A stretch of DNA of 64,000 nt, from the NCBI GenBank assembly GCA_026874595.1, contig CM049316.1, positions 14,325,839 to 14,389,838 on the forward strand. Direction: 5' to 3'. Below the pieces are notes generated by a model, which searched no databases, was not told where the DNA came from, and was given only the letters and a program-made list of their open reading frames with translations. Position 1 is the stretch's first letter. Each line of letters starts with the position of its first letter. Origin of the DNA: Sipunculus nudus (Eukaryota; Annelida; Sipuncula; Golfingiida; Sipunculidae). The translations under genes were made by a program, and so were the position numbers. Positions 1 through 64,000 of the stretch are shown here, in pieces.

Positions 1-860
1 GACCTTGAAAAGTAGGTCAAGATCACCCATTTTTGAACTTGACCAAAATTTTGTAAATATCATGCATTAGCACTGAAGAAATTAAGTTCCTGTGTTGAAT
101 ACCTTTGGAGATATCCTGCAAAAAAGGCCAAAATTGAAAAATCTGATAAAAATTCATTAAAAAATCAGAAATTGTAGGTGGTGCCACCAAAATTGTGCAG
201 CACGCACAGACCATCACTCCAAATGATCATAGTAAGTTTTGTGAAAATCCACACAATGGTTCCTGAGATATAAGCTTCTGAGTGTTTTTTGTATAATCAG
301 CTCTAAAACAAAGAAAATAGGTCAAGGTCACCCATCTTTGCACTTGACCAAGATTTTGTTGATATACATCTTCACTGATGAAATAAAATTCCAACGGTGA
401 ATCCTTTTAGAGATATCCCGCTCACAAGGCCAAAATTGAAAAATCCGATAAAAATTGATTAAAAAATCAGAAATTGCAGGTGGCGCCACCAAAATTGTGC
501 AGCACGTACAGACCATCAGTCCCAATGATCATAGTAAGTTTTGTGAAAATCCACACAATGGTTCCCAAGATATAAGCTTCTGAGTATTTTTCTATAATCA
601 GCTCTAAAATGTAGAAAAATGGGTCAAGGTCACCCATCTTCGAACTTGACTGAGATTTTATCGATATACATCTTCACTGATGAGATAAAATTCCAACCGT
701 GAATCCTTTTTAGAGAAATCCTGCTCACAAGGTAAAAGTTTACAGACGCGGGCGGACGTCAGACGGACAGACAGACGGACGGACAGACGGACAGCAAGAC
801 AGACGGACAGACAGACAGCTTGGGTGACGACAATAGCCCATCAGCCTATGAGCTATGAGC
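1..860. repeat. Tandem ~306-bp repeat ending in GGAC(A/G)GAC-rich tail
   Basis: About two and a half copies of a 306-bp unit start at 1, near 308 and near 614. Each has AGGTCAAGRTCACCCAT, GAACTTGACC and (in the first two) a GGTGGYGCCACC palindrome. The third copy breaks into a run of gacggacagacgg motifs (about 755-815) and ends with tcagcctatgagctatgagctaaa. The same tail type closes several dispersed repeats in the window. No coding potential was found. Confidence 0.8.
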
Positions 861-865
861 TAAAA

Positions 866-1596
866 AGGGCTGTACATGTACATTTGTCATGAAAATTTAT
901 ATTTTTCATGCAATTTTCTATGTTTAGGAGCCGTAAAACAATCAAAAGTAAGTCAACCGTGACGAAACGCAAACTCGATCTGTAACTGGTCATTATCTGT
1001 CCACACACCAAAAATCAGGCCAATATCTGCAGGCATTGCGAAAAAAAGTCCGTACATGTGTATATTTGTCATGAAAATTTCTATTTTTTCATGAAATTTT
1101 CTAAGTTAAGGAGCCGTTAAATGGTCAAAAGTAGGCCAACTGGGACGAAACGCGATCTCGATCTATATCTGGTCATTATCTACCTACACACCAAAAATCT
1201 GGCCAATATCTGCAGGCATTGCGAAAAAAAGTCCGTACATGTGTATTTGTCATGAAAATTTCTATTTTTCATGAAATTTTCTAAGTTAAGGAGCCGTAAA
1301 ACAGTCAAAAGTAGGTCAACCGGGACGAAACGCGAACTCGATCTGTAACCGGTCATTATCTGCCCACACAACAAAAATCAGCCCAAAATCTGCAGGCATT
1401 GCAAAAAAAAGTCCGTACATGTGTATTTGTCATGAAAATGTCTATTTTTCATGAAATTTTCTAAGTTAAGGAGCCGTAAAACAGTCAAAAGTAGGTCAAC
1501 CGGGACAAAACGCGAACTCGATCTGTAACTGGTCATTATCTGTCCACACACCAAAAATCAGGCTTATATCTGCAGGCATTGCGAAAAAAAGCTTTC
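866..1596. repeat. ~181-bp tandem array, about four units
   Basis: Units of about 181 bp, marked by gaaaaaaagtccgtacatg (near 1041, 1222, 1403) and by aggagccgtaaaacagtcaa and cgcgaactcgatctgtaac. The same unit is repeated about seven times at 60210-61430, so this is another copy of the same central repeat without the element's recognisable ends. The array stops abruptly near 1596. Confidence 0.85.
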
Positions 1597-2040
1597 TAAA
1601 GAAGCTACTGATTTTCGCGCTGCCTTATTTGACCGTTTATGATGCACTTAAACACCAAGTAGTGCACATTGGCCTGTCTGCTTAAAAAACTGCTGATGTG
1701 ACTATCAGCCAAACAAACGCCAGTCAACAAACACTCGACAGGCATCAGGCTCCGCCAAGAAACCACGAGTTGGGCAATTATCTCTGAGTCTGTGGCCTGT
1801 TCAAACGGTCGCCGGGGCGATGAGCTGTCACACAAAACGAAATGAACAACAATGGCTCTGTGTATAACTCGCTTGGCTGGTAAACCGTTTTCTTTCCAGC
1901 ACTGGGTCTAATGTGATTGGACCAAAATACAGTGCTCCCCACTGGTGTAGATATTCAGGATACAAGGTCATAACAAACAGCGCTTACGATATAGGTAGTT
2001 GGCCTATAGATAAAGGGCTCTGTAAAGAGCGTAGAGGGGC
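1597..2040. other. No gene recognised
   Basis: A short stretch between two repeat regions. A 76-residue minus-strand open frame (1605-1835) has no motif I recognise and no splice context. I see nothing else. Confidence 0.5.
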
Positions 2041-4035
2041 TTCAGTATAGCCTAGGTGTGACTTGGTCTCTAAAAATTTAATAAAAGCTACAGTTTTTGG
2101 TCAATTGCTTTCACAATTCAGAATTTAGCAGCTGAAATCCTTATGTGTGCATAATCTGAAATTAAATCAACAGTGTTTGCAAAACTGTGGCAAAATTTAG
2201 GGTCCTGATTTTATATTTAAGCGAATAACTTTAAAAATTTATACTAGATATTTCTTGGCACCGTAGGTACCATAGTATCCCCAGACAATTAATCCCTCCC
2301 CCTTTAAGAATAGCCCCCCCCCCCCCCCCCCATCTTCAGCAACAATTAATATCAGACCACACTCTTAGAAAACGTCTCTCTCATAGAAAAGGTCATGACC
2401 CCAAATTCAATTTACATCATCCCATAACCCATGTCTATGTATATGCATAATATGAAAGAAAAGTGTCCATTAGTTTTTGACTTATAATGCTCACAGTACT
2501 GTTAAGTGGCAATGATGGGGGATTAAACGGTACGAAAACTACAAAAAGAATAACAAGTGGCGCTACCAGTTTCCGGTGCATGACACCACTATCCAAGATC
2601 TTAGGTCAAGTTGATTTTTGGACTAATCCATGCATCCCTTATTGAGATATTAATTATTTTGTGTGATTTTCACCATATATGGCAATATTCAAGGTCAAGG
2701 CCACTCTAATAGGAAAGTTCATGACCCCAGTTTATATATACATCATACAATAATCCATGTCTATGTATATGCATAATATGAAAGAAATCTGTCCATTAGT
2801 TTTTGACTTAGAATGCTCACAGTACTGTTAAGTGGCAATGATGGGGATATTAAACGGCACGAAAACAAGTAAAAGAATAACAGGTGGCGCCACCTGTTTC
2901 CGGTACATGAAATTACTATCCAAGATCTTCGGTCAAATTGATTTTTGGACCAATCCATGTATCCCTTGTTGAGATATAAATGATTTTGTGTGATTTTCAC
3001 CATATATGGCAATATTCAAGGTCAAGGCCACTCTAATAGAAAAGGTCATGACCCCAATTTAAATAAACATCATCCCATAACCCATATCTATGTATATGCA
3101 TAAGATAAAAGAAATGTGTCCATTAGTTTTTTTACTTATAATGCTCACAGTACTTACTGTCAAGTACCAATTTTGGGGGTATTAAACGGCACGAAAACAA
3201 GTAAAGAATAATAGGTGGCGCCACCAGTTTCTGGAACATGGCAACCCTATCCATGATCTTCCATCAACTTGATTTTGGGATCAATCCATGCAAAATTTCT
3301 TGAGATATTTAAGAATTTGTGTGATTTTCCCCAAAATTGGACCTACTCAAGGTCAAGGACACTCCTAGTATAGGTCATGACCTCATTTTAAATAGGCGTC
3401 GTCCTCTCACCCATATCTATACATATACAAAGTTTGGTAAAGATCCGTGAAATATTTGTTGATTTATCGCGCCAACAAGATTTATATGCGGCGGCGGCGG
3501 GACCGGTATGAAAACATAGTATTCCCCGACTTTGTCTGGGGATACAAAAATTCAGATCAAATTTTCTGTATACAATTGAATCTTGATTAAATGAAGTTAT
3601 ATCCCTGAAAAAAAGTCTCTAGGTTAAGTAATTCTTACGTTAAGTGAATAAAAAAAATTCCTGATTTTTTACAAGATGCATTATGTTCGGGCCGATTACT
3701 TCAACACATTATGCAATGCTTACCTAATTTTTGGTATGTAAATAGGAAATGTATGGAACAATATGCATATTTACTATGATCAAATTAAGATCAGTGATTT
3801 TGATATTAGGCAGTCTTGAAAGTGTTATAATGGGTTTTTCATGGAAAACGGGAGGGTTTTCCTTAATATCTTCATCTAATAAGGAAGACCTAGTGACCCC
3901 ATTTTCGGTATGGTAGGAGATTTCTGGGACATCTAACGGTATGCCGAATTTCAGATTCGTAGGTCTAACGGTTTATAAACGTGTCAGTTTAACGGACGGA
4001 CGGATTGCCGACAAACACAATATTGATGATATACG
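2041..4035. repeat. Dispersed repeat 'H' copy 1, split by a Helitron-like insertion
   Basis: Family H is my label for a dispersed repeat with a body of rtgctgtgaaaattaaatc, gcaaaatttaaggtac, atctaatttttggtatacaa and a tail of ggacggac motifs. Here the left half is 2041-2243 and the right half 3543-4035. The right half resumes at aaaaattcagatcaaattt exactly where copies at 6790 and 50940 are continuous. The tail is short (aacggacggacggattgcc). Confidence 0.75.
2244..3542 (-). mobile_element. Helitron-like non-autonomous rolling-circle element
   Basis: Read on the minus strand it starts TCCCCAGACAAAGTCGGGG after a host A and ends with a hairpin (GGTACC-TAC-GGTGCC), the spacer AAGAAATAT and CTAG before a host T. 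A TC start, a 3' hairpin, a CTRR end and A/T insertion without target duplication are Helitron hallmarks. The interior holds degenerate repeats with GGTGGCGCCACC and a C16 run near 2317. No Rep/helicase frame is present. The copy at 52632-55234 has the same ends. Confidence 0.7.
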
Positions 4036-6640
4036 GGCCGTTTAAATCTAATTTCATTCTTTTCACAAGCCCTTCCTTGCATATAGTAACATAAATATAC
4101 CCTGGAGTTACTTGTGATCTATGGGCTTCCAGGAAGCAGAATAGTTAAGGGTTTTGTCTAAACTGAGTTATCGAAATTAATATCTCCTGTTCCCCATTAC
4201 CAGTTAATTGTCGTAGTAGACCCTTAACATATCATCTCACAATGCCACCGACAGATCCCTGCATTATTTCCTGTGAACAGGCGATCTCCGTATAACTGAC
4301 ACCATATAACTAGCCGCCTGAGACAGGTCACCCCCTTGAGGTGAACAGTTAAATCCTGACTACTGGAGGGTTTTCTCGCTCTGATATGATCATTCCTATA
4401 TGGTCAGTAGATCTAGCTAAGGTCATCTGCTGCACCCTGCATAGCACATCACGCAAACACCTATCGGGTATAAGGCCTTACAGGTAACATGAGGTCTGAT
4501 GAAATATCGTAAGGTAACCTTAAGTAAATTAATTAAAGGCTATTACCGTCTAGGTCAGACCTTCGTATAAATGTAATATCATATAATATAGAGGGTCATA
4601 GGCCTATATCATGACAGGGGGTTGTAGCGGCACGTCCAAGGTCGATAGTTTTCTGCAGATCCTCCGGTTTCATCCATCCCTAGAGACTAACGTACGCCAC
4701 CATTTGTGCCATGTAGCTTGCCTAACTTTGATTATTATAACTATTCGTATAATCCGTATAAAATATAGTTTACTAATAAATATATCAGGGCTCTACGAAT
4801 ACACCGTCAGTCACCAAACAAGGGACCCATGGGTCACGGCGCTCAGCTGATCGTGATTGGACTATAAATGTTTCTCCACTGTGATACTATATCGAGTCGA
4901 TAAAGCTTATGAATATCATGGACATGTTGAGCTATTATAAAGGAATGTAATGTAATATGTGAGTAAATGATAAATGAAATTACCTGACTGATGGATTAAT
5001 AGAGTCAAATATAGTGGTTTATTTTTTTATTTATTTAGGAGGGGTTGAAAATTGTGATATATTTGAGCAAATATGAATGCAATGACAGCAGTAATAAGCA
5101 GTAGTAGAATGATGATAAGGCTATTTGTTGAAGGATCTAAAGTGTATGGTAGTCTGCAAGCTTTCAATTTGACAGATATGATGTTATGATTAACTATGCT
5201 GATGAAGTGATTTATGAATTTGTGACTGTATGACACAATATCTCTTTAGTCTTGACAAGGTACATTATTGTGATGCCCACTATGTCTACATATTACACAA
5301 TATTGACATAATTTCTGGCATGTACATAGGTACCTATGGACGAATAGTTATACAAAATATTAAAATATGAATATATCTGATTCATCTTGTTCTTGCTTAC
5401 TGAGGCTGACTTTGGGATGGGGTTCGGAGAAGGGAAAAGTGAGGGCAGCACAAAGGTGGATGTAGAAATATTCTATTGTAATGTTTTTCATTTATATTAG
5501 AATATGAAAAGCTAAGAGGAAAGGGGCCCTCCTACTTGGTTATAGTAAAGTTCTAAATATATGATTGCAAACTAATACTCTGACAAGACTGTCAGTAAAA
5601 GTTTTGAGATACTGTGATGCATATGAAAATTTACAGATGGACAGGCAAGTGGACAGAATGGACTAATACCTTTATTTTACTTTCAAGGGAATAATGCATT
5701 TAAGTTTAAATATAATCCTATTTTTTAAGCATATCCACTTTTTCCATTAAGAAGTTTTTATCTGAATCATTTTTTTATTTACAGGTTTTATAAATTTTTA
5801 ATAAAAAAACCTGAAAATATAAGTTAAAATAAAAGAATTGTTGCAAAAGTTGCAATCATTATATATACAGAGTAAAAAACTGAAACTATAAGTTAAAATA
5901 TTAGAATTGTTGCAAAAGTTGCAATCATCATATATCCAGAGTGTAACTCATATTGGGTCATATTTGCATACACATATATTTTATTTTTTTTAAATCATAA
6001 ATGTTTAAACTGAATTTAAAAGAAAATAATGCCACAACATGGCATTTACAAGAATATTCCTTGTATCACTATTAAAAAGTTTGCACATGGGAGTTTTCAG
6101 TCATGCTTAATTTTATTCACCAAAATAAAATAAAAGTAAATTTGATAAAATAAAACATCTTTTTTAAAATAAAGTATACACACTGTTGGTTGAATGAGGG
6201 ACAACAATATCATTGTGCTAATTACTATCCCAGTTTTAATTTATTACTGGAATTAATAGTCAATTTCACACCTGGTGAAGTTTTTACTCTTCTGAAGTAA
6301 GGAATTACTTAGCTCATGAACATCCACACTTTCAAAGCAATACACTACTTTGTGGACACAATTAAATGTACACTTTAATCATTGTAACCCTGGTGGTACA
6401 ATACAAAATCTAAAATGTAGCATGTCCAAGAATAAAATAAAATACAGAAAATTATAACATTCTTCTAGTTTATGCACCAGCTGGGGGGGGGGGGGGGTGA
6501 GTGCAGGGCAGAGGGGAAGCCTGCTAGTAGTGGCCAAGCTGGGCCAAGCTGGGGTGGGTTACATAATGCAAGTGAAGGCTGTACTACTAGGTGGGTTAGA
6601 TGTAAACAACACTTGACATGGTGTATGAAAACATGAATAA
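4036..6640. other. No gene recognised; AT-rich
   Basis: Short open frames only, none with motifs or splice partners. Near 4801-4853 is a copy of the acaagggacccatgggtcac / gctcagctga motif that heads several dispersed repeats. A short duplication (aaaaaactgaaaatataagttaaaata) lies near 5810 and 5876. A G15 run lies at about 6483. Confidence 0.5.
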
Positions 6641-7957
6641 AAGCTATTCTTTCCAATCAATTTCTTTGAAATTTCAGATTTTAAAAGATTAAATCCTTAT
6701 GTATTTATGCTGTGAAAATTAAATCAACAGTGCCAAAGTTGGACAAAATTTTAGGTATTGATTTTTTATTTATGCTAATAACTTGAAAAATTTGCAAAAT
6801 TCAGATCTAATTTTGGGAAAATAATTGAATCTTGATTAAATAAAGTTATATTCCTGAAAAAAAGTCTCTAGGTTCAGCAATTCTCATGTTAGGTGAGTAA
6901 ATATATTTCCTGATTTTAAAAAAAATTGCATTATGTTTTGGCCCATAACTTCAAAATAATACCCAATACTGACCTAATTTTTGGTATGTTGATAGAAAAT
7001 GTATGAAAGAATGTGAATACTAAATACGATAAAAAAAAGATAAGTGGTTTTGATATTAGGCAGCCTTGAAGTGTAACAATGGCTTTTTTTATGGAAAACG
7101 GAGATTTTGGGGACATCTAAAATTATGCCAACAGCCTGGGGAGCATAGAGATGTGCACTGAATGACCTACAGTCATCAAAGTGGACTGCTTGACAATGTA
7201 AGGGAATACATCATGAGCCTCCAGAAAAATTCAATAACTAGCCTAATTTTGCAGCTTTTATTTTCAAATTTCCTATTTTTACAGATTAAATCCTTATGTA
7301 TACATGCTGTGAAAATTAAATCCACAGTACTTACAGGAAAAAAATGTGCCGTGGCCAAAGTTGGGCAAAATTTAAGGTACCAATTTTATATTTTTGCCAA
7401 TATTTAAAAAAATTTAACAGATTTTGATCTAATTTTTGGTATACAATTTAATTTAGATTAATTAAAGTTGTATTACTGGAAAAAAGTCCCTACCTTTAAC
7501 ACTTATGGTCTTAAGTGACCAAATATCTTCCTGATTTTTTTTACAAAGTCCATTATGTTTGGGCCCATAACTTTTTTAAATTAAATAATACTGACTTAAT
7601 ATCTGGCATGTACATAGGAACTATATAGAGGAATATTTATGGTAAATATGAAGAAAACCAGATGAGTGGTTTTGATATTAGGTAGTCCTGAAGTGTGAAA
7701 ATAGATTTCTAATAAAAAATTGAGGTTTTTCCTTAATATCTCGAAGGAACGAAGTCCTATTGACCCAATTTTTGGCATGGTATGAGATTTTGTGGACATC
7801 TAACTGTATGCCGAATTTCAGATTCGTAGGTCCAACGGTGTCGAAACGTGCCAGTCTTACGCACGGACATCCGGACAGACGGACGGACAGACAGACAGAC
7901 GGACGGACGACGGACAATGGACCACGACTATAAGTCATCTGAGCTAAAAATTGACTC
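6641..7957. repeat. Dispersed repeat 'H' copies 2 and 3 in tandem
   Basis: Copy 2 (about 6641-7128) loses its tail. Copy 3 starts at cagcctggggagcatagag (7132), as does the copy at 48070, and runs to a ggacagacggacggac tail and cgactataagtcatctgagctaaaaa (about 7860-7950). Copy 3 is an unsplit reference for reading insertions elsewhere. Its open frames are repeat-derived. Confidence 0.8.
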
Positions 7958-10900
7958 TGAGTGCAACGCTGTGTTTAATGACTAGAGGACAAAGACTGGG
8001 TTACATAAATAGAGCGGGGCTCATTAAAGCGCATACCCCCGCCAAGGTTGGACGATCCTACAAAATCCAGATCCCTATTGTCCAGATCCCAATAAAACAA
8101 TTTAATACCTTTACGTACCCAACTACCCATTTCTCATATATCCAAGAAGTGGTTCAGAATATTGTTTTTGCATTATCCTGATAACAGACATAAAAATCAA
8201 CAAACGAATAGAGATGCCCCGGTGAAAACATATCCTTCTATGCGGAGGTAAAGAACCCAATCCGAAAATTTCATTATACCTCCATACAGACGATTCCCGT
8301 GGTGTCTAAAGACGGGGTCGTCATAAATGGAAACATAATATTGAACTAAACGAAGCTTTATCAAGGAGACCTCAGCAGTCGAACCGACCATGGTCACAAC
8401 TGTAGTCATGTATATTGCGGGAACCGGGTGGGCGCCACTACGGTTAGGACTTCTGGTTTTCGAGACCTTGAATCACAGTTCCAGACACGCAAGACATTAC
8501 AGAACCCAAACCTGGAAACATGGCAGCTGAAGCAGTGTAATTATGGTCTACACTTATAGCAGGAGGTCATTGAATTATAAATTAACCGACCCATTGTCAT
8601 GACATTGCGGTTTCAGTGCAGCTTCCATGAAAACCTAACAGGCATGTGTTTACTGGTAGGAGCTCATGTCTACAGAACATTTTTTTCGATGTTTGTGTGA
8701 CCGGATGGTAAATCAGACGACGGACAAACGGTCATCGCTCTAGCTTAGAAGACTTGCAGGCAACTATCCTGAAAACCGACACTTTCCCCAGATTATATAT
8801 TTTAGTATGTGACTGTCATCACTTGCGGCTTGCCAGCATAAGATGGTTTAGATTCTTTACATTACGATGGAGTCTTTGCATTGCTATCGCAACGACAGTT
8901 ATTACTCTAATAATTCGCACCCTTTTTAAATACCGGTTTATACCTAAGTATATACTTGTTTCATATCAAAAAGCGTCACTGTAGGGATAAAGAAGTCTGA
9001 ATAATTTGAAGAACGTAGGTCTACCTGTCTCACATGCAAAGCGTGACTAATCACAGCTATTAGTCTTTCAGTCGTGCATGTGTTACATTAACGCCCGATC
9101 CACAGCGATGACGTCATCCACTATTAGTCACTAGATCCTACACTGGTTTCAGGGGGAGGTGGAGGGATAAACATTTCCTTCCGCAAATTTAAAGCTCTCC
9201 TCAATAAATTTGTCAATTAGGTAGGCAACTCATAATCAGAGAAAATCAAGGATACGGCCTATAGTAGGTTGCTGAAAGTTGTTTTAACCAGATGTAAAAA
9301 TAAATAAAGTGTTGAAAACTGAACAATTTTATATTCCATCATATGTGGTGAGAGTGAAGAAAATTAAATAACATTGGGGGGGGGGCCTAAGTTTTATTTT
9401 TCGCCAGGGGATGTTGTCCGGACTAGACTTTGAACGGGAGTCCTAAATTTCGGGAAGGAAGGGGGGGGGGGGGGGGGGCTACTGTCATTTCTCCCGTGGA
9501 TTGTACCCCTCGCATGCTAACATGGCCTTACGTCTATATTCGTGAAATTTGAGAGGGACGACAACAACTTAAATATCATTTATACAGAACATTACAAATT
9601 AAATGTTCTGCCAAGACTCGAGGGAAGAAAGCCACTAAAATTCGCTCGTACATTTATTCAACAGAGGTTTACAAAAAGAGGAGTACGGAACAAACAATGA
9701 GTGTTTATCCAAAATTCTAGTATTTATTAACAGTCTGTCTGTCCATTGCCATCTGACGTTTTACTGAACCTATTTCTAATGTTCTCGAACTCAGCGATCT
9801 GACTTCAATATTTATAAGTCATTGGAATAAAGAGAACACGTGACCATACTTAATGGTGATCATCCAATGTTATACACGATGCGCTCAGACTTAGTGTTAA
9901 TCTGAATATAAGTTTAATATTTAAATTCTCTACGGATGAACCATATACCACAAATTCTTCTAGTAAAATTAAGACGGCAAAGTAAAATAGTTACGACTTT
10001 GAACAACAGATGTCGCTCCTTCCCTGCCGCTCGGGCAACCAATGACGTGCACAAAAACGGTGTCACCAAGATTTGGTTGCGGGAAGGAGTTACCATTCGA
10101 ATCACAGTAAGATGTGTCAATGATCTCATGACACGAACTGACAATCTCTTGGCTTTGAGTCTTGTGCTCTACCCCTAGAATACGGAACCAAGGAAATTTG
10201 CAAAGATTATGCTATGCAATTTGTTCTCATACAAAATGTGTTCATGCAGGTTCAATGCACTTCGTCCAGCCATGTCAAACCGAATCAGACAAACTCACAA
10301 ACACACACAAAGATCACCCAAAAACACCCGAATATGACCACAGAGACATCAGTGTTCCGGTATCAAAGCATGTATTTGCAAAATGTAAAATATTACCATC
10401 TTGGTATATACACTATATATACAGGCTTACCATTTCTGTCATTCAGTGACGTTTAAAAATAAAGCCAATTACTCATGAAATTACATTTATCAGCTATATG
10501 TTGACCTAAAGTCAATCTGCTTATCTTTGCCGATGATCACTTAGTGCCTCATGGCCACAACACTGCATCTTCTCAGCCTTTTCTCCTAAATACATCCACA
10601 ACATTGTCTCCATTAGTACAGTACTTCACAAGTATTGAACCAAGAGTGGATGAATAGTGCTGACAACAGTAGACTCTATCTATCGTTAAAACAAGCCTGA
10701 ATTCAACATACATCATAACAGTGCAGCTGGAAACTGTCGATGCTGGTCTTAGCTATATATTTCATGTGTGTGTATGTTCGTGTAAGTTGAATATCAAATA
10801 TCAACACAGTTGTAAAAATAATTAAGACTTGCACAAGTGAGACTGTCTACGGATATAAACACAAAAGTGTGTATGTCTCACAACATTATGAAAAACCAGT

Positions 10901-12739
10901 TTCATTATACCTGTCCTTCTTATCTGCAACAACAATATTTAAAATTTAACTGTAAAATTCCAGGATAATACAGTAAATGATATCATTAACACAAATAATT
11001 CTTTTTAAAAAGAGACAGAAAACAAATTAAACAAAATCTTGAACTCCTCAGGAAGAGACAAATTCTTTTGTTCCTTGAGCAGGAGGAAAACAAAATTACT
11101 ACTTTTAAAGTAAAAAATATTTAATTATAAAACTATCTGTATTACAAATAAGAAGCTTATTTCATTTATATTAAAGTTTTATCTTTGAATCTGCTGAATA
11201 TGATACCCCGCCAGAGTGTCATACAGATGACCTTTCAGATGATTTATTGATTATGTTATTCTTAAATTTGCTACTGCAAGTGAGATATGAAAACTTATCT
11301 CTAGACACAGCTTCAGAGACACCGATAGGATCCATCCCGGCACTATTTAATTTATGTCTTGACTGGTTTAACTCTAATACTGATTACAAATCTCTCAAGT
11401 CAAGTTTTATCTTTTAGTCAACCAGCACATAATGGAAATTATACAAAAAGTTTCTAATGATAAAAAAAATCATTTTCGACCTACAATTACTTAAGGTATC
11501 AGGACTGTTGGCCTCAACTCAATATTTGAGTCTTATTTTCTCAGAAAAGACAAGAACCATTCTGACTGAAAAACATTGCAGTTGGCAGTTTGTTGATGCC
11601 AAAGCATTATTTATTAAGATTCATTTCTGTATTAAGTTGAGCACACTAAATTTGACATATTTAAAATTTTACGGATTAATACAGTTCTTTTATTTTTTAA
11701 ACAAAAAAGTTTTGTCAACCTTCCGGAATGATTATTGCTTCTTTTTTTTTTACCATAAAATCTAAAGGAAATTATCTTTTTGTGAACAGTCCCACAGCCA
11801 GGCAGGAGATAGTGACAAATTTCAGGAAATGTGTATAGCATGATATGCTTGTTTACCATAGGCTGTAATCACAAGTCATCTGTCAACAAGTCAGCTGAGA
11901 CCTTTACACAGGAGATATAAACATGAGAAGGTTAAAATGTATCAAAAGAAAAACACTAATAAAACAAATGCAAGACAGTATACAATTATTCCTAACTTGC
12001 ATAAAAATTAAGACAATGTTGATTACTCATCACTTATTGTATATGTAATGTTTATCTCTGTTTCCTGATTTATAATGCTAAAATATTGATATATCTTTTA
12101 AACAATAATAATTTTCCTATTATTATTCTTTCAAGTATTTCATAAATACTATATTCTTTTTGCAAAATGTTGGGTGTTAGTCTTCATAAAAAATAATTCT
12201 CTTTTACAGACACCTTATTTTAAATAGAAGTGACATTTTTGCTTGCTATAAGTACAAAAAAATATCAGCTGAACATAAAAGTCTTAATGCCAGGATATTT
12301 ACTGACAAGTTATTGTCACAGTTTCATCCTGGACCATAATTCCCCCTTAATCATCAAGCCCATGATTATATGACCTGCCTCGATCACATGACTTAACATC
12401 ACACACATACACACAACCCTGAACAGATAAAGCCTGTTTGATCACATAATTTTGTGTCAGCACTGCCTGACCCCAGCTCCCACTCCTCCCTGCAGCCATT
12501 TTGGTCACATGACATCCTGTTCAGATCACATGACCTCATCTGTCCATACAGATCAAGCCTTTGCTAAGTATATGACCTTGTATCACTTGCACTCGTCTTG
12601 ATGACCTATTAACAGTCTGGTCAACTGATTTGCATATTAGACTGAAACAGCCAATGAGAGTTGACTAGTGGTGAGAATGAGATTACCACATGAGACAAGC
12701 CATGAGGCTCATACCACAGGCATCTAACCCTCACGCGGG
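7958..12739. other. 3' flank of EDC4, no gene recognised
   Basis: No conserved frame is seen. The right part must contain the EDC4 3' UTR. Reverse-strand AATAAA candidates (plus-strand TTTATT, for example near 11241, 11595 and 11688) are too common in this AT-rich DNA to choose from. Homopolymer G runs lie at about 9376 and 9461. Confidence 0.5.
9109..9116. promoter_or_regulatory. Perfect CRE palindrome TGACGTCA
   Basis: An exact cAMP-response element octamer in a locally GC-richer stretch (acgcccgatccacagcgatgacgt). One 8-mer can occur by chance and no adjacent transcript is evident, so function is only a possibility. Confidence 0.3.
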
Positions 12740-12914
12740 TCATCTGAGGAGGGACTTGGCGGCCATGAGGAGCATGCGCATGTTGCGGGACTCTTGCGGG
12801 TGAGCCTGGATAAAAGCCATCAACTTTTGACACAGCGCGCCCAGCACAGCTGGCATGTGTTCCCTGGTCAGAGTGTTACTGGTGTCCAAGTTCATCACCG
12901 CTTCTTCCAAGAAC
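12740..12914 (-). CDS. EDC4: EDC4 terminal coding exon w16
   Basis: The acceptor is catcttcag. The first base completes Lys AA|G. It encodes FLEEAVMNLDTSNTLTREHM, then PAVLGALCQKLMAFIQAHPQ and ESRNMRMLLMAAKSLLR before TGA. It aligns with the vertebrate C-terminus YLEEAVMHLDHSDPITRDHM. The frame is open 158 nt upstream into the intron, but that part is not conserved. The 3' UTR must extend left; I cannot fix its end. Confidence 0.97.
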
Positions 12915-13394
12915 CTGAAGATGGATGCAAACTTGTTAATGTTTTGACTAACTGAATAAAATAAACACATGATATTTTCACAAGGTGGATTTTGATCAAT
13001 AAAGTAAGCTATCAACAATAAGCTCATAAATTGAGCAATAACCTTAAGTCCATCTACAAGACTTGCAATCATATAATTGTAGCATCATATTTCTTTCTAC
13101 TTACTCATATTCCTATACAATAGTTTCCCTGTCACCATATTCATTATGGCATTTTTGGATCAAAATAGTCCAAGCAGTAACTTTGGACTAAACTGTTACA
13201 TGTAACAAGGCCTTTGCAGCCTATGAAGGATGCAGACAGGTGAAGATAGTGCAATTAGTTTAAAATTTGGTTCTCTTTTATAATACCCATGAGATTAAGC
13301 AAAGTTAGCAAACTGTGTCTTACTGGAGATATACCTCAACTTGAGTTACAACCAAGATGCCAATTTGAACATGTGGTGTCCTAAGACTGCTTCA

Positions 13395-13537
13395 CCTGAT
13401 AATACTTACTTGTGTTTCTGGTGTTGCTGACAATGCTAAATTGTTTTGAGGTCTGTTGCTGATGATAATTACTTGTGTTTGAAGTCTGTTGCTGATGATA
13501 CTTACTTGTGTTTGAGGCCTGTTGCTGACAATACTTA
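13395..13537. repeat. EDC4: Splice-donor satellite, left block
   Basis: About four units of the 33-bp family (acttacttgtgtttgaggcctgttgctgac type), the part of the array farthest from the exon that seeded it. The first unit is degenerate (tgtttctggtgttgctgac). It is broken by the transposon at 13538. Confidence 0.85.
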
Positions 13538-14915
13538 CCGTAAAATCTCCACTTAAAACCACGGTTTAATCAAGAAATTCAAAATCTTGAAATCAGGTTG
13601 ATTTCCTGAAAGCACTGTGCGGTTTATACTAGAAGGGTTTCCTGAATATCTTCCTGACAGACTTCATTTTGGGGCCAGTGAGTGGGCGATAATATTGCAA
13701 CTTCCGAAGGCCGTTCTTAGCAGCAGTCTCGCATGCATGGGAGCCGTGTGTAAAATTATTATTTACGATTATTTGTTATTTATAAATTAAATATTGCTGA
13801 TTAGTTTTCCTGTGATATATAACTTGTTATAAAATTTTGGTAATTGTCACCAAATAATACGTTTACAACAACCCTGCTGTAACACACAGCGGCCCACTTC
13901 GTTGGGCATGGTCAAGCAAAATGAAATAAAAGCCTACTTTAAACCCATTTGCGGCATTATTTAGCAATGATTATTTGTTTAAAACGTAAAATGAATAAAA
14001 AGTTGACATCATAAAGAGTCACACAATGGCAGACGATCGTTTTAAAATCAAGTTTGAGTGTCGCCAAGTGCTGCTAGGAATATTTTGAACGGCTGTACGC
14101 GGTGGGTGGTAAACAGAACAGCCACCTATTTCGTCCCAGCGTGCCTTGCGTGAACACTGCCTTGACAAAATGGCTCCCCACACGGAAACTTTCTTCAGGA
14201 AAAAAAAAACTTGCTTACCCCGACTGGCCACTTTAATTTTACCTTAAAATCACTCGTTATCAAGCGTCATGTTTCCTATACGTGCGTATCTCGACAAGGT
14301 AACTTCAATTACTTTGATATTTAGTTAAGTTGACCAGCGATGTTTTCAAACGCGCCAGCAAATTGTGACATGGAGCGATGTCAGCGTACGATGTGACGAT
14401 GATAATACCGAAGTAACCGGTATGAAAATGATTTGAATCTTCCGAGTAATTCCAGAAAATGGAATTTTCATAAAAATTTTTTTAGAATTAAAATATACAG
14501 TGACTTGAAGTGGATCAGCAGCATATTTTTTTTCAAAATATAATGACAAATCGGTAGCAAACAAGAATACGGCATGGAATATAAAATCTGTATAAACAGG
14601 CAGAGGTTCATCGGCCCATACGTCTTCCCAAACTTATGCTTGAGTGACCCTGCAAAAAAGTGTTATGATGTGTTTAAATCAAATACCCAAGGAAATTAAA
14701 AGTGGACAGGAATGGCCGAGTCGCAACCTACGCGTGTTCATTTCTAGATGATAGCTTAATTGTATCTTTTGTCAAATCATTCCGTAGCGAAAGTTGGTGC
14801 GGTTTAAAAGGGGGGTTCTTAGTATTTGAGCCCCTCGCGATGTCTCACCTGGAATTTCGGCGAAGTCTGGGTGCGGTTTTAATCGGAAGTGCAGTTTTAA
14901 GTGGAGATTTTACGA
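13538..14915. mobile_element. TA-flanked DNA transposon, long copy (1.38 kb), non-autonomous
   Basis: Terminal inverted repeats CCGTAAAATCTCCACTTAAA ... TTTAAGTGGAGATTTTACG(a). It is flanked by TA on both sides (13536-13537, 14916-14917). The TA belongs to the acttacttg of a satellite unit, and joining the flanks restores a normal unit. TA duplication points to the Tc1/mariner/pogo superfamily. No transposase domain was recognised in its frames (14019-14231 and 14346-14564 on minus, 14702-14941 on plus). A shorter inverted copy lies at 15865-16863. Confidence 0.85.
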
Positions 14916-15864
14916 TACTTGTCTTTGAAGTCTGTTGCTGACAATGCTAAATTGTTTTGAGGTCTGTGCTGATGATATTTTCTTGTGTTTGAAGTCTGTT
15001 GCTGACGATACTTACTTGTGTTTGAGGCCTGTTGCTGACAATACTTACTTGTCTTTGAAGTCTGTTGCTGACAATGCTAAATTGTTTTGAGGTCTGTGCT
15101 GATGATATTTTCTTGTGTTTGAAGTCTGTTGCTGACGATATTTACTTGTGTATCAGGCCTGTTGTTGACAATACTTACTTGTGTTTGAGGTCTGTTGCTG
15201 ACAATACTTACTTGTGTTTGAGGTCTGTTGCTGATGATACTTACTTGTGTTTGAGGCCTGTTGCTGACAATACTTACTTGTGTTTGAGGTCTGTTGCTGA
15301 CGATACTAACTTGTGTTTGAGGTCTGTTGCTGACAATGCTAAATTGTTTTGAGGTCTGTGCTGATGATATTTTCTTGTGTTTGAAGTCTGTTGCTGACGA
15401 TACTTACTTGTGTTTAAGGTCTGTTGCTGACAATACTTACTTGTGTTTGAGGTCTGTTGCTGACAATACTTACTTGTCTTTGAAGTCTGTTGCTGACAAT
15501 GCTAAATTGTTTTGAGGTCTGTGCTGATGATATTTTCTTGTGTTTGAAGTCTGTTGCTGACGATACTTACTTGTGTTTGAGGCCTGTTGCTGACAATACT
15601 TTCTTGTGTTTGAGGTTTGTTGCTGACAATACTTACTTGTGTTTGAGGTCGGTTGCTGACAATGCAAAATTGTTTTGAGGTCTGTGCTGATGATATTTTC
15701 TTGTGTTTGAGGTTTGCTGCTGACGATACTTAATTGTGTTGGAGGACTGTTGCTGATGATACTTACTTGTGTTTGAGGTCTGTTGCTGATGATACTTACT
15801 TGTGTTTGAGGTCTGTTGTTGATGATAATTACTTGTGTTTGAGGCCTGTTGCTGATGATACTTA
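14916..15864. repeat. EDC4: Splice-donor satellite, central block
   Basis: Close to thirty units of 32-34 bp. A variant unit (gctaaattgttttgaggtctgtgctgatgatattttc) recurs at 14945, 15073, 15337, 15500 and 15662, giving a higher-order pattern. On the minus strand normal units read CAACAGACCTCAAACACAA then GTAAGT, identical to the end of EDC4 exon w15 and its donor. Open frames across it are artefacts of a unit length near a multiple of three. Confidence 0.95.
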
Positions 15865-16863
15865 CCGTAAAATCTCCACTTAAAACTGCACTTCCGATTA
15901 AAACCGCACCCAGACTTCGCAGAAATTCCAGGTGAGACATCGCGAGGTGCTCAAATACTAAGAAACCCCCTTTAAAACCGCACCAACTTTCGCTACGGAA
16001 TGATTTGATAAAAGACACAATCAAGCTATCGCGTTGAAAACATCGCTGGTCAACTTAACTAAATATCAAAGTAATTGAAGTTACCTTGTCGAGATACGCA
16101 CGTATAGGAAACACGACGCTTGATAATGAGTGATTTTAAGGTAAAATTAAAGTGGCCAGTCGGGGTAAGCAAGTTTTTTTTTCCTGAAGAAAGTTTCCGT
16201 GTTGGGAGCCATTTTGTCAAGGCAGTGTTCACGCAAGGCACGCTGGGACGAAATAGGTGGCTGTTCTGTTTACCACCCACCGCGTACAGCCGTTCAAAAT
16301 ATTCTTAGCAGAATACTGGGGCGTTTCAGCATACGGCGGCACTCAAACTTGATTTTAAAACGATCGTCTGCCTTTGTGTGACTCCTTCTGATGTCAGCTT
16401 TTTATTCATTTTACGTTTTAAACAAATAATCATAGCTAAATAATGTCGCAAATGGGTTTAAAGTAGGCTTTTTTTTCAATTTTGCTTGACCATGCCCAAC
16501 GAAGTGGGCCGCTGTGTGTTACAGCAGGGTTGTTGTAAACGTATTATTTGGTGACAATTACCAAAATTTTATAACAAGTTATATATCACACGAAAACTAA
16601 TCAGCAATATTTAATTTATAAATAACAAATAATCGTAAATAATACATTTACACATGGCTCCCATGCATGCGAGAATGCTGCTAAGAACGGCCTTCGAAAG
16701 TTGCAATATTATCGCCCACTCACCGGCCCCAAAACGATGTCTGTCAGGAAGATATTCAGGAAACCCTTCTAGTATAAACCGCACAGTGCTTTCAGGAAAT
16801 CAACCTGATTTTAAGATTTTGAATTTCTTGATTAAACCGCGGTTTTAAGTGGAGATTTTACGG
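15865..16863. mobile_element. TA-flanked DNA transposon, short inverted copy (1.0 kb)
   Basis: It has the same CCGTAAAATC ends as the copy at 13538 but the interior runs in the opposite direction. For example gcatgcatgggagcc at 13729 corresponds to ggctcccatgcatgc at 16655. It also sits in the TA of a satellite unit (15863-15864, 16864-16865). Relative to the long copy it lacks about 375 bp. The deletion joins two ACGCG motifs that are separate in the long copy (near 14350 and 14729), suggesting a microhomology-mediated deletion. Confidence 0.85.
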
Positions 16864-17183
16864 TACTTGTGTTTGAGGCCTGATGCTGACAATACTTACT
16901 TGTCTTTGAAGTCTGTTGCTGACGATACTTATTTGTGTTTGAGGTCTGTTGCTGACAATGCTAAATTGTTTTGAGGTCTGTGCTGATGATATTTTCTTGT
17001 GTTTGAGGTTTGTTGCTGACGATGCTTACTTGTGTTGGAGGTCTGCTGCAGACAATACTTATTTGTGTTTGAGGTCTGTTGCTGACAATACTTACTTGTG
17101 TTTGAGGTCTGTTGCTGATGATACTTACTTGTGTTGGAGGTCTGTTGCTGATGATACTTACTTGTGTTTGAGGTCTGTTGCTG
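16864..17183. repeat. EDC4: Splice-donor satellite, block adjoining the exon
   Basis: About nine units running without a break into the end of exon w15. The last unit (17156-17183) is the real exon-intron junction: its ttgtgtttgaggtctgttgctg is the terminal 22 bp of coding sequence and its acttac is the functional donor. This fixes the origin of the array. Confidence 0.92.
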
Positions 17184-17325
17184 TGACCAGGTCTGCTGAC
17201 AGCTGTTGTATCAGGGACAGCAGGACAGGCTGCTGCAGTGGACAGGGCACCTGGTTGAAGACTTGGGCAGGATCCACATTCTCACAAACAAATATAACCA
17301 GTTCCAGGTTAGCTGCTGACAAGGC
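17162..17325 (-). CDS. EDC4: EDC4 penultimate exon w15, conserved C-terminal helices
   Basis: The acceptor is ttttttcag and the donor is CACAA|GTAAGT. It encodes ALSAANLELVIFVCENVDPA, then QVFNQVPCPLQQPVLLSLIQ and QLSADLVTATDLKH, matching the vertebrate ADLNLVLYVCETVDPAQVF block closely. The C-terminal region of EDC4 is the part reported to support P-body localisation and self-association. The last 22 bases of this exon, with the donor, are the seed of the satellite that fills the next intron. The real donor is the first of a long row of copies. Confidence 0.97.
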
Positions 17326-18826
17326 CTGAAAAAACACAAATGTTGACACTGTTACAACACCAAGTTAAGCAGTAATATCATTAGAGGTGTAGTGATACAC
17401 TGGTATAATGTGGTACAGAGTAAATCACTGTAGCGATATCAGTATCACCATTATTAACAGTAAGCATTGTTTTTCCCTTTTTCTCATGTCTGAATATGTT
17501 GCAACTTATAATCAGCCTCAATTTTAATTTATATTCAAATAAATACATTCAGATCTAACACAAAGGACTGACATCTTGATTTCAGCTAGCTTTTTATTTC
17601 CCATGAATCACAGATACGCCTCTTGATGACCCATGTAAAGCAGGACTCGCACAGTGCATGTTTTTAACCCATATTTCCTGTGCTATGATATGCTATGTGC
17701 TTGTACAATCTGATGCTAAAATCATAATGAATAACAGTAAAGGACAACATGATTCCCTGTGACTGTTTGTGACTGACATTTGTTCAAATGGTGTCTGTAT
17801 CAGAAATCAAATTTTCAATATACACCACATTTTCATAATTTTTCAAAATTTTAAGATAATTGTTCTAGCTTTTGATGCATAAACATATCTTGACCTGAAG
17901 TTTAAAACAATCTTTATGATAATATCTATCTGCTGTTGCTTTTATATCTTATCTGAATAAATAAGATCAGACCTACTGCTCCCATGAAGCACATATGGCA
18001 CACCAAATCACAAGTGTTTTGAAGGCAAGGATGTTTGAAGAGCAAGATTTCAAGGAAAGTAGTTTTGGAGACCCCCCCCCCCCCCCCCCCGGTTAAATTT
18101 AATGTAAATATAATGAGTGTCAGAATATGTAAGACTTAAAGATTACAGCTGTGTTTCCATGTAAGCATATGCATGGAAATCACTCACAATTTTGTAACTG
18201 TGTTGTACCCGTCAGTGTCCGTCCACATATTAGCATATGTGCGTATATGCATGAAAATAGCCACAGTGGAGATAATTATGCATATGGTCTGTGTGAACTA
18301 CGAGTTTCCTGTTAAAATGACAGCTTTCCAGCTTTTTTCTTGTGGTGGGAAGATCTGATCACTTCTTGCTGTTCAGGCAAATATGCACATATGCAAACAT
18401 GAATTCATATGTATTTGTGTAGATCGAGAGAAGTGGACATCTTCACACACAAATACATAATGTTTTCATTCACTTGATTTCTTTTCCCCTTTTTGCTATA
18501 GTTATATCTTAATATGCAGTAGTCTCTGTTTTTATGTATACTGATTGTGTTCGTCCATGCATGATATGAATTTTATTTTTTTACGTATATCATATAAGTA
18601 ATACATGTATGTTGTATTCAGTCATGTTTTGTACTGTTTTATAGTGCTTAACAGTGAATTCTGGTATATTTTAGTTAATCTTATTAAAGTAATAAATATT
18701 TTCTTTTTATATTTATGCAGACAAAATGTTATTTCCAAGCTTAGGATTAATAAAGTACATTTTATCCTATCTCAATATTCACGTATGTTTGCATATACAC
18801 AAATATAGAGACACATATGAACTGAC
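17326..18826. other. EDC4 intron, nothing recognised apart from a poly-C run
   Basis: AT-rich intron between exons w14 and w15. There is a C19 run at 18072-18090. Several short atatgcatat/gcatatgtgcg patches occur around 18160-18420. Confidence 0.5.
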
Positions 18827-19064
18827 CTGCTGGAAAGCAGTGTTAAGCTGTCCCTGTCTGAGAAGCTGTAACAGCTGATTCTGCTGAATCTCCCGGGAGT
18901 CTGTCAGCCCAGCCATGTGTACCGGCGTTGCTGCTGGCGTCAGAGCGCTGGCTCTCACTGCATTCATCAGACTGTCACTGATACTCGTCTGCTGTTCTTT
19001 CATGGCTGTTGCCAGCTCATCCTTAACAATGTCCCGTATGTTGGTACTCATGCTGTCCTGTACA
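18827..19064 (-). CDS. EDC4: EDC4 exon w14, start of the conserved C-terminal domain
   Basis: The acceptor is tgattacag and the donor is CAG|GTCAGT. It encodes VQDSMSTNIRDIVKDELATA, MKEQQTSISDSLMNAVRASA, then LLQLLRQGQLNTAFQQ. The last block matches the vertebrate LLQQGHLNQAFQQ. The first base completes Ser AG|T and the exon ends in phase 0. A closer acceptor (tgtacag|GAC) breaks the frame and is rejected. Confidence 0.96.
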
Positions 19065-19786
19065 CTGTAATCATACAACCATCATATTATTATAACAAAC
19101 ATACTGTACATTCAATCTTTAAAGTTTAGCTCAGCAGAATATATTTAAGTACAGTATGTCATAAAACCACTCGGACTGGCAAAATGTGGTTTTATTGGAC
19201 AGGTGGTCTTATTAGACAGGTGGATTATGACCAATGTGTATACTTTCAGTTCAGTCAAGGGTTGATCTTGATAAATAGGTTGTCTTATTGGACAGATGGT
19301 CTTCTGGACAGGATGCCCTGTATTTTAGCAAATCTTCAACAGTAGTTTGAATATCAAGAATTGATTACATTTTGGAATTACTGCACACATGAAACAAAAC
19401 CAGGAAAGTAATTTTTTTTATTTTAGCAAGCTTGCTTATCCCCTTAGCCAAATATTAATATTTTGTTTGCAATTCAATAATCTACATTGTGTGATACATG
19501 GCATCAAACAAAATAAAAAGCCATCACATTTCAACTGCAGCATAATGTGTGGTTCAGTAAACATGAAACCCTCTGCTGGATGATAACAGCAGTGCATGTA
19601 TAATCCAGCGCTGTTAGTGTTACATTACACTGGACAGAGCTTGTGTACTCCTACACAGTAAATATAGTATATAACAACAGTTCAGATAACAACACAGCAA
19701 CTATCTCGAGTTAATAAAATTTAACTGAGATGCAAAATTCTCAACTGATCATTCTAGAGCAGTAAGGGCCATCACTGCTGTATTAC

Positions 19787-19973
19787 CTGCTCATGTAACT
19801 TTGTACGCGTGTATCAAGCTCGTGTTTGACAGTATTTACGATGTCGGACTGGATCTGCTCCGAGGAGTGTTTGAACTGATCCACCAGGTGGCACATTTGT
19901 TGCACGATTGGATCTCGAGATTCGTCTTGTCTCCGTCTGATCTGTTCTAAATGATTCTCTAGTTGCTGTACAT
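19787..19973 (-). CDS. EDC4: EDC4 exon w13, helical C-terminal region
   Basis: The acceptor is ctttgtag and the donor is AG|GTAATA. It encodes VQQLENHLEQIRRRQDESRD, then PIVQQMCHLVDQFKHSSEQI and QSDIVNTVKHELDTRVQSYM. It aligns with the vertebrate segment YTQQLESHL and what follows. The split Tyr codon T|AT falls exactly at the junction. It leaves in phase 2. Confidence 0.95.
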
Positions 19974-20990
19974 CTACAAAGAGATAGAGAGCTGAATCAA
20001 GGAATTACTTCAATACAGTGACATGTACCTTTGTACACACTGATGCAGAATGCCACTGTAACCAAAACAATGTACATATAACTGTCAATGTGAACAAAAT
20101 TAACTGTCAGTATAATACCAACTATATACAAAACAAACAGTTAAAATGCTGCTGACAGAGCCAGTCATGAACTTGAAGCAGGAAACGAAGTAGAACCTTT
20201 CTTTATGCTTACACTCTATTTAGTTTTAGCTTTGTTATCTAGAGATAACTCCCCTACATACAGCCTAGAAGTAAGCTCTTCAGTAAACATTCAAAGAAGT
20301 ATGCAAAAATTTTAAATGCTTTTTCACATTAAATGGCATATTCCCATAGATTTACAGATTCATCAATAGAATATTATATATACAAGATCTTTCCAAACAT
20401 CTTGTACAGCCTGTAAGGTTGAGATTCTTTTTTAAATTTTCTCACAGGTGGCAACTGCCTCAGTTTTTTAAATACTATTTTAACCAGGTATTTACATCTG
20501 CAGAATTCAATTTTGGTATTAGAATATGTGACAAGAGTAGCAGTCCAACTACGCCCAGTAACTACTGACAGGTGTGGTTCTGGGTGTGTGCTCTTCTTAT
20601 TTGCTGGGTTGTATCACTAGGGAATCCCTGAAATTTAACTCATTTGTGAGTAAAACATAGCTGTGGGGCACTATCTTCCTTTAATACCAGCAGAGCACTT
20701 ATGTTGGGTGAGGCTGACAGTGAAAAATCTTACTGCTCCCCTGGCCGAGATTCATACTCATAATATTGCAGGTTTGAGTCCTATTACTCCTAAACTGCAG
20801 AAGCCAGTTGAAGTCAGAATTCCTAACTAACACCACTTATTGGTACAGTTCAAGTGATAAGCTGCACCGAAAGAAAAATTTCCTATCCTAATCCATTTCC
20901 TTTACATGTTAATGAGAAAACTCTAGCAATATTTATATTTAAATACCACAATTTTTGCTGTAACTATATCATTTCTGCTGCTACTGGAAT
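19974..20990. other. EDC4 intron, nothing recognised
   Basis: Left end of the large intron between exons w12 and w13. No frame, repeat unit or inverted-repeat end is recognised here. Confidence 0.4.
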
Positions 20991-22219
20991 ACAGCCTAAT
21001 AGTAACAAGTGACCCATGGGTCATGACGCTCAGCTGACTGGGAAGAGATTTGCAAAAGGAAATTTTATCATCTGAATGGTAGTATATACCCATTCAACTG
21101 AAGCATCAAACAGATTAACCAATAGACCAAGATTGTGTCTGTATTTATATATATATCAAAAATAGAGAAAAAATATGTAAACTTTAAAAAATATACAGGT
21201 GGCTCCACCAGTCTGCAGAAACTAATAAAAACACTTAATGGTCAATATCCATGCAATGAATCATGGTGATCTCTGCATTAGTTGTTCAGATACTTCAGCT
21301 TTTGTATCAAATTTTCCATTATTCTGAGGGATACTTTGGAGTCCTATAGCTTAAAGGATATGGGAAACAGAGACCTAATTTCAGGTTTCCATTGATGCTT
21401 TTCATGGGCCTCCTTGCATGACAAGAATGAAGATTCTAGGTCCATTTGTTACAATTTGTGCCACTTAACAGATGACAGTACCCTTAAAGGTCTCAAAAAT
21501 AGAGGAAAAATTCGAAAAATTGAATAAAATATGTGGCACCACCAGTCTAGAGAAACTGATGAAACACTCCATAATCAATATCCATGAATAGAATCATGGT
21601 GATCTCTGCATTAGTTGTTCAGATACTTCAGCTTTTGTATCAAATTGTCCATTATTCTGAGGGATACTTCGGAGTCCTATAGCTTAAAGGATATGGGAAA
21701 CAGAGATCTAATTTCAGGTTCCGATAGATACTTTTCATGGGTCTCCCTGTGCGTCAAGAATGAAGATTCTAAGTCCAGTTGTTAGGATTTGTGCCCTGTT
21801 AACAGATGTTCACATTTTTAAAGGTCTCAAAAATAGAGAAAACAATTCGTAAACAAGCCAACTGTACTGAGCTTTCATAAATGATGGTCATATTTATAAA
21901 GAAATCTTTGACCCAATGCAAGATTACATTAATATGCATCCCACTGCATTCACTTTAATAGTTCTTGAGATAATATGTTCTAAAGGAATTTAAAGATGGC
22001 TTCCTGGTGGCCATATTGGATTTCTGACAGGATGGAAATTGAACAACAAACATCCTCTAAAAGGGACCAAACATCATAAAAAATCACAGAAACTGCCCTG
22101 GCAAAAGGATTTCTAAAATGGCTACCTGGCAGACATGATGGTTTTCTGATAAGTCTGACATTTGATATCACACATCCTCCAATAAGACACTAATCTTGTA
22201 GCAATTGCTCCAAAGAATG
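20991..22219. repeat. Dispersed repeat headed by GACCCATGGGTC, with a ~355-bp internal duplication
   Basis: It opens with taacaagtgacccatgggtc and acgctcagctgac. Two units (about 21160-21500 and 21515-21850) share ccaccagtctrsagaaact, gcattagttgttcagatact and gggatacttyggagtcctat. It is interrupted at 22220 by a hAT-like element and resumes at 24174. Confidence 0.75.
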
Positions 22220-24168
22220 CAGGGCTTCCGCCAGGAGGGTAAATGGGTAAAATTACGTACCCAAATAAATTGTTAGGGTAAATGGGTAAAATTACGTACC
22301 CAAATAAATTGTTAGGGTAAAGATACGTACCCAAAAAAATGGTCTCAGAATAACCTTTTTGTATAAAGCAATATTTAACATAATGAAGGAAAAATACAAC
22401 GTCAATGAACTTTTTTATCTGAAGTATATTCTTAAATATAAACCGCTGCTGATAGTTGTACTATAGCATCTATATCACTTGCGTGTCACGGCTCACGCGG
22501 TAGCCTAGTCCTGACTCTAAAATGAGTGAGTCGGCCGTTGTATGCATGACTGTAGCGTGTGTATAAGGAATATCAATTCCGGACCACGACAGGTCCTGAA
22601 AAACGCACTGTGTGTAAGCCTAAAATATCTACAGGTCCCATGACTAGCGGCAGTCCTGGTATGATTCAGTCAAAATCAAGATTAAATTCAGGGTTTCTGT
22701 AAACGGACATTTCTCCCTGATCGATCGAAGATGTTTATTTCCCCCATGCCTCCTCTGAACCTTGGGAGAAAAAGTGTTGGTTTACCCAGATTATTCCCAA
22801 GTTTATCATGTCAGATATGAATGTACCGAGTTGGTGAGAGTTGCGGTTCTGCCAATAGTTCCACCTCATTATGTGTCATTTAGCCTATGGCTTCCGCGGG
22901 GGCAGCCCTGATACGACTTTCTCAAGTTCAAGATAAAATTTAAACGACTTCAAGAACGAAACAAAGGGGAGAAGAGTCCGTAAAATAGAGAAAAATGTAT
23001 ATGCGTTTTTGTTTTCATGGCTTCTCGTCAGTTATTTTGAAAAAGGTAATTGGAAAACCGTGTCAATGTACACAATATCGTGATATTGCAAGTCGGCTGA
23101 CAGCCACCCCGCAATATTAATTATAATTACATCGTATTGTGATCACGCGAGAAGTGTCAATCACATAATACCAAAGTATAAGTGAAGAATATAAGGGTCA
23201 TACACATCAAGAGTAGAGAATAAGCTTCCGTTTTGGAGGGTGTGACGTGTTGCGCAACTTGCAGTTACACCGCGAGATTCTGTTTCATGCACCTGCGGAC
23301 ATCGTCGGCCTCCATCCCTGACAAATTGGCCATCCCACGTGAACTTACCGACACAGTTCTGAATATTGAAAATGAATGTGAGAGGGTGCAGAAGATCACG
23401 TACTGACGATCTCTGTTTAGATTTCGTATTTGTATAAGCAATGTTTTATACACTATATGCAATTTTAAATTGTTTTCATTTTATGAGTATGGCATGATTA
23501 TATTAAATACTCTGGCCGGGAGCGATTTTATTCGGTCGTGTTTTTCACTGACAAAAATCCCGCTTCGACTGTGGCAGCTAATTGCACTCTCTGTACTTGT
23601 TCGACTCAATATACAAATTTCACGCCGCTTCACAATTCCCCGCGTGGTATTATGCAAAGTCTCGCACTGGAGGGGCACCGCGCAACAGCACATACATGTT
23701 AATTAAGCCAAGACGTTTAAAGTTAGTACATGAAGACTGATTTTTTTCTGATCAAAATATATAAGCCATTGATACTGGTGCAACGAAATGAGCGCGCGAG
23801 ATCAGTTGTGCAACGGATTACAACTCCAGCAATAATATGACTGATATCTCAATAGCACTGATACCTGACCGCCGCGCCTCGTCTGTCCATGATGCTTTTA
23901 CTTTTTAGCTATTTAAGTTCATATCGCTTGCAAGTCATGACCATCAATGAAATGAATCACCAACTGTCAAAATGGTATTCATGAAGAAAATCAAATTCGT
24001 CTCTAACTGATTAAATTAGCGCTCAGGCATCACCAAAACACGCCATTTTCGGGTCTGAAATTCAAAATTTTTTCACACCGTGGAAGGGGGGAATCCCCCC
24101 TCCCACACCCACCCCCTCACGTGCTCACCACTCCGTGGTGAGCAAATTTTTTTCTGCCGGAAACCCTG
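22220..24168. mobile_element. hAT-like non-autonomous DNA transposon
   Basis: The ends are CAGGGCTTCCGCC and GGCGGAAACCCTG-like (gccggaaaccctg on plus), imperfect inverted repeats beginning CAGGG as in many hAT elements. The flanks share GAATG directly at both sides (22215-22219, 24169-24173), a 5-bp target duplication. Most hATs make 8 bp; some hAT groups make 5-6. Inside the left end lies a doubled palindromic unit (gggtaaaattacgtaccc, 22240-22335). No transposase frame is recognised. Confidence 0.65.
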
Positions 24169-24779
24169 GAATGTAACAGTTAAGAATGTCAAAAACAATT
24201 CAAAAGCATGATCAGGTTTAAGAGCTCTCATATCAGATTTATGAACATGCAAATGTAAAAAGTGCAAGTCCAATTTGTTTTAATTATCAGCTTGCTATTC
24301 AATGGGGTCAGCAGGGTAGGTAATCTGCAAAACCTAAAAGAAAAGAAATGCAGAAAGCATCACTAAGAGTCTTGTAATCAAATTAAGCCATCCTAAATCC
24401 AGCTACAGACCCACATATTATTAGAACAAACACTTGCTGGTTTATCTGATGACTTGTATAATAATATTCAGATATCTAGAAAACTAAGTTTATTGCTATG
24501 ATTCCATGATATAAACTGCAAAATGTTCCCATCATTTTATGAATCAGTAGCTAAACCTTAACACTTTAACTCTCATAGTCTTAATGCCTGGCCAAAGCAT
24601 TCCGGCAACAGTGTTTTTGTTATGCACTAATGATATATCCTTATCACTCCATGAGCTGATACAAAAGGGAGTCATATATTACAAGTGTCACTGACAATTA
24701 TGGGCACACAGTGAGATGTACCAGTTGTGAGTGCCATGGTTATATATACAAGAAAACAAGAAAAATAGAGATGGTCTAC

Positions 24780-25885
24780 AAAATAAGTTATTGTGAAAAT
24801 CCCTGACCTATGACCTTGGCCTTTTGCCAACATATCAACTGGATTCTTTCTAAATGATGGGTAACTACTAACCACTTACATCTGGCCGGGTGTAATTACT
24901 TGGCAACCAATGAGTGAATAACTTAGACCTGCAACCTTTAACCTCCTGACCAGCTGACCTCAAAATCAATTAGTTATTTCTTCATGCAAAAAGACCCATA
25001 AATATGAAGTTTGAATCACATTCAGTGATGCATAGATGTGGCATATGTGAAAGACTGAAGGTTTGGGTTGAACAGTTTCACTTGAAATATGTTCACAAGC
25101 ATTTAGAACAATATTGTGACCTTCACCTTTGACCTTTTGAACTCAACATCAATAGGCTTCTTCCCCTATTGGTAGGTAAGCCATATATGACAGATGGAAA
25201 GTATAGATTGAAAAGTTTGCCTGAAAATGACTCCACGCAAGAAGAGGGTGCTGTGAACTTGACCTTTGACCTCAAAATCAACAGGTTTTTTCCCCTGTTA
25301 GCAGAGAAGCGATATCAGTGCTGAAAGGTTTGGAATGAAAGGTCTAGCTTGAAATGTGTCCACAACCTTTTCAAAGAAGTGGATCCTGTGACCCTGACCT
25401 TTGACCTTGTGACCTCAACATCTATAGGATTCTTCTCCCACTTAGTAGGTGAGCTATATGTGAAAGATCAAAGAATTGGGATGAAAGGTTTGGCTTTAAA
25501 TGCATCCACAGGCTTTTCAAAGAAGTTGGTTCTGTGACCTTGACCTTTGGACCTCAAAATGATTATGGTTCTTCCCCTGTTGGTAGGTGAGCTGTATGTG
25601 AAAGATGGAAGGTTTGGGATGAAAATTTTGGCTAAAAGATTTATTTCTAGGGGGTGCAAACACACCCCATAACTTCGAGAATATAGGTCGCATTGACCTA
25701 ATTTCAGGTTTGCAAGGAGATCTTTTTAGAACCTCTAAGACTGCATAGGGTTCATGGCCCTAGCCCCTACGGTTACGATTTGTGCCCTGCTAATAGACGG
25801 ACGGCCGGACGGACAGACGGAAGGACAATGGACAAAGACCCATCGCTATAGCCCAGCATGACTGAAAGTCAGCTGAGCTATAAAT
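24780..25885. repeat. ~125-bp repeat array with TGACCTTTGACC motifs and GGACGGAC tail
   Basis: Degenerate units carry gtgaccttgacctttgacctcaa (near 25120, 25255, 25385 and 25535), aggtgagctatatgtgaaaga and gggatgaaaggtttggct. The array ends in gacggacggccggacggacagac and cagctgagctataaa, just left of EDC4 exon w12. It is related to the array inside the Helitron-like element at 52632-55234, but I could not find Helitron ends here. Confidence 0.75.
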
Positions 25886-25905
25886 GAATCAGATTATCTG
25901 CTCAC

Positions 25906-26071
25906 ATTCTTTGGTGCCTCTCTGGAAGGATTCGTTGACTTGGTGGAACAGGTTTTGGCAGGCTCTCTCAAATGCTGGCACCACAATGCTCTGGAACGCG
26001 TCTCTGTATGATGCCTGGATTGGTCCTTGAAGGGACGACGCTGCAGCTTGGCCAATACTCTCTATGGTTTG
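25906..26071 (-). CDS. EDC4: EDC4 exon w12, highly conserved LQGPIQASYR segment
   Basis: The acceptor is ctgtaaag, chosen because it gives exactly the eight residues QTIESIGQ that vertebrate EDC4 has between its KSK and AAA. The donor is AAT|GTGAGC. It encodes QTIESIGQAAASSLQGPIQA, then SYRDAFQSIVVPAFERACQN, LFHQVNESFQRGTKE. This is the best-conserved block of the gene in the window. It leaves in phase 1 (T, completed to Tyr). Confidence 0.97.
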
Positions 26072-26676
26072 CTTTACAGAATACACAAGGAGATGCTTAA
26101 AAAGTCTGTGATTCAACAAATTAAATGTTGCATCCAATATTGGCACTATCTAAGTATAAGCTACTGTGGTCAGTAACTAGTGCCCAAGCAATGGCCCAAA
26201 CATAATATCAGGGAAATTTGACTTTGATAATAGATTGAAATTATTATGTGCCATTTCGCAAAGTGAATGTTATTAAGAAACCTGGTATCACAGTGTTAAC
26301 TCTCGATTTTAAGAAGTCTAATATTAATTTTTATGTTATGCAACAGGTAAAATAATAATATATATTTTACATGTATACATACATACATAGATACATACAT
26401 ACCATCGTCATTTGTACCAGGAAAAATGCTTTACCAGGAAAAATCATAATAAGCATTTTTCCTATTAAACTGCCAAACTCAGCAGTACATATAACATTTG
26501 GGATCTGCACTGGTAAGATTGCAAATTGTACCAAAGGATAAGGCTTATAAATTTTGTATTTAGTAGTGCTGTCATCTACAGGCTGATTTTAGAACTTATT
26601 CATTTTATATATTAGGATCAGCAAATTACACTATATGGTTCATACTGCCTTGACTCTAACTAATATGTGGCCATAC

Positions 26677-26792
26677 CCTTGAGCGGACTAATTTGCTGAT
26701 ATTCTCTCTCATCAGCGTGTCTGTTGCAGTCAGTTTCTGTGCCATCTCCAGGTGAAGTTGGTCCTTCAGGGGCTGCAGGACACTGGTCATAT
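26677..26792 (-). CDS. EDC4: EDC4 exon w11, conserved helical region
   Basis: The acceptor is acttttag and the donor is AGG|GTATGG. It encodes MTSVLQPLKDQLHLEMAQKL then TATDTLMRENISKLVRSR. It aligns with the vertebrate segment that ends VTKLVKSK, immediately before the DAIARAAADTLQGPIQ region. It enters in phase 1 and leaves in phase 0. Confidence 0.94.
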
Positions 26793-27124
26793 CTAAAAGT
26801 AACACCATGTATCCATATTATTATAACTGACAGTGGTACCACTTTACTTCTGTAATGCAACTGCTTTCGGTTCCACACTTTGGAAATGGCTGTTTTTGGT
26901 ATTGAACTGTAAGGGGTGGTTTTCTGAAAATCAGCCTGAGAAAATGAAAATTTTTTTTTTGGCAAAGAGACTTTCCCATTGCCATCTCTCAGGAACTACA
27001 TGAACCACACAAATACAGATAATATGCTGGTGCATGTGAATATGATTAAAATAATGACACTAATCATATCTAAATCAAGCCAGATAAATTATGTACAAAT
27101 CACATGATGCATACATGTAAATAT

Positions 27125-27640
27125 GATAAACAAGAGCACCGCAAATGGTGCATAATATGCCTGTTGTGTATCTGGTGACCTCTGACTTAATTAAATATGC
27201 ATTAATTATGCTGAGAATGTAATTCAGGTGAGAAACCATATTCTTAAATATTTATAATGGGTGTCATCAAAGTCCATAAGATTTTTGGTAAGTCACTATG
27301 GTGCCAAAAAGTCAGATGACCTCTGACCTCATAAAATATGTGTGGTTCTGCTGGAAAACAAACTTAGGCGAAATATTATATTGATTAATATTCCTGTTAA
27401 GTTTTACAAAAAATTAATCCTTTTTTATACCTCATAAGTCATCGAGGCAACACCATAAAGTGGCCTGGTGACCTCTGACCTATGTGTGAATGTTGTCCGG
27501 CAAGATAATCTATTGGTAAGTAGTTATGGTGAGTTTCATGAAAATCCATCAATGCCCTGGTAAGTAATTGAAGTGACACTAAAAGTTAACAGACAGAGGG
27601 ATGGATGGACAGCCTGTGGGTATACCATTATAGGTCCCTT
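27125..27640. repeat. Dispersed repeat (aagagcaccrcaa family), copy 1
   Basis: It starts aagagcaccgcaaatggtgcataat and has recurring gtgacctctgacct segments and a closing gacagagggatggatggacag. A second copy starts aagagcaccacaagattgcataat at 45018 and ends near 45495 in another EDC4 intron, in the same orientation. Confidence 0.65.
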
Positions 27641-27950
27641 CATGGACTGACATATAAAGATGACACTGGTAATATCTACAACAAATAATATATGATTTTT
27701 TATAAACTAATTCTGCTATGTGCTGAAACCATGTGGAATTAATTATGTAATATAAGGCAATGATAATATGCAATTTAAATCACAGAAATGTGTTACAGTA
27801 TAAGATTTTCCAGGTCAATCAAATTATATCTGACATGCTTTTCTGGAATACAGACAAAGATTTTGTACCTTAGTTAAGAGGTTTACCCTGTGGATTAAAC
27901 ATTTTTTTTGAGATCCTGCATGTTTGGATGCTTACAGCCACAACACTTAC

Positions 27951-28106
27951 TTGGCACTAGGGTATGTTTGATCTCCTGCTTGACAGTGCGGTCCACCTGC
28001 TGGGCCACGGAGGAGTTGACAGACTGTTGCAGCACCGCTATCAGACGGTCGTGTTTCTGCTTCTCCTGACTGTCCTTCTCCTTCAGTGCTGTCTGTAAGT
28101 GGCGAG
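27951..28106 (-). CDS. EDC4: EDC4 exon w10, coiled coil
   Basis: The acceptor is ctggaccag and the donor is CCAA|GTAAGT. It encodes RHLQTALKEKDSQEKQKHDR, then LIAVLQQSVNSSVAQQVDRT and VKQEIKHTLVP. The last part resembles the vertebrate EDC4 segment before the conserved C-terminal helices. A second acceptor 14 bases on (ttacag|ACAGCA, right edge 28092) is possible but does not match the phase of the chosen upstream donor. Confidence 0.9.
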
Positions 28107-28199
28107 CTGGTCCAGCATCAAGGAAAGTATTGACAAAACAGTTTGGCAAACATAGATTCATTCAGGTACTAATGACAACCTTTCCCTTAATGTAAGCAA

Positions 28200-29790
28200 A
28201 GCTAAAGAAGGGGTAGACATTGCCTGAGCTGTACTGTTTACACGGCTGAAACCGGGCCAAGCCAGCTCCCTCAGCAATGTTAAAGTTGATAGTCAAGGGC
28301 TCTATAATATAGTTTTGGTCCGTTTAGAGATATCAGATGATAGGAGAGAGATAGCCTAGACTAAAATTTGTTGTAGATACCACTCAAAGCCAAGCGCAAA
28401 AGTATCTCAGATGTACAATACGGCACAGCTCAGGACCAACCCCTATCTCAGGATCCACGCCCCTTTGGGTGCAAACACCTGTACACCCCAGCCACCAGAC
28501 ACACTGGATACTAGGCTAGAACCCTAACAATGAACAATTTGAGAGTGTACACCCAAGCCACCAGCAAGCAGACAGTCTGGGCACTGGGCTAGGACCCTTA
28601 CAATGAACAATTTGCCTGTATATGTTGTTCTAATTTGTTATTGATAAAAGCAAAGTGAATGACTCACCTGATGTGCAATTACTCATTAATATTTTTCAGA
28701 TTCTTTGGCTTAATATTATTCAATATGTCCTGATTAAAAACTCTTGATTTTACAGCTAACAGTCCTGTGCGGTTGTACTGATCTGAAAGATCCATTTCAG
28801 CAGTGTGGTTGTCAAAGATTATATGTAAAATTATTGAAACTGATCTGAAGCAAGATCCACTATTGAATTCTAAAGATTAGGAGGTAATCAGGTATCAAAA
28901 GCAAAAACTGAGAAGAATCATAAGCATGAATTTAAATATTCTCTGCACAGTAAATGTAACTGTCACAATACATACAGTGCTGCCATAACACATTATCTCA
29001 TGCTATGATACCAGTCGTGACACTTAGCTCAAGATACAATACATGATAGTGCATATGAGTAGTATTCAAATTACAGTTCAGGTTCCAGATAATTTCTCTC
29101 TTTTGTTAAGTTCTCTATTTTCTTGTCTGAATGTTTCAGGAATAATGAATAAAGAAACAGCCCCTTTAATTGGTTTAATTATGCAGTAGTTGCAATCAGA
29201 TGCTGACTGACCGATTTCTGGCAGCTGATTATTATTAAATACCAGAGATTGCTGGTGAAATGTAGTAAACTCTTTTGGTTAATCATATTTGAAAAAGGTA
29301 TCAACACCAGGACATCTGATGATGCTGACACAATAGTGGACCTTGTCCTGGTATTTAGCAGTACACCAGTTGCTGATAAGTATCAAACTAGGAGACTACA
29401 CAACTCACATGAGTTCAAATCTGCTGTTTAGTGTTTACGGGCGTCATTAACTGACCCCCACAATGCACAATGGCTTCCATAAAAATTAGCCACGTAGGTA
29501 AAAATGTCGTGAAGAGGGTAAGGTAGTCCCTTTTATTATGTTGGATTTGAACGGTTTCCAGGCAAATTGCATAAACATGGTTTTGCGGGAAGGACTTCAC
29601 TGAACAAATAATTTGTGAGATTAGGCATGTGAAAATATAAACATATGTTTCCTTGAAATGTAACAAGTTTTGATTTTAATGCTTGACAGTTGATACAAGT
29701 AGAATTTGCGGTCTCACAGTGCCCACAAGGTAGAGGTTTGTTTCAAGTAGAAACGACCTCTGATGGCAGGGTACTAGTAGACAAGGATAC
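28200..29790. other. EDC4 intron, nothing strong recognised
   Basis: A roughly 95-bp imperfect duplication lies around 28480-28615 (ccagccaccag..., taggctagaaccctaacaatgaacaattt). Otherwise unremarkable. Confidence 0.4.
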
Positions 29791-29989
29791 ACTGCATGCT
29801 AGAGTGCTGGTCAAGTGCTCCTGACAGCTTGGCTGTCAGCGACCCCTCCATCGTGTCAATGCGGTCCTGCAGCTGCTGCAATCTGTCCTGTTGCTGCTGC
29901 TGGTGGCTGTTGATGCTGAGGAGGTCAGAGGTCACACACTGCTGTTGTTGTTGAACAAGACTTAGTAACTGCTCTACACACTTCTGGAG
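29791..29989 (-). CDS. EDC4: EDC4 exon w9, Gln-rich coiled coil
   Basis: The acceptor is gcgttgcag. It encodes LQKCVEQLLSLVQQQQQCVT, then SDLLSINSHQQQQQDRLQQL and QDRIDTMEGSLTAKLSGALD and QHSSMQ. It has a heptad-like pattern with two Gln runs, typical of a coiled coil. I place the donor at CAGT|GTATCC (phase 1), which pairs with the acceptor at 28106. A donor two bases earlier (GTGTAT) would not keep the frame with the acceptors I see. Confidence 0.88.
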
Positions 29990-31256
29990 CTGCAACGCAG
30001 AGAGATTGATTTGTTCAATAAGGCTTCTAGATGACCTTATATATCCGATATATCTTCCAAGGTGATCCATTAAAACCACCAAATACAAGGCTTTCATAGT
30101 TTAAAATCAGTCCACATTAACAGTGACTTCATATGCGTCCTCTTTTTCACTGTTCTTACGTGATTCTGTTTTAAAAAAACATGTAATACATGTATGAATA
30201 CAGCTAGCATTATTTTACATAATCCCAAGGTGGTACATTTTGTGTGACATGGGTGAAATTGCCCATGTTTAGAGAAGAAAAATTTTTTATGATCTACAAT
30301 GTAAGAGCAATCACTAACAGTAGTATCACGTCTCAGAAATGTTTTTTAAATCCATAATAAATTCTTTAACAAATTATATTTGCTATATAAGCCATATAAA
30401 TGACAAACTATAAATGGCATTTTTGGGCTGTTCAACTTTTTGCAGGAAAATCAATGTTTCTCAGAAACCTTCAATATTTTTTCTTGAAATTTTAAATAAA
30501 AAAAAAAAACAATCAGTTCATTAAGTGTCTTTAATTTCAAGCAGAAATAATGTTCCATTCCTACAATTCTAAGGTGTGATTTATCAACTGTAGTTTAACA
30601 GGACCACATGTATTTTCAGCATACGACATACATAAACAAGCTTCAGTATGTTCAGAATTAACAGTCACAGGTATCATATCCTTGTTGTCATCCAACTGAA
30701 ACTACAACTAGAGTTAAAGAGCACATAAATAATATCCCGATTGTCATCATTTCTCAAAAGGGCCCCTTTGGTCACAGCGCTCAGCTGAAATTGATTCTTA
30801 GAATATTTGTATAAAATTCTACAGTCTATTCACTCTAACCTGGCACGTGGATGAAGTGCAAGTGGTCCCTATGTGCTGTGATCAGGCTGAAAGTAGTCAC
30901 CCTGGCTGTGACAGATCACATACCACTATTTGTGAGTACACACAACCTAGTGCTCACAAAAAAGCAATATGTCATATTAATTTATACATACCTGCCTGTG
31001 GAAGTAAGTGATTCTGGTTATCAGACATAAATTATAACTTTTTGTCATTATATCTCTAATGAAAGAAATATTCTGGGCAGTTTTACCATGTGTTCTGTGC
31101 CCTGGGGGACCATCTCTACTGGGCGGTAGATTTGAAACCATGTGCATCCTTTACAATTTATGAACTGTTCTACCATTCTATCTATGTATCTATTATTCTA
31201 TGTATCTATCCTTTTTTCTACTTACCCGTTTATCCATCTCTACTGATCTTAAAATT

Positions 31257-31359
<103 letters not shown>

Positions 31360-31758
31360 GACAGTGATACAAGTAACTAAGGTTTCAAAATAATGAAAGG
31401 AAAATGCAAAATTTCAATCACAAATGCTAACAATTACCATGTCTACTTAATGAAATGCATTTATCCACTACCATTAAAAAAAAAAGAATTTTCTTATGAT
31501 AATCTCAGAGTCTATCAATACCTGTATCTCTGGTACACTTGTGTCACAGTCACTGGTATAGATTACTTATCAGATAAAGTTATATTTTATGGCAATGTTA
31601 CATATAAGGTTTGTTGCAAGTAATTTTATTTTTAATCTGATAGATTATTAACTGACCAGATCATTTGCACACCTGTGTCACAAGTTCACTGGATTTTAAT
31701 TAGCTATCAGATTTCCACTGAACTACATTGATTTTTTTTCAGTTTTGACTATAACAAC

Positions 31759-33224
31759 TTATAAAGGAGCTATTCCATGCATTTCAAAATCCTCGCCTGT
31801 TATTTCATCTTCAGAAAAATTACTAATATCACTGTCACTGTCATCATCTGTCACATTAATAATAAAATTATCAACTACGTCATCTATCAAACCATCAACC
31901 TTCCACATTTCCTCTTCAACTCTTTTCACATGGTCACAGGCCCTCCTCCAATCGTCCACTGTAACTGATTCCACTGCTTCAGCACACAGGTCAGCAACTG
32001 AAGACATCTTAAACGATGAATTGTTCCGAGCTGCATATCCCTGAACTTATGCCCATATTAGCTCAATTGGGTTCAGTTCACAGTGATTTGGGGGTAAACG
32101 TACAACAGTGTGACCACGTTCCTCTGCCCAAGTGTCAATTTTGTACTTCACAAAGGTTGGCTTGGCTTTCTTTACAAGTTCATACAGTTCTGGCTTCAGC
32201 ATGTCATGGGACCAGTGGATTTTGTGAGCTGTGAGCCAAGCGCGCATATCACCTCTCCTGGTTTTACTAGTGGGAGCTTTGTGTAATATCACACTGTGAT
32301 ATGGAGCATTGTCCATAACAATGACAGACTTGGGAGGAAGGTTTGGAACCAACTTTTCCATGAACCATGACTCAAATTGGGGAGCATCCATTTCCTCGTG
32401 GTAGTCAGCAGTTCCTTTCCTGGCTTGGAATGTCCACAAAGCATTAGGAACAAATCCCAATTCTCCCCCAGCATGGGAAATGATTAACCGTCCACCCTTG
32501 CCACTTGGCTGGTGTAATCCTGGTGACAAGTTGTCTTGCTGAGCCTTCCAAGGATTTTTGTGTACCTGTGTATCTTGCCACACACGACAAACAAAATGAT
32601 GGGCATTCAGCCAAGTCTCATCAAGGTAGACAATAGTACCTACAGATGGGTGTTCACGCAACATTCTTATCTGCCTCAGATACCTGTGTCTTCGTGCAAG
32701 GATATCTGGCTTCTCATACACAAAAATCCGCCCATTTCTTTTCTGGTATTTAAAGCCAAGTTTGTGAAGTATTTTCCATAAAGTTGTCCGCCCATATGGG
32801 AATCCACAGTCTGCTTGTTGGATGGAATTAAGCAGTTTATTTTCAAGGTTGGAACCTCATTACAATGGAAGAACTGATGCACATTCCTTCTGATCACACT
32901 AAGCATAAAATAATCAACCTGTGAAAATTGGGCTTCCCTGTTGGGTCTTTTTTTACCAGGGGTGCATAACTGATCCTTTTCTGTTCCTTCCACCCTTACT
33001 CGTGACACTGTGCGTTCACCAACACCTGTAGCTTCTGCAGTTCATTCCCTAACTTTCTTCACAGAGATTGCAGGGTGGCCGAGCTGCTTTTCTCTTTCAA
33101 AATACTGATTTACATTCAGTATAATGCCTCTTGCCTGGCTGGTTAAACACTTTCCTTGAAACTTTTTCAAAGAGCTTTTTCTGTCTTCTGGTTTCTTTGT
33201 TTTACTTGTTGGTGTTGCCGACAT
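31759..33224 (-). pseudogene. IS630/Tc1/mariner-type DDE transposase, probably DD82E/Sailor-like, inactivated
   Basis: A minus-strand frame of about 480 residues. It has an N-terminal basic region (MSATPTSKTKKPEDRKSSLK), a helix-turn-helix-like part (TAEATGVGERTVSRV) and a DDE core: LDETW near 32615, VMDNAPYH near 32310 and LNPIELIWA before 32050. I count 82 residues between the second Asp and the Glu. A reported metazoan family with that spacing is Sailor (DD82E). The acidic tail ends at 31759. Three lesions are seen: TGA in VRE*TAEA (about 33043-33045), a frameshift near 32845, and TAA after LIWA (32047-32049). Downstream of that stop the same frame continues. Terminal repeats were not found. 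Confidence 0.85.
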
Positions 33225-35894
33225 CGTGTGCATAAGAGAAGTGTAAATACAAGGTCTGATCAGTACCATTCAAACTGACTTAATATCAGGTTTGACCCTC
33301 TGGAGTGTAACAAGATACATAATATATCTACTGAAAAGTATCAGTCCAGTGCTGAAGGAACTGCTTTCTTTAGGGACCGTTTAAAAGTTCTCATTTTCAT
33401 ACATATTTTTAATTCTGTTGTCAAATGAACCATGCCTATGTTCTGTTGAGAACAATAAAGACAATAAATGGACTAGTTTTGAGATGGTCCCCTTTGCTGA
33501 AGCACACAGCACATGCTGGTACCACAGGTCAGTTTACCCCAGTCCAACTCAGTGACAAGACCATTAATCATAGAGATATACAATGAAAGATGTTGCAAAA
33601 GAGCAGAAATCACTAATTTTTTTCAGTTGCTATTTGTAGATTGTTACATTTGAAATAAATGGAAACAATAAACCACAAATTAGAATGCAGAAATACATTA
33701 AAACTAAGACAAAACAAATGGACTAAGTTTTGTCCTTTAGTGGATACATTTGACCAGCGATGATACGTGTCAGGGAGGACAGGTCATTAAGCTCCCCCCG
33801 GGGTTAACAGATCTGATAGCAGGACCGCATCACATAGGTGAAAATGGTTGAAATCAAATCGCCGTGCCAAGCTAGACTGAATAGAGTATAGCGGTTGTGT
33901 TGACTATGCACTTTATGGACTACATGATCATATACGTGTAAATGTAAATGTTTCAGTATTTCAACTAAGTGACTGTTATATGCATGTGAATAAATCTACT
34001 TGGAATTTATAAAACATGAACTAAATTAAATAAGTTATAACAAGGTATGCATTGCATCTGTACTGTGTAATATTTGAAACTTGTGACCTGAACCATTTTA
34101 TGATGAAATAAGGAATAAAATAGTAATGGGCCCCAAGTGTTATATGAAAGGGACCATTTCAAACACCAACAAAAAATGTAAAAGTTTGAGTTCTAAATAT
34201 AGAAGGAAAAGTCAGCTAAAAATTAAATCCCATGAAAAATGACCCAATATTCTTGGCTCTGTGGTTCAGTTCACTTTATATCTGAGAAAGTACTTGATCA
34301 GGCTGGAATGCTTTACAAGCCCTTCCAATTGTTCAACCTTTTTCAATTGGTCGGTAATATGATATTTTACTAAATAATCTAAATATTTTATATACCAAAT
34401 TGAAGGTTAGGCTATGAGAATTTACATGAAAATCAAAATTTGGCAATCTAATATATCCTGCACTCATAATGAAGCAAAATGTAAAACCAAATTTAATGTA
34501 CCATGTAAAAATGATGGACATTTATAATTGTTCAACCAAATTCAGATAGCAATATTTCTCTAACCCTCAGTCAATCTAAGTTTTTTTTTGTTTCACTAGT
34601 AAGCCCAGTTTATGAGCATTATTTCATAGAGTATTGATATCTTTATGTCATATGCAAAAGCATTTCATTTGCATTCAAGCAGACTAACATGCATTTCAAG
34701 ATAAATAGGGAGAGCAAAACTCAGCCTGATAAACTGTCTCACAGGAGGCTAATTTGATGTAAATGTGCAGTTATGCAGGTCTCAATATTGGCACAAGTGC
34801 TGCAGCACATGAAATCAAGTCAGTAAAATTCAATGAAATCAGCATTAGGGTGCTGATGTAAGCAGGAATGGAAAATTTGAACATCAGCATGTCACACAGG
34901 ACATTCTAAATTTACATAAACTGCCTCAGTTTATTGCTGCCAAGCATGCCTACAGCTGTTTCTGGGAAACTGAAAATGAGTTTTGTTGAAATGAGCATGT
35001 TTTTAGCTTTCTGTTGGTATATAGAACATGGAAAGAAGACCAAGTGGAAGGGTACAGGGAACCCTACAAAATAGAAAGTCATGTTTTTTCCTAAATGTAC
35101 CAACTTGTGAAATGTGACCAAGAGAACAATTTGTGTCAGTAAGTGTTTTTTCTCACTACATAAGCCCCATTAACACACATTTTTCTGGAGCTCTCCACAT
35201 CGTTTAGTGCTCTAACTACCCCAAAGGTGGCAGATTTCAAGGCTTTTCAGTCTGGAGCGCTCTATATCTTGACCATTCTACATTCTAGCGCACGCCAGAG
35301 GCTATCTGACGCGCCTAACATTTGTGCTTAGAATTATGTAAACAGAAGTTGAGCACGCTATATAGAAGACTCGGCTGTCATGTGACTGGAATTTGCCCAT
35401 GCGCTCAAGGGGGAGTCCAATCTGGCCACGCTAGATTGCAATATTTATCTGCATGTAAATGCAATGCAGATTTTAGGCTGGGCCAAGTGCAATGCGACCT
35501 AACGTGACAGGGTAGTCCACTCCCAATGGTCACTTGGTCTGGCACAGTGTGAACCCAATGTAAAATGTAGCCTGCTCCACATTTTTCTGGACCGGTCCAG
35601 CTGTGCCACATTTTACCAGTGTAAATAGGGCTATAGAATCAGTAGACTGCACATAAAATTTCATGGTGCCATCAGCACTTTTGCTTGCTTGTTAGGTCCA
35701 GATTGATCCAACTGCAGATGCTTAAAACAGCTATCAGAGGATAAATACACTAATTCCATGTAAAACTTCACATTTTTCATAAATGACATATGTTAACTTG
35801 ACAGAAGCATGAAAAGGCTTATGGTTTCAAAGTATAACTTGCATGTTAGCATGAACACTGGTGTCTTTATACACTGCAGATGCTGTAATCTTAC
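33225..35894. other. EDC4 intron, nothing recognised
   Basis: AT-rich sequence without conserved frames. It probably includes the transposon's right flank, but I see no matching terminal repeat. Confidence 0.4.
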
Positions 35895-35943
35895 CTGGTC
35901 TAATCTCTGTGTGTCCACAGCTTGTACACCAGGGGGCGTGGTA
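35895..35943 (-). CDS. EDC4: EDC4 exon w8 (49-nt small exon)
   Basis: A small exon between acceptor ttctgcag (with a long T-rich tract before it) and donor CAG|GTAAGA. It encodes TTPPGVQAVDTQRLDQ. The first base completes the Ser codon AG|T from exon w7 and it ends in phase 0, so both joins are exact. A small exon in a 7-kb/6-kb intron context is easily missed by gene finders. Its loss would remove 49 nt and shift the frame. Confidence 0.88.
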
Positions 35944-36355
35944 CTGCAGAAAAAAATAAATATTACAAACGAGTAAATGGTAAAAAGCAATCTTGTTACC
36001 TGTATATGTTCTCAGGCAATAATGTGACCACATGATAGAACATTTGACACATGCTGTTCTCAATAACTCAAATCAAATTGTCATTCTCTAGAAAATAACA
36101 TAAAATGTTTTCTTGGAATAAATATGAGTAAAGAAATTGGTCTTCAGTTCAACTTCAGAATATGAAGATACATCATCAGATACGTCTGTTCAAATTTGGG
36201 ATTGCTTGTAGGTGGGGCACTGCATCACACACAGGTGACCAGTAAACTAATATTAACATCTGTTATTAAAAGCTCATGTCACATCATATTTCTATTAATC
36301 CAGTACTTTTTTCATGAACATTTACTCCAGAAAATACTAACAATCAAAGCAATAA

Positions 36356-37235
36356 ACAAGGGACCTATGGGTCACTGTGCTCAGCTGAAGTTGACCTTGA
36401 AGGTAAAAATCTAAAATAATATCAAATGGAGATAAAAGTGTATGAGGAAGAGGTAATAAAGGCCATGGTTGGTTTTTATGATTGGTTTGTATTGATGAGC
36501 AAGAAATTGTTGCAAATAATATTTTGTGACCTGACCATGTCTTTCCTAATGTTGAAACTGACGCATGTGAGCAGTTTGTGAACAAATGATCTGTACTATT
36601 ACCATGATCATTAGTTGGCTTTTTGATTAACTGTTGACATTTCAGTAGTTTACACATTTGTTCAATTGAATCTATTTTTTTGTATAATATATATTATTAA
36701 ATATATATGTATTTTTTAATGAAATGTATACAGTTGAAATATGACTAATTGACAACATAAAACAGAGCAAACAAAGCCTGATCTCAAATTCTGCTGAGGC
36801 AGGAAAATAATGAACAAACGTTTGTATTAAATCCTCATTTTTTTATCACATCAATTTTTTTTTTTAAATTTAAGTTTATATTCCTATACATTTCCAATAC
36901 AGCATATATATCCGAATATAAAAGTTGATTCATAATTCTCAATTGCATCATCATAAATCTAAATCTTGTCAGATAACACCACATCATGCATACAAATGAT
37001 TATTTATTTTTACCACAAAAATATATCTTTTAAATCAGCAAAACAATAAATATCTGAAAATAATACTTGATTTAGATTTCACAATTTTTAGTTGTGTCTT
37101 TATTTATCCATAATGTGCTTCATATTTTATCAATTTAAGCATACTGATGGGTTCAATTATATTCAATTATATTTGTTAAAATCATTTAAATTGATTTCTT
37201 TCAAAATGCTACATTACACAACATTGCATCTTCTG
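36356..37235. repeat. ~0.85-kb dispersed repeat, copy 1 (direct pair with 46455)
   Basis: It opens acaagggacctatgggtcac and gctcagctgaagttgacctt, then shares long near-identical stretches with 46455-47275 (aaggtaaaaatctaaaataa, catgtctttcctaatrttga, tcaattgaatctatttttttg, ttgtcagataacaccacat). Both copies lie in EDC4 introns in the same orientation. A further GACCCATGGGTC head follows each copy, at 37540 and 47285. Confidence 0.85.
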
Positions 37236-38779
37236 GATTACACCTTGAATTACTTTTTCAAGGAAAGCTTTTGCATATCGGAGTGGAAACAGCATTACAA
37301 TTAAGAAGATACAGTGAAAACAATAACAATTACTGCATGGGTTTGCGCAGGGGGGGGGGGGGGTGTGATTGGGGTGGTGATATGAGAATAACTGTACACC
37401 TGTCACAGCAGGGGATCTCCCCCAGTGACTGTAACAAATCAGAAACCCTGGCATAGCTGACTTCCAGTGACCTGGAGTGGGACCCTGCATCTGTAATCTG
37501 TAATCAAAGCAAATGACTACAATAGAGACTCAAGAAAACAAGGGACCCATGGGTCACTGCGCTCAGCTGTTATATATGATAAAAAATATGATTTGGGAAT
37601 GAGGCACATGCTGGTTTTGTGTGGTAATAAATATAAGCTTTATTATGAGTTGTTGGTGTTTAGCTTATGTATGATTTTGATAGTATCTTTGGAGACAAGG
37701 AAGAGGATTGATTTCATTTATTTTATTAACAAATGGAGTGCTATTGTCACAGATTTTGACTTGGCCATATAACTTATAGGCAGCACATATAATAAAAGAG
37801 TTTAACTGTTTATTAAATCTTAATAACAAATATTGTGCCAATATAATTTTTATTAAAAAATAATAAGAAAATCATATGATTTTAAAAAAAAAATATAATG
37901 GAAATTATTATTAAAAATAATATTATAGAATATATTCATGAATGCATTCATGAATACATTTTAAAAGTATCTGCACTGGTGTTCAAATATTTTCATTTTT
38001 TACCTGAATTCCCATTCTTATGCAATAAAATTTTTTAATGCAGCACATATTCATATTCATATTCATATTCATATTCAAATACATTTGCAAAACATTCGCA
38101 CCATGTCTAGTATTTATTTAGATTTAGCCAAACAATGATGTTGAGAATCTAGAATATACAAAATTCACAAATTTAAATAATGATCATAATTACCTGGTTT
38201 TATGGCTTTTATTTATATAAAAAAAAATAAATGTAATATATTCACTTTGAACTACTTTCACATCAATCTACACACTAGACACAGTAGGAATCTAGATTAA
38301 TATTATCAACTGCATCTTTGTCTATCATTAATATCCTTCATATGATGCCTAATGATTAGTAATGAATAATATAATTTATTTTTTATCATTAAAATTTAAC
38401 TGAAAAATACCATAGTTGATTGCATGGTGTTATTTGGAATAACACTGACAGTAACATTCTATCCATCCATACAAGATTCTTACATCATCAGTAACTGCAA
38501 ATTAATTTTCTGTTACTCATCAACTAACAAATTCCTTTCTATTAATTTTTCTTGAATTTGTTTTTAAAAACCAATATAAATTTATTAATTTATTGTTTAT
38601 TGTTATGTTGTTTTTCAAAACAACTATTAGATGAGTTGGGTTGGACACCTTGATCAACTGTGGCTGGGCATTACCTGCCTGGCTGCCCCAGTGTATGTCT
38701 CGCCTCAAGCGTGCATAATTTGATAAAAGGTCAACAAGGTCAACATACAGGTGACTGAAGAGGGGCTAGCTAGCCTGGG

Positions 38780-40710
38780 TCTGACATAGTCTCATTAAAA
38801 CATTAATAAAAGCTACAATATTTTGCCAATTTCTTTCAGCTTTCTAAACTACAAAGATGAAATCCTTATGTGTGCATGATATGAAAATTATATCAACAGT
38901 GCTTTCAGGAAACAAACGTGCCATGGTCAAAGTTGGGCAAAATTTAAGGTACTAATTTTATATTTACTGTAGATTCAGAAATATTAGTTGGGATTTTATT
39001 TTCGTGGTTTTCGTGGATCAAGATAATCTACAAATTCATGGTTCCAACGATAAAAAAATCACACGATCAGAGGATATACGGTATCCCAACGGCAGCTGGT
39101 GGTCGACTTTATATTTATAATTGTAACCGCTGGCTGAGTTTTCAATAAAGATACAAAAATTGTTTATTACTTTTTTATGATTGTTTCTGATACAATCATT
39201 AATACACTGAATTGCTTTTCGTAAATTACTATAAAAATACGGGATTTATAAATATTCTTTTGTCAATTAAATTATTTCCCCTAATATCGTACGAACACGG
39301 CCCCCTGATATCTTTACAATAAAACAATATCATAGTATAATTTAAACTGAAAACGTATTTTCCTCTTATCAGCATTTCGGATGAAAAATTCAAGAACAAT
39401 ACCACATTTCTGTCGAGCAAAGCGTTAGTTCTGACACGTCAAGAACGGTAAACAAGTTCCAATGTTCGTAACCATAGCTACGGAGGCACGGCTTTTTCGG
39501 AACCGGCCTTTTCAACCTTCTTTCAATAGATATTAAACGAGACTTACGCTACCTATTGGTCTAAAAGACAAGGGCCGTGTAAACACATTTGCATTACCGC
39601 GATTACCGCGGGATGCGAAAGAGCACTTATTCTGAATAAGGCGGTACTTTTTCTGAATATTGCCGATAGTGGTACATATATATGTTAGCATAAGTAAGCG
39701 CCACCGAATACTATTAGGCAAATTATTTCTTTATAATCTCCAAATATAGCTGACATGATGAATGACGAACGAACTGTGTGTCGTCTCACCGCCCCGTCAG
39801 GGATTTACAGGCGCCACATGTGACTACCGCCTAGATAAAAAAAAGTTAAAAACCTTCATGTGGATGGTCCCGTTTATTTTTTTCCTCCCGTCAAGTGATG
39901 ATTTACATTTTCTGTTAACGTGGTGTGATTGGGTGTTATAACTGATAGCCGATGTATTGGGTGTTACAACTAACAGCCGATGTATCGCCCGGCACGTGTC
40001 GGTCACGGCTGATTAATTCTTTGTTAGGCTCGGGTTGGGCGGAGCATGTTTATTCAACACTGACCTGATTGACCGCGGTACAAGTGCACCATGCGATAAG
40101 CATCTGAGCCAAACCACCTGTGTACATCAGGCTCATCTTCCTTGCGCATATGGAGGTATTAATAACCATAATTTTCTAAAGTTTTCTTTGTCTTTCCACG
40201 AATTCAAATACCCCACGATTTGTGTTTTGTACAAAAACCACGAAATTTTAAGCCCACGATATTATCTGAATCTACAGTATACTAATAATTTATAAAATTT
40301 GAAAAATTCAGAACTAATTTTTGGTATTCAATTGAATATTGATTAAATAATGTTACATCCCTGACAAAAAATCTCTAGCTTCAGCAATCCTCTTGTTAAG
40401 GGAGTAAATATATTTCTTGATTTTTTAAAAAAGTGCATTATGTTTGGGCCCATAACTTAAAACAATTACGCAATACTGACATCATTTCTGGCATGTGCAT
40501 AGCCAATGTATAGAAAAATATGTATATTATATATGATCAAAGTCAGATCAGTGGTTTTGATATCAGGCAGTCTTAAAGTGTAACAATGGGTTTTTAATGC
40601 AAAAATGAAGTTTTTCATTAATATCTCAAGGAATTAAGTCCTAGTGACCAAATTCTTGGCATGGTAGGGGGTTTTGGAGACATCTAACTGTATGCCAAAT
40701 TTAAGGAACT
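38780..40710. repeat. Dispersed repeat 'H' copy 4, split by a TA-flanked element
   Basis: The left half is 38780-38966 and the right half 40278-40710. Removing the insert restores a continuous ttttatatttatgctaataac-like body as at 6765. The right half ends at gccaaatttaagg without the GGACGGAC tail. Confidence 0.75.
38967..40277. mobile_element. TA-flanked non-autonomous DNA transposon (CTGTAGATTCAGA ends)
   Basis: The ends CTGTAGATTCAGAAATATTA and (reverse) CTGTAGATTCAGATAATATC are flanked by TA (38965-38966, 40278-40279). Subterminal inverted parts share tttcgtggtttt. The length is 1.3 kb. No transposase was recognised. TA duplication suggests a Tc1/mariner-like origin. Confidence 0.8.
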
Positions 40711-41510
40711 TAGAGCTGAAGCTGGGGAGCTGAGCTCTAGCTAACTGCATAACACTAGCTTGATGTAATCAATATGTGACATTGTGCTTGAAAACTTGAA
40801 TAAAATCTAGTTTTTGATCAACTGGTTTCAAATTTTTGGTGTTAACAGTTGAAATGCAAATAAAAACATGCTTTGAACATTAAATCCACAGCAGTTACAG
40901 GAAAAAAACGTGCCATGGTCAAACTTGGGCAAAATTTAAGGTACCAATTTTATATTTCTGCCAATATTTAAAAAAGTTTAATAGATTTTGATCTAATTTT
41001 TGGTATACAATTAAATTTTGATTAATTAAAGTTGTATTACTGAGAAAAAGTCTCTACCTTTTACACTTTTGGTCTTAAGTGACCAAATATCTTTCCTGAT
41101 TTTTTTACAAAGTTCATTATGTTTGGGCCTATAACTTTTTTTAAATTAAATAATACTGACTTAATTTCTGGCATGTACATAGGAACTATATAGAGGAATA
41201 TTTATGGTAAATATGAAGAAAACCAGATGTGTGGTTTTGATATTAAGCAGTCCTGAAATGTGAAAATAGATTTCTAATAAAAAATTGAGGTTTTTCCTTA
41301 ATATCTCGAAGGAATGAAGTCCTATTGACCAAATTTTCGGCATGGTAGGAGATTTTGGGGACATCTAACTGTATGCCGAATTTCAGATTCGTAGGTCCAA
41401 TGGTGTCGAAACGTGCCAGTCTTATGGATGGACGGACAGACAGACGGACGGACCACGGACAATGGACCACAACTATAGCTCAGATGACTTATAGTCAGCT
41501 GAGCTAAAAA
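40711..41510. repeat. Dispersed repeat 'H' copy 5, unsplit
   Basis: A continuous body and tail: gcaaaatttaaggtaccaat, atctaatttttggtatacaa, gacttaatttctggcatgta, gacggacagacagacggac, and cagctgagctaaaaa at the end. It is nearly identical to copy 3 over 7290-7957, suggesting recent spread. Confidence 0.85.
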
Positions 41511-43230
41511 TCAATAACTAGCTTAATTTTCAAGCTTTTATTTTCAAATTTCAGATTTAAACAAATTAAATATTTATGTTTACATGCTGTGAAAATTAAA
41601 TCAATGGTACTTACAGGAAAAAAACGTCCCATGGTCAAAGTTGGGCAAAATTTAAGGTACTTATTTTTTTTTATGCTAATAACTTAACAAATTTACAAAA
41701 TCTAGATCTAATTTTAGGTAAACAATATCATCTTAATTAAACATAGTTATATACACAGGAAAATAGACTCTAGCTTTAAAATTGTTCATGTTAAGTGAGT
41801 AAATATTTTTTCCTGATTTTTTACAAAGTCCATTATGTTCAGGCCCATAACTTTAAGAATTTATACTTAAGCCACGGTCACACTGAATAGTACGACTGTT
41901 CAATCGTGCGATTGACCAACTATCAGGTAGTCGCACGACTAGTCTCAACAAATTTGCCCTGATTCTGAAATGGTTGAGAGTACTTGATACTGGTTGTAGG
42001 TAATCGCACGACTGGTGGCACGCTCAGTTGCACGATCAACCGTAACTAGTGACGATCGGTCGCAAGATAGGTCGTGCGACAAGTCGTTGCGATAAATATT
42101 GATCGTACGACAAGTCTTAGTGACCAGCGACCAATCGTACGACATGTCGTAATGACCTGCGACTAGTCGTTCAACTGGTCGTGCCACCAATCGTATGGTT
42201 ATGTATTCCTGGGCCCGATTTCAGCCCTAGTCATTCATTCCCAGGACTTACGTTTTCTTCTTTTTTTTCTTTTTGCTGGCTTCTTCGATGCAGAAGTGCA
42301 GCTGCGGCAAAAGTGCCAAGCTGTTGTTGTTGCTCCAGCTGTAGCATAAACTCGAGTCTACAGGGTGGCATCAGCTGATCCATGCTGACAATTGGAGGTA
42401 AATATGGCTGACTGAGCTTAGCCCTAGATCCCAACAATTTATAATAGTTGCGGAGCTGATGGCACGACCAGTCGTATGATCCTGCCACAATGCGGGAGAG
42501 ATCTTGGCAAGTCGCAATTCTGATCACAAGGTCGTACGACCAGTGGTGCCACCAATCGCGAGGTGACATGAGCAGTGGCACGACCAATCATGCAATAAGT
42601 TGTCGCACGATGATGCACAACTGGTCGTGCGATGACCAAAGACTGGTGGTACAACCTTCTTGCGAGCTCCTACAACCTCAAAATTTACAAATCAGTCGCA
42701 ACTGGATTTTGAACATGTTCGAAAACCACCTGCGATCGATTTTCCACCCGGTGATCAGCCACGACCTCTGCAATCGGTAGCAAGTTCTTGTCATGATTGT
42801 CCGGCGATTCCTCAAATTTTCAGTCGTGGACAGGTCATAACCTGGTCATATCGCTAGTGTGTCGTGGCTTTAACAGACTTAATTTCTGGCATGTACATAG
42901 GAACTATATAGAGGAATATTTATGGTAAATATGAGGAAAAACAGATGAGTGGTTTTGTTATTAGGCAGTCCTGAAGTGTGAAAATAGGTTTTTAATAAAA
43001 AATTGAGGTTTTTCCTTAATTTCTCAAAGGAACGATGTTGCAAAAACCCAGTTTTCGGCTTGGTAGGAGATCTTTGGGACATCTAACATTATGCTGAATT
43101 TTGGATTCCTAGGTCTTACGGTTTCAAAACGTGCCACATCTACAGACAGACGGACGGACTGACGGACGGACGATGGACAATGGACCACGACTATAGCTCA
43201 GATGACTTATAGTCATCTGAGCTAAAAACA
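41511..43230. repeat. Dispersed repeat 'H' copy 6, split by a Harbinger-like element
   Basis: The left half is 41511-41869 and the right half 42870-43230. Joined, they match copy 5 across cataacttt...acttaatttctggcatg. The tail is gacagacggacggactgacg followed by gtcatctgagctaaaaa. Confidence 0.85.
41870..42869. mobile_element. PIF/Harbinger-like element (TTA duplication), rich in CGTGCGAC palindromes
   Basis: The ends AGCCACGGTCACACT and (reverse) AGCCACGACACACT are flanked by TTA (41867-41869, 42870-42872). A 3-bp TTA/TAA duplication is typical of PIF/Harbinger. The interior has many copies of motifs such as gcacgact, cgtacgac and gcgactagtcg, self-complementary in both arms. A minus-strand frame (42231-42587) contains EFMLQLEQQQQLGTFAAAAL then LHRRSQQKEKKEE, which could be a relic of a Harbinger transposase N-terminus. 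That reading is weak. Confidence 0.65.
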
Positions 43231-43264
43231 CAAGATTCCCAAATCATACCCAGGGCAGTTTTAC

Positions 43265-43372
43265 CTGGTTTTAGGACGTGAACGGTGTATGTATCGGTGA
43301 GGTTGACGAGGACTACTGCTAGTGGAAGAACTTTCAGGCTGATCACTAGTAGCGGCAGAAGCAAGCCATTGG
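43265..43372 (-). CDS. EDC4: EDC4 exon w7, Ser-rich basic linker
   Basis: The acceptor is tttactcag and the donor is AG|GTAAAA. It encodes QWLASAATSDQPESSSTSSS followed by PRQPHRYIHRSRPKT. The phase is one base in and two bases out. It is short, basic toward its end and not strongly conserved. It is identified by phase and by its position between two conserved exons. Confidence 0.88.
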
Positions 43373-44702
43373 CTGAGTAAAATTAACACAGGAACGTTAG
43401 GCTTACAGTCAAAGCACTAAAAGCACATATACTGCATGCATAACATACACTACTGGTTAGAAAGCAAAAAATAATGCAAGCTATATTTATTTATTAATGC
43501 AATGCATAAACAATTTATTGTTTAATTAAGTACTGCTCAGGAAAAGACTGAAGGGGAAACTGTTTCAACTGCCATACAGATCATAAATATACATTTTTGT
43601 TGTATTTTGATATCTGTTTTGTACAAATATAGAAACTGTAATACATGTTAAATTTTAAATTAAGATCTTGTGCTGGTCAGATCATAGTATCTATCAGACC
43701 CATCTGAATGATGTGAATCACATTGTAATTTTATCACAAGGAATCTAAAAAGGTAAATTATGGCTGAAGAAGCATTTTTCCTAAAAGCAGAGGTTAAATG
43801 ACCTCACATCTTATTCCACTCTTCAGCAGCAATGTTTGATCTTCAGTGGTGGGAAATGAACGCATTACATTTTAATTATGAATCTAAAATTTATTATTGT
43901 ACTGCACTTCAATTTTTCTGGTCAATCACAGGTAAAAATTATGCAGATCATACAAAGCAAAATCATGCTGCAAGGTTAGTGTACATGCTGGAAGCACCAA
44001 GAATAGCAGAGTCAGGTTACTGCACAGTATGCACAGGCTGTGGACATGTGTGTGTTTGTGTATAGGAGATTTTTAAATTCTGGGAGACTTGAGGAGAGTA
44101 TATGCAAGAGGAGATCAGCACAATTCATCAAAATGGCAGACCTGTGGCCATACTGTACATCAAACTGAGTCTGAAATTTCACCACAAATAATCTTAATGG
44201 GACTAATGTCTAGAAAAATTACCGCAATATCTCAAAGGTTATTGAGAGATTGCCAGTGAAAGGATTTTTAAAATATTTGCCTCGCAGCAATGCTGGATTT
44301 AAAAGGGAGTCTAAAATTGGAAGAGGGAGGCTGAAATTGGAAAGGGGACGCTGAAATTGAAAAAGGGAGTCTGAAATTGGAAAGCACACATCCCCTTATG
44401 GGTGTCAATCTGCAGTGAAATTTTTATGAAAAAAATCACTTATTGTGCCCTGGTTGGAAAACAGATTTTGGGGAAGGTCTGTAATTTGATAGGATTCAAG
44501 CCCTGAATAACAACATGTTCAATATCCATGCATAATTGTCCAAACATGTACACACATACACAGACACGCAACTGCTCCGGCATAATTTGTGGTAGTTGAG
44601 AAATTCCCAAGCAGGCATCTGCATTAGGTTTGATACAGCAAACATATAACAGCAGAGACTACTAGTTAGCAGCTGGAATGGTTCAGTGATAATGTGACTT
44701 AC

Positions 44703-44870
44703 TTGGAATGTAGCCCCTGGTCTGCCAGCAGGAGTGGAGGCTGCTCTGCCAGCAGGAGTGGAGGCTGCTCTGCCAGCAGGAGCGGAGGCTGCTCAAGCTC
44801 TTCCTCCTGGCTCTGGTCTTCTGCCTGGATGCTGCCAGATCCATCAACAGTCTCAGCCTCTTGTTCTTTC
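44703..44870 (-). CDS. EDC4: EDC4 exon w6, with a 24-bp coding tandem repeat
   Basis: The acceptor is ctgtacag and the donor is the perfect GTAAGT. It encodes KEQEAETVDGSGSIQAEDQS, QEEELEQPPL, then repeats. The octapeptide EQPPLLLA occurs three times in a row (the third ends in D), encoded by near-identical 24-bp units, and is followed by DQGLHS. Because each unit is 24 bp, gain or loss keeps the frame. I know of no such repeat in vertebrate EDC4, so it looks lineage-specific. Confidence 0.9.
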
Positions 44871-45012
44871 CTGTACAGCATTATAAACAGTCACTGCAGA
44901 CAGCACAGCAGTCAGGGGTGATACATTAACAGGTCAGTAGTTATAAGCACTACCAGTTATTTATTAACTACAGACTTAAATCTTGTTCCTTTAACAGTCG
45001 TTTCTTTATCTT

Positions 45013-45495
45013 TTAATAAGAGCACCACAAGATTGCATAATTCACCTGTTGTAGAACTTGGACCTCTGAACTCATCTCATAAGCATCAATTTTGTCAAGA
45101 ATCAAATTCAAATGAGAAACTCTCCTGGTAAATATCTATAATGAGTTTCATAAAAGTCCATCAGTTTTTGGCAAGTCATCAATGCACCATAAAAGTCTTG
45201 TAAACAGTGATCTAATTAAACATGCATGGATTCTGCTGGAATTGAACTTAAGTGAGATATTATATTGGTTAATATATTTGTGCCGTTTCATCAAAATCCG
45301 TGATATTCCTGGAAAGTTACCACTGTGACACCATAAAGAAGCCTGGTGATCTCTGACCTCACTAAATATGCATGGACTTAGCCTAGAATCAAACTTGTGA
45401 GAAAATCTATTGGTAAAAAGTATAACGAGTTTTGTTAAAATCCATTGATGCCATTGTAAGTTATCACAGTGACACTAAAATTTAATGGACAGACA
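45013..45495. repeat. Dispersed repeat (aagagcaccrcaa family), copy 2
   Basis: The direct-orientation partner of 27125-27640: aagagcaccacaagattgcata, gtttcataaaagtccatcag, gcctggtgatctctgacctc, and a closing ggacagacagttgg. It ends about 150 bp from EDC4 exon w5. Confidence 0.65.
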
Positions 45496-45641
45496 GTTGG
45501 AAATGGGAATGGTTGTGTCATGGGTTTTCAACGGGAACTGCTGATAAATATGAGGAATATGTTTATGATAATAAAATTCACAAGTTTCATGCTGACAATA
45601 GGTTTTAACGATAAAAGGGATAAATTAGTTTTGCCACTAAC

Positions 45642-45752
45642 TGTGCCTCGTGCAGTGCTGCTGCTCTCTGGATGGCTTCTGAGGCCAGTCTCTCTGCTTC
45701 TGCATTCACTTTCTCTACATTCGGCGGCTCTGGCCAAGCACTCTTAGGTAAT
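45642..45752 (-). CDS. EDC4: EDC4 exon w5, conserved WPEPP motif and start of helical region
   Basis: The acceptor is tttcacag and the donor is GTTAGT. It encodes LPKSAWPEPPNVEKVNAEAE followed by RLASEAIQRAAALHEA. A short Trp-Pro motif leads into an amphipathic helix rich in Ala/Glu, as expected where the EDC4 linker passes into its helical C-terminal half. The phase is one base in (completing GTA, Val) and two bases out (CA). Confidence 0.92.
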
Positions 45753-46236
45753 CTGTGAAAAAAAGGTTCAGCACCTGACAGCACCTAAAACAATCCAAGT
45801 TGTCTTTCATTGTTTACGATATGTTCCTTTCATTTAAAATGTTTAAGCATTTTGACAAAATCACTCATGTATTCATTAACACTAGCAAAACCTGCCTGGT
45901 TCCTTTACCAAGTGACCCATGAACTGGTGGTTCAAAAGTTATAGCCTTCACAAATAATTTCTATTCTGGCTGATTTGACCTTGAAGATCGAGATCATGGT
46001 GACCAGTTTTCAAACTCTTCAAAGAGACTGGTTGAAACAATTTGTATTTCAAATCTGAGAAAAAAAAGTTATCGGGTTCACAAAAAATTTCTGCTGTATT
46101 TCTATATACAGCAGTGTAAGACTAAAGAAAAAGACATTAAGAGGCCAATTAAAATATGAAACTTGTGAATAAATGTGACAAAGCACACAAGTTTAACATT
46201 ATATATATACATATATAAAAACAAGACACTACATAC

Positions 46237-46447
46237 ACAGTGGTCTGTCCAAGGTCTACCAGCTGACCCTCCGGGACTACTTCTTCCTCCTCTGGTATTT
46301 TCTGTTCTTCCAGCTGGCTCTGGTCTGGCCTGGGACTGATCTTCTGTTCATTGAGATCATCAGTGTCCTCGTAAACTTGAGACTGGACCTGTTTTGTAGC
46401 TTCCCCAAGAATCTCACTCACTTCTAAGCTGGTTGAACTAGAGCTGC
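46237..46447 (-). CDS. EDC4: EDC4 exon w4, Ser-rich then Glu-rich linker
   Basis: The acceptor is atttacag and the donor is the strong GTATGT. It encodes SSSSTSLEVSEILGEATKQV, then QSQVYEDTDDLNEQKISPRP, DQSQLEEQKIPEEEEVVPEG and QLVDLGQTT. It is strongly acidic. It enters with two bases of a split Gly codon and leaves with GT, completed to Val by the next exon. The preceding intron is about 13.4 kb and holds the foldback, Helitron-like and pogo-type elements. Confidence 0.9.
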
Positions 46448-46454
46448 CTGTAAA

Positions 46455-47275
46455 TTAAACAAGGGACCCATGGGTCACTGTGGTCAGCTGAAGTTGACCT
46501 TGAAGGTAAAAATCTAAAATAATATCAAATGGAGATGAAGTGAACGAAGAGGAGGTAATATAGGCAATGGTTGGTTTATATGATTGGGTTTGTATTGATG
46601 AGCAAGAAATTGTTCCAAATAATATTTTGTGACCTGACCATGTCTTTCCTAATATTGAAACTGAAGCATGTGAGCAAATGATCTGTACTATTACCATGAT
46701 CATTAGTTGGCTTTTTGATTAACTGTTGACATTTCAGTAGTTCACATATTTGTTCAATTGAATCTATTTTTTTGTATAATATATATTATTAAATATATGT
46801 TTTTTTATTTTATGAAATGTATACAGTTGAAATATAACTAATTCACAACATAAAGGGCAAACAAAGTTTGATTTCCAATTCTGCTCAGGCAGGAAAATAA
46901 TTAACAAATGTTTGTATTAGATCCTCATTTTTTTATCACATCAATTTTTTTCTATTATAAGTTCATATTTCTATACATTTCCAATATAACATATATATCT
47001 GAATATAAACGTTTATTCATAATTCTCAACTGCATCATCATAAATCTCAATCTTGTCAGATAACACCACATAATGCATACAAACTTTTTTTTTTACCACA
47101 AATATATATATTTTAATCTGCAAAAAAATAAATATCTAAAAAAAATAATTGATTTAGATTTAACAATTTTAAATTGTGTCTTTATTTTTCATAATGTGCT
47201 TCATATTTTATAAATTTAAGCATACTGATGGGTTTAATTATATTTGTTAAAATCATTTAAAAAAAAATTTTATTT
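46455..47275. repeat. ~0.82-kb dispersed repeat, copy 2 (direct pair with 36356)
   Basis: It starts eight bases beyond the right edge of EDC4 exon w4, so the repeat supplies part of the intron next to that exon's acceptor. Its sequence is near-identical to 36356-37235 with small indels. A new GACCCATGGGTC head begins at 47280. Confidence 0.85.
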
Positions 47276-48247
47276 CATTAACAAGGGACCCATGGGTCAC
47301 ATTGCTCAGATGAATTTTGGAAAATATTAGTAACTGCAAAATATTTTTATTTCTTTTGGTTTTTCTTGTATATTATCATTAGAAAAGCTATTAGAAAATG
47401 GCCCTGCTAAAATGAAACTCTGTAAATTATAGAAAAATGGACATGAGCTAAACCATTTAGTGATGCACCAAGGGAACAAATAGGCCTACCGTGTTATATA
47501 AAAGTAACATTTCACTAACAAATAATTTGTGAAGGTAGGTAAGTTTTCAAAAGTTAACTATATGGCCATATGAGTTAAAAATTAATCCCACAAAGTTTGA
47601 CAAATATTCCTTATCACACCTAGGCCCCGCCAACTTTAAGAGATATGAATGAAATGCTATAAAGTATTTATATCTTCTTAAATCTTGTCAGTTAGCATTT
47701 ACATTAGATCCTAATATTTTATCACATCTGAATATTAGGATTTAATTCCTGAAATTTTTTTCTTTAAAAAAATCATTTATTTAACATTAAAAATATAAGA
47801 TTCATCTTGTTTATTAGTCCTGTGTATTGAAGGGGTGGGTGGGGGGAGGGGTCTCTGTTGTTACTGCTCGTTGCTGAAAAAAATGTTAATTTTAAGATTC
47901 ATCTAGTTCATAGTACAGGTCTGTCAACAGAATTGGGTAGGAGGGGGGGGGGGGGGGGGGATGCCAGAGAAAAAGGCTCCCTGTGGTATGGTATTAACTG
48001 CAGACAGCCTGATCAAGCTCCGCTCAGTGGAGAGAGGGCTTGCCCTAGTGATGGGATTGCATAATATTATGCCAACAGCCTGGGGAGCATAGAGAGCTGC
48101 ACTGAATGACCTACAGTCACCAAAGTGGACTGCTTGACAATGTAAGGGAATACAACAAGACCCTCCAAAAAAAATTCAATAACTAGCCTAATTTTCAAGC
48201 TTTTATTTTCAAATTTCAGATTTAAACAAATTTAATATTTATGTTTA

Positions 48248-50828
48248 TGTCAGAGACGAGATTGAAATCCAGGCGGATTTTAAATTCGCCTAGACGAGAT
48301 TGCGATTGTGATCTCGCCTAGGCGGGATTGCAATTGTGATCTCGGCTAGACGGATTTTAAACTCGCCTAGACGAGATCACAATCGCAATCTCGACTAGGC
48401 GAGATTAAAATCCATCATGGAGCAGGCCAGGATTTTAATCTCACCTAGGCGAGTTTAAAATCCATCTGGTGTCATCCAGGCGAGTTTAAAATCTGCCTGA
48501 TATTACTCAGGCGAGTTTAAAATCTGCCTAGGCGAGGTTAAAATAGTGATCTGATCTAATTTCCTAATACTGTGGTTGCCTTTTTGTTCGTGAGGGTTTT
48601 AATTTCGCAATATTCGCGAATGGGAAATAATCGCGAAAATGAAACCCTCGGGAATAATCGGCCAATTGAGAATGTCCTTCTTATTTAGTGTAATCAATAC
48701 TTGTATGGTAATAGGTTAAAACAGAGAGAATTTTTTTAATAAATTACATCCTTGCAGGTATATGGAAATGTAAGCCTTAAATTTGAACTAAACCACCTAT
48801 GCTGTGTGTGCAGGCCTATCTTTATATAAAAAAATGTCACAAACTCATGACTTATTCTCATTTGATAATACACACAGGTATATGGCTTTGCCAAAGATTT
48901 GATATAGGTTCTTGTGAGATCGCAAAAATGAAACCCTCGCAAAACATTAAAAATGGAAAAATCGCGAAATTTCAGCCTTGCGAATATGAAGCCAACCACA
49001 GTATATTAAGCATTGTAATTGACATATGAAAGATGTTTTCACTCGGATTTTCAATATTTTAACACTGAATGGTTATATATAGTTAAAAGGTAATATATTT
49101 ATTAATATTTACAGAATATTATAGTATTAATGTAATAATTTACTTTTTTTACAGTAATGTAATAATTATTCATGTGATAATTAACATTAATTTTGGAAAC
49201 AGAATTATGAAATAGATATTTGATTATTATTTGCACCTTTGATGTGTTTCATGTGGTCTACAGCATCCTACAGCATACCAATTATTTGCTAAACATTAAT
49301 TAATCTTTATTTTTTTTCTCCAGTTTTCTTAACAACCTTGTGATTGTAAATATCACTAATAATTTTTACAAAAAAAATAATTTGTAATTGTATTTAAATA
49401 TATGGCAATTAGAGAGTAACAAGAGGTATATTGAAGCACACTTATGAGATATTATGAAAAGCAAATCTGGGGGAAAAAGTCATACACTTGCATATTGAAT
49501 CAATTATAGATAGATAGATAGACAGATAGATAGTCTAGATAGCTATTACTTCACTATTTAATGAGTATATTACACATTAACATAAACAATCATCCTATTT
49601 GACAATTCTTACAGGACAAACAGAACAAATTAGTTGGTTGATCTAGTTCAAATGTTTCTTTTCACCCAGGTATTCAACACTCAACAGTAAAAACATGTAC
49701 AGTTATGGTACAAAATATGCAGGGTATCAGTATTTATGATGGACTTTGATACACCATCCTTTTTTTTGGTAATTAAACATCATATGAGAAAAGGTAAAAG
49801 TTGACACACAGATGTATGCATGTGAATATTTCTTTGTCTTATTTAGTCTTTTCTTATAATGTATATAATATTCTTCTGATTTTTTTTTAATGTTTTGTGA
49901 AGCTTCAATATTTATGTAGACTGTGTTACAAGATAACTGCCTTTTTTTGGACAGTATTATATCATATCAGAAAAAATATGATTTCTAGATTCATAGAGTA
50001 ATAGATCATTTATGCATGTGAACATGCATTGAATTATATTGATAAAAAATAAATGAGCTATGTTCCTTTTGTCTTTTTAAAATACTACATTACTAATATT
50101 ACTAATACCAGTTTCCCTTGAAATTAATATTGACAACAAAATTATTATGTAAATAATCAGCAGCAGCCCACATCATATATAATTTGAATATGCCATATAC
50201 AATACCAATGTAAGTTTCTTATTACATAGTCTATAAATAAAAATATAAAATAAAAAAATTAATGTTAATTATTACATAAATATTATAATATTCTGTAAAT
50301 AATATTAAATATATATTACTTGTGAACTATACATAACCATATTAATAAAAAGTATATAATATAAAATATTCCATTTCCAAAATTAATGTTAATTATTAAA
50401 TTAATAATATAATATTCTGTAAATATTAATAAATATATTACTTGTGAACTATACGTAACCATTCAGTGTTAAAATATTGAAAATCTGACTGAAAACATCT
50501 TTCATAAGTCAATTACAATGCATAATTTATTGGGAAATTAGATCAGATCACTATTTTAATCTCGCCTAGGCAGATTTTAAACTCGCCCAAGTGATATCAG
50601 GCAGATTTTAAACTCGCCTGGATGACACCAGACAGATTTTAAACTCGCCTAGGCGAGATTAAAATCATGGCCTGCTCCATGATGGATTTTAATCTCGCCT
50701 AGGCGAGATTGCGATTGTGATCTCGCCGAGGCGAGATTGCAATTGTGATCTCGCCTAGGCGAGATCACAATCGCAATCTCGTCTAGGCGAATTTAAAATC
50801 CGCCTGGATTTCAATCTCGTCTCTGACA
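48248..50828. mobile_element. Foldback-type element with long (~0.55-kb) inverted arms, TTTA duplication
   Basis: The outer ends TGTCAGAGACGAGATTG and (reverse) TGTCAGAGACGAGATTG are identical, flanked by TTTA (48244-48247, 50829-50832). The arms contain repeated self-complementary modules built on CTCGCCTAGGCGAGAT and GGCGAGTTTAAAATC. The left arm continues beyond its inner transposon (49004-49200) and matches the reverse complement of about 50366-50530. No transposase frame was seen. A 4-bp TTTA duplication does not let me assign a superfamily. Confidence 0.8.
48570..49001. mobile_element. 432-bp TA-flanked MITE nested in the foldback left arm
   Basis: The ends CTGTGGTTGCCTTTTTGTTC and (reverse) CTGTGGTTGGCTTCATATTC carry longer inverted homology (ttcgtgagggttt... 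/ ...aaaccctcgc). It is flanked by TA (48568-48569, 49002-49003). The right arm of the foldback element (near 50520-50545) is the empty site: its reverse complement reads ctaatttcccaataaattat. Confidence 0.85.
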
Positions 50829-52631
50829 TTTACATGCTGTGAAAATTATATCAATGGTACTTACAGGAAAAAAAGTGCCATGAACAAAGTTGGGAAAAAT
50901 TTAAGGTACTGATTTTATTTTTATGCTAATAACTTAAAAAATTTACAAAATTCAGATATAATTTTGGGTATACAATTTAATTTTGATTAATTACAGTTAT
51001 ATTACTGGAAAAAATTCCTTAGCTTTAACATGTTTTGTGTTAAGCGATCAAATATCTTTCCTGATTTTTTACAAAATGCATTGTTTGAGCCCATAACTTT
51101 TTTAAATTATATAATACAGACATTATTTCTGGCATGTACATAGGAACTATATACAGGAGTATTTATGGTAAATATGAGGAAAAACAGATTAGTGGTTTTG
51201 ATATAAGGCAGTCCTGAAGTGTGAAAATATGTTTTTAATAAAAAAATTGAGGTTTTTACTTAATTTCTCAAAGGAACAAAGTGACAAAGACCTAGTTTTC
51301 AGCTTGGTAGGAGATCTAGGGGACATCTAACATTATGCTGAATTTTGGATTCCTAGGTCTTACGGTTTCAAAACGTGCCTCATCTATGGACGGACGGACG
51401 GACAGACGGATGGACGACCGACAATGGACCACGACTATAGCTCAGATGACTTATAGTCAGCTGAGCTAAAAAGTCATCAAAATTTGTGTTGGAAATCAGT
51501 TGTTATTTCATGATCTATCGTCTACTTATCAATAATCAGAAATAAATGAGTTGTTCAGGAGTATAAAACTTCTGACCATATTCTGATCTGTACATCAACT
51601 CATCTGATGCATGAGCCTACATGTTGGCTGATAATTGTGATGATTCAGTAGTGTATGTATGTGTAGAAACCTTAGGTATGAATTAATTAGTACTCTTTTC
51701 TAGAGTCTCCTTGCATGATTTAAATGAAAGAATACATATCCTGATCACAGAACCTAAGTTATGTGCAAAATTATGTAATCAATTATGGCACCAACCAACC
51801 AGTCTATCTACCATTAGCCCATCACTAACAAAAAATAAAACAATATACTTCACATATTAATATGTAAAGTACATCTAAATATTTTGTTTTCGTTATAATT
51901 ACAACCAAAAAAAATGTTTCTTTTTTTTAATATATTCTTCCAGAACCACTGGTAACACAACTATAAGTACAATAATCATGACACAAATACAAAGTATATG
52001 TGTAGTAATGATTAGTATAGACTTTTTTTCGAATAATTGTTTACTAGAAATTATGCTGGAAAAATGTGAAATTAATTGTGCTTGTCCTTTTAATGTTTCA
52101 CAAAGGCAGATGTACATCAAACATTTTGTAGCATATTCAATTACAGTAATTATGAAAAGGAAACATAAAAGACAAGGATAACTACAATGACTAGGTTGTC
52201 TAGTAAGAAACAGAGATCATTTTTTAATAAGAAAACATATTAGTAGTGACAAACAACTAATTGTTAATATATACAGGGGTTTCAAAATTCTTATGATTAT
52301 GGAACATCATTACATTTACATAATCCATCTATTGATAAAATAAATAGTCATGTTTACTATGACATATTTCTTGTTTAAAACGAATGCTTCTTATGATTAT
52401 TTATAAATTTTGCAAATAAATTATGTCAGAAATGTAATAAACACAACCATAATGAACAAGTATGGCTTTGTATACGCAACACACAGTTGCAAAAACAGAT
52501 ATATGTCTATTTGTTTTCTAAACTTCAGGAAAAAATACTCGCAGTGCTTCAAAAGTTATCACGTTCACATGAGTGAGTTTAGGTGACTGATGATGATGAC
52601 AACAGACCATGGCAGTGAAATCATATTAAAA

Positions 52632-55234
52632 CTAGACATTTCTTGGCACCGCAGGTGCCAGAGTATCCCCAGACATAGTAGGCCCCCCCCTTTAAGAACA
52701 GACCATTTTTAGCAGCATATACTGACACTTTGCATATTTATTGTTTCTTCCATCTAACAATCCACAATCTTGTTGAAGATGTTGGTCCTGTGACCTTGAT
52801 CTTTTTACAGATGTGTCCTGTGACCTTGACCTTTGACCTCATGACCCCAAAATCAATTTGGGTCTTGCTTTTCCAATGGGACATATGCAAGTCAAGTTTG
52901 AAATCTATACATCAATAAAGCAGGAATGATCATCCAGAAACTAATTTTTTTTACAGGTGGCTCCTGTGACCTTCACCTTTGACCTTGTGACCTTAAATTG
53001 ATAGTTTTCTTCCTCTCTTGGCAGGAGAACTATATGTGCAAGATGGAAGATCTGAGATGAAATGTTTGGCTGAAAATGCATCCACATCTTTTTAAAGATG
53101 TGTCCTGTGATCTTGACCTTTGACCTCATGACCCCAAATCAATTCGAGTCTTGCTTTTCCAATGGGACATATACAAGTCAAGTTTGAAAACCATACATCA
53201 ATTAAAGCAGGAATTATCATCCAGAAACTAATTTTTGGACAGATGGCTCCTGTGACCTTCACCTTTGACCTTGTGACCTCAAAATTGATAGGGTTATTCC
53301 TCTCTTGGCAGGTGAACTATATGTGCAAGATGAAAGATCTGAGATGAAATTTTTGGCTGAAAATGCATCCACATCTTTTTAAAGATGTGTCCTGTGACCT
53401 TGACCTTTGACCTCATTACCCCAAAATCAATTCAGGTCTTGCTTTTCCAATGGGACATATACAAGTCAAGTTTGAAATCCATACATCAATAAAAGCAGGA
53501 ATTATCATCCAGAAACTATTTTTTGGACAGATGGCTTCTGTGACCTTCACCTTTGACCTTGTGACCTCAAAATTGATAGGGTTCTTCCACTCTTAGCAGG
53601 TGAACTATATGTGCAAGATGAAAGATCTGGGATGAAAGTTTGGCTGAAAATGCATCCACAACCTTTTAAAAGATGGTTCAGGTGACCTTGACCTTTGACC
53701 TCATGACCCCAAAATCAATTGGAGTTTTGCTTTTTCAATGGGACATATATAAGTCAAATTTGAAAACCATACATCAATAAAAGCAGGAATTATCATCCAG
53801 AAACTAATTTTTGGACAGATAGCTCCTGTGGCCTTGACCTTTGACCTTGTGACCCCAAAATTTATATGGATTATCCACTATTGGCAAGTGAGCAATGTAT
53901 TCAAGATGGAAGACCTGGGATGAAAGTTTGGCTTAAAATGCATCCACATATTTTTAAAGATGTGTCCTGTGACCTTGACCTTTGACCCCATGACCCCAAA
54001 ATCAATTTAGGTCTTGCTTTTCCAATGGGACATATACAAGTCAAGTTTGAAATCCATACATCAATAAAAGCAGGAATTATCATCCAGAAACTAATTTTTG
54101 GACAGATGGCTCCTGTGACCTTCACCTTTGACCTTGTGACCTCAAAACTGATAGGGGTCTTCCTCTCTTGGCAGATGACTTATATGTGCAAGATGAAAGG
54201 TCTGAGATGAAATGTTTGGTTGAAAATGCATCCACAATCTTTTTAAAGATGTGTCAGGTGACCTTGACCTTTGACCTCATGACCCCAAAATCAATTGGAG
54301 TTTTGCTTTTTCAATGGGACATATATAAGTCAAATTTGAAAACCATACATCAATAAAAGCAGGAATTATCATCCAGAAACTAATTTTTGGACAGATAGCT
54401 CCTGTGGCCTTGACCTTTGACCTTGTGACCCCAAAATTTATATGGATCATCCACTATGGGCAAGTGAGCTATATATTCAAGATGGAAGACCTGGGATGAA
54501 AGTTTGGCTTAAAATGCATGCACAGTATCTTTTAAAATGCCAGTCCAGTGACCTTGACCTTTGACCTCATGACCCTAGAACCTATAGGGTTCTTACTTTA
54601 GTGGTGGGCCATACATAAGTCATTTTTGAAATCCATATGGCTATCAACACTGGAGATATCATAAGAGGTGTGTGATTTTCACCATATATGGAAATATTCA
54701 AGGTCAAGGCCACTATCATAGGAAAGGTCATGACCCCAATTTAAATAAACATCATCCCATAACCCATACCTATGTATATGCAAAATATAAAAGAAATCTG
54801 TCCATTAGTTTTTGACTTATAATGCTCACAGTACTGTAAGGTGCAATTTTTGGGGTATTAAACGGCATGAAAACAAGTAAAGAATAATAGGTGGCGCCAC
54901 CAGTTTCTGGAACATGACAACCCTATCCATGATCTTCCATCAACTTGATTTTTGGGATAAATCCATGCAAGATTTCTTGAGATATTAAAGAATTTGTGTG
55001 ATTTTCCCAAAAATTGGACCTATTCAAGGTCAAGGACACTCCTAGTAAAGGTCATGACCTCATTTTAAATAGGCGTCGTCCTCTTACCCATATCTATACA
55101 TATACCAAGTTTGGTAAATTTCCGTTAAATATTTTTTGGGTTATCGCGCCAACAAGATTTATATGCGGCGGCGGCGGCGGCAGCGGCGGCGGGACCGGTA
55201 TGAAAACATAGTATCCCCCGACTTTGTCTGGGGA
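52632..55234 (-). mobile_element. Helitron-like element with a ~287-bp tandem array
   Basis: It has the same termini as 2244-3542: minus-strand TCCCCAGACAAAGTCGGGG start after host A, and a perfect hairpin GGCACC-TGC-GGTGCC, AAGAAATGT, CTAG end before host T. Both copies also share about 0.6 kb at the minus-strand 5' side, with a (CGG)n run near 55165. The interior (about 52780-54600) is roughly six 287-bp units. Central tandem repeats in rolling-circle ends are characteristic of bivalve pearl-type and HINE elements. No protein-coding sequence. Confidence 0.72.
52780..54600. repeat. Array of ~287-bp units with DR1-like TGACCTTTGACCT motifs
   Basis: Each unit has two halves of about 143 bp. 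One half carries gtgaccttgacctttgacct then catgaccccaaaatcaatt. The other carries gtgaccttcacctttgacct then tgtgacctcaaaattgata. About thirteen acctttgacc occurrences are spaced near 143 bp. TGACCTTTGACCT is the reverse complement of AGGTCAAAGGTCA, the DR1 site bound by HNF4/RXR-type nuclear receptors. Binding here is inference. Confidence 0.85.
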
Positions 55235-55659
55235 TACAACAATATCTTGGTTTATGACCTAAAAAGACTTAGGACTTAGAATCCAAAAGATACTGGGTCA
55301 TTATGTGTAAACTTGATCAGTAATCACAATCATAGAATCAAATGGAACATCATGTACAGGCACAGAAAAGAAAATGCAAAATTTCAAACACACAGCACAT
55401 TCTTGTAACTGCAATCAGCCAGATACAAGTGTAATTATAAAATCACTACTGCAGTTCCGCCTCACCAAAGAATGTAAAAAATTTAGATTAAATACCACAG
55501 ACCACATTTATCAAACCAACAAATAATTATTTTAACTAATTGAAGAAAAATGTTTGTACAATTTGAAACATGGAGGTGCATGGAGTGAACAGGTTCAAGG
55601 TGTCAGCCTGACTTAAAACAACTGTACTGCAGATATCCATACAACTGATGATGTCATGT

Positions 55660-56010
55660 TCTCATGTATCAGAGCTTCTGTCTAAGGAATCCAAATACTT
55701 TTATCTCAGGCATCAAAATACCTTCTGTCTAGGGCATTCAAATGCCTTCTGTCTAAGGCATCCATATACCTCCTGTCTCAGGCATTAAAATACCTTGTCT
55801 TGGGCATATCAATTTCTTCCATATCAGGCATAAAAATTCCTTCCGTCTCTCAATACCTTTTATCTCAGGCATCGAAAAACCTACTGTCTCAAGGATCTTA
55901 AGAACTTAAGTCTCAGGCATCAAAATACCTAGTCTCAGCATCCAAATACCTTGTCTCTGGCATCTAAATACCTTGTCTCAGGCATCAAAATATCTTTTGT
56001 CTGGGGCATC
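55660..56010. repeat. Degenerate ~28-bp minisatellite
   Basis: About a dozen units of the form caaaataccttctgtctcaggcat with many substitutions and small indels. It directly abuts the pogo-type element. Confidence 0.85.
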
Positions 56011-56027
56011 TAAAAATTATTTATGTA

Positions 56028-59000
56028 CCGTATTTACTCGTGTATAGGACGACAAATTGGTTCCCAAATTTTGGAGGGCTTAGTGGGGGGGTCGTCCTAT
56101 TATCGGGTACAAGTTTTTCAGTCACCTGAAGCTCACCGAAAATGATAAACAAGATACCGGTAAGTATATCAACAAGTGCTGCGTCGGTAGAATACAAGCC
56201 TTAAAACGTCCGTACACAGATTCTAGTAATGACATGTATTAATTTTCTTTTTTTATGTGTCTGATATAATGTTTATAAAGCATATCATATGTTTTATTAC
56301 AAGAAGAACGTATGATGTTTATCCTTCTCACGTTACTAAATTTGTCATATCAGCGGCGTAGTATGCATGACTTGTGTTCACAAGCGGGCCGACATGTAAC
56401 CTCCCCACAAATACCCCCGGCCCAACCATAAACTATAAACATTCCCCAAAAAGGCACGCTGATATGCATATCTTCGGCAGTGTAATAATTACAAATTTTA
56501 AATCGTGTATGTCGATCGTATTTTTTACATATTTTTATCTTGTCATGGTTTAATATTCCGTATTACTGAAAAAGAATATACAAAATTGCGGTCGTCCTTC
56601 GCTTTCGCCAAGCGTCCAGACGGGTAACCTAAACGACACCGGTCACGCCCAGTTCAACGATAAGCTAATAAATTCCATTTTCATTCTCCACATGAAATCA
56701 GTTATATAAAAATCGTTATCAAAGCAAATTAGTTCCAATATAAATAATATATTTAACAAATCTCGCTGACAAACATACAACATTAAGAAAGTATGATTAA
56801 TTATCACGGAATATAATTAATGTAGCGCACATGTTTGGTTAAACAAACGAGTAAACAACTCATCAGTGACAGCTTTGATCACCTTGTGATGACGGTCACC
56901 AAAAGGACAAGGGCACGGATTACCTGATCAGTGGAGGTTTCAGGTGTGAGAATCCCCTTTGATATGGTGGTTTCTCTCGGCTTGCCTAAATCAAAGAGAC
57001 CTTATTCAGTTGACTGTGAAAGCTGCCGGTAAGTATCGCCCACTGATGCGTTGGTAACAAACAAGCGTGTTAATTTAAGAAATGTATTTATTATTTTCTT
57101 TATTTTGTCTGATATTATGTTTATGAAGCACATCACATGTTTTATTTTAAGAGAAACGTGTGATGTTTGTCCTTCTCACTTTGCAAAATGTGTCATACCA
57201 GCGGCGTAGCATGCATGACTTGTGTTCACAAGCGGGCCGACATGTAACCTCCCCGCAAATACCCCTGGCCCAACAATAAACTATAAACATTCCCCAAAAA
57301 GGCACGCTGATATGCAAATCGTCCGCAGTGTAATAATTACAAATTTTAAATCGTGTATGTCGATCGTATTTTTCACATATTTTTATCTTGTCATGGTTTA
57401 ATATTCCGTATTACTGAAAAAGAATATACAATATTGCGGTCGTCCTTCGCTTTCGCCAGGCGTCCTGACGGGTAACCTAAACGACACCGGTCACGCCCAG
57501 TTCAACGATGAGCTAATAAATTCCATTTTCATTCTCCACATGATACCAGTTGTATAAAAATTATTATCAAAGCAAATTGGTTCCAATATAAATAATATAT
57601 TTAACAAATCTCGCTGACAAACATACAACATTAAGAAAGTATGATTAATTATCACAGAATATAATTAATGTAGCGCACATGTTTGGTTAAACGAGTAAAC
57701 AACTCATCAGTGACAGCTTTGATCAACTTGTGATGACCGTCACGCTTCTGAAGAAACGTTGTCTGCTCGTGTGGGACCAGTTCCGGGGACACCTGACCCC
57801 CGCCATCAAGGCCGCTGTCAAGCAATGCCGGACTCACCAGGCCGTTATTCTCAAATGCGCATATAACATACCACTTAGACAGTGTTTGTCCACTTTAAAT
57901 GTTGATTAGAAGAATATGTATTATCCTAATAAACGGTGATACACGGGGAACGATGTCTGCTCTGGGTTTCCCCCCTGCCACGGCTGGCCGGCAGCCGCCT
58001 GTGTAACCAGTGGTAACGGGCCGTGTTTGATCAGCGAGCAAAGGTCACGCAGTTCATTGTTTCAGATTCGGAGACAGTTTCAAGCGCAAGGGTTGCAAAG
58101 TTTCAAAAGTGAGTCTTGTTTACATACTAAAACATAATATTTAGCTGAATTTCTTGGTCATTCGAATAAAGTACTATATCTCCCTTAGATTACTTAAAGT
58201 TTCCTTGTCATAAACGCACTATTGATTTTACACGATTTTTTTTCCGACAAGGGTTTGAAGTTCTCCAGTTTACTCTGAAGCTCTTATGTGGCGGTTTTCA
58301 GGGTCCTCGATACCGCCGCATTTAATGCAGCTAATGATCAGTCAGACTTTGGAGGCTTCTGAACTCAGTGTTTGTCAGAAGTTTGGCTGAAGTTTAACAG
58401 TGTGTTAGCCATTTATGATGAATGAACATTTGCATGTAATTTTGTTTTTAAGTGTGACGTGTTTATAGCCATTTTCCGGTAGTTAAGTGCTTTGATGATG
58501 ATTATTTCAGTTAATCGCTTTGTAAGTACGTTTATATCATCACAGGTGTTGAAGTCATCATTTATGATTTCAAGTTGAATTGTCGATTCCTGCAGCCCCA
58601 AAGCCTGCAAACCATAGTGCTTAATTCAGTGCTTAATGTCGTCTATATGCAATCTCTTACCTACATCAATTTGAAATTTTGTATCAACACATATTTTTTG
58701 TATGTTAAGTTTGACTGAAAACCAAAAAAAAAAAAACATTCCTTCACGCAAGTTATAATTTATTGTTTTTCATATTTAGTTAACAGCTTGCAATATATAT
58801 AGTACTTTGACAATATTTAATTGTTTATAAACAGTATTAAAAATACTTTCATAGCATCACAGCTTTTGAATTTTTTATCATTTTGTTTTGTCAGTTTAGG
58901 CAACCACAGAAATGCATCAGTGCTTAATCCAGTGCCTAATTTATTTTTATCTGGTGTTTCTTATGACATCATTTTGAATTGTATATACACATTCTTTTAT

Positions 59001-59281
59001 ATATTTAATAAAATCCTGTTTTGGTCTGTTCCATCATACATTTCCTTTTAACTTTCCTATTTTCACTTTTTTACTAATAAAAAGAAATATACCACTGAAC
59101 ATTTGAAGAATGAAATGTTATAATAGCCCAGTTTAATCATCGGTTTACATGATCATGACACATAGTGATTCAGTAGCTGACAGATCCATGGTGCTAAAAA
59201 ATAATTTGTACCCAAATTTGAGGCCTAAAATTGGGGGGGTCGTCTTATACACGGGGTCGTCCTATACACGAGTAAATACAG
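56028..59281 (+). mobile_element. pogo/Tigger-type DNA transposon, defective, 3.25 kb
   Basis: The ends CCGTATTTACTCGTGTATAG (left) and, reversed, CTGTATTTACTCGTGTATAG (right) are flanked by TA (56026-56027, 59282-59283). This end sequence and TA duplication are typical of Tigger/pogo elements. A single transposase fragment survives at 57739-57852. About 0.7 kb is present twice in tandem (about 56155-56905 and 57027-57745; marker cgtgtatgtcgatcgtat). Confidence 0.85.
57739..57852 (+). pseudogene. Fragment of pogo/Tigger DDE transposase
   Basis: The plus-strand translation reads VTLLKKRCLLVWDQFRGHLT then PAIKAAVKQCRTHQAVIL. The block (R)CLLVWDQFRGHL is the second catalytic Asp motif of pogo/Tigger/JRK-type DDE domains. 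There is no upstream or downstream continuation in frame, so it is a relic. It begins exactly where the second internal duplicate ends, so the duplication may have cut the gene. Confidence 0.75.
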
Positions 59282-59882
59282 TAAGTATCATAGCTTTTTA
59301 GATGGTCACAGATTCCTGACACAAATATCAGTCCTCTCTGTCCACGATATCAGTTTTTTCAAGGCATGACATCAAGGCCTTTAACCAATATGGTAACAGG
59401 TTCCTGGCACAGGTGTCAGCACGTCTGTTACTAATGTCCAGAGGAATTCTCCTGGGTGATCTAAGGTTCCAGGTACAGATATTCGAGCCTCTATCCATGG
59501 CATTCAGACACAGGTATCTGGGCTATGCCCAGGGTGGTCAGAGAGATACCCGAGTGCTCACCCTGGGTGACCCAACATTACAGTTATTAGGCTTAGCCTA
59601 AAGTGTGCCTTTTGTCAGTGATTTTCCAGACACACCTGTGATGAGTGTCCATTTAGTCAAGTTAAAGAAATCAGACATTTGCTCAAGTTGAGTATGAACA
59701 ATGACTTAAAACACCATAACCAGGGCTAGGTAAATTATTAATGAATATGCAGTATGGCCCCAAGACCACCAGGTTTAGGAGGGAGTAAAGAGAGTCCCGT
59801 CTACCTGTACTTCTAAGCAGAACTCTACGACTGTAACCAGTGCCCCGATCCATGCAGTACTCTACACTAGTGCTCCTCTCAC

Positions 59883-60020
59883 CCTCAGAAGCGGGCCGTG
59901 CTGCCCCCGTACCCTTGCCTGTGCTGGCGGCCACTGGCAGCGTCTGTGACACCGCGGTGTCGAACATCTGACTCAGCTCCTGGGATGAAGCCTGGTCCCC
60001 AACGTCTTCTGATAAGGTAC
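59883..60020 (-). CDS. EDC4: EDC4 exon w3, linker
   Basis: The acceptor is ctgcag and the donor is GAGG|GTGAGA. It encodes TLSEDVGDQASSQELSQMFD, then TAVSQTLPVAASTGKGTGAA and RPASEG. Phase is one base in and one base out, matching both neighbours. The open frame runs on past the donor for about 50 residues, but that reading has no continuity with later exons and I treat it as intron. A weaker downstream donor (ACAG|GTAGAC) has the same phase and cannot be excluded without RNA data. Confidence 0.8.
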
Positions 60021-60145
60021 CTGCAGTACATCCTATAATATTATGTTCACTTAATGTGTCTGCACGGACCAAAATCATAACAGCGCCATACTGACAGTGT
60101 CTTTTATATAGGAATTCAGGAGGTATATATCAACTAATTACAGAA

Positions 60146-61495
60146 CTAGATGTGTCGGAACGACACGAATGCCCCCGCCTTGGGCAAATTAGAAACATTT
60201 GTAAAATTTTGAAAATTTTTTTAAGTTCAGGAGGTGTCGTATGGTCAAAAGTAGGTCAACAAGGGCAAAATGCAAACTCAATCTGTAACAGGTCATTATC
60301 AAGCAACACACCAAAAATCATGCCAGTATATGCAGGCATTGTGAAAAAAAGTCCATACATGTGCATTTTCCATAAAAATTTCTGTCTTTCATGAAATTTT
60401 CTATGTTTAGGAGCCGTAAAACAATCAAAAGTAGGTCAACCGGGATGAAACGCGAACTCGATCTGTAACTGTCATTATCTGCCCACACATAAAAAATCAG
60501 GGTGGTATCTGCAGACATTGAGGAAAAAAAGTCAGTACATATGCATTTGTTATGAAAATTTATATTTTTCATGAAACTTTCTATGTTCAGGAGCAGTCAA
60601 ATGGTCAAAAGTAGGTCAACTGAGAGAAAACAAGAACTCGATCTGTAACTGGTCATTATCTGCCTACACACCAAATATCAGGCCCGTATCTGCAGGCACT
60701 GCGAAAAAAAGTCCATACATATGCACCTTTTTATGAAATTTTCTATGTTAGAGCACCGTCAAACGGTCAAAAATAGGTCAACTGGGACAAAACGTGAACT
60801 TGATTTGTAACTGGTCATTATCTGCATACACACCAAAAATCAGGCTGATATCTGCAGGTATTGTGAAGAAAAGTCTGTACAAGTGTATTTGTCATGAAAA
60901 TTTATGTTTTACATGAAATTTTCTATGTTCAGGAGCTGTAAAACAGTCAAAAGTAGGTCAACCAGGACGAAATGCAAATTCAATCTGTAACTGGTCTATA
61001 TCTGTCCACACACCAAAAATCAGGCCAATATCTGCAGGCACTGCGAAAAAAAGTCCGTACATGTGTATTTGTCATGAAATTTCATATTTTTCATGAAATT
61101 TTCTATGTTCAGGAGCCGTAAAACAGTCAAAAGTAGGTCAACCAGGACTAAACGCGAACTCGATCTGTAACTGGTCATTATCTGCTCACACACCAAAAAT
61201 CAGGCCAATATCTGCAGGCATTGCGAAAAAAAGTCCGTACATGTGTATCTGTCATGAATATTTCTATTTTTCATGACATTTTCTAAGTTTAGGAGCCGTA
61301 AAACGATCAAAAGTAGGTCAACCGGGACGAAACGCGAACTCGATCTGTAACTGGTCTATATCTGCCCACACACCGAAAATTAGGCCAATATCTGCAGGCA
61401 TTGCGAAAAAAAGTCTGTACAACTGTTTGATTTCGGAATGACGGAATGACGGACATGGGTAAAACTATATGCCCCGGCCACTTTGTGCCCCCGCA
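60146..61495 (-). mobile_element. Helitron/Helentron-like element with ~181-bp tandem repeats
   Basis: On the minus strand the 3' end is a perfect hairpin GTGTCG-TTC-CGACAC, then AT and CTAG, followed by host T. About seven 181-bp units (gaaaaaaagtccgtacatgt; aggagccgtaaaacagtcaa) lie between 60210 and 61430. The other end has gccccggccactttgtgccc and cgcataaaa, mirroring the gcccccgcc near the 3' end. I could not define a TC start, so the class is less certain than for 52632. Confidence 0.55.
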
Positions 61496-61960
61496 TAAAA
61501 ACCTGGCTGAATCGTAGTCGAAGGGACTAACAATAAATCTTCAACTTATCCCAGATTTTATACAAGTGGGTTTTAAACAGTTACAAGTTTAACTCTGATA
61601 CAAGTAGGTTATTGTATTTAAGTTAGTTCAACACAACAAAGAGTCACTGTGTATCTTGCTCCATATGCATATCTGAAAATACCACATAAAAGATTACTTT
61701 CCCTTGGGTTACAAAAAGGAAATCCGTCACAGAACTAGATGGGAAAGTCTACAGAATAATTTTTTAACTTTCCAGTCGATACTAAGTAATACCTCCCAAT
61801 AACAGTTTTTGTTCTGATGTTTTTTCTAACTTGACATTACTAAAACTACATACACAAAGCATTTAATACACATACTATAAATAAGTAACATGCATGTATT
61901 TATCATTTTACACGTGCTAATTAGATAATCAAACTGCCAAAATTGAATGGTCAAACAAAC

Positions 61961-62178
61961 CTAGACGGCCAGGTGCTGACGTGGGAGTTAAATGTGGTGA
62001 ACCATGTGACATGTCATGTGATGAGGCAGGGGTCAAGGTCAGAGAGCTGACGGGAGAGTCCTGCTGTTTGACGGACTCGTGGGGAGTCATGAGATCTTCG
62101 TTCATGGCAGTGACCTGGGTGAAGCTTGAGCTACTGCTGCTGTGTAGGTGGTCACCCATCTGGTGGGCATCAGGCCGT
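61961..62178 (-). CDS. EDC4: EDC4 exon w2, Ser/Thr/His-rich linker
   Basis: The acceptor ends cattacag and the donor is CTAG|GTTTGT. It encodes RPDAHQMGDHLHSSSSSSF, then QVTAMNEDLMTPHESVKQQD and SSLTLTPASSHDMSHGSP, ending APGRL plus one base. It is a low-complexity segment with many SP/TP sites, which could be phosphorylated. An alternative acceptor 19 bases downstream (CCACCAG|ATGGGT, right edge 62159) would pair with the stronger-looking GTAAGG donor of exon w1. The final G joins GT of the next exon to make Gly. Confidence 0.8.
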
Positions 62179-62254
62179 CTGTAATGACATCACCAAAATA
62201 AGTAAACACACATATAATATTTGTGTTTGAACACAACAAAGCTCACAGGAACAC

Positions 62255-62386
62255 AAAACAGACTAACGCACAGGATAACAAAACAGACTAACGCACAGGA
62301 TAACAAAACAGACTAACGCACAGGATAACAAAACAGACTAACGCACAGGATAACAAAACAGACTAACGCACAGGATATCAAAACTG
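62255..62386. repeat. 25-bp minisatellite, five units
   Basis: Five near-perfect copies of cagactaacgcacaggataa plus caaaa, in the intron just right of EDC4 exon w2. The last unit changes to caggatatcaaaactgttatcctg, which forms a small hairpin. Confidence 0.95.
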
Positions 62387-62946
62387 TTATCCTGAATCAA
62401 GTACACTAGTCTGACTTTGAAAGCTCATATAAAATTTGTGTGTGCAGATCCTGGCCTCAAAACTGGGCACTGCAGCCCTTGTGCACCCAGACAGACTTAA
62501 ACTGAACTCTGGACTAGAACAGAAGCCTGGAACAAATTAACTCAGATCTCTGTTATTCAAAACTGCCCGGAGGGCCTGTCAGGAGTATCCCATTTAATAG
62601 GTTGTGATGATGTGGAAAAATTCTCCACACTGTTCCTTATAACCCAGGGTGAATTTGTTTGGATCACTGACAGCACACCTGGTCAATCAAAATTTGACAC
62701 TGTCATTGAACAAATCATCATTTTTAACATTTGCAATATTATACTTCTACACTAGAGGATAAGTGAAATTATATAACTGACCTTGTAAAGACAACATGAT
62801 CAAATAAGTTATGTTTTACATCATAAACAGAATGAATGGTATGAGCAGATACAGTTACACAGACTGATCTGAAAGGCACCTTACTTAAAACAACCACATA
62901 TAAACATTTGAACATGTATCCTAGACCACAGGTGGACCTTACAGAC

Positions 62947-63133
62947 CTTGGGCTGGATGCTGTGAAAGCATCAGGGGTCATGAGGAGGGGCTGCGGCAGT
63001 GACTCTGCCGAGTGTGTGGACTTGGAGCTGGCATGAAGAGACTGGTCGCTGTGACGGGATCGGTCGCTCAACCGTCCATCACCGTCAGACATGCCCACAT
63101 CCATGCTCATGTCTGATAGACCATCTCGCAAAG
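62947..63133 (-). CDS. EDC4: EDC4 exon w1 (most upstream exon seen), Ser/Asp-rich linker
   Basis: The exon follows an acceptor ending ttgtag and encodes a polar linker (GLSDMSMDVGMSDGDGRLSD, then His/Ser-rich sequence, then PQPLLMTPDAFTASSPR). Such linkers join the WD40 and helical parts of EDC4. It starts with two bases of a split codon. The donor is ambiguous: AAG|GTCTGT here, or four bases further on at TCT|GTAAGG (left edge 62943). Each option keeps the frame only with a particular acceptor of the next exon: this one with 62178, the other with 62159. Identification rests on phase continuity with the conserved downstream exons. Confidence 0.75.
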
Positions 63134-63890
63134 CTACAACATGAAATAAACATGTCCAGATTGGCCATTGCAGAAAACTACAGATACTGAAATAGCAATT
63201 GCACTTTGCGACATATATAAAACAAACCGTGGAATTTATGTCCTGAGATTCTGACTTTTGTTATTTTAGGTTCCTGTGATATTCATGCTTCTCAATATGT
63301 TTAAGTATTCATTTTCCTCTGAAGATGTCTCCATATGTCATAGTGCCTGTGTTTTAGTTTTCATTGTCCCCTAAATATGTCTCCAGTATAACTGCAGTTC
63401 AGTACCTGCTTTTGGCACAATTTTTCAAAGTATTAAGAATTCATTATATTCAGTCCTGTACCATGTATGTGTTAAAGTCACTTAAAAATCAATATTTTAC
63501 TGTGCATCTGCTATTAAGTGTGATTTCAACAGAATTTTATTTTCCTGTGTACATATAACATACAAAACCATCATTATACAAGACATCATAATTAAAAGCA
63601 CTCACATTGTGGATGAAAATATCTAATTTAATAACTGACAATGCAGAGCTCATATATCCATTCACACATATACATCCACATTACCCTTTTGTTAATGGAT
63701 GTATGGTTACACATTGTTAATAACACCTGGGAAAGGTAACGGCAATAGGGCGTATGCACTTAAGCCACGGGCAAGCTGATGTAGGGTCAAACAAGCTAGG
63801 GGCACAGCATCTGGACATCGGTCAGATGCAGGCTGTATCACTAGCTGACTACTCGGCGAATACAGTCCTATCATTGATCAATCATTAAAT
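63134..63890. other. EDC4 intron, no exon recognised
   Basis: No segment continues the phase or composition of EDC4. From about 63735 (aaaggtaacggcaatagggc, cttaagccacgggcaagctg) the base composition becomes less AT-rich, as if an inserted element begins here that carries the plus-strand frame at 63891. Confidence 0.45.
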
Positions 63891-64000
63891 ATGGATGCAA
63901 ATTTCAGCAAAAAATCTGTTAAAGAGTTACAGTTGTGTCTGAAAGAAAGAGGGGTTGTAGCAGCACAAGCAAAGAAAGCTGAGCTAATTGACTTGTGTAA
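63891..64000 (+). CDS. Start of a protein with an N-terminal SAP-like motif (cut by window end)
   Basis: The ATG at 63891 opens a frame to the window end: MDANFSKKSVKELQLCLKER then GVVAAQAKKAELIDLC. The spacing of hydrophobic residues, the RG turn and KKAELI fit the SAP helix-extended loop-helix, a DNA-binding fold. In mollusc genomes, multi-copy genes with an N-terminal SAP-like segment are common and some appear transposon-associated. It is antisense to EDC4 inside an intron, which fits a mobile-element gene. What follows is unknown. Confidence 0.6.
   Translation, partial: MDANFSKKSVKELQLCLKERGVVAAQAKKAELIDLC

Follow-up and report, generated by a model that had tools for sequence, protein, structure and literature searches.

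The window analysed here, a stretch of 64,000 nucleotides from Sipunculus nudus (assembly GCA_026874595.1, contig CM049316.1), carries on its minus strand the two final coding exons of EDC4, which are separated by an intron of 4247 nt. The gene was recognised through the 112-residue peptide of both exons joined, which matches the Pfam family EDC4_C at 2.3e-42 and aligns, without a gap at the junction, with PDB 2vxg (1.7e-18; listed as CG6181-PA, which we take to be Drosophila Ge-1). Across this junction, AA and G make up a lysine codon, and the frame is restored by the last coding exon. Throughout the 1.43-Gb genome, profile matches to EDC4_C are confined to these two exons. Most of the intron is occupied by a tandem array and by two elements inserted in it, outside which 471 nt are left. 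The features are listed below in the direction of the gene, with a slash marking the exon-intron boundary or its copies.

17162..17325, minus strand: penultimate EDC4 coding exon (w15), which contributes its final 22 bp (17162-17183) to the repeat unit
17156..17161, minus strand: true 5' splice site, CAA/GTAAGT, with the frame restored by the next exon and a gapless peptide alignment
16864..17161, minus strand: array block 1, after the true donor; 8 complete copies, 3 with intact AA/GTAAGT
15865..16863, minus strand: inserted element 1, 999 bp, with inverted ends CCGTAAAATCTCCACTTAAAAC and TA on both sides, in the TA of a unit's GTAAGT
14916..15864, minus strand: array block 2; 28 complete copies, 13 intact donors, and a repeated defective pair GAAAAT / TTTAGC
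13538..14915, minus strand: inserted element 2, 1378 bp, of the family of element 1 and in opposite orientation, in the TA of a donor
13386..13537, minus strand: array block 3 and array end; 4 complete copies, 2 intact donors, after which the intron continues CAGGTGAAG
12740..12914, minus strand: last EDC4 coding exon (Pfam EDC4_C)

The 33-bp unit and its array

On the minus strand, the 33-bp unit reads CAGCAACAGACCTCAAACACAA/GTAAGTATCAT, in which 22 bases of exon are followed by the donor hexamer GTAAGT and by 5 bases of intron, while the end of the EDC4 exon reads ...CAGCAACAGACCTCAAACACAA/GTAAGTATCATCAG. The initial annotation had composed the unit of the end of exon w15, its donor and some intron bases, and this description holds base for base: bases 1-22 are the final 22 of the exon and the following 6 are the true donor, with all 22+6 bases identical to the satellite consensus. 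Its count of about forty copies after the true donor stands as well, since wrap-around alignment counts 41 complete units, one of them exonic, hence 40 copies, plus 2 further units that are each split by an inserted element. Where it overstated the case was in having most copies keep a perfect AA/GTAAGT, which is intact in only 18 of the 40 (19 of 41 counting the true donor). The exact 22-mer is retained in 9/40 copies, and the 40 intronic copies average 94% identity over the exon-like bases and 82% over those of the donor. A search of the window for the 22-base core, allowing up to 3 mismatches, yields 33 occurrences, whereas 100 shuffles averaged 0.00. Donor survival shows no trend with position (3/8, 13/28 and 2/4 intact in blocks 1-3), and the pair of units with the defective donors GAAAAT and TTTAGC is found six times in the array of this one assembly, a record of amplification by blocks.

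The coordinates originally given for the satellite (13395-17183) are those of the array, but the span is not satellite throughout, as about 2.4 kb of its 3.8 kb belong to the two inserted elements. These are both flanked by TA, have their inverted ends in common, share 96.5% identity over 982 aligned bases and are members of a dispersed family with 1335 candidate places in the genome, 40 of which were scored and yielded 76 matching pieces; 10 other copies (L040-L048, L090) have TA at both ends, save for one TG end in L046. Each of the two insertions left an ACG/GTAAGT donor, with a predicted U1 duplex of -11.2 kcal/mol versus -7.5 for the true donor, so that a TA-targeting element entering GTAAGT yields a donor that is predicted to pair with U1 more strongly. 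Being inverted relative to each other, both elements could form a stem of about 1 kb in the pre-mRNA. GTAATT, a variant seen in just 2 of 41 units, occurs at most 2 units past both elements, a placement that might reflect one duplicated piece inverted later, instead of two independent insertions.

Elsewhere in the window (32047-33041, minus strand) there are overlapping frames of 269 and 121 aa, presumably a Tc1-type transposase in two frames. The gene region of the satellite also holds a second donor-adjoining array, a 24-bp repeat of 3.2 copies in an apparent coding exon (44717-44794), which stops about 14 bp short of the minus-strand donor CCAA/GTAAGT.

Probable growth in place and known counterparts

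When up to 3 mismatches are allowed, a 28-mer matches the 1.43-Gb genome at 30 places, all 30 within the EDC4 array (the window alone also gives 30), and its reversed control finds none. Because all the close genome matches sit at EDC4, the array would have grown in place; the several loci of a dispersed satellite family were not seen in this search, and the satellite core has no exact match in viral contigs. The exact match, the single locus and the exon copy standing first support the initial proposal that the satellite was seeded by the EDC4 5' splice junction. Dispersed elements do make up other parts of the intron, as might be expected if a mobile satellite or an unrelated repeat had inserted beside the exon, yet the genome search gave no second locus and the first unit is the exon itself, and we regard such an arrival as next to impossible. 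Tandem arrays are also prone to misassembly, and the copy number is uncertain; even so, 25 distinct unit sequences among 41 and two differing insertions make it very improbable that the array is an artefact of the assembly.

A satellite seeded by a splice donor was thought at the outset to be undescribed, but the kind is already known, and in the human IFI6 (6-16) gene a minisatellite was reportedly found by Turri et al. in 1995 to give multiple splice donors. Two downstream units of the IFI6 (6-16) minisatellite are reported to serve as donors (PMC4526556). Repeat units would provide alternative donors in both genes, by prediction in EDC4 and by reported use in IFI6. Amphioxus Adh3 and globin genes carry “mirages”, minisatellite-like tandem duplications of exon-intron boundaries that are unstable in length, possibly general in cephalochordates and said to leave regular splicing undisturbed (PMC3087553). 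As in the mirages, the EDC4 copies span a genuine exon-intron boundary whose authentic version stays, and splice signals are kept in many, not all, of the copies (18/40 in EDC4); the 33-bp unit is of minisatellite size, within the 10-72 bp given for Adh3, while globin units measure 150-160 bp and one globin mirage is on the acceptor side (PMC3087553). The EDC4 array differs in being on the donor side only, in its 33-bp unit and about 40 copies, and in lying in another gene.

In human ABCA7, a polymorphic and disease-linked VNTR of intron 18 begins at the GT of the exon-18 donor, with a 25-bp unit that opens with this donor (PMC5954066). That report gives an isoform one unit longer at 2 +/- 1%, an exon-19 skipping that increases with array length, and alternative transcripts that, taken together, outweigh the canonical transcript in 90% of the samples from BA10 and in 31% of those from hippocampus (PMC5954066). 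Retention of one unit leads to a premature stop in ABCA7, by frameshift, and would lead to one, in frame, in EDC4; the ABCA7 unit is described from the GT on and exon bases are no part of that description, unlike in EDC4 (PMC5954066). Introns can also be gained via tandem duplication of AGGT segments, with fission yeast cases involving repeated 24-bp segments: this makes a new intron whereas EDC4 enlarges an existing one, and splice signals are copied in both (PMC4974935). The minisatellites of earthworm metallothionein and the repeats of human segmental duplications are less close than the mirages, ABCA7 and IFI6.

Taking these counterparts into account, we think it probable that the EDC4 array is a donor-side mirage minisatellite, grown from a duplication of the junction under near-neutrality and with the first donor as the main one. 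The array ends in TATTAT, followed by CAGGTGAAG, and the exonic unit opens with CAG; with CAG at both presumed breakpoints, a 33-bp tandem duplication over the exon-intron junction, probably between two CAG triplets, would fit. The original exon end would have been kept and the copies placed downstream, within the intron, where they would be free to multiply through slippage or unequal exchange, as single units and as blocks, and two copies of the TA-targeting element would later have entered the array. The locus is a case of intron growth, presumably from about half a kilobase to 4.2 kb.

Splicing consequences and competing readings

Of 47 changes on minimum spanning trees, about 14 affect the donor hexamer, against 8.5 expected (one-sided P 0.036), and it holds 8 of 24 distinct derived states (P 0.056), both P values being rough owing to the shared ancestry of the units. 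No conservation of donors was found among the copies, in which the donor positions have changed no more slowly than the others, and the excess of changes over expectation speaks for an absence of constraint on them. A faster decay of the hexamer is possible, which counts against the near-neutral reading, as plain neutrality makes no such prediction.

Extension of the exon to any later donor adds a lysine and then, at once, an in-frame TAA. The distances from this stop to the junction are 29, 62 and 258 nt for the next three GTAAGT and, as NMD usually requires 50-55 nt, it would be expected from the second later intact donor on. The first donor is expected to be the main one, and the downstream donors, probably used at a low level, would lead to the TAA and likely to NMD from the second on. 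The downstream copies, with a 9-mer and a predicted U1 duplex (-7.5 kcal/mol) the same as those of the true donor and with exon bases duplicated too, count against this preference, and so do the stronger ACG/GTAAGT donors made by the two elements and the reported use of two downstream units in IFI6. Neutral growth with the first donor mostly used is nevertheless the best reading of the sequence, given the precedents of the amphioxus mirages (PMC3087553) and of the ABCA7 isoform at 2 +/- 1% (PMC5954066). The array need not be harmless, since ABCA7 exon-19 skipping grew with array length (PMC5954066).

A CAG stands ahead of the exon-like piece in 38 of the 41 units and, on paper, delimits the 19-nt micro-exons that the initial annotation had pointed out. 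The 14 nt left between neighbouring ones (GTAAGTATCATCAG) are too few for an intron, and these pieces would not work as micro-exons. Recursive splicing, also suggested initially, relies on ratchet sites where AG and GT are juxtaposed within an intron (AG/GT); the units read CAA/GT, and the sole AGGTRAG in 13386-17325 sits inside element 2, which leaves this suggestion without sequence support. A search of Rfam over 12500-17700 gave no match at gathering scores, and the fold of the exon plus block 1 (16880-17330) is less stable than its shuffles (z +2.2; 99 of 100 at least as stable).

Could the array nevertheless work for the gene? A poison extension, in which controlled use of downstream donors and their in-frame TAA would lower EDC4 through NMD, would draw on the immediate stop behind any later donor and on the first two intact donors after the true one, which lie 33 and 66 nt downstream and are predicted to pair with U1 equally well. 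This stop is, however, already implied by the seed (AAG TAA), and among the donor arrays of other genes described below, one-unit retention is open and in frame in L087, L095, L096 and L097, with a stop or frameshift in the others, so that the stop is no feature of the class; the donors show no conservation either, and we judge such a device unlikely. The array could also bind U1 as a decoy, thereby repressing the true donor or shielding the intron from early polyadenylation, as would suit the concentration in 13386-17183 of 21 of the 33 same-strand GTAAGT of the 64-kb window (including the true donor and the two made by the elements). Retention of the motif in only 18/40 copies and the lack of donor conservation deprive this early suggestion of sequence support and make it quite improbable.

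Donor arrays elsewhere in the genome

Further arrays were searched for with two donor octamers. Three AAGTAAGT with 12-40 bases between them occur in 1126 places, the 100 listed of which fall into 13 separate sites; a pure AAGT microsatellite and one irregular site were excluded and 11 were examined (L079-L089). Seven of these arrays start at an apparent exon end (L079, L080, L081, L082, L085, L087, L089), L084 and L086 start 25-170 bp downstream of exon-like sequence, and L083 and L088 extend beyond the examined piece. For AGGTAAGT, the 100 places listed of 687 were counted as 22 arrays, and the first 10 in order were examined (L091-L100): six start at an apparent exon end (L093, L095-L099), L092 is plausible, L091 and L100 lack an exon, and L094 runs beyond the examined piece. 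Both searches together give an exon-end start, read by eye and not blind, in 13 of 21 arrays, or 13 of the 18 with a visible start.

Homologues reaching the donor identify 4 of these 13 exons, namely annexin (Pfam, 3.4e-15), XPD (8.4e-16; missed by Pfam alone), PKA RI-alpha (8.6e-25) and ABCC2 (1.3e-9, over the whole 56-residue exon peptide). Two more have weak matches under the Pfam cut-offs (Lips, 7.6e-4; PH, 0.016), and the other seven are based on an open frame and splice-like borders. Pfam gave no match for L079, L082, L093 and L097 and nothing weighty for L081, L087 and L099, and NCBIfam had no match for four short exon peptides. These readings support the recurrence of donor-seeded arrays in this genome, where about a dozen further genes appear to have donor arrays of their own. 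Such further arrays within one genome are what is new here; a genome-wide account of them was not found in the literature searched, mostly outside subscription papers.

In 12 of 14 arrays (EDC4 and the 13), exon sequence takes up 20-34 nt of the unit and intron sequence 7-22 nt, whereas in L081 and L085 the array opens exactly at the donor and the unit is without exon bases, as described for ABCA7. These lengths are medians over at most 3 copies per array, with scatter in L079 (37, 5, 34), L082 (26, 17, 26) and L087 (36, 25, 3); in L093 the first copy was used (21), the second scoring 0 at the end of the piece. A uniform placement of the donor within the unit is unlikely by a Kolmogorov-Smirnov test picked post hoc (P 0.003, n = 14).

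The donor-octamer search itself favours donor-seeded arrays, even under random array placement, and by a rough estimate from exon densities a fifth to a quarter of arrays would be donor-seeded by chance. The 1126 matches of AAGTAAGT compare with 2923 of the reversed octamer, both near 4-bp repeats, and the 687 of AGGTAAGT with 533 (225 versus 173 with gaps of 18-33), counts that measure array length and not arrays, as the first 100 control places listed are two arrays. Among the matches listed on contigs C1-C3, separate arrays with both gaps of 18-33 number 9 for AGGTAAGT and 9 for the control, and as array counts show no excess over the control octamer, a preference for donors is unproven. 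Extrapolation from the by-eye readings suggests about 90 donor-seeded arrays for the two octamers, the listed arrays being scaled by the length of C1-C3 and part of C4, less than a quarter of the genome. That minisatellites arise repeatedly at splice donors in this animal, with these extrapolated 90 arrays and their fixed anatomy reflecting a process or filter tied to the junction and not chance, is a tentative idea that we find rather doubtful. A single case is a curiosity; introns whose own donor is repeated many times at their start offer natural experiments on the choice among near-identical 5' splice sites, and a set of arrays differing in length, phase and decay makes a statistical test feasible with ordinary cDNA reads.

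The 2.9-kb stretch past the annexin array contains a frame that looks annexin-like by eye and may be the next exon. Another copy of the TA-flanked element lies past this annexin donor array (L090, 1037-2438).
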